Below, one piece after another: positions 1 to 64,000 of a stretch of 64,000 nt of DNA. The position numbers and the translations under genes were made by a program. This stretch comes from Archivesica marissinica (taxonomy: Eukaryota; Mollusca; Bivalvia; Venerida; Vesicomyidae): positions 10,099,384-10,163,383 of the forward strand of contig CM026403.1 in assembly GCA_014843695.1 (NCBI GenBank). Reading direction: 5' to 3'. The notes under the pieces are model-generated. The model ran no database searches. It was not told the DNA's origin and worked only from the letters and a program-made list of their open reading frames with translations. How positions within the stretch are numbered: the first letter of the stretch is position 1; the number at the start of each line of letters is the position of its first letter.

Positions 1-1791
1 TGCACAAGACACAACTATTTGTTGTTGCCCTATGGTCATATAGTAAGTAATGTTTGCACAGGAAACAACCATTTGTGTTGCCCTATGGTCATATAGTAAG
101 TAATGTTTGCACAAGACACAACTATTTGTGTTGCCCTATGGTCATATAGTAAGTAATGTTTGCACAAGACACAACTATTTGTTGTTGCCCTATGGTCATA
201 TAGTAAGTAATATTTGCACAGGACACAACCATTTGTGTTGCCCTATGGTCATATAGTAAGTAATGTTTGCACAAGAACAACTATTTGTTGTTGCCCTATG
301 GTCATATAGTAAGTAATGTTTGCACAAGACACAACTATTTGTTGTTGCCCTATGGTCATATAGTAAGTAATGTTTGCACAGGAAACAACCATTTGTGTTG
401 CCCTATGGTCATATAGTAAGTAATGTTTGCACAAGACACAACTATGTTTTGCTGACCTATGGTCATATAGTAAGTAATGTTTGCACAAGACACAACTATT
501 TGTTGTTGCCCTATGTTCATATAGTAAGTAATGTTTGCACAAGACACAACTATTTGTTTTTGCCTTATGGTCATATAGTAAGTAATGTTTGCACAAGACA
601 CAACTATTTGTGTTGCCCTATGGTCATATAGTAAGTAATGTTTGCACAAGACACAACTATTTGTTGTTGCCCTATGGTCATATAGTAAGTAATGGTTGCA
701 CAGGACACAACTATTTGTGTTTCCCTATGGTCATATAGTAAGCAATGTTTGCACAAGACACAACTATTTGTTGTTGCCCTATGGTCATATAGTAAGTAAT
801 GTTTGCACAAGACACAACTATTTGTTATTGCCATATGGTCATATAGTAAGTAATGTTTGCACAAGACACAACTATTTGTTGTTGCCATATGGCCATATAG
901 TAAGTAATGTTTGCACAGGACACAACTATTTGTTATTGCCATATGGTCATATAGTAAGTAATGTTTGCACAAGACAAAACTATTTGTTGTTGCCCTATGG
1001 TCATATAGTAAGTAATGTTTGGACAGGACACAACTTTTTGTTATTGCCCTATGGTCATATAGTAAGTAATGTTTGCACAAGACACAACTATGTTTTGTTG
1101 CCCTATGGTCATATAGTAAGTAATATTTGCACAGGACACAACTATTTGTTATTGCCCTATGGTCATATAGTAAGTAATGTTTGCACAAGACACAACTATG
1201 TTTTGTTGCCCTATGGTCATATAGTAAGTAATGTATGCACAGGACACAACTATTTTTATCGCCCTATGGTCATATAGTAAGTAATGTTTGCACAAGACAC
1301 AACTATTTGTTATTGCCACTTGGTCATATAGTAAGTAATGTTTGCACAGGACAAAACTATTTGTTATTGCCATGTGGTCATATAGTAAGTAATGTTTTCA
1401 CAAGACACAACTATTTGTTGTTGCCCTATGGTCATATAGTAAGTAATGGTTGCACAGGACACAACTCTTTGTGTTGCCCTATGGTCATATAGTAAGCAAT
1501 GTTTGCACAAGACACAACTATTTGTTGTTGCCCTATGGTCATATAGTAAGTAATGTTTGCACAAGACACAACTATTTGTTGTTGCCCTATGGTCATATAG
1601 TAAGTAATATTTGCACAGGACACAACCATTTGTGTTGCCCTATGGTCATATAGTAAGTAATGTTTGCACAAGAACAACTATTTGTTGTTGCCCTATGGTC
1701 ATATAGTAAGTAATGTTTGCACAAGACACAACTATTTGTTGCCCTATGGTCATATAGTAAGTAATATTTGCACACGACACAACTATTTGTT
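1..1791. repeat. 54-bp minisatellite, first block
   Basis: Direct repeats of a 54-bp unit (52-53 bp variants lack one or two bases in the ttgttgttgcc part), each carrying the core ggtcatatagtaagtaatg. The period is divisible by three, so both strands show long repetitive open frames; these are not genes. The array already runs at the window's left edge, so its true start is not seen. It is split from its second block by a SINE. Confidence 0.97.
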
Positions 1792-1970
1792 AGTTGATAC
1801 AAATTTATATTAGCTCGATTGTGAAACAAGTTATTTCAACTTATATAAATCACTCTCGAGACCTCATTCCTGATGGAATCCATCGACCCGAGGGAGAGAG
1901 AATAGGCAACGTGGAATTTAAATGCCTTGCCTAAGGGCACAATCGTAACGGCTCCAGTGGGGCTCGAACA
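1792..1970 (-). mobile_element. SINE-A copy, 5'-truncated, inside the 54-bp array
   Basis: Matches the other SINE-A copies at 12209, 27383, 35354 and 51319. Read on the minus strand it runs from the end of the tRNA-like head (box B region, ttcgagccccactgg) through the body with ctccctcgggtcgatgg to the A/T-rich tail. The box A part of the head is missing. The array continues on both sides, so the SINE landed in a pre-existing array or was captured by its rearrangement. Confidence 0.85.
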
Positions 1971-2998
1971 TAATTATTTGTTGTTGCCCTATGGTCATAT
2001 AGTAAGTAATGTTTGCACAAGACACAACTATGTTTTGCTGACCTATGGTCATATAGTAAGTAATGTTTGCACAAGACACAACTATTTGTTGTTGCCCTAT
2101 GTTCATATAGTATGTAATGTTTGCACAAGACACAACTATTTGTTGTTGCCTTATGGTCATATAGTAAGTAATGTTTGCACAAGACACAACTATTTGTGTT
2201 GCCCTATGGTCATATAGTAAGTAATGTTTGCACAAGACACAACTATTTGTTGTTGCCCTATGGTCATATAGTAAGTAATGGTTGCACAGGACACAACTAT
2301 TTGTGTTGCCCTATGGTCATATAGTAAGCAATGTTTGCACAATACACAACTATTTGTTGTTGCCCTATGGTCATATAGTAAGTAATGTTTGCACAAGACA
2401 CAACTATTTGTTGTTGCCATATGGTCATATAGTAAGCAATGTTTGAACAAGACACAACTATTTGTTGTTGCCATATGGTCATATAGTAAGTAATGTTTGC
2501 ACAGGACACAACTATTTGTTATTGCCATATGGTCATATAGTAAGTAATGTTTGCACAAGACACAACTATTTGTTGTTGCAATATGGTCATATAGTAAGTA
2601 ATGTTTGCACAAGACACAACTATTTGTTGTTGCCATATGGTCATATAGTAAGTAATGTTTGCACAAGACACAACTATTTGTTGTTGCCATATGGTCATAT
2701 AGTAAGTAATGTTTGCACAGGACACAACTATTTGTTATTGCCATATGGTCATATAGTAAGTAATGTTTGCACAAGACACAACTATTTGTTGTTGCCATAT
2801 GGTCATATAGTAAGTAATGTTTGCACAGGACACAACTATTTGTTGTTGCCCTATGGTCATATAGTAAGTAATGTTTGCACAAGACACAACTATCTGTTGT
2901 TGCCCTATGGTCATATAGTAAGTAATGTTTGCACAATACACACCTATTTGTGTTGCCCTATGGTCATATAGTAAGTAATTACTTACATTACTTACTAT
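1971..2998. repeat. 54-bp minisatellite, second block
   Basis: Continuation of the array at 1-1791 beyond the SINE. The variant run around 2028 (tatgttttgctgacc followed by a unit with ctatgttcat) also occurs around 441, an offset of about 1,587 bp. The two blocks therefore contain a duplicated segment and are not one simple homogenised array. Confidence 0.95.
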
Positions 2999-3105
2999 AT
3001 GACCATAGGCCAAAAAGTAATTACTTATTTTTATGACCATAGGGCAACACAAATAATTGTATCTTGTGCAATTTGTAAGTAATTACTTACTATATGACCA
3101 TAGGG
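2981..3105. repeat. Inverted 54-bp units at array end
   Basis: At about 2985 the array turns round. The sequence taagtaattacttac is palindromic and is followed by reverse-complement units (cttactatatgaccatag seen three times) up to 3105. There the unrelated 47-bp array begins. Confidence 0.85.
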
Positions 3106-4439
3106 CACGTAGCAATATGTTATGTGATGTTGCTGTACACCGGCATGTACTGCACGTAGCAATATGTTATGTGGTGTTGCTGTACACCGGCATGTACTGC
3201 ACGTAGCAATATGTTATGTGGTGTTACTGTACACCGACATGTACTGTACGTAGCAATATGTTATGTGGTGTTGCTGTACACCGGCATGTACTGCACGTAG
3301 CAATATGTTATGTGGTGTTGCTGTACACCGGCATGTACTGCACGTAGCAATATGTTCTGTGGCGTTACTGTACACCGCCATGTACTGCACGTAGCAATAT
3401 GTTATGTGGTATTACTGTACACCGGCATGTACTGCACGTAGCAATATGTTATGTGGTGTTGCTGTACACCGGCATGTACTGCACGTAGCAATATGTTCTG
3501 TGGCGTTACTGTACACCGCCATGTACTGCACGTAGCAATATGTTATGTGGTGTTACTGTACACCGGCATGTACTGCACGTAACAATATGTTATGTGGTGT
3601 TACTGTACACCGGCATGTACTGCACGTAGCAATATGTTATGTGGTGTTACTGTACACCGGCATGTACTGCACGTAGCAATATGTTATGTGGTGTTACTGT
3701 ACACCGGCATGTACTGCACGTAGCAATATGTTATGTGGTGTTACTGTACACCGGCATGTACTGCACGTAGCAATATGCTATGTGATGTTGCTGTACACCG
3801 GCATGTACTGCACGTAGCAATATGTTCGGTGGTGTTGCTGTACACCGGCATGTACTGCACGTAGCAATATGTTATGTGGTGTTGCTGTACACCGGCATGT
3901 ACTGCACGTAGCAATATGTTCTGTGGTATTGCTGTACACCGGCATGTACTGCACCTAGCAATATGTTATGTTATGTGGTGTTGCTTGCTGTACACCGGCA
4001 TGTACTGCACGTAGCAATATGTTCTGTGGTGCTACTGTCCACCGGCATGTACTGCACGTAGCAATATGTTCTGTGGTGCTACTGTCCACCGGCATGTACT
4101 GCACGTAGCAATATGTTATGTGGTGTTGCTGTACACCGGCATGTACTGCACGTAGCAATATGTTCTGTGGTGTTACTGTATACCGGCATGTACTGCATGT
4201 AGCAATATGTTCTGTGGTGCTACTGTACACCAGCATGTACTGCACGTAGCAATATGTTATGTGGTGTTGCTGTACACCGGCATGTACTGCACGTATCAAT
4301 ATGTTCTGTAGTGTTACTGTACACCCACATGTACTGCACGTAGCAATATGTTCTGCGGTGTTACTGTACACCGGTATGTACTGCACGTAGCAATATGTTC
4401 TGTGGTGCTACTGTCCACCGGTATGTACTGCACGTAGCA
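3105..4439. repeat. 47-bp minisatellite
   Basis: About 28 copies of a 47-bp unit carrying cacgtagcaatatgtt, a variable tgtggtgttgctg part and tacaccggcatgtactg. The open minus-strand frame at 3955-4386 is only repeat translated in frame and is not called a gene. Confidence 0.96.
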
Positions 4440-4692
4440 TTCACTCTCAATGTGCGTGGTTTGGTGTGTTTATGCACCAAACAGTAGTCTGTCTGGAATT
4501 AACTAAAACAAAGTGTTTTAGCCAGGCAGATCAGGATTGATTGCCTTTCTCGGGTTAACCTTTGTCTCTCTGCATAATAAACCGCTAATGTTCACAATAA
4601 ATCTCGACGTCAGTTAATCGTATTTAATTTGTTCTACGCGTCGACAAGATGTTGTTCTCAGTACGTCCTTGCAACAGATACACGACAATGTT
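4440..4692. other. Unique sequence, no gene recognised
   Basis: No repeat period, domain or convincing splice-bounded open frame is seen between the 47-bp array and the SINE-E fragment. Confidence 0.6.
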
Positions 4693-4795
4693 CTGCCTAT
4701 TTGCACTATCCTCCAAACATCTAAAATGACTAATATCTTCAGGAGGCGTCGCCCATATGGGTAACCGGTAGCGACGATAAATAAACGTAAAAAAC
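4693..4795 (+). mobile_element. SINE-E fragment (3' end)
   Basis: About 100 bp matching the 3' part of the complete SINE-E copy at 53425-53719. It includes gcactatcctccaaa, cttcaggaggcgtcgc and gcaaccggtagcgacg-type sequence followed by ataaataaacgt. The tRNA-like head is absent. Confidence 0.85.
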
Positions 4796-4897
4796 AAACA
4801 GGCTATACTGAAGAAAATAAAGACAAAACTATTACATATAAATATAGGACGATTGAAAACAACTCACTCACTCTGCATAATACACACTCGGATATGT

Positions 4898-4903
4898 TTT
4901 ATT
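4898..4903 (-). terminator. Candidate poly(A) signal
   Basis: AATAAA on the minus strand about 20 nt downstream of the stop of the candidate exon at 4922-5129. Confidence 0.3.
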
Positions 4904-4921
4904 GATTAAAAAGTGCATAAG

Positions 4922-5129
4922 TTAGTAATTAAATGCAAACATGTTGACAATAACATGAAACCATGCCCAACATAATACCACGTCCATGCTGGAACATCCG
5001 CGAATCATATGGGAACCAACTATTGCTGCAGAATTCCAACTACGTAAATAGATGGACCTGGCCAGTTCTGGGTTCCAGCTCAAGCCTGTATTTCTATGCG
5101 CACACCAGTGAAAGCTTGGAACTAGTTCC
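4922..5129 (-). CDS. Possible terminal coding exon of an unidentified gene
   Basis: On the minus strand the sequence attgttttcag (a good 3' splice site ending at 5130) is followed by 68 open codons and a TAA at 4922-4924. An AATAAA lies at 4898-4903, about 20 nt past the stop. One leading base completes a codon from an upstream exon, which would lie at or beyond the assembly gap that begins 25 bp away. The C-terminal part is hydrophobic (Val, Leu, Cys, Trp, Phe), compatible with a membrane segment. No family is recognised. A 68-codon open run by chance is not rare, so the support is the combination of acceptor, stop and polyadenylation signal. Confidence 0.28.
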
Positions 5130-5153
5130 CTGAAAACAATTTTAATACCTATA

Positions 5154-6153
5154 NNNNNNNNNNNNNNNNNNNNNNNNNNNNNNNNNNNNNNNNNNNNNNN
5201 NNNNNNNNNNNNNNNNNNNNNNNNNNNNNNNNNNNNNNNNNNNNNNNNNNNNNNNNNNNNNNNNNNNNNNNNNNNNNNNNNNNNNNNNNNNNNNNNNNNN
5301 NNNNNNNNNNNNNNNNNNNNNNNNNNNNNNNNNNNNNNNNNNNNNNNNNNNNNNNNNNNNNNNNNNNNNNNNNNNNNNNNNNNNNNNNNNNNNNNNNNNN
5401 NNNNNNNNNNNNNNNNNNNNNNNNNNNNNNNNNNNNNNNNNNNNNNNNNNNNNNNNNNNNNNNNNNNNNNNNNNNNNNNNNNNNNNNNNNNNNNNNNNNN
5501 NNNNNNNNNNNNNNNNNNNNNNNNNNNNNNNNNNNNNNNNNNNNNNNNNNNNNNNNNNNNNNNNNNNNNNNNNNNNNNNNNNNNNNNNNNNNNNNNNNNN
5601 NNNNNNNNNNNNNNNNNNNNNNNNNNNNNNNNNNNNNNNNNNNNNNNNNNNNNNNNNNNNNNNNNNNNNNNNNNNNNNNNNNNNNNNNNNNNNNNNNNNN
5701 NNNNNNNNNNNNNNNNNNNNNNNNNNNNNNNNNNNNNNNNNNNNNNNNNNNNNNNNNNNNNNNNNNNNNNNNNNNNNNNNNNNNNNNNNNNNNNNNNNNN
5801 NNNNNNNNNNNNNNNNNNNNNNNNNNNNNNNNNNNNNNNNNNNNNNNNNNNNNNNNNNNNNNNNNNNNNNNNNNNNNNNNNNNNNNNNNNNNNNNNNNNN
5901 NNNNNNNNNNNNNNNNNNNNNNNNNNNNNNNNNNNNNNNNNNNNNNNNNNNNNNNNNNNNNNNNNNNNNNNNNNNNNNNNNNNNNNNNNNNNNNNNNNNN
6001 NNNNNNNNNNNNNNNNNNNNNNNNNNNNNNNNNNNNNNNNNNNNNNNNNNNNNNNNNNNNNNNNNNNNNNNNNNNNNNNNNNNNNNNNNNNNNNNNNNNN
6101 NNNNNNNNNNNNNNNNNNNNNNNNNNNNNNNNNNNNNNNNNNNNNNNNNNNNN
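5154..6153. other. Assembly gap of exactly 1,000 N
   Basis: A run of 1,000 N, which looks like a fixed-size scaffold placeholder. The right flank opens directly in mid-unit of the 46-bp array, so unresolved array sequence is probably hidden here. The minus-strand open frame spanning it is meaningless. Confidence 0.99.
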
Positions 6154-7645
6154 TTAAACACAGGCCACCACAAATGTCAAATCATAGGTTTCCACATGGT
6201 TAAACACAGGCCACCACAAATGTCAAATCATAGGTTGCCACATGGTCAAACACAGGCCACCACAAATGTCAAATCATAGGTTGCCACATGGTTAAACACA
6301 GGCCACCACAAATGTCAAATCATAGGTTGCCACATGGTTAAACACAGGCCACCACAAATGTCAAATCATAGGTTGCCACATGGTTAAACACAGGCCACCA
6401 CAAATGTCAAATCATAGGTTGCCACATGGTTAAACACAGGCCACCACAAATGTCAAATCATAGGTTGCCACATGGTCAAACACAGGCCACCACAAATGTC
6501 AAATCATAGGTTGCCACATGGTCAAACACAGGCCACCACAAATGTCAAATCATAGGTTGCCACATGGTCAAACACAGGCCACCACAAATGTCAAATCATA
6601 GGTTGCCACATGGTCAAACACAGGCCACCACAAATGTCAAATCATAGGTTGCCACATGGTCAAACACAGGCCACCACAAATGTCAAATCATAAGTTGCCA
6701 CATGGTTAAACACAGGCCACCACAAATGTCAAATCATAGGTTGCCACATGGTTAAACACAGGCCACCACAAATGTCAATCATAGGTTGCCACATGGTTAA
6801 ACAAGGCCACCACAAATGTCAAATCATAGGTTGCCACATGGTTAAACACAGGCCACCACAAATGTCAAATCATAGGTTGCCACATGGTTAAACACAGGCC
6901 ACCACAAATGTCAAATCATAGGTTGCCACATGGTTAAACACAGGCCACCACAAATGTCAAATCATAGGTTGCCACATGGTCAAACACAGGCCACCACAAA
7001 TGTCAAATCATAGGTTGCCACATGGTTAAACACAGGCCACCACAAATGTCAAATCATAGGTTGCCACATGGTTAAACACAGGCCACCACAAATGTCAAAT
7101 CATAGGTTGCCACATGGTCAAACACAGGCCACCACAATTGTCAAATCTTAGGTTGCCACATGGTTAAACACAGGCCACCACAATGTTTGGTTGTGGTGGG
7201 TCAAATCATAGGTTGCCACATGGTTAAACACAGGCCACCACAATGGTCAAATCATAGGTTGCCACATGGTTAAACACAGGCCACCACAATGGTCAAATCA
7301 TAGGTTGCCTCATGGTTAAACACAGGCTGCCACAATGGTCAAATCTTAGGTTGCCTCATGGTTAAACACAGGCCACCCATAGGTTTCCTCATGGTCAAAC
7401 ACAGGCCACCACAATGGTCAAATCATGGTCAAAACATAGGCCCCCACCATGGTCAAAATACAGGCTGCCACATGGTCCAAACCTAGGCTGACATATTGTC
7501 AAAACTGTGGCTGCCACATCACGACCTAGGCCACATGGTCAAAATCTCAGCTGCCACATGATCAAGACACAGGCTGCCACAATGGTCAAAACACAGGCCA
7601 CCACATTACAACCTAGGCCACATGGTCAAGGCACAGGCTGCCACA
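6154..7645. repeat. 46-bp minisatellite, degenerating to the right
   Basis: A 46-bp unit with acacaggccaccacaaatgt and caaatcataggttgcc. It is nearly perfect from the gap edge to about 7130, then progressively diverged and shortened until about 7645. The gradient suggests active homogenisation on the gap side. The open frame at 7507-7719 is made of decayed units. Confidence 0.95.
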
Positions 7646-7873
7646 TTAACCAGACAAGATGTACTATTAATATATATTCCTTTCAGTATCGAGACATTCC
7701 CACAAAACAATTATATTAGTATGTTTCAATTACAATAATTAAAACCTGTGTGGTCTGCATTGGACAAACTTTGTTGAAACATTTTATGAAAACTCACTGT
7801 CCCACATACATCGCCATATAACTGGCTAACTTTATTCATTGCAGTCATATATACATTTAGAACTTGTGTTAAA

Positions 7874-8092
7874 ATTGTTATAGATCTCCATGACATGTTA
7901 TAAATCCTCGTGACGTGACTTGCGTGACGTTATAGATCTCCATGACATGTTTTATAGATCTCCATGACATGTTATAAATCCTCGTGACGTGACTTGCGTG
8001 ACGTTATAGACCTCCATGACATGTTATAAATCCTCGTGACGTGACTTGCGTGAGACGTTATAGATCTCCATGACATTAGATCTCCATGACTA
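7874..8092. repeat. 52-bp minisatellite, about 4 copies
   Basis: Units with tatagatctccatgacatg and aaatcctcgtgacgtgactt, some partial. Unique A/T-rich sequence with no recognised gene lies before it (7646-7873). Confidence 0.88.
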
Positions 8093-8199
8093 CACCACAC
8101 AATCATGTTGGCACTAGCATAAAATATCATGAAACTTAATGAGAGACATTGATCAGTTACTGCCCCTGAGTACTCTTCAAGGAGGATAGGTTTTTAATT

Positions 8200-9537
8200 G
8201 GTGTAGTGTAGTTACAGGCTGGTTTGTGTGTAGTTACTGACTGGCTTGTGTGTAGTTACTGGCTGGTTTGTGTGTAGTTACTGACTGGCTTGTGTGTAGT
8301 TACTGGCTGGCGTGTGTGTAGTTACTGGCTGGTGTGTGTGTAGTTACTGGCTAGCGTGTGTGTAGTTACTGGCTGGCTTGTGTGTAGTTACTGGCTGGCT
8401 TGTGTGTAGTTACTGGCTGGCTTGTGTGTAGTTACTGACCTGGCTTGTGTGTAGTTACTGGCTAGCTTGTGTGTAGTTACTGGCTGGTGTGTGTGTAGTT
8501 ACAGGATGGCGTGTGTGTAGTTCCTGGCTGGCTTGTGTGTAGTTACTGGCTGACGTGTGTGTAGTTACAGGCTGGTTTGTGTGTAGTTACTGACTGGCTT
8601 GTGTGTAGTTACTGGCTGGCATGTGTGTAGTTACTGGCTGGCGTGTGTGTAGTTACTGGCTGGCGTGTGTGTAGTTACTGACTGGCGTGTGTGTAGTTAC
8701 TGGCTGGTTTGTGTGTAGTTACTGACTGGCTTGTGTATAGTTACAGGCTGGTTTGTGTGTAGTTACTGACTGGCTGTGTGTAGTTGCTGGCTGGCGTGTG
8801 TGTAGTTACTGGCTGGCTTGTGTGTAGTTACTGGCTGGCTTGTGTGTAGTTACTGACCTGGCTTGTGTGTAGTTACTGGCTGGCTTGTGTGTAGTTACTG
8901 GCTGGCGTGTGTGTAGTTACTGGCTGGCGTGTGTGTAGTTCCTGGCTGGCTTGTGTGTAGTTACTGGCTGGCGTGTGTGAAGTTACTGGCTGGCTTGTGT
9001 GTAGTTACTGACCTGGCTTGTGTGTAGTTACTGGCTAGCTTGTGTGTAGTTACTGGCTGGTGTGTGTGTAGTTACAGGATGGCGTGTGTGTAGTTCCTGG
9101 CTGGCTTGTGTGTAGTTACTGGCTGGCTTGTGTGTAGTTACTGGCTGGCTTGTGTGTAGTTACTGACTGGCTTGTGTGTAGTTACAAGCTGGATTGTGTG
9201 TAGTTACAAGCTGGATTGTGTGTTACAAGTTACGGACCTGGCTTGTGTATAGTTACAGGCTGGATTGTGTGTAGTTACAGGCTGGATTGTGTGTAGTTAC
9301 GGACCTGGCTTGTGTATAGTTACAGGCTGGCTTGTGTATAGTTACAGGCTGGATTGTGTATAGTTACAGGCTGGATTGTGTGTAGTTACAAGCTGGATTG
9401 TGTGTAGTTACAGGCTGGATTGTGTGTAGTTACAGGCTGGATTGTGTGTAGTTACAAGCTGGATTGTGTGTAGTTATGGGCCTGGCGTGTGTGTAGTTCC
9501 GTGCCTGGCTTGTCTGTATTCACAGGCCTGGCTTGTA
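8200..9537. repeat. 22-bp minisatellite
   Basis: About 60 copies of a 22-bp unit, tagttactggctggcttgtg plus tg, with sub-variants (ggcgtg, ggattg, gacctgg) that cluster regionally. Variants with ggatt dominate the right end. Confidence 0.96.
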
Positions 9538-9800
9538 CCAGTATGTATATATTGTACTGTAGCAAGATGGTTCCATTCCATATACAAGTAAAGAGGTATA
9601 TATACATTTAGGTTTAGGATAGAAATGTTTAGGATTGTTATTTTAGGTTAAAGTGATACATGTACTCAAATCCACTGTATTGTTATGCATATTAAAGAAA
9701 GAAAGCTGCTTATCATGTGTTGATTTCTTTATAAAAATACTAATAATAACAAAGTGTTTATGCTATGAAGGTAGCTCGAGAAGGTGCAACATAATAGCAT
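9538..9800. other. Unique A/T-rich spacer
   Basis: No gene or repeat recognised. The plus-strand open frame beginning at 9653 runs into the adjacent SINE head and is not supported. Confidence 0.5.
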
Positions 9801-10041
9801 TAGCGCAGTGGTTAGCACGCTCACTTCTCACCAATGCAACCCGGGTTCGATCCTCGGACCGGGAAGTATGTAAGATGGTACGGTGATCACCAGATCAGAC
9901 ACATGGGTTTTCTCAGGGTACTCCGATTGCCTCCCACACGAATGACCACATTTACGCTTTCATCCGCGCCAACGAGAGTGATTAATATAAGTTGTTAAAA
10001 CTTGCTTCGGCAATCGTTGTAAAATAAATAAAGTTTAAAAC
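9801..10041 (+). mobile_element. SINE-B, complete, with target-site duplication
   Basis: The tRNA-like head carries box A (tagcgcagtgg) and box B (gggttcgatcc). The body includes gggttttctcagggtactcc and ctcccacacgaatgacc. The tail is agagtgattaatataagttg, then cttgcttcggcaatcgttg and aaataaataaagtttaaa. It is flanked by aatagcat at 9793-9800 and 10042-10049. Confidence 0.88.
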
Positions 10042-10065
10042 AATAGCATAATGTATAACTTATGT

Positions 10066-10138
10066 ACATTGATTCGAACCTACAGCTGTGCAGGGCAAGT
10101 GATTTGAAGACAACGACCATAACCACTTTGAGGCCCCA
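10066..10138 (-). mobile_element. tRNA-like SINE head remnant (SINE-F)
   Basis: On the minus strand, ggggcctcaaagtggttatg (box A-like) is followed about 50 bp later by taggttcgaatc (box B-like). The spacing fits a tRNA-derived SINE head. No body or tail was recognised, and the loop regions do not give a convincing functional tRNA. Confidence 0.45.
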
Positions 10139-10283
10139 AAGTGCTACAGTTTGTAGAAGATTCGTTAATATATAACAGAATAGTCCATTCCTAAATTACA
10201 GTGTTAATTAATCCTTCCACCCCTACAGTTTGTAGAAGATTCCTTAATGTACATGTAAGACCAAATAGTCGATTAAGCACAAC

Positions 10284-12200
10284 GAGTGGTCTTCACTTGA
10301 CCAGGTGCTGTTTAGTGGTGTGTAGTACAAACATAGAGTGGTCTTCACTTGATCAGATACTGTTTAGTGGAGTATAAACACAGAGTGGTCTTCACTTGAC
10401 CAGATACTGTTTAGTGGTATGGAGTATAAACACAGAGTGGTCTTCACTTGACCAGGTGCTGGTTGGTGGTGTGTAGTACAAACATAGAGTGGTCTTCACT
10501 TGACCAGGTGCTGTTTAGTGGTGTGTAGTACAAACATAGAGTGGTCTTCACTTGATCAGATGCTGTTTAGTGGAGTATAAACACAGAGTGGTCTTCACTT
10601 GACCAGGTGCTGTTTAGTGGTGTGTAGTACAAACATAGAGTGGTCTTCCCTTGACCAGATGCTGTTTAGTGGTGTGGAGTATAAACACAGAGTGATCTTC
10701 CCTTGACCAGATACTGTTTAGTGGTGTGGAGTATAAACACAGAGTGATCTTCCCTTGATCAGATGCTGTTTAATGGTGTGGAGTATAAACATAGAGTGGT
10801 CTTCCCTTGACCAGATGCTGTTTAGTGAAGTATAAACACAGAGTGGTCTTCCCTTGACCAGATGCTGTTTAGTGGAGTATAAACACAGAGTGGTCTTCCC
10901 TTGACCAGATGCTGTTTAGTGGAGTATAAACACAGAGTGGTCTTCCCTTGACCAGATGCTGTTTAGTGGAGTATAAACACAGAGTGGTCTTTCCTTGACC
11001 AGATGCTGTTTAGTGGTGTGGAGTATAAACACAGAGTGATCTTCCCTTGACCAGGTGTTGTTTAGTGGTGTGGAGTATAAACACAGAGTGGTCTTCACTT
11101 GACCAGATACTGTTTAGTGGTGTGGAGTATAAACACAGAGTGGTCTTCACTTTACCAGATGCTGTTTAGTGGTATGGAGTATAAAAATAGAGTGGTCTTC
11201 CCTTGACCAGATGCTGTTTAGTGGTGTGGAGTATAAACACAGAGTGGTCTTCACTTGACCAGATACTGTTTAGTGGTGTGGAGTATAAACACAGAGTGGT
11301 CTTCACTTGACCAGGTGCTGTTTAGTGGTGTGTAGTACAAACATAGAGTGGTCTTCCCTTGACCAGATGCTGTTTAGTGGTGTGGAGTATAAACACAGAG
11401 TGATCTTCCCTTGACCAGATACTGTTTAGTGGTGTGGAGTATAAACACAGAGTGATCTTCCCTTGATCAGGTGCTGTTTAATGGTGTGGAGTATAAACAT
11501 AGAGTGGTCTTCCCTTGACCAGATGCTGTTTAGTGAAGTATAAACACAGAGTGGTCTTCCCTTGACCAGATGCTGTTTAGTGGAGTATAAACACAGAGTG
11601 GTCTTCCCTTGACCAGATGCTGTTTAGTGGAGTATAAACACAGAGTGGTCTTCCCTTGACCAGATGCTGTTTAGTGGAGTATAAACACAGAGTGGTCTTC
11701 CCTTGACCAGATGCTGTTTAGTGAAGTATAAACACAGAGTGGTCTTCCCTTGACCAGATACTGTTTAGTGGTGTGGAGTATAAACACAGAGTGGTCTTCC
11801 CTTGACCAGATACTGTTTAGTTGTGTGGAGTATAAACATAGAGTGGTCTTCCCTTGACCAGATACTGTTTAGTTGTGTGGAGTATAAACATAGAGTGGTC
11901 TTCCCTTGACCAGATACTGTTTAGTGGTGTGGAGTATAAACACAGAGTGGTCTTCCCTTGACCAGATACTGTTTAGTGGTGTGGAGTATAAACACAGAGT
12001 GGTCTTCACTTGACCAGATACTGTTTAGTGGTGTGGAGTATAAACACAGAGTGGTCTTCACTTGACCAGATGCTGTTTAGTGGTATGGAGTATAGACACA
12101 GTGGTCTTCACTTGACCGGGTGCTGTTTAGTGGTGTGGAGTATAAACTCAGAGTGGTCTTCACTTGACCAGATGCTGTTTAGTGGTATGGAGTATAAACG
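10284..12200. repeat. 52/47-bp minisatellite
   Basis: Units of 52 bp (gagtggtcttcacttgacca, gatgctgtttagtgg, tgtggagtataaacaca) and a 47-bp form lacking tgtgg. Runs of the 47-bp form occur twice in the same context about 708 bp apart. The array resumes for a few bases at 12452 after a SINE insertion. Just left of the array, acagtttgtagaagattc occurs twice about 80 bp apart. Confidence 0.96.
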
Positions 12201-12208
12201 CATTTATA

Positions 12209-12443
12209 GTTTATACAAATTTATTTTAGCTCGATTGTGAAACAAGTTCCTACAACTTATATTAATCACTCTCGAGACCTCATTCCTGATGGAATCCATT
12301 GCCACGAGGGAGAGAGAAGAGGCAACATGGAATTTAAATGCCTTGCCTAAGGGCACAATCATAACGGCTCCAGCGTGGCTCGAACTCCGGACCTTTCACA
12401 CCTGAAGCGAACGCGCATCCACTGGGCTATCACAACTTCCACA
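12209..12443 (-). mobile_element. SINE-A, near full length, inserted in the 52-bp array
   Basis: Full SINE-A body and tail on the minus strand, with a tRNA-like head that includes gtgatagcccagtgg and ttcgagccacgctgg. It is flanked by catttata at 12201-12208 and 12444-12451, and array sequence continues on both sides. The array therefore predates this insertion. Confidence 0.9.
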
Positions 12444-12465
12444 CATTTATAACACAGAGTGGTCT

Positions 12466-12835
12466 ATGGCATGATTGTTTAACTGCTACTTTATAATGGA
12501 TTACAAAATAACTAAAGTTTTCAGAAATGTGTTACTTTTATTTGTATACAGCACTCGGTGGTTAAATATATAGATATGTCATTAAATTACACAGATAAAA
12601 TTTAACTTTCTCAACAAATATAAACCTGCCTATACATCCTACATGTCTGTAAAGTTACAACTACCTCTAGGATAACATTAAATACTGTGTAGAAAATCCA
12701 TACAAATTTATAAAAATATACATCATGGAATGCTCAATATACAAAATATACATTGGTGTTTTTTTGGTGTTTTTTTGGTGTTTTTAATTACTATCAATAT
12801 AAATAATATAAACTTGGTATTGTTTGTAATGCTCT
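12466..12835. other. A/T-rich unique spacer
   Basis: No gene seen. It contains three short copies of ggtgtttttt at about 12753-12786. Confidence 0.5.
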
Positions 12836-13762
12836 GATTTAATTACTGCCGATTTAATTACTGCTAATTTAATTACTGCTAATTTAATTGCTGCTGATTT
12901 AATTACTGCTGCCAATTAAATTACTGCTGCTGATTTAATTACTGCCGATTTAATTACTGCTAATTTCATTACTGCTGAATTAATTACTGCTGATTCAATT
13001 GCTGCCGATTTAATTGCTGCCAATTTAATTACTGCTAATTTAATTGTTGCCGATTTAATTGCTGTTGCTGATTTAATTACTGCTAATTTAATTACTGCTG
13101 ATTTAATTACTGCTGATTTAATTACTGCTGATTTGATTACTGCTGATTTAATTACTGCCGATTTAATTATTACTGCTGATTTAATTGATTTTATTACTGC
13201 TGATTTAATTATTATTGCTGATTTAATTACTGCAGATTTAATTATTACTGCTGATTTAATTACTGCCGATTTAATTATTACTGCTGATTTAATTGATTTT
13301 ATTACTGCTGATTTAATTATTACTGCTGATTTAATTGATTTAATTACTGCTGATTTAATTACTGCTGATTTAATTACTGCTGATTTAATTATTATTGCTG
13401 ATTTAATTATTACTGCTGATTTAATTACTGCTGATTTAATTATTATTGCTGATTTAATTGATTTAATTACTGCTGATTTAATTACTGCCAATTTAATTAC
13501 TGCTGATTTGATTACTGCTGATTTAATTACTGCCAATTTAATTATTACTGCTGATTTAATTGATTTTATTACTGCTGATTTAATTATTATTGCTGATTTA
13601 ATTACTGCCGATTTAATTATTACTGCTGATTTAATTACTGCCGATTTAATTATTACTGCTGATTTAATTGTTTTATTACTGCTGATTTAATTATTACTGC
13701 TGATTTAATTGTTTAATTACTGCTGATTTAATTACTGCTGATTTAATTACTGCTGCTGATTG
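12836..13762. repeat. 15-bp minisatellite (gatttaattactgct)
   Basis: About 60 copies of gatttaattactgct, with 18-bp and 12-bp forms (extra att, or ttgat). Because the unit is a multiple of 3, both strands carry open frames of about 200 codons of the AVIKS/ITADL kind. They are translated repeat and not proteins. Confidence 0.97.
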
Positions 13763-14811
13763 AGGGATTATTTGTCATTCAAATTAATGACAGGCTTAAT
13801 AGCTAAGTTCACCACAATTATATTGTCTACAAGTTTTAATCATCGATGTGACTTGCACTTATTGCATGCAGTAGCAATGGCACAGCTTGCAACTGTTACA
13901 TTGCGCCAGTCATTTTGGACTCTGGACAAATCTAACCAGCAAACATTGTCATGGAATTGAAGTAGTGAGTATAACTTGCTTTAAAATACACTAAGCTATT
14001 AATATAAAATTAATAATAAAAGTACAAAACTGAGGTAATGGGCCCATATAAAACCAGTCCCATTTCTCAAATTACGTAGCATATATATTTATATAAATGT
14101 CATGATAATTCTTTTTATCCTACCTTCATGCGAAATAACGTACAAAAACGGCCTGCCTAATAAATTTTGCTTTATTAGTCAGTGTCTAATAAAGCTTTCG
14201 TGACGGACTACTTTTATGACCCAGATTACGGTTTATAAATAAACAAAGCGTCTGTCGTCACATTGTGCTGTCTGCTGAGTTGTGACCGTCATGAACATAC
14301 CGCAATGTCACTGTTAGCGACCAGTGCCATTAATTCACATTTCCATGGTGCTGTTTTCCATGTTCAGAATTTCAATGTTTATCAAAATTAACTACTATTA
14401 ATCCTCTCATTTCTCTGTTACTTTGCAGAAATACTGTTACATTTAAATCGTTCATTTTCAAAATCTACGAGTTCAAGTTGTGACCTTCGCCTTCGCTAGC
14501 TCTACACAGTTGTGTGACATTCAGCTGATAACTTTATTGTACTGTTCCATTTTTACATGATTAATAACAATTGAAAAATATTACGTGTTTTCATGTGTAT
14601 GCCATTTAATTACAGGGATTACTTTGTGACCTGAATATTGGACCGCCGCACCATTACTTAGGGCTAACCGCGCAACATATTACCACATGGACTCTTATAT
14701 CCGTTTTTTAAGAACTACTTGTAAATATGGAACATTTTAATGTCTGTTGCAGTGTTGACTTTTTAACGACATTGCGAGTATACTCTATGCAGAGTGACGC
14801 AATCACTATAG
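13763..14811. other. Unique region, no gene recognised
   Basis: About 1 kb without an obvious period, exon or mobile-element terminus. A 66-codon plus-strand frame at 13760-13960 starts inside repeat and has no recognisable domain or flanking splice sites. Confidence 0.5.
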
Positions 14812-14866
14812 ATGCTGCTGATGATGAATGATGATGATGATGAATGATGATGATTATGATGATAAC
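14812..14866. repeat. (GAT)n-rich microsatellite
   Basis: Irregular gatgatgaatgatgat runs of about 55 bp. The unique A/T-rich flank 14867-15205 holds nothing recognised. Confidence 0.9.
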
Positions 14867-15205
14867 ATTATAACTTTACAGACATTTGCAATAATTTACA
14901 TATTAAAATTAACACATTATCACTACATTGTATTATAATTGCACTGTATTAGAACTACTGTGTATTAGAACTATTCTACATTTGAACTACACAGTATTAC
15001 AGCTACATTGTAATTATCCTATTATTACTATCCCATAAATAACTTACAATTTTCTCTTCATATCATGAAGTATTTATGGCCTAAATACCACTATCCAATT
15101 CATATCTTACAAACGATCCAATATGTAAACTATAATGTTCACGCAAAACAAACTGATTGTCAAATTGTGGAAATAATTCCAAAAGCAAACTAAAGTAGAC
15201 TATAA

Positions 15206-15458
15206 TTAACCCATTCAACACCAAGTAACTGACATGGACTGGTCCATGATATTTTTAGACCAATAAATTAATAACAAAATTACATTTGGATCAGTTCATT
15301 TATCAAAATGGGTAAAAGAATTTCTAAACATAGTTATATTACTTGAAAAAAGTGCAGATCCTGATGAGCCGGCTCATGACGAGCCGCATGAGCAGGCTCA
15401 TCTGGATCTACACTTTTTTGTAAGCCAATTTAGAGGTCTGTGGTGTTGAAAGGGTTAA
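15206..15458. mobile_element. TTAA-flanked MITE, copy 1 (family T1)
   Basis: A 253-bp non-autonomous element bounded by TTAA on both sides, with terminal inverted repeats ttaacccattcaacacca and tggtgttgaaagggttaa. The interior holds a strong palindrome around gatgagccggctcat and a long stem between agtgcagatcc and ggatctacact. The TTAA target and the CCC/GGG termini are those of piggyBac-type elements. It has no coding capacity. Related copies lie at 47195 and 61334. Confidence 0.85.
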
Positions 15459-15642
15459 AGGGATACAAGTAGTGTTCAATGAACATGTACAGTAGATTTG
15501 TATAAACAGATGCATTTGTACTGTTACTGACACATGTCATAGCAAAACTTGTGAGTATATAAACATTATATGCGCAAAGTCATGTATTAGCAAACATGCC
15601 ATCTACAAGCATGTTCTCTTATTATCAATGGATGCCGTTTTT

Positions 15643-17925
15643 CGATTTAACAAATGGTACTACAGTTAACTTTCTAATGCAGGTAAAATTCAACTTAACA
15701 ATGGTACTACAGTTAACTTTCTAATGCATGTAAAATTCAACTTAACAATGGTACTGCAGTTAACTTTCTTGTGCATGTAAAATTCAACTAAACAATTGTA
15801 CTGCAGTTAACTTTCTTGTGCATGTAAAATTCAACTAAACAATGGTACTGCAGTTAACTTTCTTGTGCATGTAAAATTCAACTTAACAATGGTACTGAGT
15901 TAACCCTCTAATTCACATAAAATTCAACTTAACAATGGTACTGCAGTTAACTTTCTAATTCACGTAAAATTCAACTTAACAATGGTACTGCAGTTAACTT
16001 TCTTGTGCATGTAAAATTCAACTTAACAATGGTACTGCAGTTAACTTTCTAATTCACGTAAAATTCAACTTAACAATGGTACTGCAGTTAACTTTCTAAT
16101 TCACGTAAAATTCAACTTAACAATGGTACTGCAGTTAACTTTTGTGTGCATGTAAAATTCAACTTAACAAATAGTACTGCAGTTAACTTTCTTGTGCGTG
16201 TAAAATTCAACTTAACAATGGTACTGCAGTTAACTTTCGTGTGCATGTAAAATTCAACTTAACAATGGTATGGAGTTAACTTTCTTGTGCATGTAAAATT
16301 CAACTTAACAATGGTACTGCAGTTTCTTGTGCATGTAAAATTCAACTTAACAATGGTACTGCAGTTAACTTTCTAATTCACGTAAAATTCAACTTAACAA
16401 TGGTACTGCAGTTAACTTTCTAATTCACGTAAAATTCAACTTAACAATGGTACTGCAGTTAACTTTTGTGTGCATGTAAAATTCAACTTAACAAATAGTA
16501 CTGCAGTTAACTTTCTTGTGCGTGTAAAATTCAACTTAACAATGGTACTGCAGTTAACTTTCGTGTGCATGTAAAATTCAACTTAACAATGGTATGGAGT
16601 TAACTTTCTTGTGCATGTAAAATTCAACTTAACAATGGTACTGCAGTTTCTTGTGCATGTAAAATTCAACTTAACAATGGTACTGCAGTTAACTTTCTAA
16701 TTCACGTAAAATTCAACTTAACAATGGTACTGCAGTTAACTTTCTAATTCACGTAAAATTCAACTTAACAATGGTACTGCAGTTAACTTTTGTGTGCATG
16801 TAAAATTCAACTTAACAAATAGTACTGCAGTTAACTTTCTTGTGCGTGTAAAATTCAACTTAACAATGGTATGGAGTTAACTTTCTTGTGCATGTAAAAT
16901 TCAACTTAACAATGGTACTGCAGTTTCTTGTGCATGTAAAATTCAACTTAACAATGGTACTGCAGTTAACTTTCTAATGCATGTAAAATTCAACTTAACA
17001 ATGGTACTGCAGTTAACTTTTGTGTGCATGTAAAATTCAACTTAACAATGGTACTGCAGTTAACTTTCTTGTGCATGTAAAATTCAACTTAACAATGGTA
17101 CTGCATTTAACTTTCTAATGCATGTAAAATTCAACTTAACAATGGTACTGCAGTTAACTTTTGTGTGCATGTAAAATTCAACTTAACAATGGTACTGCAG
17201 TTAACTTTCTTGTGCATGTAAAATTCAACTTAGCAAATAGTACTGCAGTTAACTTTCTTGTGCATGTAAAATTCAACTTAGCAATAGTACTGCAGTTAAC
17301 TTTCTTGTGCATGTAAAATTCAACTTAACAATGGTACTGCAGTTAACTTTCTTGTGCATGTAAAATTCAACTTAACAATGGTACTGCATTTAACTTTCTA
17401 ATGCATGTAAAATTCAACTTAACAATGGTACTGCAGTTAACTTTTGTGTGCATGTAAAATTCAACTTAACAATGGTACTGCAGTTAACTTTCTTGTGCAT
17501 GTAAAATTCAACTTAGCAAATAGTACTGCAGTTAACTTTCTTGTGCATGTAAAATTCAACTTAGCAATAGTACTGCAGTTAACTTTCTTGTGCATGTAAA
17601 ATTCAACTTAACAATGGTACTGCAGCTAACTTTCTTGTGCATGTAAAATTCAACTTAACAATCTGACTGCAGTTAACATTCTAATGCATGCAAAATTCAA
17701 CTTAACAATGGTACTGCAGATAACTTTCTAATTAATGTAAAATTCAACTTAACAATGGTACTGCAGCTAACTTTCTTGTGCATGTAAAATTCAACTTAAC
17801 AATGGTACTGCAGTTAACTTTCTTGTGCATGTAAAATTCAACTTAACAATGGTACTGCAGTTAACTTTCTAATTAATGTAAAATTCAACTTAACAATGGT
17901 ACTGCAGTTAACTTTCTAATGCATG
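15643..17925. repeat. 47-bp minisatellite
   Basis: About 48 copies of a 47-bp unit with aattcaacttaacaatggta, ctgcagttaactttc and a variable end (ttgtgcatgtaa, taattcacgtaa, taatgcatgtaa). Blocks of 277-324 bp marked by the variant ggtatggagttaac recur near 16266, 16590 and 16867, so multi-unit segments were duplicated. Confidence 0.96.
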
Positions 17926-18545
17926 TAAAATTTAACAAAGCAATGCAGGTAACTTTCTAATGCATTGTACAAAGCAATGCAGGTACCTTCTAATGCATGT
18001 AAAATTTAACAAAGCAATGCAGAAAACTTTCTAATGCATGTAAAACTTAACAAAGCAATGTAGAAAACTTTCTAATGCATGTAATATTTAACAAAGCAAT
18101 GCATGTAACTTTCTAATGCATGTAAAATTTAACAAAGCAATGCATGTAACTTTCTAATGCATGTAAAATTTAACAAAGCAATACAGGTAACTTTCTAATG
18201 CATATAAAATTTAACAAAGCAATACAGGTAACTTTCTAATGCATGTAAAATTTAACAAAGCAATGCAGGTAACTTTCTAATGCATGTAAAATTTAACAAA
18301 GCAATGCAGGTAAACTTTCTAATGCATGTAAAATTTAACAAAGCAATGCAGGTAACTTTCTAATGCATGTAAAATTTAACAAAGCAAAGCAGGTAATTTT
18401 CTAATGCATGTAAAATTTAACAAAGCAATGCAGGTAAACTTTCTAATGCATGTAAAATTTAACACAGCAATGCAGGTAAATTTCTAATTGCATGTAATAT
18501 TTAACAAAGCAATGCAGGTAAACTTTCTTGTGCATGTAAAATATT
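17926..18545. repeat. 41-bp minisatellite related to the preceding array
   Basis: About 15 copies of a 41-bp unit, taaaatttaacaaagcaatg plus caggtaactttctaatgcatg. It shares the ctttctaatgcatgtaaaat core with the 47-bp array and has lost the central actgcagtt part. Confidence 0.94.
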
Positions 18546-18549
18546 TAAT
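18544..18549 (-). terminator. Candidate poly(A) signal of the phosphatidyltransferase gene
   Basis: ATTAAA on the minus strand about 265 nt beyond the stop codon of exon 7, at the edge of the adjacent minisatellite. No closer AATAAA was seen. Confidence 0.25.
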
Positions 18550-18713
18550 TAAGAAAAAATAGCAACATATCACATGACTTTTACGACAAATCAGATCTAC
18601 AGTGATATGGTAATATCTTAGAATAGACAAATCTGAAATCTGAGTATTACTTAACAGGACAATAGATAGTAAAAAACAAACACATTTTTACAGAATGCTA
18701 GGTTCTCATATGA

Positions 18714-18843
18714 CCTTGTTGTCAGTTGTAGGATCATGTGGCAACGGTCACCTCTTGCAAGCATTGCTCTCCGCTAACCCTTGTTGTCAGTTGTAGGATC
18801 ATGTGGCGACGGTCACTTCTTGCAAGCATTGCTCTCTGCTAAC
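18714..18843. repeat. 65-bp tandem duplication across the stop of exon 7
   Basis: Two 65-bp copies (18714-18778 and 18779-18843), about 94% identical. The right copy holds the last 10 codons of the phosphatidyltransferase gene, its TGA and the start of the 3' UTR. The left copy lies wholly in the 3' UTR. Confidence 0.9.
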
Positions 18844-18875
18844 ATTCCCTTTACATGCTGTTGTATGAAGAATAA
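18813..18875 (-). CDS. Exon 7 (stop codon)
   Basis: Coding part 63 nt from acceptor ttgtgttttcag|tta to TGA at 18813-18815. It encodes a hydrophilic tail, LFFIQQHVKGMLAESNACKK. It is separated from exon 6 by a 7.6-kb intron that is almost all satellite. A lysine-rich C-terminal tail is usual for ER members of this family. Confidence 0.72.
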   Translation of the reverse strand, partial: LFFIQQHVKGMLAESNACKK

Positions 18876-21800
18876 CTGAAAACACAAGAAGCTGAACCAT
18901 ATGTAAATCATTAAAGAAATCGTACCCAAAAATAAATGAAGTGTTTGACATCATGTACTAGTTAGTATGTAATACTATGTACTAGTTAGCGTGTAATACT
19001 ATGTACTAGTTAGCGTGTAATACTATGTACTAGTTAGTATGTAATACTATGTACTAGTTAGTATGTAATACTATGTACTAGTTAGTGTGTAATACTATGT
19101 ACTAGTTAGTGTGTAATATTATGTACTAGTTAGTGTGTAATACTATGTACTAGTTAGTGTGTAACACTATGTACTAGTTAGTGTGTAATACTATGTACTA
19201 GTTAGTGTGTAATACTATGTACTAGTTAGTATGTAATACTATGTACTAGTTAGTGTGTAATACTATGTACTAGTTAGTGTGTAATACTATGTACTAGTTA
19301 GTGTGTAATACTATGTACTAGTTAGTATGTAATACTATGTACTAGTTAGTATGTAATACTATGTACTAGTTAGTATGTAATACTATGTACTAGTTAGTAT
19401 GTAATACTATGTACTAGTTAGTATGTAATACTATGTACTACACAATTGGATAACTTCCACTATCCATTGGATAACTTCCACTATCCATTGAATAACTTCC
19501 ACTATCCATTGAATAACTTCCACTATCCATTGGATAACTTCCACTATCCATTGGATAACTTCCACTATCCATTGAATAACTTCCACTATCCATTGGATAA
19601 CTTCCACTATCCATTGGATAACTTCCACTATCCATTGAATAACTTCCACTATCCATTGGATAACTTCCACTATCCATTGGATAACTTCCACTATCCATTG
19701 AATAACTTCCACTATCCATTGGATAACTTCCACTATCCATTGAATAACTTCCACTATCCATTGGATAACTTCCACTATCCATTGAATAACTTCCACTATC
19801 CATTGAATAACTTCCACTATCCATTGGATAACTTCCACTATCCCACTATCCATTGAATAACTTCCACTATCCATTGGATAACTTCCACTATCCATTGAAT
19901 AACTTCCACTATCCATTGGATAACTTCCACTATCCATTGGATAACTTCCACTATCCATTGGATAACTTCCACTATCCATTGAATAACTTCCACTATCCAT
20001 TGGATAACTTCCACTATCCATTGAATAACTTCCACTATCCATTGGATAACTTCCACTATCCATTGAATAACTTCCACTATCCATTGAATAACTTCCACTA
20101 TCCATTGGATAACTTCCACTATCCATTGGATAACTTCCACTATCCATTGAATAACTTCCACTATCCATTGAATAACTTCCACTATCCATTGGATAACTTC
20201 CACTATCCATTGAATAACTTCCACTATCCATTGGATAACTTCCACTATCCCACTATCCATTGAATAACTTCCACTATCCATTGAATAACTTCCACTATCC
20301 ATTGAATAACTTCCACTATCCCACTATCCATTGAATAACTTCCACTATCCATTGAATAACTTCCACTATCCATTGAATAACTTCCACTATCCATTGAATA
20401 ACTTCCACTATCCCACTATCCATTGGATAACTTCCACTATCCATTGGATAACTTCCACTATCCCACTATCCATTGAATAACTTCCACTATCCATTGGATA
20501 ACTTCCACTATCCATTGAATAACTTCCACTATCCATTGGATAACTTCCACTATCCATTGAATAACTTCCACTATCCATTGGATAACTTCCACTATCCATT
20601 GGATAACTTCCACTATCCCACTATCCATTGAATAACTTCCACTATCCATTGGATAACTTCCACTATCCATTGAATAACTTCCACTATCCATTGAATAACT
20701 TCCACTATCCATTGAATAACTTCCACTATCCATTGGATAACTTCCACTATCCATTGGATAACTTCCACTATCCATTGGATAACTTCCATCTATCCATTGA
20801 ATAACTTCCACTATCCATTGGATAACTTCCACTATCCATTGGATAACTTCCACTATCCATTGGATAACTTCCACTATCCATTGGATAACTTCCACTATCC
20901 ATTGAATAACTTCCACTATCCATTGAATAACTTCCACTATCCATTGATAACTTCCACTATCCATTGGATAACTTCCACTATCCATTGAATAACTTCCACT
21001 ATCCATTGGATAACTTCCACTATCCATTGAATAACTTCCACTATCCATGGATAACTTCCACTATCCATTGAATAACTTCCACTATCCATTGGATAACTTC
21101 CACTATCCATTGAATAACTTCCACTATCCATTGAATAACTTCCACTATCCATTGGATAACTTCCACTATCCATTGGATAACTTCCACTATCCATTGGATA
21201 ACTTCCACTATCCATTGGATAACTTCCACTATCCATTGAATAACTTCCACTATCCATTGAATAACTTCCACTATCCATTGGATAACTTCCACTATCCATT
21301 GGATAACTTCCACTATCCATTGAATAACTTCCACTATCCATTGGATAACTTCCACTATCCATTGAATAACTTCCACTATCCATTGGATAACTTCCACTAT
21401 CCATTGAATAACTTCCACTATCCATTGGATAACTTCCACTATCCATTGAATAACTTCCACTATCCATTGGATAACTTCCACTATCCCACTATCCATTGGA
21501 TAACTTCCACTATCCATTGGATAACTTCCACTATCCATTGAATAACTTCCACTATCCATTGGATAACTTCCACTATCCCACTATCCATTGGATAACTTCC
21601 ACTATCCATTGAATAACTTCCACTATCCATTGGATAACTTCCACTATCCATTGAATAACTTCCACTATCCATTGGATAACTTCCACTATCCATTGGATAA
21701 CTTCCACTATCCATTGGATAACTTCCACTATCCATTGAATAACTTCCACTATCCATTGGATAACTTCCACTATCCATTATTGAATAACTTCCACTATCCA

Positions 21801-24800
21801 TTGAATAACTTCCACTATCCATTGAATAACTTCCACTATCCCACTATCCATTGGATAACTTCCACTATCCATTGGATAACTTCCACTATCCCACTATCCA
21901 TTGAATAACTTCCACTATCCATTGGATAACTTCCACTATCCATTGGATAACTTCCACTATCCATTGGATAACTTCCACTATCCCACTATCCATTGAATAA
22001 CTTCCACTATCCATTGGATAACTTCCACTATCCATTGAATAACTTCCACTATCCATTGAATAACTTCCACTATCCATTGAATAACTTCCACTATCCATTG
22101 GATAACTTCCACTATCCATTGAATAACTTCCACTATCCATTGGATAACTTCCACTATCCATTGAATAACTTCCACTATCCATTGGATAACTTCCACTATC
22201 CATTGAATAACTTCCACTATCCATTGAATAACTTCCACTATCCATTGAATAACTTCCACTATCCCACTATCCATTGAATAACTTCCACTATCCATTGGAT
22301 AACTTCCACTATCCATTGAATAACTTCCACTATCCATTGGATAACTTCCACTATCCCACTATCCATTGAATAACTTCCACTATCCATTGGATAACTTCCA
22401 CTATCCCACTACCATTGAATAACTTCCACTATCCATTGGATAACTTCCACTATCCATTGGATAACTTCCACTATCCATTGGATAACTTCCACTATCCCAC
22501 TATCCATTGAATAACTTCCACTATCCATTGGATAACTTCCACTATCCATTGAATAACTTCCACTATCCATTGAATAACTTCCACTATCCATTGGATAACT
22601 TCCACTATCCATTGAATAACTTCCACTATCCATTGAATAACTTCCACTATCCATTGAATAACTTCCACTATCCATTGGATAACTTCCACTATCCATTGAA
22701 TAACTTCCACTATCCATTGAATAACTTCCACTATCCATTGAATAACTTCCACTATCCATTGAATAACTTCCACTATCCATTGGATAACTTCCACTATCCA
22801 TTGGATAACTTCCACTATCCATTGAATAACTTCCACTATCCATTGGATAACTTCCACTATCCATTGGATAACTTCCACTATCCCACTATCCATTGAATAA
22901 CTTCCACTATCCATTGGATAACTTCCACTATCCATTGAATAACTTCCACTATCCATTGGATAACTTCCACTATCCATTGGATAACTTCCACTATCCATTG
23001 AATAACTTCCACTATCCATTGAATAACTTCCACTATCCATTGGATAACTTCCACTATCCATTGAATAACTTCCACTATCCATTGGATAACTTCCACTATC
23101 CATTGAATAACTTCCACTATCCATTGGATAACTTCCACTATCCATTGGATAACTTCCACTATCCATTGGATAACTTCCACTATCCATTGGATAACTTCCA
23201 CTATCCATTGGATAACTTCCACTATCCATTGAATAACTTCCACTATCCATTGAATAACTTCCACTATCCATTGGATAACTTCCACTATCCATTGAATAAC
23301 TTCCACTATCCATTGAATAACTTCCACTATCCATTGGATAACTTCCACTATCCATTGGATAACTTCCACTATCCCACTAGCCATTGAATAACTTCCACTA
23401 TCCATTGGATAACTTCCACTATCCATTGGATAACTTCCACTATCCATTGGATAACTTCCACTATCCCACTATCCATTGAATAACTTCCACTATCCATTGG
23501 ATAACTTCCACTATCCATTGAATAACTTCCACTATCCATTGAATAACTTCCACTATCCATTGGATAACTTCCACTATCCATTGAATAACTTCCACTATCC
23601 ATTGAATAACTTCCACTATCCATTGAATAACTTCCACTATCCATTGGATAACTTCCACTATCCATTGGATAACTTCCACTATCCATTGGATAACTTCCAC
23701 TATCCATTGAATAACTTCCACTATCCATTGGATAACTTCCACTATCCATTGAATAACTTCCACTATCCATTGAATAACTTCCACTATCCATTGAATAACT
23801 TCCACTATCCATTGGATAACTTCCACTATCCATTGAATAACTTCCACTATCCACTATCCATTGGATAACTTCCACTATCCATTGAATAACTTCCACTATC
23901 CATTGGATAACTTCCACTATCCATTGAATAACTTCCACTATCCATTGAATAACTTCCACTATCCATTGGATAACTTCCACTATCCATTGGATAACTTCCA
24001 CTATCCATTGAATAACTTCCACATTGAATAACTTCCACTATCCCACTATCCATTGAATAACTTCCACTATCCATTGAATAACTTCCACTATCCATTGGAT
24101 AACTTCCACTATCCATTGAATAACTTCCACTATCCATTGAATAACTTCCACTATCCATTGGATAACTTCCACTATCCATTGAATAACTTCCACTATCCAT
24201 TGGATAACTTCCACTATCCATTGAATAACTTCCACTATCCATTGAATAACTTCCACTATCCATTGGATAACTTCCACTATCCATTGAATAACTTCCACTA
24301 TCCATTGGATAACTTCCACTATCCATTGAATAACTTCCACTATCCATTGGATAACTTCCACTATCCATTGAATAACTTCCACTATCCATTGGATAACTTC
24401 CACTATCCATTGAATAACTTCCACTATCCATTGGATAACTTCCACTATCCATTGGATAACTTCCACTATCCCACTATCCATTGGATAACTTCCACTATCC
24501 ATTGAATAACTTCCACTATCCCACTATCCATTGGATAACTTCCACTATCCATTGAATAACTTCCACTATCCATTGAATAACTTCCACTATCCATTGAATA
24601 ACTTCCACTATCCATGGAAACTTCCACTATCCATTGAATAACTTCCACTATCCATTGGCTTCCACTATCCATTGAATAACTTCCACTATCCATTGGATAA
24701 CTTCCACTATCCATTGAATAACTTCCACTATCCATTGGATAACTTCCACTATCCATTGGATAACTTCCACTATCCATTGAATAACTTCCACTATCCATTG

Positions 24801-27800
24801 GATAACTTCCACTATCCATTGAATAACTTCCACTATCCATTGAATAACTTCCACTATCCATTGGATAACTTCCACTATCCATTGGATAACTTCCACTATC
24901 CATTGAATAACTTCCACATTGAATAACTTCCACTATCCCACTATCCATTGAATAACTTCCACTATCCATTGAATAACTTCCACTATCCATTGGATAACTT
25001 CCACTATCCATTGAATAACTTCCACTATCCATTGGATAACTTCCACTATCCATTGAATAACTTCCACTATCCATTGGATAACTTCCACTATCCATTGAAT
25101 AACTTCCACTATCCATTGAATAACTTCCACTATCCATTGGATAACTTCCACTATCCATTGAATAACTTCCACTATCCATTGGATAACTTCCACTATCCAT
25201 TGAATAACTTCCACTATCCATTGGATAACTTCCACTATCCATTGAATAACTTCCACTATCCATTGGATAACTTCCACTATCCATTGAATAACTTCCACTA
25301 TCCATTGGATAACTTCCACTATCCATTGGATAACTTCCACTATCCCACTATCCATTGGATAACTTCCACTATCCATTGAATAACTTCCACTATCCATTGG
25401 ATAACTTCCACTATCCATTGAATAACTTCCACTATCCATTGGATAACTTCCACTATCCATTGAATAACTTCCACTATCCATTGGATAACTTCCACTATCC
25501 ATTGAATAACTTCCACTATCCATTGGATAACTTCCACTATCCATTGAATAACTTCCACTATCCATTGGATAACTTCCACTATCCATTGAATAACTTCCAC
25601 TATCCATTGAATAACTTCCACTATCCATTGGATAACTTCCACTATCCATTGAATAACTTCCACTATCCATTGGATAACTTCCACTATCCATTGGATAACT
25701 TCCACTATCCATTGAATAACTTCCACTATCCATTGGATAACTTCCACTATCCATTGGATAACTTCCACTATCCATTGGATAACTTCCACTATCCATTGAA
25801 TAACTTCCACTATCCATTGGATAACTTCCACTATCCCACTATCCATTGGATAACTTCCACTATCCATTGAATAACTTCCACTATCCATTGGATAACTTCC
25901 ACTATCCATTGGATAACTTCCACTATCCATTGGATAACTTCCACTATCCATTGGATAACTTCCACTATCCATTGAATAACTTCCACTATCCATTGGATAA
26001 CTTCCACTATCCATTGGATAACTTCCACTATCCATTGAATAACTTCCACTATCCATTGAATAACTTCCACTATCCATTGGATAACTTCCACTATCCCACT
26101 ATCCATTGGATAACTTCCACTATCCATTGGATAACTTCCACTATAATTTCCACTATCCATTGGATAACTTCCACTATCCCACTATCCATTGCGGGGACCT
26201 AGACATGTTTTCCTGGGAGGCTTAGCCGACCTAAGCGATTAACCAGTACTAAGCGATGTGTGTGAGGTGCCTTGCTCAATGACACTACACGTGGCCTGAC
26301 CGAGCATCGAACCCGGGACAGTTCGATTCCAAATCCGACGCTCTACCACTGGACCACGGACGCCACAATTAATTAATTGATTAACCAGGGTGTGACGTTT
26401 AATAAACGTATCAACAACAAAAAAGAAACATATGCAAAACTAAACATACTCTACTTGGTGATAAATTACCTCTGTACTAAGTGCCAACAGTCTACCGCCA
26501 ATAAGAAACACCAGTAAACTGTACTGGGCTGCAGAAGACAGGTGTATATAGGTCAAAAACTCGGACTCTATACCATATATCCACAAAGGTAACACAAATA
26601 TGCCTGTAATAGCATACGTTCCAATGGGGGTTTTGAAACCTGAAATGTGTAATAAATGTCATTCATTTGTTTGTCCATAAAGCTCTACGCACTCAACAAA
26701 AATCCTAATCTGTCACCTTGTGTTTTATGTTATGTTATTATATTATGTTATATTTCTGGTTTTACGCCTGCATCAGCACCATTTTGGGCTATATTGCTGG
26801 CAGGCAGTTTACCTAACAACACCTTTCCTGGGCAGGCTCCAACGGTTAACCAGTACTTGGGTGCACCAACCTCCGTAAGAAACTGCCAACTTTTTCATAT
26901 ACATGAGACACGGTCTGAGCGGGCCTCGAACCCGTGACCATCAGTGATGATAGGTTACAGTGGTATACAAGTCGGCGACCTTATTAACCTCTCGACCACG
27001 GAGGCGGACTCCTCGTGTTTTATAATATTTGGAGCAAACTAATAATCATACAATATAAATACAGTCAAACCTGTCTATAAAGGCCACCCTTGGGAAAGTC
27101 AAAAAATGGCCTTTGTTGGCAGGTGGCCTCTCAATAGAGGGTTAAAATGCATTGAAAATGGCTCAACGGGAGAGAAATATGGTGGTCTTTAGAGACAGGT
27201 TTTTCATATGTGGCCTTTATTCGGAGGTGGCCTTTAGCACAGGTTTGACTGTATGTTCATATGGTCACTTAATGCATTTGATTCCAGATGATTATACAGC
27301 AATTCATTGCATAAAGATATGTAATGTAATGCATCAAATAAGATGATTGCTCCAAATTATGGCTGTAGAGGTGAACTGGTTAGTTTATACAAATTTATTT
27401 TAGCTCAATTGCGAAACAAGTTCTTACAACTTATATTAACCCATTTCATTCTGGATACATTTAAAGGCTTTTGCAAACAACATAGATCCAGATCAGCCGC
27501 AGCATGACGCTGCGTGCTGATCAGGATCTATGTTGTTTGCTACATAGCCAAGTGTCTTAGCAACATCATCTGAATAGCAAACAGCATAGAGCCTGATCAA
27601 ACGGCACGTTTCGTGGCGGTTGTTCTGGCTCTATGTTCTTTGCAATTTGAACGGTATCCAGAATGAAATGGGTTAATCACTCTCGAGACCTCATTCCTGA
27701 TGGAATCCATCGCCACGAGGGAGAGAGAAGAGGCAGCGTAGAAATTAAATGCCTTGTCTAAGGGCACAATCGTAACGGCTCCAGCGGGGCTCGATCTCCG

Positions 27801-30800
27801 GACCTTTTGCACATGAAGCGAATACTGCGCTATCACGACTTCCAGGTGAACTAGTTAATATACAAAAACATTCATAGATATTTATCAGCAACAAACCACA
27901 CACCGTTAGCCATCACTAGTTTACATATGACTGGGAATTCGTCGTCCGCAATTTTCCAGGCAGATCCTCGCGAATGTGTGCACACAAATGTCAGCCATTC
28001 TACCATCATCACAAAATATCCCCACTGCAAAATATCATATACACATACAGGCATACACTATGCATCTTAATGCAACAAATGATTCCTACTGTGAAGAGAT
28101 AATCAAACGAAACATGACAGTTACTTCAAGTGATAAAGTTTTGATGTACCAACTTATCACAGTAACGATTATGTATTGTAACGGGTTACACAGAGTGATT
28201 GATGTCAATATAAGTTTTAAAGTATAAAAGTATACGTGTCATTAATATACAACATCTGAATCCTTAGTCGTGCATTGGAAATATTTTATTTTCTCTATGG
28301 CTAATTAGTTTAAACATATTTTATTTCCCAATATAATACATATTGAACAATGCATACATCACAAAATGCAGAAAAAGGATTAGAATGAAAGACAGAGTCT
28401 TATATAATTCTTCTCCTCTACGGCTAATTAGACATACAGTCTACAACCGTTATATCAAAGTCGGTTATGTCGAATTCTCCGGTTATCTCGGTTCTCGGAT
28501 CAAAGTCCCGTTTCAGACACTATCATTGTACATATAACTGGCTTCATTTGTATCGAATTCCGTTACGTCAAATTTCGGTTATGTTGAAGTATTTTGTTCG
28601 GTCGGACGGAATTCGACATAACGGATGTAGACTGTAGTGGAGCCTCTGTGGTGTAATTTGATACGGTGACTGCCTTGTAACCGAGAGTTTGTGAGTTTGA
28701 GCCCCGTCGGAACCACGGTGGTACCACTTCTCTCTTCCTAATGGCGATGGATTCCACCAGGACATGAGGTCTCTCTCTCGATTAATCCAAAATCTTGCTT
28801 CGCAATCAAGATAAAATTAATTTGTATAAAAAATTACTACATGCTGACACAAAATGCAACAAGGGACATATTTATAAAATTTATAATAAGACATACATTC
28901 TTTTCAACCTTCAGCAGATCTTTATCAGGCAAATTTATATAATGTGCTAAATTACTGAAAATGTTTGTCCACAAATGATACCGTGCAAACAGTGGTGTTT
29001 TTCATTAAAGTACAGCCACCTCCGACCTGTCATACCAAGGACTGTAGATTACTAACCTTTGAGATGAGGCACCACAGGGCACCTCCGACCTGCCTTCCAA
29101 GAACTGTAGATTACTAACCTTTGAGATGAGGCACCACAGTGCACCTCTACTGATCTGCCTTCCAAGAACTGTACATTACTAACCTTTGAGATGAGGCACC
29201 ACAGGGCACCTCTACTGATTTACCTTCCAAGAACTGTAGATTACTAACCTTTGAGATGAGGCACCACAGCGCACCCCCGACCTGCCTTACCAAGAACTGT
29301 ACATTACTAACCTTTGAGATGAGGCACCACAGGGCACCTCCAACCTGCCTTACCAAGAACTGTACATTACTAACCTTTGAGATGAGGCACCACAGGGCAC
29401 CTCCAACCTGCCTTACCAAGAACTGTACATTACTAACCTTTGAGATGAGGCACCACAGGGCACCCCCGACCTGCCTTACCAAGAACTGTAGATTACTAAC
29501 CTTTGAGATGAAGCACCACAGGGCACCTCCGACCTGCCTTACCAAGAACTGTAGATTACTAACCTTTGAGATGAGGCACCACAGCGCACCTCTACTGATC
29601 TGCCTTCCAAGAACTGTAGATTACTAACCTTTGAGATGAGGCACCACAGCGCACCTCTACTGACCTGCCTTACCAAGAACTGTAGATTACTAACCTTTGA
29701 GATGAGGCACCACAGGGCACCTCCGACCTGCCTTACCAAGAACTGTAGATTACTAACCTTTGAGATGAGGCCCCACAGGACACCTCTACTGATCTGCCTT
29801 ACCAAGAACTGTAGATTACTAACCTTTGAGATGAAGCACCACAGGGCACCTCTACTGATCTGCCTTCCAAGAACTGTAGATTACTAACCTTTGAGATGAG
29901 GCACCACAGGACACCTCTACTGATCTACCTTCCAAGAACTGTAGATTACTAACCTTTGAGATGAGGCACCACAGGGCACCTCTACTGATCTGCCTTCCAA
30001 GAACTGTAGATTACTAACCTTTGAGATGAGGCACCACAGGACACCTCTACTGATCTGCCTTACCAAGAACTGTAGATTACTAACCTTTGAGATGAAGCAC
30101 CACATGGCACCTCCGACCTGCCTACCAAGAACTGTAGATTACTAACCTTTGAGATGAAGCACCACAGGGCACCTCTAATGACCTGCCTTCCAAGAACTGT
30201 AGATTACTAACCTTTGAGATGAAACACCACAGGGCACCTCCGACCTGCCTTACCAAGAACTGTAGATTACTAACCTTGAGATGAAGCACCACAGGGCACC
30301 TCTACTGACCTGCCTTACCAAGAACTGTAGATTACTAACCTTGAGATGAAGCACCACAGGGCACCTCTACTGACCTGCCTTACCAAGAACTGTAGATTAC
30401 TAACCTTTGAGATGAAACACCACAGGGCACCTCCGACCTGCCTTACCAAGAACTGTAGATTACTAACCTTTGAGATCAGGCACCACAGGGCACCTCTACT
30501 GATCTGCCTTCCAAGAACTGTAGATTACTAACCTTTGAGATGAAGCACCACAGGACACCTCTACTGATCTGCCTTCCAAGAACTGTAGATTACTAACCTT
30601 TGAGATGAGGCACCACAGTGCACCTCTACTGATCTGCCTTCCAAGAACTGTACATTACTAACCTTTGAGATGAGGCACCACAGGGCACCTCTACTGATCT
30701 ACCTTCCAAGAACTGTAGATTACTAACCTTTGAGATGAGGCACCACAGCGCACCCCCGACCTGCCTTACCAAGAACTGTACATTACTAACCTTTGAGATG

Positions 30801-33800
30801 AGGCACCACAGGGCACCTCCAACCTGCCTTACCAAGAACTGTACATTACTAACCTTTGAGATGAGGCACCACAGGGCACCTCCAACCTGCCTTACCAAGA
30901 ACTGTACATTACTAACCTTTGAGATGAGGCACCACAGGGCACCTCCGACCTGCCTTACCAAGAACTGTAGATTACTAACCTTTAAGATGAGGCATCACAG
31001 CGCACCCCCGACCTGCCTTACCAAGAACTGTAGATTACTAACCTTTGAGATGAAGCACCACAGGGCACCTCCGACCTGCCTTACCAAGAACTGTAGATTA
31101 CTAACCTTTGAGATGAGGCACCACCAACCTGCCTTCCAAGAACTGTAGATTACTAACCTTTGAGATGAGGCACCACAGCGCACCTCTACTGACCTGCCTT
31201 ACCAAGAACTGTAGATTACTAACCTTTGAGATGAGGCACCACAGCGCACCTCCGACCTGCCTTACCAAGAACTGTAGATTACTAACCTTTGAGATGAGGC
31301 ACCACAGGGCACCTCCTGACCTGCCTTACCAAGAACTGTAGATTACTAACCTTTGAGATGAGGCACCACAGGACACCTCTACTGATCTGCCTTACCAAGA
31401 ACTGTAGATTACTAACCTTTGAGATGAAGCACCACAGGGCACCTCTACTGATCTGCCTTCCAAGAACTGTAGATTACTAACCTTTGAGATGAGGCCCCAC
31501 AGGACACCTCTACTGACCTGCCTTACCAAGAACTGTAGATTACTAACCTTTGAGATGAGGCACCACAGGACACCTCTACTGATCTGCCTTACCAAGAACT
31601 GTAGATTACTAACCTTTGAGATGAAGCACCACATGGCACCTCCGACCTGCCTACCAAGAACTGTAGATTACTAACCTTTGAGATGAAGCACCACAGGGCA
31701 CCTCTAATGACCTGCCTTCCAAGAACTGTAGATTACTAACCTTTGAGATGAAACACCACAGGGCACCTCCGACCTGCCTTACCAAGAACTGTAGATTACT
31801 AACCTTGAGATGAAGCACCACAGGGCACCTCTACTGACCTGCCTTACCAAGAACTGTAGATTACTAACCTTGAGATGAAGCACCACAGGGCACCTCTACT
31901 GACCTGCCTACCAAGAACTGTAGATTACTAACCTTTGAGATGAAACACCACAGGGCACCTCCGACCTGCCTTACCAAGAACTGTAGATTACTAACCTTTG
32001 AGATCAGGCACCACAGGGCACCTCTACTGATCTGCCTTCCAAGAACTGTAGATTACTAACCTTTGAGATGAAGCACCACAGGACACCTCTACTGATCTGC
32101 CTTCCAAGAACTGTAGATTACTAACCTTTGAGATGAAGCACCACAGGGCACCTCTACTGATCTGCCTTCCAAGAACTGTAGATTACTAACCTTTGAGATG
32201 AAGCACCACAGGACACCTCTACTGATCTGCCTTCCAAGAACTGTAGATTACTAACCTTTGAGATGAAGCACCACAGGGCACCTCTACTGATTAGATCTAT
32301 GAGCACATCAAACTGTAATAATCAAATCATAATTGTTTGTGCATTGAGATAGTGCTGGGAATTAATTAGTGGGTGTGGGGTGGGGGGAGATTGAGTATGA
32401 GGGGAATTAAAGATGATTTGAGAATACAGATGTATTGCCACATAGCTGTATCATACATTGTACATATATCTGCCAAATGTGTGAGATAACACAACAGTCA
32501 ATCCTTTGTACCACATAAACAGTATACAACACCTTTATCGCTTCCAACATATAACTGATGCTTCCATGGCAACATCTCACCAGATATATTGAGAAAGTAG
32601 TGCAGTGTGCCTACTGCTTAGGCAAAATGGAGATAAAATGGGTATTTCTGTTGTGGAATAAAGGGCTAAATTATTCTGCCAATAAGATGTACATCCCAGG
32701 CATATGCATAAGATTCTAAATTGGAATATAGAAATAACTTTGTGTTCATGTATGCAAGGACGATGGATACAGCAGACAGGTCACAATAGTTCTCACTTTG
32801 TGTTCATGTATGCATGGACGATGGATACAGCAGACATGTCACAATAGTTCTCACTTTGTGTTCATGTATGCACGGACGATGGATACAGCAGACACGTCAC
32901 AATAGTTCTCACTTTGTGTTCATGTATGCACGGACGATGGATACAGCAGACACGTCACAATAGCTCTCACTTTGTGTTCATGTATGCATGGACGATGGAT
33001 ACAGCAGACAGGTCACAATAGTTCTCACTTTGTGTTCATGTATGCATGGACGATGGATACAGCAGACATGTCACAATAGTTCTCACTTTGTGTTCATGTA
33101 TGCACGGACGATGGATACAGCAGACACGTCACAATAGCTCTCACTTTGTGTTCATGTATGCATGGACGATGGATACAGCAGACACGTCACAATAGTTCTC
33201 ACTTTGTGTTCATGTATGCATGGACGATGGATACAGACACGTAACAATAGTTCTCACTTTGTGTTCATGTATGCATGGACGATGGATACAGCAGACACGT
33301 CACAATAGTTCTCACTTTGTGTTCATGTATGCACGGACGATGGATACAGCAGACACGTCACAATAGCTCTCACTTTGTGTTCATGTATGCACGGACGATG
33401 GATACAGCAGACATGCCACAATAGCTCTCACTTTGTGTTCATGTATGCATGGACGATGGATACAGCAGACATGCCACAATAGTTCTCACTTTGTGTTCAT
33501 GTATGCACGGACGATGGATACACATACGTCACAATAGTTCTCACTTTGTGTTCATGTATGCACGGACGATGGATACAGCAGACACGTCACAATAGTTCTC
33601 ACTTTGTGTTCATGTATGCATGGACGATGGATACAGCAGACACGTCACAATAGTTCTCACTTTGTGTTCATGTATGCATGGACGATGGATACAGACACGT
33701 CACAATAGTTCTCACTTTGTGTTCATGTATGCACGGACGATGGATACAGCAGACACGTCACAATAGTTCTCACTTTGTGTTCATGTATGCATGGACGATG

Positions 33801-36800
33801 GATACAGCAGACACGTCACAATAGTTCTCACTTTGTGTTCATGTATGCATGGACGATGGATACAGCAGACACGTCACAATAGCTCTCACTTTGTGTTCAT
33901 GTATGTACGGACGATGGATACAGACACGTCACAATAGCTCTCACTTTGTGTTCATGTATGCACGGACGATGGATACAGACACGTAACAATAGGTCTCACT
34001 TTGTGTTCATGTATGCACGGACGATGGATACAGACACGTAACAATAGTTCTCACTTTGTGTTCATGTATGCCTGGACGATGGATACAGACACGTAACAAT
34101 AGTTCTCACTTTGTGTTCATGTATGCATGGACGATGGATACAGACACGTAACAATAGTTCTCACTTTGTGTTCATGTATGCACGGACGATGGATACAGAC
34201 ACGTAACAATAGTTCTCACTTTGTGTTCATGTATGCATGGACGATGGATACAGACACGTCACAATAGCTCTCACTTTGTGTTCATGTATGCACGGACGAT
34301 GGATACAGCAGACACGCCACAATAGCTCTCACTTTGTGTTCATGTATGCACGGACGATGGATACAGCAGACACGCCACAATAGCTCTCACTTTGTGTTCA
34401 TGTATGTATGGACGATGGATACAGACACATCACAATAGTTCTCACTTTGTGTTCATGTATGCATGGACGATGGATACAGCAGACACGTCACAATAGCTCT
34501 CACTTTGTGTTCATGTATGCATGGACGATGGATACAGCAGACACGCCACAATAGCTCTCACTTTGTGTTCATGTATGTACGGACGATGGATACAGACACG
34601 TCACAATAGCTCTCACTTTGTGTTCATGTATGCCTGGACGATGGATACAGACACGTCACAATAGCTCTCACTTTGTGTTCATGTATGCACGGACGATGGA
34701 TACAGACACGCCACAATAGTTCTCACTTTGTGTTCATGTATGCACGGACGATGGATACAGCAGACACGTCACAATAGTTCTCACTTTGTGTTCATGTATG
34801 CATGGACGATGGATACAGACACGCCACAATAGCTCTCACTTTGTGTTCATGTATGCACGGACGATGGATACAGCAGACACGTAACAATAGCTCTCACTTT
34901 GTGTTCATGTATGCATGGACGATGGATACAGCAGACACGTCACAATAGTTCTCACTTTGTGTTCATGTATGCACGGACGATGGATACAGACACGTCACAA
35001 TAGCTCTCACTTTGTGTTCATGTATGCATGGACGATGGATACAGACACGTCACAATAGTTCTCACTTTGTGTTCATGTATGCACGGACGATGGATACAGC
35101 AGACACGTCACAATAGTTCTCACTTTGTGTTCATGTATGCATGGACGATGGATACAGCAGATAGGTCACAATAGTTCTCACTTTGTGTTCATGTATGCAT
35201 GGACGACGAACACAGTTAGTATACAATAGATCTTGTGTTCTGACGACAGGACAACAGACAACCAACACACATTATCCCAGAAAACTCACCCAGGCACCGA
35301 ATGCAGAGGTCTGATTCAGCTTCCTGGCCAGAATCCCATCCAAACCTGAAATAGTTTATACATATTTATATTAGCTCGATTGCGAAACAAGTTATTACAA
35401 CTTATATTAATCAGACCTCATTCTTGATGGAATCTATCGCCACGAGGGAGAGAGAAGAGGCAACGTGGAATTTAAATGCCTTGCCTAAGGGCACAATCGT
35501 AATGGCTCCAGTCGGGTTCGAACTCCGGGCCTTTCGCACCTGAAGCGAACACGCTACCACTACACTATCACGACAAACCTGATATACACATGTATAGTTA
35601 GGTACGATAAGGACAACCTAATTTTGGACAACTGCTTTTAGTTAATTAACTCCTTGCATGCTAGCGGTGAATCTTCTCCCCTCTATTGTCTCCCCTCTCT
35701 CTATACTCTCCCCTCTGTCTATCTTCTCCCCTCTCTCTCTATATTCTCCTCTCTCTCTATTTTCTCCCCTCTCTCTATATTCTCCCCTCTCTCTATATTC
35801 TCCCCCTCTCTCTCTATCTATTCTCCCCTCTCTCTATATTCTCCCCTCTCTATATTCTCCCCTCTCTCTCTATATTCTCCCCTCTCCCCTCTCCCCTCTC
35901 TCTATCTTCACCCCTCTCTATCTTCTCCCCTCTGTCTATCTTCTCCCCTCTATAGTCTCCCCTCTCTATTTTCTCCCCTCTCCCTATCTTCTCCCCTCTC
36001 TCTATATTCTCCCCTCTCTCTATTTTCTCCCTCACTCACTCCCTCTTCTCAATCTCCCTTCCACTCTCTCTCTCCCTCCTTCCTATCTCTCTCTCCATTT
36101 TACGAGACTAAAACTATAAGACTGTTTTCAATTGATTCAAATTCAAGTATCAATTGCGATTTAAACATGACTAAAGATACAAACCATCTAATGCCACTGA
36201 TACTCCATACAAGACAAGGAAGGCTAGAGGATGACTGTATACACTCAAACTGGCCGCGAGTAAGCTAAGGCGCACATATCCTGAAAGTACACAAAATACA
36301 TCTATAAAACTGGCCACAAGTAAGCCAAGGTGCACATATCCTGAAATTACACAAAATACATCTATAAAACTGGCCACAGGTAAACCAAGGTGCACATATC
36401 CTGAAAGTACACACAATACATCTATAAAACTGGCCACAGGTAAGCCAAGGTGCACATATCCTGAAAGTACACAAAATACATCTATAAAACTGGCCACAAG
36501 TAAGCCAAGGTGGACATATCCTGAAAGTACACAAAATACATCTATAAAACTGGCCACAGGTAAACCAAGGTGCACATATCCTGAAATTACACAAAATACA
36601 GCTATATAACTGGCCACAGGTAAGCCAAGGTGCACATATCCTGAAATTACACAAAATACATCTATAAAACTGGCCACAGGTAAGCCAAGGTGCACATATC
36701 CTGAAAGTACACAAAATACATCAATAAAACTGGCCACAGGTAAGCCAAGGTGCACATATCCTGAAAGTACACAAAATACATCAATAAAACTGGCCACAGG

Positions 36801-38560
36801 TAAGCCAAGGTGCAAATATCCTGAAAGTACACAAAATACATCAATAAAACCGGCCACAGGTAAGCCAAGGTGCACATATCCTGAAATGAGGTAAGGATGG
36901 TAGCAATGCGGGTTGACAGTTCTTTCAATACTCTCCGATTGACACTATCTTGACCTTCAGATTTGTGAGAATCCAGAGAACTTGTGTGTCTTTGGTGTAA
37001 ACTGACTGGGACTGAGAGTTGAGGATGTGGGTCTAAATGGAAACTGAGAGATGAGGATGTGGGTTTGAATGGGAACTGAGAGATGAGGATGTGGGTTTAA
37101 ATAGAAACTGAGAGATGAGGATGTGGGTCTGAATCTAGGGCCAACAGCTAACGACCTTGACTCCCAAGTCTGTCATCTTATGTTTAATGATGGTCCATGT
37201 ATGGCCAATCAGTGTGCGTGAGCTTCTTCTATTATATAGTATAATGATACTATAGATGGAACAGATGGAACAGGCTTCAGAACGTTGGACCAATTTTAGT
37301 TTATAGATAAGTTCTTTCTGCCAGGCATTTCAGGCTTCAACTTCATACTGTCGAACAATCAGTTATGATTGGCAGGTGCAGTCTATGTATGTTCCTTTAA
37401 AGTCAAACCCCTCGCAGGGACTTTTCCTGGGCAGGCTTAGCCGACCTAAGCGATTAACCAGTACTAAGCAATTTGTGTGAGGTGCCTTGCTCAATGACAC
37501 TACATACGTGTCCTGACCGAGTATCGAACCCAGGACCGTTCGATTCCAAATCCGACGCTCTACCACTGGACCACGGACGCCAACAGTTAGTTAATCTAAA
37601 ATGTTACGTGTAAGTTAAAAAGATGATTTAGTTAAAAGCAGACAGTACAAGGATTAGAGAGTCGGCAGACTGGGACTCGTCTGTATATATGTCGGTAGAC
37701 TGTTCCATATTTTACGCTGTTGGTTCCATAGCCTGATTGTTCTTGGGAAAAATGAGTTGAAATGGTATTCGGGACTGTGTGATTAGATAGTTACGGTTTC
37801 TTGTGGGTGTAAGGTGGAGGGTTTCTTTTCCTATGGATTCTTAATATTTCACATTTATCAGGGTTGATTTCCGTTGACCATTCCTTTTCCCAATATTCTA
37901 AGAGGTGTAGGTCATGTTGTAGAGCTTCTGCTGAGGACTGGTATTTGATGGTGAGGTAGACGATGGTGAGGTAGACGATGGTGAGGTAGACGATGGTGAG
38001 GTAGATGGTGAGGTAGACGATGATGAGGTAGACGATGGTGAGGTAGACGATGATGAGGTAGACGATGATGAGGTAGACGATGGTGAGGTAGACGATGATG
38101 AGGTAGACGATGGTAAGGTAGACGATGGTGAGGTAGACGATGATGAGGTAGATGATGGTGAGGTAGACAATGGTGAGGCTGTTGAGCAGTGTGCACTATT
38201 CAACCTGTGGAAGGACGTTTATATCTATAAGTGATGTAAGCAGATTCTTTGATCCGTTTGTTCTTGGTTTTGACATTCCTTTTGATGAAGCAGAGGGTAT
38301 GAGGCAGATATTATTACCTTTTGATGTGCTATTATATACGGGGTTTTTCTTGAAAATGGCGACGTATAGGTATTTGGAATGTCATATTGTATTATGAATT
38401 TATCAGGTTAATGTTTCTTTTCCTGCGAATTCTTAGTTCACATTATTAGGGTGGGAATTCCATGAACTATGTCAGTCAATGCCATTGGCTACAGGGACCA
38501 TGTCTAAATAGATTACTTACCAATTATATTTGGAACATAAAGTAATATTTCATTGCCCAT
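18813..38560 (-). CDS. CDP-alcohol phosphatidyltransferase, PI-synthase type, 7 exons
   Basis: Joined CDS (minus): 38560-38521, 36280-36185, 35345-35290, 32312-32256, 28024-27904, 26639-26470, 18875-18813. This is 603 nt, 200 residues plus TGA. All introns are GT-AG and every junction phase matches. The N-terminus has YVPNIIGYVR, as in phosphatidylinositol synthases (F-VPNLIGYAR). The full family signature is present: D45-x2-D48-G49-x2-A52-R53-x8-G62-x3-D66-x3-D70, which binds the metal and the CDP-alcohol. Several hydrophobic segments follow, for example around residues 125-145 and 160-178. The length is close to the ~213 residues of animal PI synthase. The expected role is an integral ER membrane enzyme joining a CDP-activated lipid to an alcohol head group. 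LNQ near the signature favours inositol, but substrate is inference. Introns are mostly satellites. Confidence 0.85.
18951..19440. repeat. 24-bp minisatellite in intron 6
   Basis: About 20 copies of a 24-bp unit (tactatgtactagttagtgtg plus taa), with g/a variation in the tgtg/tatg position. It abuts the 21-bp array directly. Confidence 0.96.
19443..26190. repeat. 6.7-kb 21-bp satellite in intron 6
   Basis: More than 300 copies of a 21-bp unit, ttgRataacttccactatcc plus a, where R (g or a) is almost the only variable base. Blocks are separated by a junction form, ctatcccactatcc, about every 50-900 bp. Order of g and a units is shared between blocks, for example the ~895-bp segment repeated at 23.9-24.5 and 24.8-25.3 kb. 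Many frames on both strands are open (MDSGSYP-type, NFHYPLD-type), but these are translated repeat inside an intron. Confidence 0.98.
26191..26365 (-). mobile_element. SINE-C copy 1
   Basis: On the minus strand the tRNA-like head has box A tggtccagtgg and box B gggttcgatgc. The body follows with cattgagcaaggcacctcac and cagtactggttaatcgctta. It abuts the 21-bp satellite, which ends at the SINE's 3' side. Confidence 0.88.
26470..26639 (-). CDS. Exon 6
   Basis: 170 nt, acceptor acatttcag|gt, donor cagag|gtaatt, ending in phase 0. It encodes two hydrophobic segments (TPIGTYAITGIFVLPLWIYG and QYSLLVFLIGGRLLAL), matching the last transmembrane helices of the family. Confidence 0.82.
26752..27010 (-). 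mobile_element. SINE-D copy 1, in intron 5
   Basis: Minus-strand tRNA-like head with box A (tggtcgagagg-like) and box B gggttcgaggcccg. The body contains gaaactgccaactttt and tggttaaccgttggagcc in complement orientation. It lies about 110 bp upstream of exon 6. Open frames over it (26656-26937) are artefacts. Confidence 0.87.
27060..27253. mobile_element. TA-flanked MITE, CAGT-type termini, copy 1
   Basis: A 194-bp element with perfect terminal repeats tacagtcaaacctgt and acaggtttgactgta, flanked by TA. The interior has repeated aaaggccacc and aaatggcctttg-like segments. TA targets and CAGT ends are typical of Tc1/mariner-derived MITEs. Confidence 0.88.
27383..27843 (-). mobile_element. SINE-A interrupted by a TTAA MITE
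   Basis: SINE-A (minus) flanked by aggtgaactggtta (27369-27382) and aggtgaactagtta (27844-27857), a 14-bp duplication with one mismatch. The body is split at its natural TTAA by the element at 27436-27676. Confidence 0.9.
27436..27676. mobile_element. TTAA MITE nested in SINE-A (family T2)
   Basis: A 241-bp element with perfect 22-bp terminal inverted repeats starting ttaacccatttcattctgg, duplicating the TTAA of the SINE tail (tatattaatcact). It contains two consecutive hairpins, each with catagatcc/ggatctatg-type arms. No coding capacity. Its ends differ in sequence from family T1 but share the ttaaccc/gggttaa termini. Confidence 0.93.
27904..28024 (-). CDS. Exon 5
   Basis: 121 nt, acceptor gatattttgcag|tgg, donor aacg|gtgtgt (phase 1). 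It begins WGYFVMMVEWLTF, a hydrophobic segment, followed by the polar stretch CTHSRGSAWKIADDEF. Reading past the donor reaches a stop at 27872, which can look like a terminal exon. The exact phase match to exon 6 argues against that. Confidence 0.78.
28025..28434. other. Intron 4 unique sequence
   Basis: About 400 bp between exon 5 and the next MITE with no further exon or repeat recognised. Confidence 0.5.
28435..28636. mobile_element. TA-flanked MITE (tacagtctaca termini)
   Basis: A 202-bp element with inverted ends tacagtctacaaccgttat and ataacggatgtagactgta, followed inwards by gttatgtcgaattc on one side and gaattcgacataac on the other. TA is present at both ends. It is non-coding. Confidence 0.82.
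28637..28830 (+). mobile_element. Divergent SINE-A-like element
   Basis: The head has tggtgtaatttg (box A-like) and gagtttgagcccc (box B-like). The body retains atggcgatggattccaccag and the tail cttgcttcgcaatcaag. It begins exactly where the neighbouring MITE ends. Confidence 0.7.
29026..32255. repeat. 63-66-bp array grown from the exon 4 donor
   Basis: About 50 units. On the minus strand each unit is cagtagaggtgccctgtgg, then tgcctcatctcaaag|gttagt, then aatctacagttcttgg and (t)aaggcag. The first part equals the last ~36 nt of exon 4 (32256-32312) and the rest equals the start of intron 4, so each unit carries a copy of the exon 4 5' splice site. Unit lengths are 63, 65 and 66 bp. A ~1.5-kb higher-order segment is present twice, with shared markers at 30101/31630 and 30271/31800. 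Open frames of the KVSNLQFL kind are repeat translations. Confidence 0.95.
32256..32312 (-). CDS. Exon 4 (D-x3-D catalytic motif)
   Basis: 57 nt, phase 0 at both ends, acceptor attattacag|ttt, donor aaag|gttagt. It encodes FDVLIDLISRGALWCFISK, which places the last two aspartates of the signature at the expected distance from exon 3. Its 3' half and donor are the seed of the adjoining 63-66-bp array. Confidence 0.88.
32313..32737. other. Intron 3 unique sequence
   Basis: About 425 bp between exon 4 and the 58-bp array. It holds a short open frame discussed under rejected items, and nothing else was recognised. Confidence 0.5.
32738..35215. repeat. 58/55-bp minisatellite in intron 3
   Basis: About 43 copies of a 58-bp unit (atgtatgcatggacgatgg, atacagcagacacgtcac, aatagttctcactttgtgtt). 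A 55-bp form has lost gca from cagcagac. It ends about 70 bp beyond the exon 3 donor but shows no similarity to exons 3 or 4. Confidence 0.97.
35290..35345 (-). CDS. Exon 3 (DG-x2-AR catalytic motif)
   Basis: 56 nt, acceptor atttcag|gt, donor tgg|gtgagt. It encodes LDGILARKLNQTSAFGAW, containing D-G-x2-A-R-x8-G. A SINE-A copy begins immediately upstream in the gene's direction and duplicated the acceptor. Confidence 0.9.
35354..35574 (-). mobile_element. SINE-A inserted at the exon 3 acceptor
   Basis: Complete SINE-A on the minus strand, with box A tagtgtagtgg and box B-like gagttcgaaccc. Target duplication is aaacctgaaata (35342-35353) and aaacctgatata (35575-35586). The left copy contains the exon 3 3' splice site and the first bases of the exon. 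Confidence 0.93.
35675..36095. repeat. CT-rich low-complexity repeat in intron 2
   Basis: Irregular ctatattctcccctctctct units of about 18-20 bp. Open frames on both strands are compositional. Strand asymmetry puts polypurine in the transcript. Confidence 0.95.
36185..36280 (-). CDS. Exon 2 (minimal form)
   Basis: 96 nt from acceptor ctttcag|ga to donor g|gtttgt. It encodes the rest of the first hydrophobic segment and ends ...SVALD, supplying the first aspartate of the signature. The first ~32 nt and the acceptor itself are repeated ten more times upstream (36284-36885). The proximal acceptor is the minimal choice. The far acceptor at 36881 has the best polypyrimidine tract, and using it would extend the exon in frame by 600 nt. 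Confidence 0.8.
36284..36885. repeat. 60-bp array grown from the exon 2 acceptor
   Basis: Ten exact-length 60-bp units. On the minus strand each is ctttcag|gatatgtgcacc, then ttggcttacctgtggccag, then ttttattgatgtattttgtg. The first ~32 nt after the ag match the start of exon 2. Candidate acceptors recur at 36281, 36341 and every 60 bp to 36881. The whole array is open in the frame of exon 2, encoding a 20-residue hydrophobic repeat (GYVHLGLPVASFIDVFCVLS). Confidence 0.95.
37015..37137. repeat. 32-bp repeat, 4 copies
   Basis: Four units of aaactgagagatgaggatg plus tgggtttgaatgg in intron 1. Confidence 0.88.
37399..37582 (-). mobile_element. SINE-C copy 2, in intron 1
   Basis: Same family as 26191-26365, here with the 3' tail agtcaaacccctcgcaggga. 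The head on the minus strand has tggtccagtgg and gggttcgatactcgg. Confidence 0.88.
37945..38175. repeat. 15-bp minisatellite (gatggtgaggtagac)
   Basis: About 15 copies of gatggtgaggtagac with gatgatgag variants, in intron 1. The minus-strand Ser/Thr/Pro- and His/Leu/Pro-rich frames across it are repeat translations. The flank 38176-38520 is unique intron sequence with no recognised feature. Confidence 0.95.
38521..38560 (-). CDS. Exon 1 (start codon)
   Basis: 40 nt: ATG and 13 codons ending in a single G (phase 1) at the donor g|gtaagt. It encodes MGNEILLYVPNIIG with the first base of the last codon. The VPN-IGY motif at the cytosolic start of the first membrane helix is typical of PI synthases. 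The reading frame stays open upstream, so the start is chosen by family length. Confidence 0.75.
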
Positions 38561-38584
38561 AATTGCATAACTCCCCCGTTTGAT

Positions 38585-38592
38585 TATTTATA
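38585..38592 (-). promoter_or_regulatory. TATA-like box near the exon 1 start
   Basis: TATAAATA on the minus strand 25-32 nt before the exon 1 ATG. This would leave almost no 5' UTR if it were the true TATA box, so it may be chance. Confidence 0.2.
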
Positions 38593-38598
38593 TTTCAG

Positions 38599-38611
38599 TG
38601 ACCTTTGACCT
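38599..38611 (-). promoter_or_regulatory. Perfect DR1 nuclear-receptor element
   Basis: AGGTCAAAGGTCA on the minus strand about 40 bp upstream of the exon 1 ATG: two perfect AGGTCA half-sites with one spacer base. This is the type bound by RXR heterodimers and HNF4. A related tgtcaaaggtgg lies just upstream. Position near the start of a lipid-synthesis gene makes a regulatory role plausible. Confidence 0.45.
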
Positions 38612-38978
38612 CCCACCTTTGACATCCACAAAACCTAAGATTGTTATCTCCCTTTAATGTTCTTTAGTGGATGCATTTCCCCCACGATAATTTTGTGATT
38701 TTGCACGGGTTTTGTTATACAAACAAGTGAGTTTGGACAGATCAACTTATACTTTAATATTTCGAGAGATGTGAGTGGTTGTCAGTGAAATTGAAGTTTG
38801 TTCTGTGGCATTTATATCCATTTGTCATATGTTTTCGTGACATGATTTTATTTGTTAAGCCTTCACTTAAGGTCAGTATCTATGACTATATTTTGTTATA
38901 GTCCACTTATTTAGACTTGAAAAATGTGACATTTTGCTATCAAAGCTCGAAATAACATATCGAATTCGAAAAAAAATA

Positions 38979-40490
38979 TATACCGAGTCAAAAAAGAAAC
39001 AATACCAAACTAAAAATGACGTAAAACGGATAAAACCATAGAAAGGTTTAATATATTATTACGTATCAGTACCGGGTATCGTATTGCAATGTCAGCCAAC
39101 CATAAACACAGGTAAATAAACACCCGATAATCCTGGAACGCCGAATTTCCGATTTGCACATGCTCCTCAACAAAGACAACTTCCTGCACATGTACAAATC
39201 GGAAAACCGGTTTATTGTACTGGTATTGCATTATCATCGAGGAAAAACACCTTACATACCCATTGTTACCTCTAACAAAATGCCTAGGCTAAACCGCAAT
39301 CAGAGAATGCGTGCCATTGGCATGATTGACGGCGGTTTACGTCAGCGTGACGTCGCAAATCAAGGGGGGGGTACGCGGATCACGATAACACATCTACTTT
39401 GACATTATCGAACACATAGATCGGTGGACGACCGTCCAAGATCTGGTCGACCACGTGTGACGACGCGTGAACAGGACCGTCACATTCGGACGTCACATTT
39501 ACGTGACCAGTTCCTACCTGCTACGCACACAGCTGCCGTTACTCCTGGGATGACCAACAATCGCATCAGTGCACAAACAGTCAGGAACTGGCTCGATGAA
39601 CGTGGCATTCGTGCCTATCGGCCATACGTTGGACCCATCCTGACACGACGTCACCGTGACGTACGGCGGGAATGGACGACGGAACGTGCTCGCTGGACTC
39701 GGTTACAGTGGAATTCGGTGATGTTTAGCGATGAATCGCGGTTCTGTTTGCGTCAAGCGGATGGCAGAGAGCGGGTATATCGCAGACGCGGTGAACGTTA
39801 CGCCGACGCATGTGTACGTCGGGTCGATCTGTTCGGGGGCGTAAGCGTTATGGCGTGGGGCGGTATCACCTTCGGCAGTCGCACTGAACTGTTAGTGGTG
39901 GACGGGAACCTAAACGCCCAGCGGTACTGTGATGAGATCCTTGCACCAGTTGTTGTGCCGTTCTTTAACGCCAACAGAAACGTCACACTGTTCCAACAGG
40001 ACAACGCCAGGTGTCATACTGCTCGGATTTCCACTACATTATTGGAGCAGAACAATATTGAAACCCTGCCGTGGCCTGCTTTGTCACCAGACTTGTCATC
40101 CATAGAACATTTGTGGGATACGTTAGACCGCCACGTCAGCCGGTAACGTTAAACCAACTGAGGGATGTTTTGCGTCAGGAGTGGACAAATATTGACCAGC
40201 AAGAGATTCAGACACTCTTCCGTTCGATGCGACGGCGGTGCATTGCAGTGAGAGACGCAAATGGTGCCCATACTCGGTATTGACGTCTGTGTGAAAACTC
40301 CATTAGACCCCTGTCCGACGAATTACGTCATCACGCAGCAGACAGTTTCGGAGGCTCATTATGCTGTATGTGCTCCTCTTTCAAACATGTTGGACTATCA
40401 TCTTATGAATTTTCAAAGAATTTTCTTAATAAATGTTGAAATTATAGACACATAAACACCAGGTATCGTTTCTTTTTTGACTCAGTATAT
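38979..40490 (+). mobile_element. Tc1-like DNA transposon, decayed
   Basis: About 1.5 kb. Terminal inverted repeats of about 28 bp match except at two positions (left end gagtcaaaaaagaaacaata at 38985; right end cgtttcttttttgactc to 40483), with TA/AT-rich flanks. It contains a DD34E transposase reading frame broken by two frameshifts. Confidence 0.92.
39280..40283 (+). pseudogene. Tc1-family transposase pseudogene
   Basis: Three collinear segments in different frames: 39280 to about 39370 (MPRLNRNQRMRAIGMI..., helix-turn-helix start), 39424-40143 (DDRPRSGRPRVTT linker and catalytic core) and about 40140-40283 (C-terminal RRRCIAVRDANGAHTRY). The catalytic triad is visible: D in MFSDESRF, D in FQQDNARCHTA, E in SIEHLWD. 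There are 34 residues between the last two, the DD34E spacing of Tc1. The first break lies at a run of eight G at about 39364-39371 and the second just after LDRHVSR near 40141. The element is therefore not autonomous, though the core is intact enough to suggest recent activity. Confidence 0.9.
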
Positions 40491-41545
40491 ATAGAGGTCT
40501 TATATATAGGACTATATTTCGTTACTGCCTCTATCGTTTACGACAATGACTTGAAAAATGTGACATTTTACTATCCAAGCATTTTTCAAAGTCTAAACGC
40601 TAAACCTCAATTACGCGTACCATATTTTATATTCTAAAAAGTCATTTTTTATAAATTAAAATTGTTAACAAGATCAACACACATACCGTTGTTTGAATTC
40701 TGCACAGTCTATTACGTCTTTTGACACAATAGTATACATGATATCAACGTTTAAATTTCATGGCAGAGTTTCGCCATTCCAAATCGGCCATTTTGAATAT
40801 TAGATTATTGCGAAAAACAAAAATAGAGGTCGAAATAGTCAAAAATGTTTACAAGATTTATCTCCGTGCCATTACGGTGAACCAAATAAGATACGTTTAA
40901 TATCCAATTGTTCATATGCATGAAATGTACTTAGAAATAATAAATCATTCGGATTTCTTTTGTGAAGACTGCGCAGAAAAAATGGGAGAATTTCACCTGT
41001 CGACTTCAAACAGCTAAATGACATGCACATCGGTAATACAATATATTTTTAACGTTCTTAATATCTATATTTAGGATTATTCTTAACATCAATGTACACA
41101 TTTATAACAGTTCATCTGTTCATGTCCGAAAAGCTTCAAAATATTGGTCAGAAAATCCCGCCATCGGATCAGGGCGGAAAGTGCTATGCGAAAATGAGCT
41201 TTAACGATAAGACCTCGAAATAACAGGAAAAAATAGGCCTTATTTATAGGACTAGCACTGCTATTGAATTGACCATAGCCTAGGCCTCCATTATAACATC
41301 AGACATTCAGTCCCATTATATTTTCCCCAAAAATAGATTGCCACAAAAAATGTTTGTTTCAACAGACTTGATTTGAAAACGGACTCATTGACATATCATG
41401 CTACCCATAGAGCTCGCCTTTCTATCTATCTTCCTCTAATGTCAAACCCCTCGCGGGTCGAAAGATTCGTGAAATGAGTTTCACCTCTATACCCTATCAA
41501 TGACAAATGATAAATGGTGATGTATAAGAAAGTTGCCAGGCACTT
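40491..41545. other. Unique A/T-rich region, no gene recognised
   Basis: No exon-like open frame with splice sites was found. It holds the right-hand copy of a ~25-bp motif also found left of the transposon (see findings) and a short SINE-C tail-like piece (gtcaaacccctcgcggg) near 41441. Confidence 0.5.
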
Positions 41546-41640
41546 AAGGAGGTTGGAGAGTTGAGGAGGTTGGAGAGTTGGAGGTTGGAGAGTTAAGGAG
41601 GTTGGAGAGTTGAGGAGGTTGGAGAGTTGAGTACTGGTTC
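41546..41640. repeat. 17-bp repeat (aggaggttggagagttg)
   Basis: About five copies, some missing a few bases. One further copy with flanking gtacttgttcttaccc occurs at about 41780-41810, indicating a ~200-bp local duplication. 41811-42042 is unique with nothing recognised. Confidence 0.85.
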
Positions 41641-42042
41641 TTACCTAGTCCTATATATATGAGACAACTGAGAGAACCGCTGTGGCCTATATCGCCTTTC
41701 ACCGCTATCATCAGGACTGCAGTATGCTCCCTATCAGTGATTAATGATGATATGTGAGAATGGTGTCAATCCCTTAAAGAGGTTGGAGAGTTGAGTACTT
41801 GTTCTTACCCAGGAAATGCAGATGGTCTACTCTCCGCCACAACATTCTTTTTTTATATATTTATTTTATTTTTAAAAAACACTTTCAGTCAATTGTTTCG
41901 TTAAGAAAATTGGTCCAATATTCTGAAGCCCATTCCATCTCGGTACAGGTAAATACATCTGTTAACGATAACAATATTTTAATGATTACAACTACATCAT
42001 GCAATATTGTATCATTATACTATATAATAGAAGCTTTTTTGA

Positions 42043-42337
42043 AAACTTTATTTTACAACGATTGCGAAGCAAGTTTTAGCAACTTATATTAATCACTCTC
42101 ATTGGCGCGGATGAAAGCGTAAATGTGGTCATTCGTGTGGGAGGAAACCGGAGTACCCGGAGAAAACCCACCTGTCCGATCTGGTGACCATCATACCATC
42201 TCACATCCTTCCCGGTCCGAGGATCGAACCCGGGTTGCATTGGTGTGAAGCGAGCGCGCACACACATTTACGCGCCAATGAGAGTGATTAATACAAGTTG
42301 TTAAAACTTGCTTCGCAATCGTTATAAAATAAAGTTT
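42043..42337. mobile_element. SINE-B with a foldback second tail
   Basis: A minus-strand SINE-B (42043 to about 42252; head box B gggttcgatcctcgg in complement) is followed by a second copy of its 3' 67 bp in the opposite orientation (42271-42337). The arms 42043-42109 and 42271-42337 form an inverted repeat. Confidence 0.85.
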
Positions 42338-42612
42338 AAACTTTAAAATATTCCAATTTGCAGCTGATGTATTATAATTTATGGTTTTTTTTATTTCACT
42401 TTCACTATTGTCGACAAAATCTGCTCAGCCAATTGCTCAACGATCAAGCTCGTTATTCATTTCAAATTTGGCCGAAATGCTTACGCATAGATCTATGTAT
42501 TATAATTAATCGTATTTGGTTGTCCTTTAGTATTATTTATTTTAGAAATATGATTGCTATGCTCACAAAACTAATTAAAATATCACCGTAAAATGTTTCT
42601 TGTTTATGTGAG
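42338..42612. other. A/T-rich spacer
   Basis: Nothing recognised. The 77-codon frame at 42358-42591 has no splice context or known domain. Confidence 0.5.
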
Positions 42613-42710
42613 TACAGTAACACGTCTTTAGCAGCCAGTGAAGGGATTTAGTTATTTAGCTAAGCAGCCGTGATTTCCTTGGCTGGCTGCTTAAGACAGG
42701 TTTGACTGTA
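42613..42710. mobile_element. Short TA-flanked MITE, copy 2
   Basis: 98 bp. The right end acaggtttgactgta matches copy 1 exactly; the left end tacagtaacacgtc is degraded. The interior has agcagcc and ggctggctgctta in opposite orientation, a near-hairpin. Confidence 0.75.
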
Positions 42711-42805
42711 CTACCAACATAAATGCCTAGTTTTGTACTTCCCCTTGTGAACAATCATATAAGAAATTATTACTGTAACTAAGTGCACAAATGCACTGAT
42801 TTTGG

Positions 42806-45318
42806 TTGATGGCAAACCTCATCGATTGCAATTATAACAACCCTTATTGATTGCAATTGTAACCAACCTTATTGATTGCAATTGTAGAAAACCTCATTGA
42901 TTGCAATTGTCACAAACCTCATCGATTGCAATTGTAGCAACCCTTATTGATTGCAATTGTAACCAACCTCATTGATTGCAATTATAACCAACCTCATCGA
43001 TTGCAATTGTAGCAACCCTTATTGGTTGCAATTTTAACAAACCTCATTGATTGCAATTGTAGCAACCCTTATTGATTGCAATTGTAACAAACCTCATTGA
43101 TTGCAGTTGTGACAAACCTCATTGATTGCAGTTGTGACAAACCTCATTGATTGCAATTGTAACAAACCTTATTGATTGCAATTGTAACAAACCTTAATGA
43201 TTGTCATAGTAACTAACACACCTTAATGATTGCCATAGCAACAAACCTTAATGATGGCCATAGTAACAAACTTTAATGATTGCCATAGTAACACACCTAA
43301 ATGATTGCCATAATAACAAACCTTAATGATAGCCATAGTAACAAACCTTAATGATGGCCATAGTAACAGACCTAAATGATTGCCATAGTAACAAACCTAA
43401 ATGATTGCTATAGTAACACACCTAAATGATTGCCATAGTAACACACCTAAATGAGTGCCATAGTGACAAACCTAAATGATTGCCATAGCAACACACCTAA
43501 ATGATAGCCATAGTAACAAACCTAAATGATTGCCATAGTAACACACCTAAATGATTGCCATAGTAACACACCTAAATGATTGCCATAGTAACACACCTAA
43601 ATGATTGCCATAGTAACAAACCTTAATGATGACCATAGTAACACACCTAAATGATTGCCATAGTAACAGACCTAAATGATTGTCATAGTAACAAACCTAA
43701 ATGATTGCAATAGTAACAAACCTAAATGATTGCCATAGTAACAAACCTTAATGATGACCATAGCAACACACCTTAATGATTGCCATAGCAACAAACCTTA
43801 ATGATGGCCATAGTAACAAACCTTAATGATTGCCATAGTAACTAACACACCTTAATGATTGCCATAGTAACTAACACACCTAAATTGCCATATCAACAGA
43901 CCTTAATGATTGCCATAGTAACACACCTAAATGATTGCCATAGTAACACACCTAAATGATGGCCATAGTAACAAACCCTATTGATTGTCATAGTAACAAA
44001 CCTTAATGATGACCATAGCAACTAACACACCTTAATGATGGCCATAGTAACATACCTTAATGATGGCCATAGTAGCACATCTTAATGATTGCCATAGTAA
44101 CAAACCTTAATAATGGCCATAGTAACAAACCTTAATGATGGCCAAAGTAACACATCTTAATGATTGCCATAGCAACAAACCTTAATGATGGCCATAGTAA
44201 CAAACCTAAATGATTGCCATAGTAACTAACACACCTTAATGATGGCCATAGTAACACACCTTAATGATGGCCATAGTAGCACATCTTAATGATTGCCATA
44301 GTAACAAACCTTAATGATGGCCATAGTAACAAACCTTAATGATGGCCAAAGTAACACATCTTAATGATTGCCATAGCAACAAACCTTAATGATGGCCATA
44401 GTAACAAACCTAAATGATTGCCATAGTAACTAACACACCTTAATGATTTCCATAGCAACACACCTTAATGATTGCCATAGTAACAAACCTAAATGATTGC
44501 CATATTAACACATCTTAATGATTGCCATATTAACAAACATTAATGATTGCCATAGTAACACATCTTAATGATTGCCATATTAACAAACCTTAATGATTGC
44601 CATATTAACAAACCTTAATGATTGCCATAGTAACAAACCTTAATGATTGCCATAGTAACACACCTAAATGATTGCCATAGTAACACACCTAAATGATGGC
44701 CATAGTAACAAACCTTATTGATTGTAATAGTAACAAACCTAAATGATTGCCATAGTTACACCTCTAAATGATTGCCATAGTAACATACCTAAATGAGTGT
44801 TATAGTAACACACCTAAATGATTGCCATAGCAACACACCTAAATGATGGCCATAGTAACAAACCTAAATGATGGCCATAGTAACAAACCTTATTGATTGT
44901 CATAGTAACACACCTTAATGATTGTCATAGTAACAAACCTAAATGATTGCCATAGTAGCAGACCTAAATGATTGCTATAGTAACAAACCTAAATGATGGC
45001 CATATTAACAAACCTTAATGATTGCCATAGTAACAAACCTTAATGATTGCCATAGTAACAGACCTAAATGATTGCCATAGCAACAAACCTAAATGATTGC
45101 CATAGTAACACACCTTAATGATGGCCATAGTAACAAACCTAAATGATTATCTTAGTAACAAACCTTAATGATTGCCATAGCAACTAACACACCTTAATGA
45201 TTGCCATAGCAACAAACCTTAATGATGGCCATAGTAACAGACCTAAATGATTGCCATAGTAACACACATTAAAGATTGTAATGGTAACATAAACAAGCCT
45301 TAATGATTGACATGGTAA
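42806..45318. repeat. 25-bp minisatellite in two sub-families
   Basis: About 100 copies. The first ~390 bp use cattgattgcaattgtaacaa acct; from about 43195 the unit is taatgattgccatagtaaca aacct. A 29-bp form with actaacacac is scattered. The switch between sub-families is abrupt. Confidence 0.96.
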
Positions 45319-45512
45319 CACAATAAACACGGGCACAATTTAATAAACTATCCATGGGTATTTACTGGGTACATTTTGAGTGTTTGCTTTTGGCCACAAA
45401 CACGTTTTATGAAACCGGGTTCTGAATTCAATTGATACATTTTATTGGCCTGATCCTTTGGACCAGTAAGTTTACCTTTGGAACCATGTTTAAGCTTCAC
45501 ATTTATAATACT

Positions 45513-45626
45513 TTATTCATTATTGGATTTATTCACCTGTATTTTCTCTGAAACTGCAACAAAATCACAATCTGTATGAAGCAAAATTACTATGTTACTA
45601 TTTGAATCCATAAGAGTATGATGGCC
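45513..45626 (-). CDS. Possible terminal exon on the minus strand
   Basis: Open from a weak acceptor (gtttcaag at about 45627) to TAA at 45513-45515, with AATAAA overlapping the stop. The frame has a non-repetitive composition (HHTLMDSNSNIVILLHTD...). Its upstream side runs straight into SINE-E, which may have displaced the real acceptor. No family is recognised and no upstream exon is identified. Confidence 0.2.
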   Translation of the reverse strand, partial: GHHTLMDSNSNIVILLHTDCDFVAVSEKIQVNKSNNE

Positions 45627-45638
45627 AGCTTGAAACAT

Positions 45639-45880
45639 GGATCTGTAGTCCAGTGGTAACATACTGGACTGGTAATACAGGGATCGCAGGTTCGATCCCC
45701 CGTCTGACCCTAATAAAATTAACAGTCTTTCAGATGGGAAGTTAAACCGAGGTCTCATGTCGGTGCTTTACACCATGCACATAAAAGAACCAGATGAGAC
45801 CTTGGAATGGGTCTCTGTCTGTAATATTGCACTATCCTCCAAAAATCTAAAATGACTAATCTCTTCTAAATAAACGTAAA
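45639..45880 (+). mobile_element. SINE-E copy with internal deletion
   Basis: Head with box A tagtccagtgg and box B aggttcgatcc, followed by ctaataaaattaacagtc and gcactatcctccaaaa. Compared with 53425-53719 it lacks the aggaggcgtcgc to tagcgacga segment before the ataaacgt tail. Confidence 0.88.
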
Positions 45881-45947
45881 ACACACACATAAACACTGAT
45901 CACCGACTGTGACATGCAAGTTGTTTATTTGCAGGAGTGTTGTTAGG

Positions 45948-46272
45948 ATGATCATGCAGCATGTTATGTCCGGATGTAGTCAATGCCAGGCCAGACGTCT
46001 GATGCAGCACGCGGTACAGGCTGGCCAATTATACAGACTGTCCCAGGCCAGACAAATAATGCAGGTTGTTGAGGGAAGCTTGTTCAGAGCAAGTACTCGA
46101 GCCACGCAGTTGCAGTACACAGCAGGTCTGCTATACAGATTGACTATTGTTCGTCCAGCTTGTACATGGTACCTGTCAACAGATAGATTACAGGGGAGAC
46201 AACTCCTCAATAATCCGGAAGGCAGGTTTTACAAGCCTGCCAGGCGTCGACTGACTGATTCCAAGAAAGAAG
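45948..46272 (+). CDS. Candidate first coding exon, mitochondrial-type N-terminus
   Basis: Open from ATG 45948 to a strong donor (gaag|gtaagt at 46273). An acceptor-like tttgcag ends at 45934. The first ~80 residues are rich in Arg, Gln, Ser and Ala with very few acidic residues, as in mitochondrial presequences; the end is basic (RFYKPARRRLTDSKKE). It ends in phase 1, exactly what the exon at 51700 needs. If both belong together, they give an N-terminal 166 residues with one membrane segment, an arrangement seen in inner-membrane proteins such as m-AAA proteases. That identity is speculative. Confidence 0.42.
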
Positions 46273-46653
46273 GTAAGTTATTGAAAAGAGGTGTTATGTA
46301 CAGATATCATCTTTAACCAAGTACAGATACTCAAATGTGATAAATATTAGCACCTGTGGCTTCTTCCAAACTAGCATTTATTCTAGAGTGGAAAAAATGG
46401 CAGGCTGGGTCAGAAAAGGGACACACGGATCAGAAAAGAGACAGGGTGCATTTTGAACAGTGAAGGGGGCAGGTGCTGGAGTGGATATTTGGGGGTTACC
46501 CCCTAGAAAATTTTGCTGACAGCTAATTATGGTTGATCAAAGAGGCGGTAATGGCAGTACATACTATATCATAGTACATACTGGTGAAAATAGCAGACAC
46601 AGTCTAGTTTATATAGGTCTGCCCGCCCGAAGGCACTCTCATGTTGAGGCTTA
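46273..46653. other. Intron sequence, nothing recognised
   Basis: No exon or repeat recognised between the candidate donor at 46273 and the MITE. Confidence 0.45.
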
Positions 46654-46817
46654 TACAGTCAAACCTGCTCGAAAGACCACGGCTAGTAAGAGACCAATTT
46701 TTCAGTTCCTGTTTGTGTTGTTAAGAAACAAATTAGCCTGTATTGAGACACCATTCCTGCTTAGTGACCACCTTTTACCCATCCCTTTGGTGGTCTCTTA
46801 ATACAAGTTTGCCTGTA
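46654..46817. mobile_element. TA-flanked MITE, copy 3
   Basis: 164 bp with ends tacagtcaaacctg and caagtttgcctgta and internal gagaccaa/ttggtggtctctta inverted segments. It is flanked on the right by a palindromic aaatttaaaaaatttaattt tract. Confidence 0.78.
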
Positions 46818-47194
46818 TAAAAATTAAATTAAATTTAAAAAATTTAATTTAAAAAGGATGGGCTACAGGGTTAAGTGTGGGGTTAAAGTGGGGCAGGGTG
46901 GCGCCGCCTGTCATACCGCTGTAGAAAAAACACTGCAAGCAAGCTCTCCTGGGATCTTGATTGTGTAATGGCATTTAGAGTTGCACCAACCACTAAACCT
47001 CATGCATTCCAGCTGTATCTGATGATAGAAGGCTTCAGGCTGTATTCCAAGCAATGTTTGTGACCACCTTCTGTGTGCTAGTTTATACAATTCTAAGCAG
47101 ACCTGAGCCCTTCCCAATGCCATTGATTACCTTTGCTTTCCTTCCTACCTGTATGTAATTGGTTACAATGAATCTGCAAAGTAATCAGGACTAT

Positions 47195-47436
47195 TTAACC
47201 CATTCAACACCAAGTAACTGACATGGACTGGTCCATGATATTTTCAGACCAATAAATTAATAAGAAAATTACATTTGGACCAGCTCATTTATCAAAATGG
47301 GTAATTTTTGTCTAAAAATAGTAATATTACTGGCAAAAAGTGCAGATCCTGATGAGACGACTCGTCACGAGCCGGCTCATCTGGATCTACACTTTTTGTA
47401 AGCCTATTGAGAGGCCTGTGGTGTTGAAAGGGTTAA
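47195..47436. mobile_element. TTAA MITE, family T1 copy 2
   Basis: Bounded by TTAA with ends ttaacccattcaacacc and ggtgttgaaagggttaa. The interior is collinear with 15206-15458, including cagatcctgatgag and ctcatctggatctacac palindrome arms. Confidence 0.88.
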
Positions 47437-47549
47437 TTATTACTTATGGTTATTGTGTATACCCGGAAATAAGTCGACCGTTACTCATCCAGAACTGTGA
47501 TGAAAGTAATATGTCGATAATATGGTTGCAAGAGCAACAAATGGTAGAG

Positions 47550-49535
47550 ATGATAGCACTAGGAGAGATGTAAGCCGCCGTGCTAGTATAGAGGATAGCA
47601 CTAGGAGAGATGTAAACCCCGGCGCTGGTATAGAGGAGAGCACTAGGAGAGATACAAACCCCTGCGCTGGTATAGAGGATAGCACTAGGAGAGATGTAAG
47701 CCGCCGTGCTGGTATAGAGGATAGCACTAGGAGAGATGTAAGCCGCCGTGCTGGTATAGAGGATAGCACTAGGAGAGATGTAAGCCGCCGTGCTGGTATA
47801 GAGGATAGCACTAGGAGAGATGTAAACCCCGGCGCTGGTATAGAGGAGAGCACTAGGAGAGATACAAACCCCTGCGCTGGTATAGAGGATAGCACTAGGA
47901 GAGATGTAAGCCGCCGTGCTGGTATAGAGGATAGCACTAGGAGAGATGTAAGCCGCCGTGCTGGTATAGAGGATAGCACTAGGAGAGATGCAACCCCCGC
48001 GCTGGTATAGAGGATAGCACTAGGAGAGATGCAAACCACGCTGGTATAGAGGATAGCACTAGGAGAGATGTAAACCCCCGCACTGGTATAGAGGATAGCA
48101 CTATAGGAGATATGTAAACCCCGCGCTGGTATAGAGGATAGCACTAGGAGAGATGTAACCCCCGCGCTGGTATAGAGGATAGCACTAGGAGAGATGCAAC
48201 CACCACGCTGGTATAGAGGATAGCACAAGATGCAAACCCCTGCACTGGTATAGAGGATAGCACTCGGAGAGATAAAAAACGTGCTGGTATAGAGGAGAGC
48301 ACTAGGAGAGATACAAACCCCTGCGCTGGTATAGAGGATAGCACTAGGAGAGATGTAAGCCGCCGTGCTGGTATAGAGGATAGCACTAGGAGAGATGTAA
48401 GCCGCCGTGCTGGTATAGAGGATAGCACTAGGAGAGATGCAAACCCCCGTGCTGGTATAGAGGATAGCACTAGGAGAGATGCAACCACCACGCTGGTATA
48501 GAGGATAGCACTAGGAGAGATGTAAACCCCCGCACTAGTATAGAGGATAGCACTATAGGAGATATGTAAACCCCCGCACTGGTATAGAGGATAGCACTAT
48601 AGGAGAGATGTAACCCCCTGCGCTGGTATAGAGGATAGCACTAGGAGATATGTAACCCCCGCGCTGGTATAGAGGATAGCACTAGGAGAGATGCAACCAC
48701 CATGCTGGTATAGAGGATAGCACAAGATGCAAACCCCTGCACTGGTATAGAGGATAGCACTCGGAGAGATAAAAAACGTGCTGGAATAGAGGATAGCACT
48801 AGGAGAGATACAAACCCCTACACTGGTATAGAGGATAGCACTCGGAGAGGTGCAAACCCCTACGCTGGTATAGAGGATAGCACTAGGAGAGATACAAACC
48901 CTACACTGGTATAGAGGATAGCACTCGGAGAGGTGCAAACCCCTACGCTGGTATAAAGGATAGTGGTGTTGGGTGTGGGGTGGTGGTTGTGTTGGGGTTG
49001 TGGTATAAAGGATAGTACTAGGAGAGGTGCAAACCCCTACGCTGGTATAAAGGATAGTACTAGGAGAGATACAAACCCTACACTGGTATAGAGGATAGCA
49101 CTCGGAGAGGTGCAAACCCCTACGCTGGTATAAAGGATAGTACTAGGAGAGATACAAACCCTACACTGGTATAGAGGATAGCACTAGGAGAGATACAAAC
49201 CCCCATGCTGGTATAGAGGATAGCACTAGGAGAGATACAAACCCCTATGCTGGTATAGAGGATAGCACTAGGAGAGATACAAACCCCCGCGCTGGTATAG
49301 AGGATATCACTAGGAAAGATGTAAACCCCTGCGCTGGTATAGAGGATAGCACTAGGAGAGATACAAACCCCTACGCTTGTATAGAGGATAGCACTAGGAG
49401 AGATACAAACCCTGCACTGGTATAGAGGATAGCACTGGAGAGATGCAAACCCCTATGCTGGTATAGAGGATAGCACTAGGAGAGATACAAACCCTGCACT
49501 GGTATAGAGGATAGCACTAGGAGACATACAAGAAC
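47550..49535. repeat. 42-bp minisatellite
   Basis: About 48 copies of tatagaggatagcactagg plus agagatgtaagccgccgtgctgg-type units. Sub-variants (gtaagccgccg, gtaaacccccg, acaaacccctg) recur as multi-unit blocks. Unit lengths vary from 38 to 42 bp. The frames on both strands (STRRD, LLVLSSIPA) are repeat translations. One insertion of ggtgttgggtgtggggtgg lies at about 48964. Confidence 0.96.
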
Positions 49536-49582
49536 AAATGCTTGATTTTGCAGTGGTATACAGTCAATGGGAATGGACACTT

Positions 49583-50240
49583 CACTGACCGCACTGACCA
49601 CAGGCCGCACTGACCACAGGCCGCCCTGACCACAGGCCGCACTAACCACAGGCTGCCCTGACCACAGGCCGCACTAACCACAGGCCGCACTGACCACAGG
49701 CCGCCCTGAGACCACAGGCCGCACTAACCACAGGCCGCCCTGACCACAGGCCGCACTGACCACAGGCCGCCCTGAGACCACAGGCCGCACTAACCACAGG
49801 CCGCACTAACCACAGGCCGCACTGACCACAGGCCGCACTGCACAGGCCGCCTGACCACAGGCCGCACTAACCACAGGCCGCACTGACCACAGGCCGCACT
49901 GACCACAGGCCGCCCTGACCACAGGCCGCACTAACCACAGGCTGCCCTGACCACAGGCCGCACTAACCACAGGCCGCACTGACCACAGGCCGCCCTGAGA
50001 CCACAGGCCGCACTAACCACAGGCCGCCCTGACCACAGGCCGCACTGACCACAGGCCGCCCTGAGACCACAGGCCGCACTAACCACAGGCCGCCCTGACC
50101 ACAGGCCGCACTAACCACAAGCCACCCTGACCACAGGCCAACCTGAGACCACAGGCCGCACTAACCACAGGCCGCCCTGACCACAGGCCACCCTGACCAC
50201 AGGCCGCACTGACCACAGGCCACACTGACCACAGGCCTTG
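49583..50240. repeat. 17-bp GC-rich minisatellite
   Basis: About 38 copies of ctgaccacaggccgcac with ctaacc, ccctgacc and gagacc variants. Markedly more GC-rich than the surroundings. Confidence 0.95.
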
Positions 50241-50359
50241 ACCGATTTATACAAAAATAATCAAAGCAATTCATCCTGGACCAACCATCTGTATATCCAC
50301 TAAAGTCCATCTACACATTTTTGAGTTATCCTGCACATATCTAGCACACCCACCCACAA

Positions 50360-51318
50360 CACATGTGACACGATGCACATTATGTCACATGACTCGATAC
50401 ACATGGCATAACATGATGCACATGACTCAATACACATGACATAACATGATGCACATGACATGATGCATGTGACATGATGCATGTGACACGATGCACATTA
50501 TGTCACATGACTCGATACACATGGCATAACATGATGCACATGACTCGATACACATGACATAACATGATGCACATGACTCGATACACATGACATAACATGA
50601 TGCACATGACATGATACACATGACATAACATGATGCACATGACATGATGCATGTGACACGATACACATGGCATAACATGATGCACATGACTCGATACACA
50701 TGACACGATGCACATGACATGACACATGTGACACGATACACATGACATAACATGATGCACATGACACAATGCACATGACATGACACATGTGACACGATAC
50801 ACATGACATAACATGATGCACATGACACGATGCACATGACATGACACATGTGACACGATACACATGGCATAACATGATGCACATGACATAACATGATGCA
50901 CATGACTCGATACACATGACACGATGCACATGACATGACACATGTGACACGATACACATGACATAACATGATGCACATGCCACGATGCACATGACACAAT
51001 GCACATGACATGACACATGTGACATGATACACATGACATAACATGATGCACATGACATGATGCACGTGACACGATACACATGGCATAACATGATGCACAT
51101 GACTCGATACACATGACACAACACGATGCACATGACATAACATGATGCACATGACTCGATACACATGACATACCATGATGCACATGACTCGATACACATG
51201 ACATAACATGATGCACATGACACGATGACATGATGCATGTGACATGATGCACATTATGTCACACGACTCGATACACATGACATAACATGATGCACAATGC
51301 ACATGACATGACACATTG
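50360..51318. repeat. Complex ~33-bp repeat (acatgacataacatgatgca)
   Basis: Short modules atgatgcacatgac, tcgatacac, atgacataac and acatgtgacacg are shuffled in varying order. Long Cys/His/Met-rich minus frames (HHVMCIMLCHVY) result from the composition and are not zinc-finger genes. The repeat continues at 51532-51650 after a SINE. Confidence 0.93.
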
Positions 51319-51531
51319 TAGCGCGTTCGCTTCAGGTGCGAAAGGCCTGGAGTTTGATCCCCGCTGGAGCCGTTACGATTGTGCCCTTAGGCAAGGCATT
51401 TAAATTCTACGTTGCCTCTTCTCTCTCCCTCGTGGCGGTGGATTCCACCAGGAATGAGGTCTTGAGAGTGATTAATATAAGGTATAAGAACTTGTTTCGC
51501 AATCGAGCTAAAATAAATTTGTATTAACTAA
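51319..51531 (+). mobile_element. SINE-A, 5'-truncated, inside the ~33-bp repeat
   Basis: Begins tagcgcgttcgcttcagg, lacking box A, then box B-like ggagtttgatcccc, body and tail. It is flanked by acatgacacattg at 51306-51318 and 51532-51544, although the host repeat makes that match less decisive. Confidence 0.88.
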
Positions 51532-51699
51532 ACATGACACATTGCACATGACATGACACATGTGACACGATACACATGACGTCACATGACATGATACATA
51601 TGACATGACACAATGCACATGACACGACACATGTGACACGATACACACAGAATGAATACACTATGACATAAATGACAAAATGTGTACTGTCTATTTCAG

Positions 51700-51872
51700 G
51701 GAAGAGTAATGAAGATTTTGTGGAGTCCTACAAGGCACACCGGCAGAAAAAGCTGCTTCCAGATGGCATCAAGACGCAGCATGCTGTGGTAATATGTGCG
51801 CTTATCTATACCATCTACCATTTCTTCTTCACGGAAATTAATGATGAACCAGCAGGGAAACAGAACTGGAAG
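51700..51872 (+). CDS. Internal exon with one membrane segment
   Basis: 173 nt from acceptor ctatttcag|gg to donor aag|gtaagc; it starts with 2 nt of a split codon and ends in phase 0. It encodes a charged stretch (SNEDFVESYKAHRQKKLLPD) followed by a hydrophobic helix (AVVICALIYTIYHFFF) and a polar NDEPAGKQNWK. The phase matches the exon ending at 46272, which would complete a Gly codon, giving a 5.4-kb satellite-filled intron. No later exon was identified with confidence. The family is not recognised; an N-terminal region of a mitochondrial or other single-pass membrane protein is the best guess. Confidence 0.55.
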
Positions 51873-51963
51873 GTAAGCAGTCTTTCTTTTATGTGGGTCA
51901 CAATATTCGGATATACCGGCCCACAAAAACTATTAAAGCTATGTATGTATGTATGTACCATTA

Positions 51964-52158
51964 ATGTCAAACCCATTGCGGGGACCTAGACATGTTTTCC
52001 TGGGCAAGCTTAGCCGACCTAAGTGATTAACCAGTACTAAGCAATGTGTGTGAGGTGCCTTGCTTGCTCAATGACACTACATACGTGGCCTGAGAGAATA
52101 TCGAACCCGGGACCGATCGATTCCAAATCCGACGCTCTACCATTGGACCACGGATGCC
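51964..52158 (-). mobile_element. SINE-C copy 3 with (atgt)n tail
   Basis: Same body and head as 26191-26365, with tggtccaatgg as box A. The tail aatgtcaaacccattgcggg is preceded by a tatgtatgtatgta run in which it probably ended. Confidence 0.88.
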
Positions 52159-52677
52159 ACTATGCTATGTGCAATCTATCAACAGAATTGTCTTGAGAAG
52201 TACATGTAATTTATGAGCTCACCTTTTCAACACCAAAAATAACCATAATACATGGTCAAAGAAAGTGTTTGCCATAATCCCCCACCCCCGAGATATAATC
52301 CCCCAATGTTTTTTATATATAGCCCAGGCGTGACATTACACCACCTCCGCATTCAGACCAGTATCTTGGTACGAAACGACTTCATTCAAAATGTTTAAAA
52401 AACACCCAATATGATTGATAATTTCATTTGTATTATCCAATAACCATATCCCTAGGTGGGGGGGATCTTGTCCTCCTCCCATGGGGGGGGGGGTTATACC
52501 CATATCCTGGTGACATTATATTACATGGCTTGTATTAATATGTTATATTGGTATTCCACCTAAAATGGCTATTAATATTATAATTTATATCAAGTGATTT
52601 ATATTGGTATTCCACTCAAAATGGCTATTAATATTATATATCAAGTGATTATTATGCTCTTGGAACATAGTTAATGA
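52159..52677. other. Unique and low-complexity sequence
   Basis: Contains C- and G-runs (ccccccac at about 52280, a run of ten or more G at 52484) and a near-duplicate of ttggtattccacctaaaatg within 60 bp. No exon was recognised. Confidence 0.5.
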
Positions 52678-52947
52678 GTCCTCCTCTGTGGTCGAGTGGT
52701 TATGGTCGCAGACTTGTATACCACTGTAACCTATCATCACTGATGGTCACGGGTTCGAGCCCCGCTCAGGCCGTGTCTCATTTATATGAAAAAGTTGGCA
52801 GTTTCTTACGGAGGTTGGTGCACCCAAGTACTGGTTAACCACTGGAGCCTGCCCAGGAAAGGTGTTGTTAGGTAAACTTCCCGCCGGCGATATAGCCCAA
52901 AATGGTGCTGATGCAGGCGTAAAATAATAGCCGAAATATAATAATAA
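52678..52947 (+). mobile_element. SINE-D copy 2
   Basis: Head with box A tggtcgagtgg and box B gggttcgagcccc; body with aaaaagttggcagtttcttac and actggttaaccactggagcc; tail gcaggcgtaaaataatag and A/T repeats. Confidence 0.9.
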
Positions 52948-53412
52948 TATTTATATGACTGACCGGGCAAAGCATATCAACGTTTTACTTGAATGTATTG
53001 AATGTGTTGACCTTGATCAGGCAACTTTCACTGCCATACTGTCTAGGATTACTGCAAAACTACAAATTGAATGTCTTTACGTAAATCTAATAACTTTTTC
53101 TTCATTGAGAATATATATTTTTCTGGCCTCCTCCTCCGGACATATTTGCTGACGGAATTCGAGAAACAAATTTATAACTCTGGCCTTAATCCAATACTGT
53201 CCTTACAACTAGGACAGGTGGCTGTCTAGTACACAAACTCTATATTTGAACTTGAGTTGATATCACTTAAGACAAATGTATCCACTGTCATGGTTGATGG
53301 ACATGTATAGTTCTGTATTCTATAGTTTGTATGTAACTAATTTGAAATAAACTATATGAATAAATTATATTTATAGATTTGGTCATTATCTATGTAACAA
53401 GTTAAATGAACT
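52948..53412. other. Possible retroelement or gene 3' end, unassigned
   Basis: A 65-codon open frame from 52955 has non-repetitive composition but no recognised domain. The segment ends in aaataaactatatgaataaa (about 53345), resembling a polyadenylated 3' end. It could be a decayed element; the evidence is thin. Confidence 0.2.
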
Positions 53413-53424
53413 GAGTCAGCATTT

Positions 53425-53719
53425 TTTATAGACGGATCTGTAGTCCAGCGGTAACACGTTGGACTGGTAATCCAGGGATCGTAGGTTCGATCCGCCATCT
53501 GACCCTAATAAAATTAACAGTCTTTCAGATGGGACCTTAAACCGAGGTCTTGTGTCGGTGCTTTACAATGTGCACGTAAAAGAACCAGAGGAGACTCTGG
53601 AATGGGTTTCTGTCTGTATCATTGCACTATCCTCCAAAATCTAAAACGACTAATCTCTTCAGGAGGCGTCGCTCATATGGGCAACCGGTAGCGACGATAA
53701 ATAAACGTAGCGCACACAA
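53425..53719 (+). mobile_element. SINE-E, complete, with 12-bp target duplication
   Basis: Head with box A tagtccagcgg and box B aggttcgatcc; body; terminal segment aggaggcgtcgctcatatgg, gcaaccggtagcgacg, ataaataaacg. It is flanked by gagtcagcattt at 53413-53424 and 53720-53731. Confidence 0.93.
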
Positions 53720-54016
53720 GAGTCAGCATTTAAAAGTAAACTATTCATCAGGGTATCATGTTCATGTTCGGGTGTATGGTTATATTTTAATAATATACTA
53801 ATATATAATTTAACTGTTTGTTAATTTAAACCTTTAAATCAGCACTTACAAGTTGAAGGTGTTCAACTTTCATCACGTATGCATGGTCTGAGGTTTGTTT
53901 GTTTGTGTTCATAATCTCCTTAGTGTTCAAGTGCTAGTGAGTGACCATTGAGGCTTGTTCCCCATCTGTACCCCTAATATGTCTTAAAGATGTTTTGGGT
54001 TCAAACAGGGTTTATT

Positions 54017-54255
54017 TTAACCCTTTCCTTCATGGAGATTTTGGTTAATATACTATTATATCGCCATACAAACGACAGCCATTTAGCTATCATGCAGTGG
54101 ATAAGTAGTCGCCATATCTATCCCACCTCCATAGATATTACTGGGACTACATGGGATTCTGGCCTTTATTATGAACATTGGTTTGGCTACTACAATTCTA
54201 TGTATGTCATATTGGTAATGGTGTCAAGAGGTGCTTCTATGAGGGAAAGGGTTAA
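54017..54255. mobile_element. TTAA MITE, family T3
   Basis: 239 bp with ends ttaaccctttccttcatgg and ctatgagggaaagggttaa and TTAA on both sides. The interior differs from T1 and T2. The plus-strand open frame 53990-54541 runs through it and into LINE sequence and is not a gene. Confidence 0.82.
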
Positions 54256-54287
54256 TAATTACAGCATGTTTTTGGGGCTGTGTACTT

Positions 54288-54923
54288 TTTTTTTTTTTTT
54301 TTTGAGTTACCAAAAAATAACCCGTTTATTCTCTATATGCGTAACTAATTATTATGTCACACAACATTACAAATGTACAACAATTTTTAACATAATACAA
54401 AGACTGAAGCCCTTATTTGCAAGTACAACTAATTACAAAAAAAGCGAAGTCAGAATTTTTCATATACGTGCAGAACAAAGCATAGATAAACATATGTACA
54501 CCGTCTTTAACATATATACATTCATTGAAGAGATAGTTTAAATTTGTTTATTAAATTAATGGATTCACCTTTGTTTTCTAGATATTTTACATAAATTGCA
54601 AACTCCGTCTTGAATAATTTAATAACATTGAAGGGCTTGCTTCTGCTTTCACTTATAAAATATGACTTGTAAATACAGAAACCAAATAGTGCCAGTATAG
54701 TGTTTATGTAATGATAATCTGGATATACTATTTTGTACCCAATAACAATTGTTCTCATTGACTTTATATTTTTACCAATGCCAATATCATTAAAACATTT
54801 AGATATAACATCCCATACTTCTGTTATCACCGGACAATCTACAAAAACGTGTTGATATGTTTCTATTACATTACATATTGAACAGTTAGGGCTAGTTTCC
54901 ATTTTCCATTTAAATCTTGTTTC
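54288..54923 (-). mobile_element. 5'-truncated LINE insertion
   Basis: The minus strand ends in a poly(A) tract (plus-strand T-run from about 54286). The insertion is flanked by ttttggggctgtgtactt (54270-54287) and ttttggggttgtgtactt (54924-54941). The coding part is described separately. Confidence 0.92.
54522..54923 (-). pseudogene. LINE ORF2 C-terminal fragment
   Basis: The open frame begins at the truncation point with ETRFKWKM and continues into CSICNVIETYQHVFVDCPV, the Cys-x2-Cys...His...Cys arrangement of the zinc-binding region after the reverse transcriptase of non-LTR retrotransposons. It ends with a lysine-rich tail and a stop at 54522. The reverse transcriptase itself is absent, so it is a dead 5'-truncated copy. 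The clade is not determined. Confidence 0.88.
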
Positions 54924-55049
54924 TTTTGGGGTTGTGTACTTAATGTCTAAATTTTAGTGAATTTTGATTTTCAATACAATTCGTGTTTATACTGTTTGTT
55001 AATGAAACCACTGATCCATATCCACATCTATGTTGTACGTTATCCAGGT

Positions 55050-57066
55050 ATAACTGTATAGTACTGTATCCAGGTATAACTGTATAGTACTTTATCCAGG
55101 TATAACTGTATAGTACTGTATCCAGGTGTACCTGTACTACTTTATCCAGGTGTAACTGTATAGTACTGTATCCAGGTATAACTGTATAGTACTGTATCCA
55201 GGTATAACTGTATAGTACTTTATCCAGGTATAACTGTATAGTACTGTATCCAGGTGTACCTGTACTACTTTATCCAGGTGTAACTGTATAGTACTGTATC
55301 CAGGTATAACTGTATAGTACTGTATCCAGGTATAACTGTATAGTACTTTATCCAGGTATAACTGTATAGTACTGTATCCAGGTGTACCTGTACTACTTTA
55401 TCCAGGTGTAACTGTATAGTACTGTATCCAGGTATAACTGTATAGTACTGTATCCAGGTATAACTGTATAGTACTTTATCCAGGTATAACTGTATAGTAC
55501 TGTATCCAGGTGTACCTGTACTACTTTATCCAGGTGTAACTGTATAGTACTGTATCCAGGTATAACTGTATAGTACTGTATCCAGGTATAACTGTATAGT
55601 ACTTTATCCAGGTATAACTGTATAGTACTGTATCCAGGTGTAACTGTATAGTACTTTATCCAGGTATAACTGTATAGTACTGTATCCAGGTATAACTGTA
55701 TAGTACTTTATCCAGGTATAACTGTATAGTACTTTATCCAGGTATAACTGTATAGTACTGTATCCAGGTGTAACTGTATTACTGTATCCAGGTATAACTG
55801 TATAGTATGTATCCAGGTATAACTGTATAGTACTGTATCCAGGTATAACTGTATAGTACTGTATCCAGGTATACCTGTACTACTGTATCCAGGTATAACT
55901 GTATAGTACTGTATCCAGGTATAACTGTATAGTACTGTATCCAGGTATAACTGTATAGTACTGTATCCAGGTATAACGTATAGTACTGTATCAGGTAAAC
56001 TGTATAGTACTGTATCCAGGTATAACTGTATAGTACGTATCCAGGTATAACTGTATAGTACTGTATCCAGGTATAACTGTATAGTACTGTATCCAGGTAT
56101 AACTGTATAGTACTGTATCCAGGTATAACTGTATAGTACTGTATCCAGGTATAACTGTATAGTACTGTATCCAGGTATAACTGTATAGTACTGTATCCAG
56201 GTATAACTGTATAGTACTGTATCCAGGTATAACTGTATAGTACTTTATCCAGGTATAACTGTATAGTACTGTATCCAGGTATAACTGTATAGTACTGTAT
56301 CCAGGTGTAACTGTACTGTTGGTTTGTTGTTGTTTTGTTTGGTTGTTAGTACTGTATCCAGGTATAACTGTATAGTACTGTATCCAGGTATAACTGTATA
56401 GTACTGTATCCAGGTATAACTGTATAGTACTGTATCCAGGTAAACTGTATAGTATGTATCCAGGTATAACTGTATAGTACTTTATCCAGGTATAACTGTA
56501 TAGTACTGTATCCAGGTATAACTGTATAGTACTTATCCAGGTGTACCTGTACTACTTTATCCAGGTATAACTGTATAGTACTTTATCCAGGTGTAACTGT
56601 ATAGTACTTTATCCAGGTGTACCTGTACTACTTTATCCAGGTATAACTGTATAGTACTGTATCCAGGTGTACCTGTACTACTTTATCCAGGTATAACTGT
56701 ATAGTACTTTATCCAGGTGTAACTGTATAGTACTTTATCCAGGTGTACCTGTACTACTTTATCCAGGTATAACTGTATAGTACTGTATCCAGGTGTACCT
56801 GTACTACTTTATCCAGGTATAACTGTATAGTACTTTATCCAGGTGTAACTGTATAGTACTTTATCCAGGTGTACCTGTACTACTTTATCCAGGTATAACT
56901 GTATAGTACTGTATCCAGGTGTACCTGTACTACTTTATCCAGGTATAACTGTATAGTACTTTATCCAGGTGTAACTGTATAGTACTTTATCCAGGTGTAC
57001 CTGTACTACTTTATCCAGGTATAACTGTATAGTACTTTATCCAGGTGTACCTGTACTACTTTATCC
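55050..57066. repeat. 26-bp minisatellite with 128- and 126-bp higher-order units
   Basis: Unit tatccaggtataactgtatag plus tactg. In 55.1-55.6 kb a five-unit block of 128 bp repeats, with ccaggtgtacctg at 55122, 55250, 55378 and 55506. In 56.6-57.0 kb a different block of 126 bp repeats (56663, 56789, 56915). The middle is nearly uniform. A 40-bp T/G-rich insertion lies at about 56312. The array continues at 57337-57450. Confidence 0.95.
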
Positions 57067-57068
57067 AG

Positions 57069-57334
57069 AGTCCGCCTCCGTGGTCAAGCGGTTAAGGTCG
57101 CTGACTTGTATACCACTGTAACCTATCATCACTGATGGTCACGGGTTCGAGCCCCGCTCAGACCGTGTCTCATTTATATGAAAAAGTTGGCAGTTTCTTA
57201 CGGAGGTTGGTGCACCCAAGTACTGGTTAACCGTTGGAGCCTGCCCAGGAAAGGTGTTGTTAGGTAAACTGCCCGCCGGCGATATAGCCAAAATGGTGCT
57301 GATGCAGGCGTAAAACCCGAAATATAACATAACT
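57069..57334 (+). mobile_element. SINE-D copy 3, inside the 26-bp array
   Basis: Complete head (tggtcaagcgg, gggttcgagcccc) and body like 52678-52947. Array units continue on both sides. Confidence 0.9.
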
Positions 57335-57336
57335 AT

Positions 57337-57450
57337 TTTATCCAGGTGTATCTGTACCACTTTATCCAGGTGTACCTGTACTACTTTATCCAGGTGTATC
57401 TGTACCACTTTATCCAAGTATACCTGTACTACTTTATCCAGGTATACCTG
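57337..57450. repeat. 26-bp array, right-hand remainder
   Basis: Four to five 24-bp variant units (ttatccaggtgtacctgtac plus tact) after the SINE. The 57.14-57.45 kb minus-strand frame mixes SINE and repeat and is rejected. Confidence 0.93.
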
Positions 57451-58040
57451 CATACATGAAGGGAGTGTTTAAGATACCGGTTAACAGCATGTAGTTTAAT
57501 ATTGTGTAGCCAGGAATTGGAGTAGAATAAAGCTCCAATCTTTTTCAGCCTAAAATAATCATACCAGAATATGTTGTTATTGTTATACCAGTTGCTAGGC
57601 CCTGTGTGATTTACACCACTATTCCTCACACAACATGCCCTATCTGCATATATCACTCAGACCGTACATGAAGACAACAATATTATATTATTGGTCGCAT
57701 TGACCTAGTTTGCACTCTCTCATTCACCCAGAATATAAACCTATAGCGTGATTATGGAATTTTCCATAGGAAATCCATTCTGTGTGAAGCAGGGGAGTAT
57801 AATCTTCTTGGCCTTGATGAATCAGCTGTCAAACAACCAATTTCGCATCGTAATTGATTTTAATTGGTAGAAATCGTTAAAAGTATGGTTTAAGATTAAT
57901 ATGCAGTCAATTTCAGTATGTTTAACAAACAGTTCCATGTCATAAAAGTGATTAAATAGCATGCATAAGACATGTCTAAAAATAGACTATTTACCTGTTC
58001 ACCCTTGAAACAATAAACTCTTCCCTACCACATGTTCAAT
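57451..58040. other. Upstream region of the 58.5-kb exon
   Basis: Unique sequence including caaccaatttcgcatcg with a CCAAT motif at about 57836. No exon was recognised. Confidence 0.4.
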
Positions 58041-58046
58041 TTCTGG

Positions 58047-58070
58047 TCACATGACTGTTTGGTATATAAG
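58047..58070 (+). promoter_or_regulatory. Candidate core promoter
   Basis: gtcacatgactg, with an E-box CACATG, lies about 15 bp before ggtatataagg, a good TATA box. A start near 58090 would give a ~440-nt 5' UTR with several short upstream ATGs before the open frame at 58530. Confidence 0.4.
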
Positions 58071-58529
58071 GATTGATCACTAGCATTAAGGTCCCCCCAC
58101 CAAGTGGGAGATACTGTGTATGGAGGATCTATGTCATTTTCATTTCTAAAAAGTTCATCTCGATTTTAACCTTAAAACTCGGTATTAAGACTGTAAATTT
58201 ATTACTATATTATTTTTAAACTGTTTCTCTGCGGAACTGTGAAAAAAGTGTGTTAAAATAGTTATCAGATTTACTGTAATAAGTGGATATTGTTAAACTG
58301 CCAGTGAAATTACATGACTGGGCAGCCATTTTGAGACATTTGGATTTTTTAAAGACATATCACAGATTTTAGGGGACCAATACGGTGCTGTAGTAACACT
58401 AAACAGGATTTTAAATCATTTTGAGGTGTTTTAAGCAAGATTTTACCGTTTTAAGAGCATCAACAGCATTACTTGAACTCCGGACAGTTATTCTGGATTG
58501 ATAAAAAAAGCTTAAAGGCAGATTTCAAG

Positions 58530-58922
58530 ATGCTGGATTTTATTTTCACGTCGTTTATTACTTCGGAAGTGATGACGTACCCGACTGACTGGGTAGAGAC
58601 AGTGGCATACAACCCCTCCCTCCTATACAGCACTCTCATCATAGCTGTTCTCATCACCAAAGGTTACGGGCGGCACATAGTTATGGCAGTTGGGAGAAAG
58701 ATGCTGCACGAACCCTGTAAGAGAATCTGGCGTGCCATCCGGGCGATTAAACCCCGCCAGATCATGTACTACGGTCTACGGTGGGGAATTCCCCTCTATC
58801 AGCTTAAGGACCTACTTCTTCTTCATCGTAACCTGCTCAAAAAGAGGCCTTTTAGAGGAGCTCAGCGGAGTTCTCCAAAAGACAAGAAACTGACATTTAG
58901 AAGAAAGAGTTTAAACTCAACT
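58530..58922 (+). CDS. Candidate first coding exon of an unidentified membrane protein
   Basis: ATG at 58530 in a reasonable context (aagatgc) opens 131 codons ending exactly in phase 0 at a strong donor, aact|gtaagt. The protein starts with a hydrophobic N-terminus (MLDFIFTSFI), has a membrane-like stretch at about residues 28-42 (NPSLLYSTLIIAVLI), then a strongly basic region rich in Arg/Lys, and ends KLTFRRKSLNST. Composition and Ala/Arg/Leu codon mixture are protein-like and unlike the surrounding repeats. The frame is open upstream to a stop at 58452, so an internal exon start cannot be excluded. The next exon was not found within the window. Confidence 0.55.
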
Positions 58923-59086
58923 GTAAGTATAAATATGCCTACAACTAGAGTGACTTAAGTATTTAACAATTTCCATGTCGGATGTAGCACTTATGCTGGT
59001 TAGCCGTGGGTGCAGTGATGATTAAGTATCTTATAAAGTAAATAACTACATTAGATAGTTGAACACATAGACTGTACAGCAAGTAC

Positions 59087-59238
59087 TACAGTCGAACCTG
59101 TATTAGTGGTAACCTCTATTAAGCAGCCAACCTGTATTAAGCAACCAGGTTCCCAATATTTTATTAAGCAGCCACCTGTCCTAAGCAGCCACTTTCTGTG
59201 ATGCCCATGGCTGGCTGCCTAACACAGGTTTGACTATA
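59087..59238. mobile_element. TA-flanked MITE, copy 4
   Basis: 152 bp with ends tacagtcgaacctgt and acaggtttgactata. The interior repeats ttaagcagccaac and ggctggctgcctaa, related to copy 2. Confidence 0.8.
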
Positions 59239-59385
59239 CATATACGGTATACATACAAATGTACTACTTCTGTAAGAAATGTGAACATCTAATGGTTTAA
59301 ATTGTATTGTAAAATTTTTTTGACCTGATGTTTTCTTTAATTAACAGAAGTAAAGAAATATATAATTTAATTAGAGGGGTGGAAC

Positions 59386-59462
59386 CTATGCTCGGCGTAG
59401 GCGTATTCCTATGCTCGACGTATTCCTATGCTCGGCGTAGGCGTATTCCTATGCTCGGCGTT
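59386..59462. repeat. 23-bp subterminal repeat, ~3 copies
   Basis: Tandem cctatgctcggcgtaggcg units (one shortened) forming the left end of the inverted-repeat element. Confidence 0.85.
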
Positions 59463-60112
59463 TTTTTCCCCATTTACATCCGTATTTAAATAGTTGTAAC
59501 CTATTTTCGCTGACACAGGTGAAGCATGGTTCAATAGCACTCCGTTGTGCGTACCGGTAGCCTAATGCAACTGTCACCTGACTGGCTCAGTAGCAGAATA
59601 TAAACAGACAACTTGTTGGGAGAATTCTTTCCACGAAATGATGTGGTTTTACCATTTATGAGCATTTCAGGTAGCTATCCGAATTGGAATAAACTGCACA
59701 AATAACCAGAAAAAAAGTTTCTTATGAGTTGTAATATTGTTAGTTATTGATGTTACTAAATCAAAATAATATATTCAGCATTTACCCATGCATAAATTTA
59801 AAAAAATCATGACGCCATCCATGCATAGGTGCCCTAAAGTGTCCACTAGCTGATTCTGGTGGGGGCGCACCGGTGCGCCCCCCTAAAATCCCCGGAGATA
59901 GGTAAGTAATGTGCTGTATTTTGTGTTAAAAATGTAATATTCAAAAAAACATTGCTAAAAGTGTGCCTACGGTGTCTGCAACAAATATGCCAAACCGTCA
60001 TGTGTTTGAGTCTGTGTCGCATGTTCAAATCCGTTCCGGCAACTATCCGCACTTGACATTCTGTAGAGGATGACGTCACTCGATGCTGTCAATCTAGTCT
60101 ATCAAAACAATA

Positions 60113-60193
60113 ATGGATGCCCCGAGTGCGAAACGCGTTAAATTTCAAACGATGATGAATAGCTTTTTCCGAAAGAAACCAAAGAAAAGGTAA
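60113..60193 (+). pseudogene. Possible first exon of a DNA-transposon protein
   Basis: ATG followed by 26 codons, rich in Lys and Arg (SFFRKKPKKR), ending at agg|taagat, which reads as a stop or as a splice donor aaag|gtaaga. A basic nuclear-localisation-like N-terminus is common in hAT transposases. Very short and low confidence. Confidence 0.2.
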
Positions 60194-60344
60194 GATAATT
60201 GCTCAGAAAAAAACATATTTTGCAGTAACGGTGATATAATTTTTTTAAATACAAAGTCCATTATTAAATTACCACGTGTCACGCATGTCTTGTTGATCTG
60301 GTGAAATTTCATGCGCGCATCCAGAATTTTTCTCAGGGGTTCCA

Positions 60345-60479
60345 AACTACCCCTGATTAATAGAATACACCAGAATGCACCTGGTGGATCCATTGTTTTC
60401 AACATTTTCCGGGGGAACATGCCCCCGGACCCAAATATGTTGTGCTCCCCCTAACGCCAAATCCTGTATCCACCCCTGG
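60345..60479 (-). mobile_element. hAT-like terminal sequence
   Basis: On the minus strand it starts caggggtggatacaggattt followed by a G-rich stretch (ggtccgggggcatgttcccc), resembling ends of hAT elements. The matching opposite end was not found; a C/G-rich gcgcaccggtgcgccccc occurs at 59865. Confidence 0.35.
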
Positions 60480-60772
60480 TATCTAGTTCCCCATGGAAAC
60501 AGGTACCGTTGCAATAGCTGTATTATGAGGCGCATGGTCACGTAATGAAGCTAAAATATTCAACAACAATTTTTGGAAAGTTGTGTTCACGATCCAAGAA
60601 AATAATAATAATATACGAAAGTGCATTTAACTTTTTTTTATAGGCCATGATAAGTAGGATTTACGCCGAGCATAGGTTCCACCACTCTAATTATGTTCAC
60701 TAAGGAGTTAATACACTATGGAGTTAAGGAGAACACCAGACTAGTATATAGCACCACTACTTGTGTTTTAAT

Positions 60773-60860
60773 TAGGGATGTCAACGAATATGCGAATATT
60801 CGCTCGGACGTCCGAATATCCGAATACTATTCCAGTATTCGAATATTCGGGGAAAATATT
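60773..60860. mobile_element. Palindrome-rich fragment (cgaatattcg repeats)
   Basis: Starts tagggatgtcaacgaatatg and contains several cgaatattcg / ccgaatatcc palindromes. It is probably a fragment of a DNA element end; no partner terminus is seen. Confidence 0.35.
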
Positions 60861-60869
60861 ATATTTGCA

Positions 60870-61284
60870 AAAATGAAATAAACTCATAAATCAGATACTT
60901 TATTTTCCTTTGAAACCATCATAACACCTTCCAATACAAAAGAAATCGCTCCAGGAGGTGGGAATAAATTATGTTGTTGTTGCATCCATGGCAGGTATTA
61001 ATAAGATACGCCATGTAATCGGATAAGTACAGTAGGTGTTAAGGTAGGTAGTGTTTAATTATGATGTCAAAACTGTTTTAGACAGAGAATGACATATTAC
61101 AGACACTTTGCAACAACATCTACCCACACGTACCTGTATCATACAATTTTAAATGTGAAAACGCCCATGAATGTATATCCTATTCGACACTTTTCTTTAT
61201 ACTAATATCTTCTTCTCGTGCTCCAATTTTATATTTCACGTTCTTGAGCTTTCTTTAAATATTAACCATTTTCCTTTTAACATC
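60870..61284. other. Unique A/T-rich sequence
   Basis: No gene or repeat recognised. Confidence 0.5.
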
Positions 61285-61325
61285 GCTCATATGGGCAACC
61301 GGTAGCGACGATAAATAAATGTAAA
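61285..61325 (+). mobile_element. SINE-E 3' fragment
   Basis: Short match to the SINE-E end: catatgggcaaccggtagcg, acgataaataaatgtaaaac. Confidence 0.75.
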
Positions 61326-61333
61326 ACACACAC

Positions 61334-61494
61334 AAACTCATTCAATACCAAGTAACTGACATGAACTTGTGCATGATATTTTAGACCAATAAATTAATAA
61401 GACAATTACATTTGGACCAGTTCATTTTTCAAAATGGGTAATTTTGTCTAAAAAATAGTAATATTACTGGCAAAAAGTGCAGATCCTGATGAGA
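61334..61494. mobile_element. TTAA MITE family T1, 3'-truncated
   Basis: Collinear with the first ~160 bp of 15206-15458 (ccaagtaactgacatg, gtgcagatcctgatgag) and then ends abruptly inside the central palindrome. The terminal TTAA is mutated. Confidence 0.82.
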
Positions 61495-62137
61495 AGTAAA
61501 GATTTAGCAAAATGACGGTGCTCGGTAAATAAAGTAATCAAGTAGATATTCTATGCTTACTTTATCCAAAAAAAGATGCATCTATCATAATTACTTTGCA
61601 TAAAATAAATTTGAAGTCAAGGCATGTTAGTAACTTTGTAACATTTGTCATGGCTATTTGTATGTTTCAGTGCATGACTGAACATTAAGAGCCATATCCC
61701 CAAAAAAATCGAAAAAATAAAAATGCCAAATCTGCAACAAAAATCGTGAGGCCAGGATTAAAGTATATACGCTATAGATAGTTTTCCTGGGGACGACCTT
61801 CCCGTCTTAAATTGGCCTACACAGCGATTCCAGCCAAGCTACGCCCCTGAGAGCAGTGCTAGAATTAGAAAGCCTGTCACCTTGACCTTTTGACCCACTG
61901 ACCCCAAAATCAATAAATTGGGATTACATGCATCTGCTCACCATGATTAATACCCCTACATAGTTTGAAGACTTGTGAGTCATACCCGTCTCAAGTTGAC
62001 CAAATTTAGCAACAAGAGAAGACAAAATCAAAAAAGTCTCTCCCACAGTTGGGGAAGGCAAGATTCATAACGGTATGGATTTCAACACATCGTATTTATT
62101 GTAACCGATGCAAAGATTGAACACGGTAAACCATGCT
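61495..62137. other. Unique sequence with a tgacctttgacc-type dispersed repeat
   Basis: The segment 61880-61925 (caccttgaccttttgaccca, ctgaccccaaaatcaataaa) resembles a dispersed repeat common in marine invertebrates. No gene was recognised. Confidence 0.35.
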
Positions 62138-64000
62138 GTGATGATCATGTCCAGAACCATGACAAAGTCACTGCTGATCATGTCCAGAACTTGATCGCTG
62201 CTGATCATGTATAGAACAATCACTAGATTACTGCTGATCATGTCTAAGGACTATTACAAGAACGCTGCTGATCATGTCTAGGACTATTACAAGATCGCTG
62301 CTGATCATGTCTAGGACTATTACAAGAACGCTGCTGATCATGTCTAGGACTATTACAAGAACGCTGCTGATCATGTCTAGGACTATTACATGGTTACTCA
62401 ACTTACTGCTGCTTATATTTAGGACTATTACATGGTTACTGCTGATCATATCTAGGACTATTACATGGTTACTGCTGCTTATATTTAGGACTATTACATG
62501 GTTACTGCTGATCATATTTAGGACTATTACATGGTTACTGCTGATCATATCTAGGACTATTACATGGTTACTGCTGCTTATATCTAGGACTATTACATGG
62601 TTACTGCTGATCATATCTAGGACTATTACATGGTTACTGCTGATCATGTCTAGGACTTTTTTTACAAGATTGCTGCTGATCATATCTAGGACTATTACAA
62701 GATCGCTGCTGATCATGTCTAGGACTATTACAAGATCGCTGCTGATCATGTCTAGGACTATTACAAGATCGCTGCTGATCATATCTAGGACTATTACAAG
62801 ATTGCTGCTGATCATATCTAGGACTATTACAAGATCGCTGCTGATTATGTCTAGGACTTACAAGATCGCTGCTTAACATATCTAGGACTATTACATGGTT
62901 ACTGCTGATCATATCTAGGACTATTACAAGATCGCTGCTGATCATATCTAGGACCATTACAAGATCGCTGCTGATCATATCTAGGACTATTACAAGATTG
63001 CTGCTGATCATATTTAGGACTATTACAAGATCGCTGCTGATCATGTCTAGGACTATTACAAGATCGCTGCTGATCATATCTAGGACTATTACATGGTTAC
63101 TGCTGATCATATCTAGGACTATTACAAGATCGCTGCTGATCATATCTAGGACTATTACATGATTACTGCTGATCATATCTAGGACTATTACAAGATCGCT
63201 GCTGATCATATCTAGGACCATTACAAGATCGCTGCTGATCATATCTAGGACTATTACAAGATTGCTGCTGATCATATTTAGGACTATACAGCGTGCTGAT
63301 ATGTAGGACTATTACAGATCGCTGCTGATCATATCTAGGACTATTACATGGTTATGCTGATCATATCTAGGACTATTACAGATGCTGCTGATCATATCTA
63401 GGACTATACATGATTACTGCTGTCATATTTAGGACTATTACAAGATCGCTGCTGATTATGTCTAGGACTATTACATGATTACTGCTGCTTATGTCTAGGA
63501 CTATTACATGGTTACTGCTGATTATGTCTAGGACTATTACATGGTTACTGCTGATCATATCTGGGACTATTACATGGTTACTGCTGATCATATCTAGGAT
63601 TATTACATGGTTACTGCTGATCATATCTAGGACTATTACATGGTTACTGCTGATCATATCTAGGACTATTACATGGTTACTGCTGCTTATATTTAGGACT
63701 ATTACATGGTTACTGCTGATCATATCTAGGACTATTACATGGTTACTGCTGATTATGTCTAGGACTATTACATGGTTACTGCTGATCATATCTAGGACTA
63801 TTACATGGTTACTGCTGATTATGTCTATGACTATTACATGGTTACTGCTGATCATGTCTAGGACTATTACAAGATTGCTGCTGATCATGTCTAGGACTAT
63901 TACATGGTTACTGCTGCTTATATTTAGGACTATTACATGGTTACTGCTGATCATATCTAGGACTATTACATGGTTACTGCTGATTATGTCTAGGACTATT
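62138..64000. repeat. 33-bp minisatellite running off the window
   Basis: About 56 copies of tgatcatgtctaggactatt acaagatcgctgc. Two main endings, acaagatcgctgc and acatggttactgc, occur in separate runs, with the second dominating after 63470. The period is a multiple of 3, so both strands show frames of about 200 codons (MISSDLVIVLD, ISRTITWLLL); these are not genes. The array is cut by the window end. Confidence 0.96.

Follow-up and report, generated by a model that had tools for sequence, protein, structure and literature searches.

A mirage-like array of splice acceptors ahead of exon 2 in a CDP-alcohol phosphatidyltransferase gene of the clam Archivesica marissinica

How does a gene keep making its protein when the acceptor of one of its exons stands eleven times in a row? 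This question is raised by a 64,000-nucleotide stretch of the Archivesica marissinica genome (hereafter, the window; C18:10099384-10163383 in an assembly of 1.54 Gb), in which a minisatellite built from an intron-exon junction lies directly ahead of exon 2 of a lipid enzyme gene. The array may be part of that exon, as a sequence-only reading of the locus had proposed in suggesting a tunable, length-variable insert in the enzyme. Alternatively, it may belong to intron 1 and leave the protein untouched. We consider it very probable that the array is a mirage in intron 1, a structure of the kind known from amphioxus, that it is mostly spliced out through the exon-proximal acceptor at 36281 with the ordinary enzyme being made, and that it is one instance of a genome-wide habit.

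The host gene has seven exons on the minus strand, which were placed by eye first and then with the homologues of Mercenaria and Ruditapes, the nearest named ones (82% and 79%, respectively). Exon 1 (38521..38560) encodes MGNEILLYVPNIIG, ends in phase 1 and is followed by a GTAAGT donor; exon 2 proper (36185..36280) encodes YVRLSLLAAS...VALDG between the acceptor at 36281 and a GTTTGT donor. Exon 3 (35290..35345) contributes LDGILARKLNQTSAFGAW, exon 4 (32256..32312; first donor GTTAGT) FDVLIDLISRGALWCFISK, exon 5 (27904..28024) WGYFVMMVEWLTF...VMANG, exon 6 (26470..26639) FKTPIGTYAITG...ALSTE, and the coding part of exon 7 (18813..18875) LFFIQQHVKGMLAESNACKK and then a stop. The catalytic motif DGLDGILARKLNQTSAFGAWFDVLID is intact across exons 2-4 and follows the pattern DGxxAR...GxxxDxxxD, and a 64-aa query, one residue of which was wrong, matched Pfam family PF01066 (E 4.6e-10, 40.5 bits against a cut-off of 22). 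The predicted product is a CDP-alcohol phosphatidyltransferase of that family, in agreement with the sequence-only reading. The same 64-aa piece gave no convincing match in a PDB sequence search. A model of the Mercenaria homologue (mean pLDDT 95.6) contains a predicted helix spanning residues 9-26, and its top PDB folds are PS synthase, PGP synthase and PIP synthase (TM up to 0.58), weak matches among which no Foldseek E-value was ≤0.001 and the best was 0.016. Elsewhere in this region, elements at about 35580-35440, 37590-37420 and 26370-26220 (minus strand) look SINE-like and, as we take it from their appearance, tRNA-derived, and a 247-codon open frame at 39403-40146 (plus strand) resembles a Tc1/mariner-type transposase.

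The array itself is highly regular. TRF reports a 60-bp repeat at 36247-36886 with 10.7 copies, 95% matches and zero indels, which on the minus strand resolves into ten units of exactly 60 bp running from 36880 to 36281 (36281..36880). Units differ from their consensus by one to three substitutions apiece. A unit starts with a 34-nt copy of the exon 2 start, continues with about 20 nt of filler and closes with TTTCAG, and eleven CAG acceptors, all in the same phase, precede exon 2 (36881, 36821, ... 36281). The sequence-only reading had counted the units and acceptors in the same way; it was also right that the units carry a copy of the exon start, although it had put the shared part at ctttcag plus some 32 nt, where we find 34 nt plus TTTCAG.

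Formal alignment bears out the similarity between unit and exon. The unit consensus is identical to the exon 2 start at 29 of 34 positions, while the best other match to the exon start in 264 kb of either strand, the two array copies being masked, reaches 20 of 34. These values show that the array derives from the gene's own intron 1/exon 2 junction. For the remaining ~20 nt of the unit, there is no counterpart in the unique upstream flank or further into exon 2. TTTCAG is the sole continuous run that the left flank shares with the unit, and the exon similarity ends after about 34 nt, so these ~20 nt come from neither present-day side. A duplication with filler would fit the sequences, as would loss of the original flank. 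The array has two traits of a mirage in that the unit spans an exon-intron boundary of its host (29/34 plus TTTCAG here, and likewise in a donor array at exon 4, described below) and in that homogenised units (1-3 differences in 60) stand beside a divergent boundary copy (5 in 34).

Whether the array is coding can be judged from several sides. The frame of exon 2 is open from 36944 to 36171 (257 codons), and extension to the outermost acceptor would add 200 residues, as had been calculated before; translation of the array would yield the YVHLGLPVASFIDVFCVLSG peptide. The openness of the frame stands as an observation but carries little weight, since the consensus unit lacks stops in three of its six frames, and shuffling the bases of a unit leaves one given frame open with a probability of 0.33. 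Pfam matches of the 257-codon frame to YtiC, SPOB_a and PPR all fell below the curated cut-offs and were taken for chance. The period of 60 is a multiple of 3, whereas those of four donor arrays (65, 94, 113 and 59) are not; because these four give frameshifts or stops at the second site, the in-frame period also looks like chance. At the protein level, the acceptor at 36281 yields precisely the conserved NIIG|Y..R junction. No more than two extra residues were found at NIIG|Y in any of 86 aligned homologues, a set restricted to candidates of 0.55-1.75 times 180 aa, so that an enzyme carrying all 200 inserted residues would be missed; the lungfish protein P0064 has five extra residues one position before the junction. 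A search for the extended-exon protein itself returned none at E ≤10 (241 candidates) in a database of 5.8 billion proteins, from which the source species is seemingly absent, the best homologue there being at 82%.

Residues and substitutions within the units point the same way. When 55 of the 86 homologues are aligned, G14, Y15 and R17 are invariant, and across all 86, position 17 is Arg in 81 and a gap in the other five; it is His in all ten array units. The ten variant sites among the units comprise three synonymous and seven non-synonymous changes and no stop, against a neutral expectation of 2.7, 7.0 and 0.33 (ts/tv weight 2). With this 3:7:0 ratio over ten sites and with Arg17 lost, the units show no detectable coding constraint of the sort found in a VNTR exon; their variation looks neutral, and weak constraint would be compatible with only ten sites. 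In the Mercenaria homologue, the insertion point falls within the helix predicted for residues 9-26, so any insert would be expected to split the presumed first transmembrane helix. The earlier proposal of a tunable transmembrane insert agrees with neither the neutral-looking variants, nor the loss of Arg17, nor this position inside a helix.

The splice signals, as far as they can be judged from the letters, leave the choice among the eleven acceptors unsettled. The 16-nt tracts of the array acceptors contain 10-11 pyrimidines, as many as or more than those of exons 3-6 (8-10), and a yUnAy adenosine lies at -25 in nine of the ten units and at -41 in all ten. The outermost acceptor, which follows a unique intron tail (36881..36921, minus strand), and whose tract the sequence-only reading had called original-looking, has the best tract of all, with 13 of 16 pyrimidines and no AG for 41 nt upstream; yet no yUnAy adenosine is found from -13 to -50. 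Preference for the proximal acceptor at 36281 is what we infer from the conservation of the protein and from the published behaviour of like structures, and the array is then probably removed by splicing rather than translated.

The intron 1/exon 2 junction is not the only one duplicated in this gene. Exon 4 is followed by a donor-junction array (29017..32290, minus strand) of about 51 copies of a ~65-bp unit, each with ~36 nt of the exon's 3' end, the GTTAGT donor and ~29 nt of intron. Exact AAAG|GTTAGT donors number 47, counting exon 4's own, with a few variants besides, and use of the second donor would shift the frame by virtue of the 65-nt period. Where exon 7 passes from its last codons into the 3' UTR, 65 bp are also present as a direct duplication in two copies (18714..18843, minus strand).

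Junction arrays recur elsewhere in the genome. A genome search with PF00069 gave at least 131 matches, and from the 131 matches listed we hand-picked 40 kinase exons and read them with their flanks; the first 20 were mostly short stop-free hits and the second 20 longer hits. Arrays holding an exon tail and its 5' splice donor were found at three of the 40 (95% interval 1.6-20%), all among the first 20 and none among the second. They belong to a PLK1-like gene (L038; four donors including its own, period 94), an MKK6-like gene (L040; five donors including its own, period 113) and a GRK2/3-like gene (L047; six donors including its own, period 59), and in all three, a frame that ran on past the first donor would hit a stop ahead of the second. 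Arrays touch six of the first 20 hits, overlapping these three by 30-77 bp and the other three (L035, L036 and L044) by 3-5 bp only. By eye, L036 is a borderline donor array in which a short exon end and its donor occur three times, the arrays of L035 and L044 are confined to the intron side, and at L043 an array begins at the donor and continues in units without one. No piling up of arrays at exon edges was found in either set of 20 exons: coverage rises from 17% at 1-30 bp to 34% at 351-700 bp in the first, and from 1% at 1-30 bp to 16% at 251-350 bp in the second. Because arrays are thinner near kinase exons, the capture of junctions by minisatellites looks like spill-over rather than targeting.

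The surroundings are rich in such repeats. Tandem arrays with a period of at least 10 make up 59% of the window and, gaps left out, 38% of the next 200 kb. Among 94 minisatellites in 264 kb, donor-like motifs scoring ≥6 occur in 31 against 26.2 (sd 4.3) expected from shuffles, scoring ≥7 in 25 against 14.6 (sd 3.5), scoring ≥8 in 12 against 7.5 (sd 2.7) and scoring ≥9 in 7 against 3.6 (sd 1.6); this excess is at most suggestive of an enrichment, because it uses assumed donor weights, counts motifs on either strand and takes in both arrays of this gene. In L022, a 54-bp array of 18 copies (C18 ~10359720-10360692, corresponding to 260337-261309 of the joined stretch), the unit looks like the end of an exon with GTAAGA directly after it. 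When the assembly is searched at the DNA level, the acceptor array is recovered from this locus and from a second one at a distance of 174 kb. The latter copy occupies a contig of 19.8 kb (C18:10297931-10317746) flanked by two 1000-N gaps, which repeats window positions 26162-44274; exon 7 was not found on it. The copies diverge by two mismatches in ~9.7 kb on one side and by 0.6-0.75% on the other, and we regard the second as a probable unpurged haplotig. The donor array differs between these presumed haplotypes (3274 versus 3190 bp, 47 versus 45 exact donors). Since the two assembled copies of the acceptor array are 100% identical, instability of its length is not seen.

These observations suggest the following history. 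Tandem duplication of a short piece of DNA across the intron 1/exon 2 junction, with ~20 nt of filler, would have come first, and the duplicate would then have been amplified and homogenised into the ten 60-bp units. The spliceosome would mostly pick the exon-proximal acceptor; the ordinary enzyme, some 200 residues long, would be made, and the array would be discarded along with the intron in which it lies. Minisatellites, in which this genome is rich, repeatedly capture splice junctions; exon 4 of this gene and the three kinase genes are the other examples. This account is compatible with some leakage, in which 36281 serves in most transcripts and a minority use of array acceptors adds 20n in-frame residues to proteins that mostly misfold and are tolerated as noise. 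We hold such leakage to be possible, while leaning against it: the eleven same-phase acceptors have comparable signals, the frame is open throughout, and boundary repeats in human can generate alternative splicing (PMC2812944), but amphioxus mirages are described as harmless to splicing (PMC3087553, PMC3902484), and no database protein matches, though the species itself seems to be missing from the database. It is far harder to accept that the extended exon is a default or regulated form carrying a copy-number-tunable hydrophobic insert. Its 257-codon frame, the pyrimidine tract of the outermost acceptor and a unit length divisible by 3 would suit that proposal, which we nevertheless judge very unlikely, given that the insert would part Asn11 from Arg17 within the predicted helix, that the unit variants look neutral, and that homologues were found neither with such a junction insert (among candidates of 0.55-1.75 × 180 aa) nor for the extended exon itself; the conserved junction at 36281 tells against it as the default. 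Equally doubtful is that several of the eleven acceptors are used to give lipid synthases with 0-200 extra hydrophobic residues in transmembrane helix 1, over a range that would depend on how many repeats an allele has.

Two further readings are more improbable still. An intron could be in the making here, if one unit were to turn into a small exon and the remaining units into an intron, and there are models for this: the potato RdRp intron arose from a boundary-crossing tandem duplication (PMC4974935), and something similar was put forward for the amphioxus mirages (PMC3087553). In the clam, however, the best donor of the unit on the gene strand scores 1.7 against 3.5-8.9 for the six donors of the gene, the strong donor CAGGTAAGC (11.0; assumed weights in each case) sits on the opposite strand, and the conserved protein requires no extra exon, so that this is a scarcely credible alternative. 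There is likewise only a slim chance that misassembly produced the length of the array or its second copy. An identical copy on a short contig between two gaps might raise that suspicion, but the units vary among themselves and the array fits coherently into the gene, and arrays of the same kind occur at unrelated loci.

We therefore return to the mirage as the preferred reading, which matters for several reasons. Mirages have so far been described in amphioxus, and the clam arrays recur, with two in one gene and others at three of 40 kinase exons. Some 51 near-identical donors in a row amount to a natural experiment on how the spliceosome chooses among identical sites, and on how genes such as the PLK1 homologue cope with junction arrays. 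The arrays also bear on whether splice-junction duplication feeds intron gain; that boundary-crossing duplication can yield introns, and boundary minisatellites splicing changes, is already in print (PMC4974935, PMC2812944).

How do these arrays compare with known systems? Outside mirages proper, the potato RdRp gene, in which an intron arose when sequence on both sides of the intron 1/exon 2 boundary was duplicated in tandem (PMC4974935; the Rogers model), resembles the clam gene in the boundary duplicated. It differs in that the potato duplication came with a new spliced intron, whereas the clam has a ten-unit array and no sign of one. In human segmental duplications, minisatellites at exon-intron boundaries can alter splicing; these average four 30-bp units and were compared with transcripts, as against ten 60-bp units here (PMC2812944). 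Among molluscs, no recognisable mirage turned up in the open-access literature searched; an abalone gene has an intronic minisatellite and Conus introns have simple repeats, neither of which is a boundary repeat as far as the available descriptions go.

The closest parallel is with amphioxus, whose mirages are tandem repeats that resemble minisatellites, contain an intron-exon boundary and may flank an exon on either side (PMC3087553, PMC3902484). In Branchiostoma, they are reported from Adh3, the globins BflGb6 and BflGb9, troponin C and PGBD5 (PMC3087553, PMC3902484), the last with 60- and 108-bp cases (PMC3902484). The BflGb6 mirage, like the clam array, repeats the 3' end of an intron and the 5' part of exon 2, with six and three units in two haplotypes (PMC3087553), against 11 acceptors and ~51 donors in the clam gene. 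RT-PCR suggests regular splicing of BflGb6 (PMC3087553), and the Adh and troponin C mirages are said to duplicate splice sites without aberrant mRNAs (PMC3902484); the amphioxus globins thus had RT-PCR, whereas the clam arrays are known from DNA. Unlike the amphioxus cases, the array studied here has a bivalve host and a 60-bp period that keeps the frame. Taken together, the clam arrays fit best beside the amphioxus mirages, as what appear to be their counterparts in a bivalve at high copy number.
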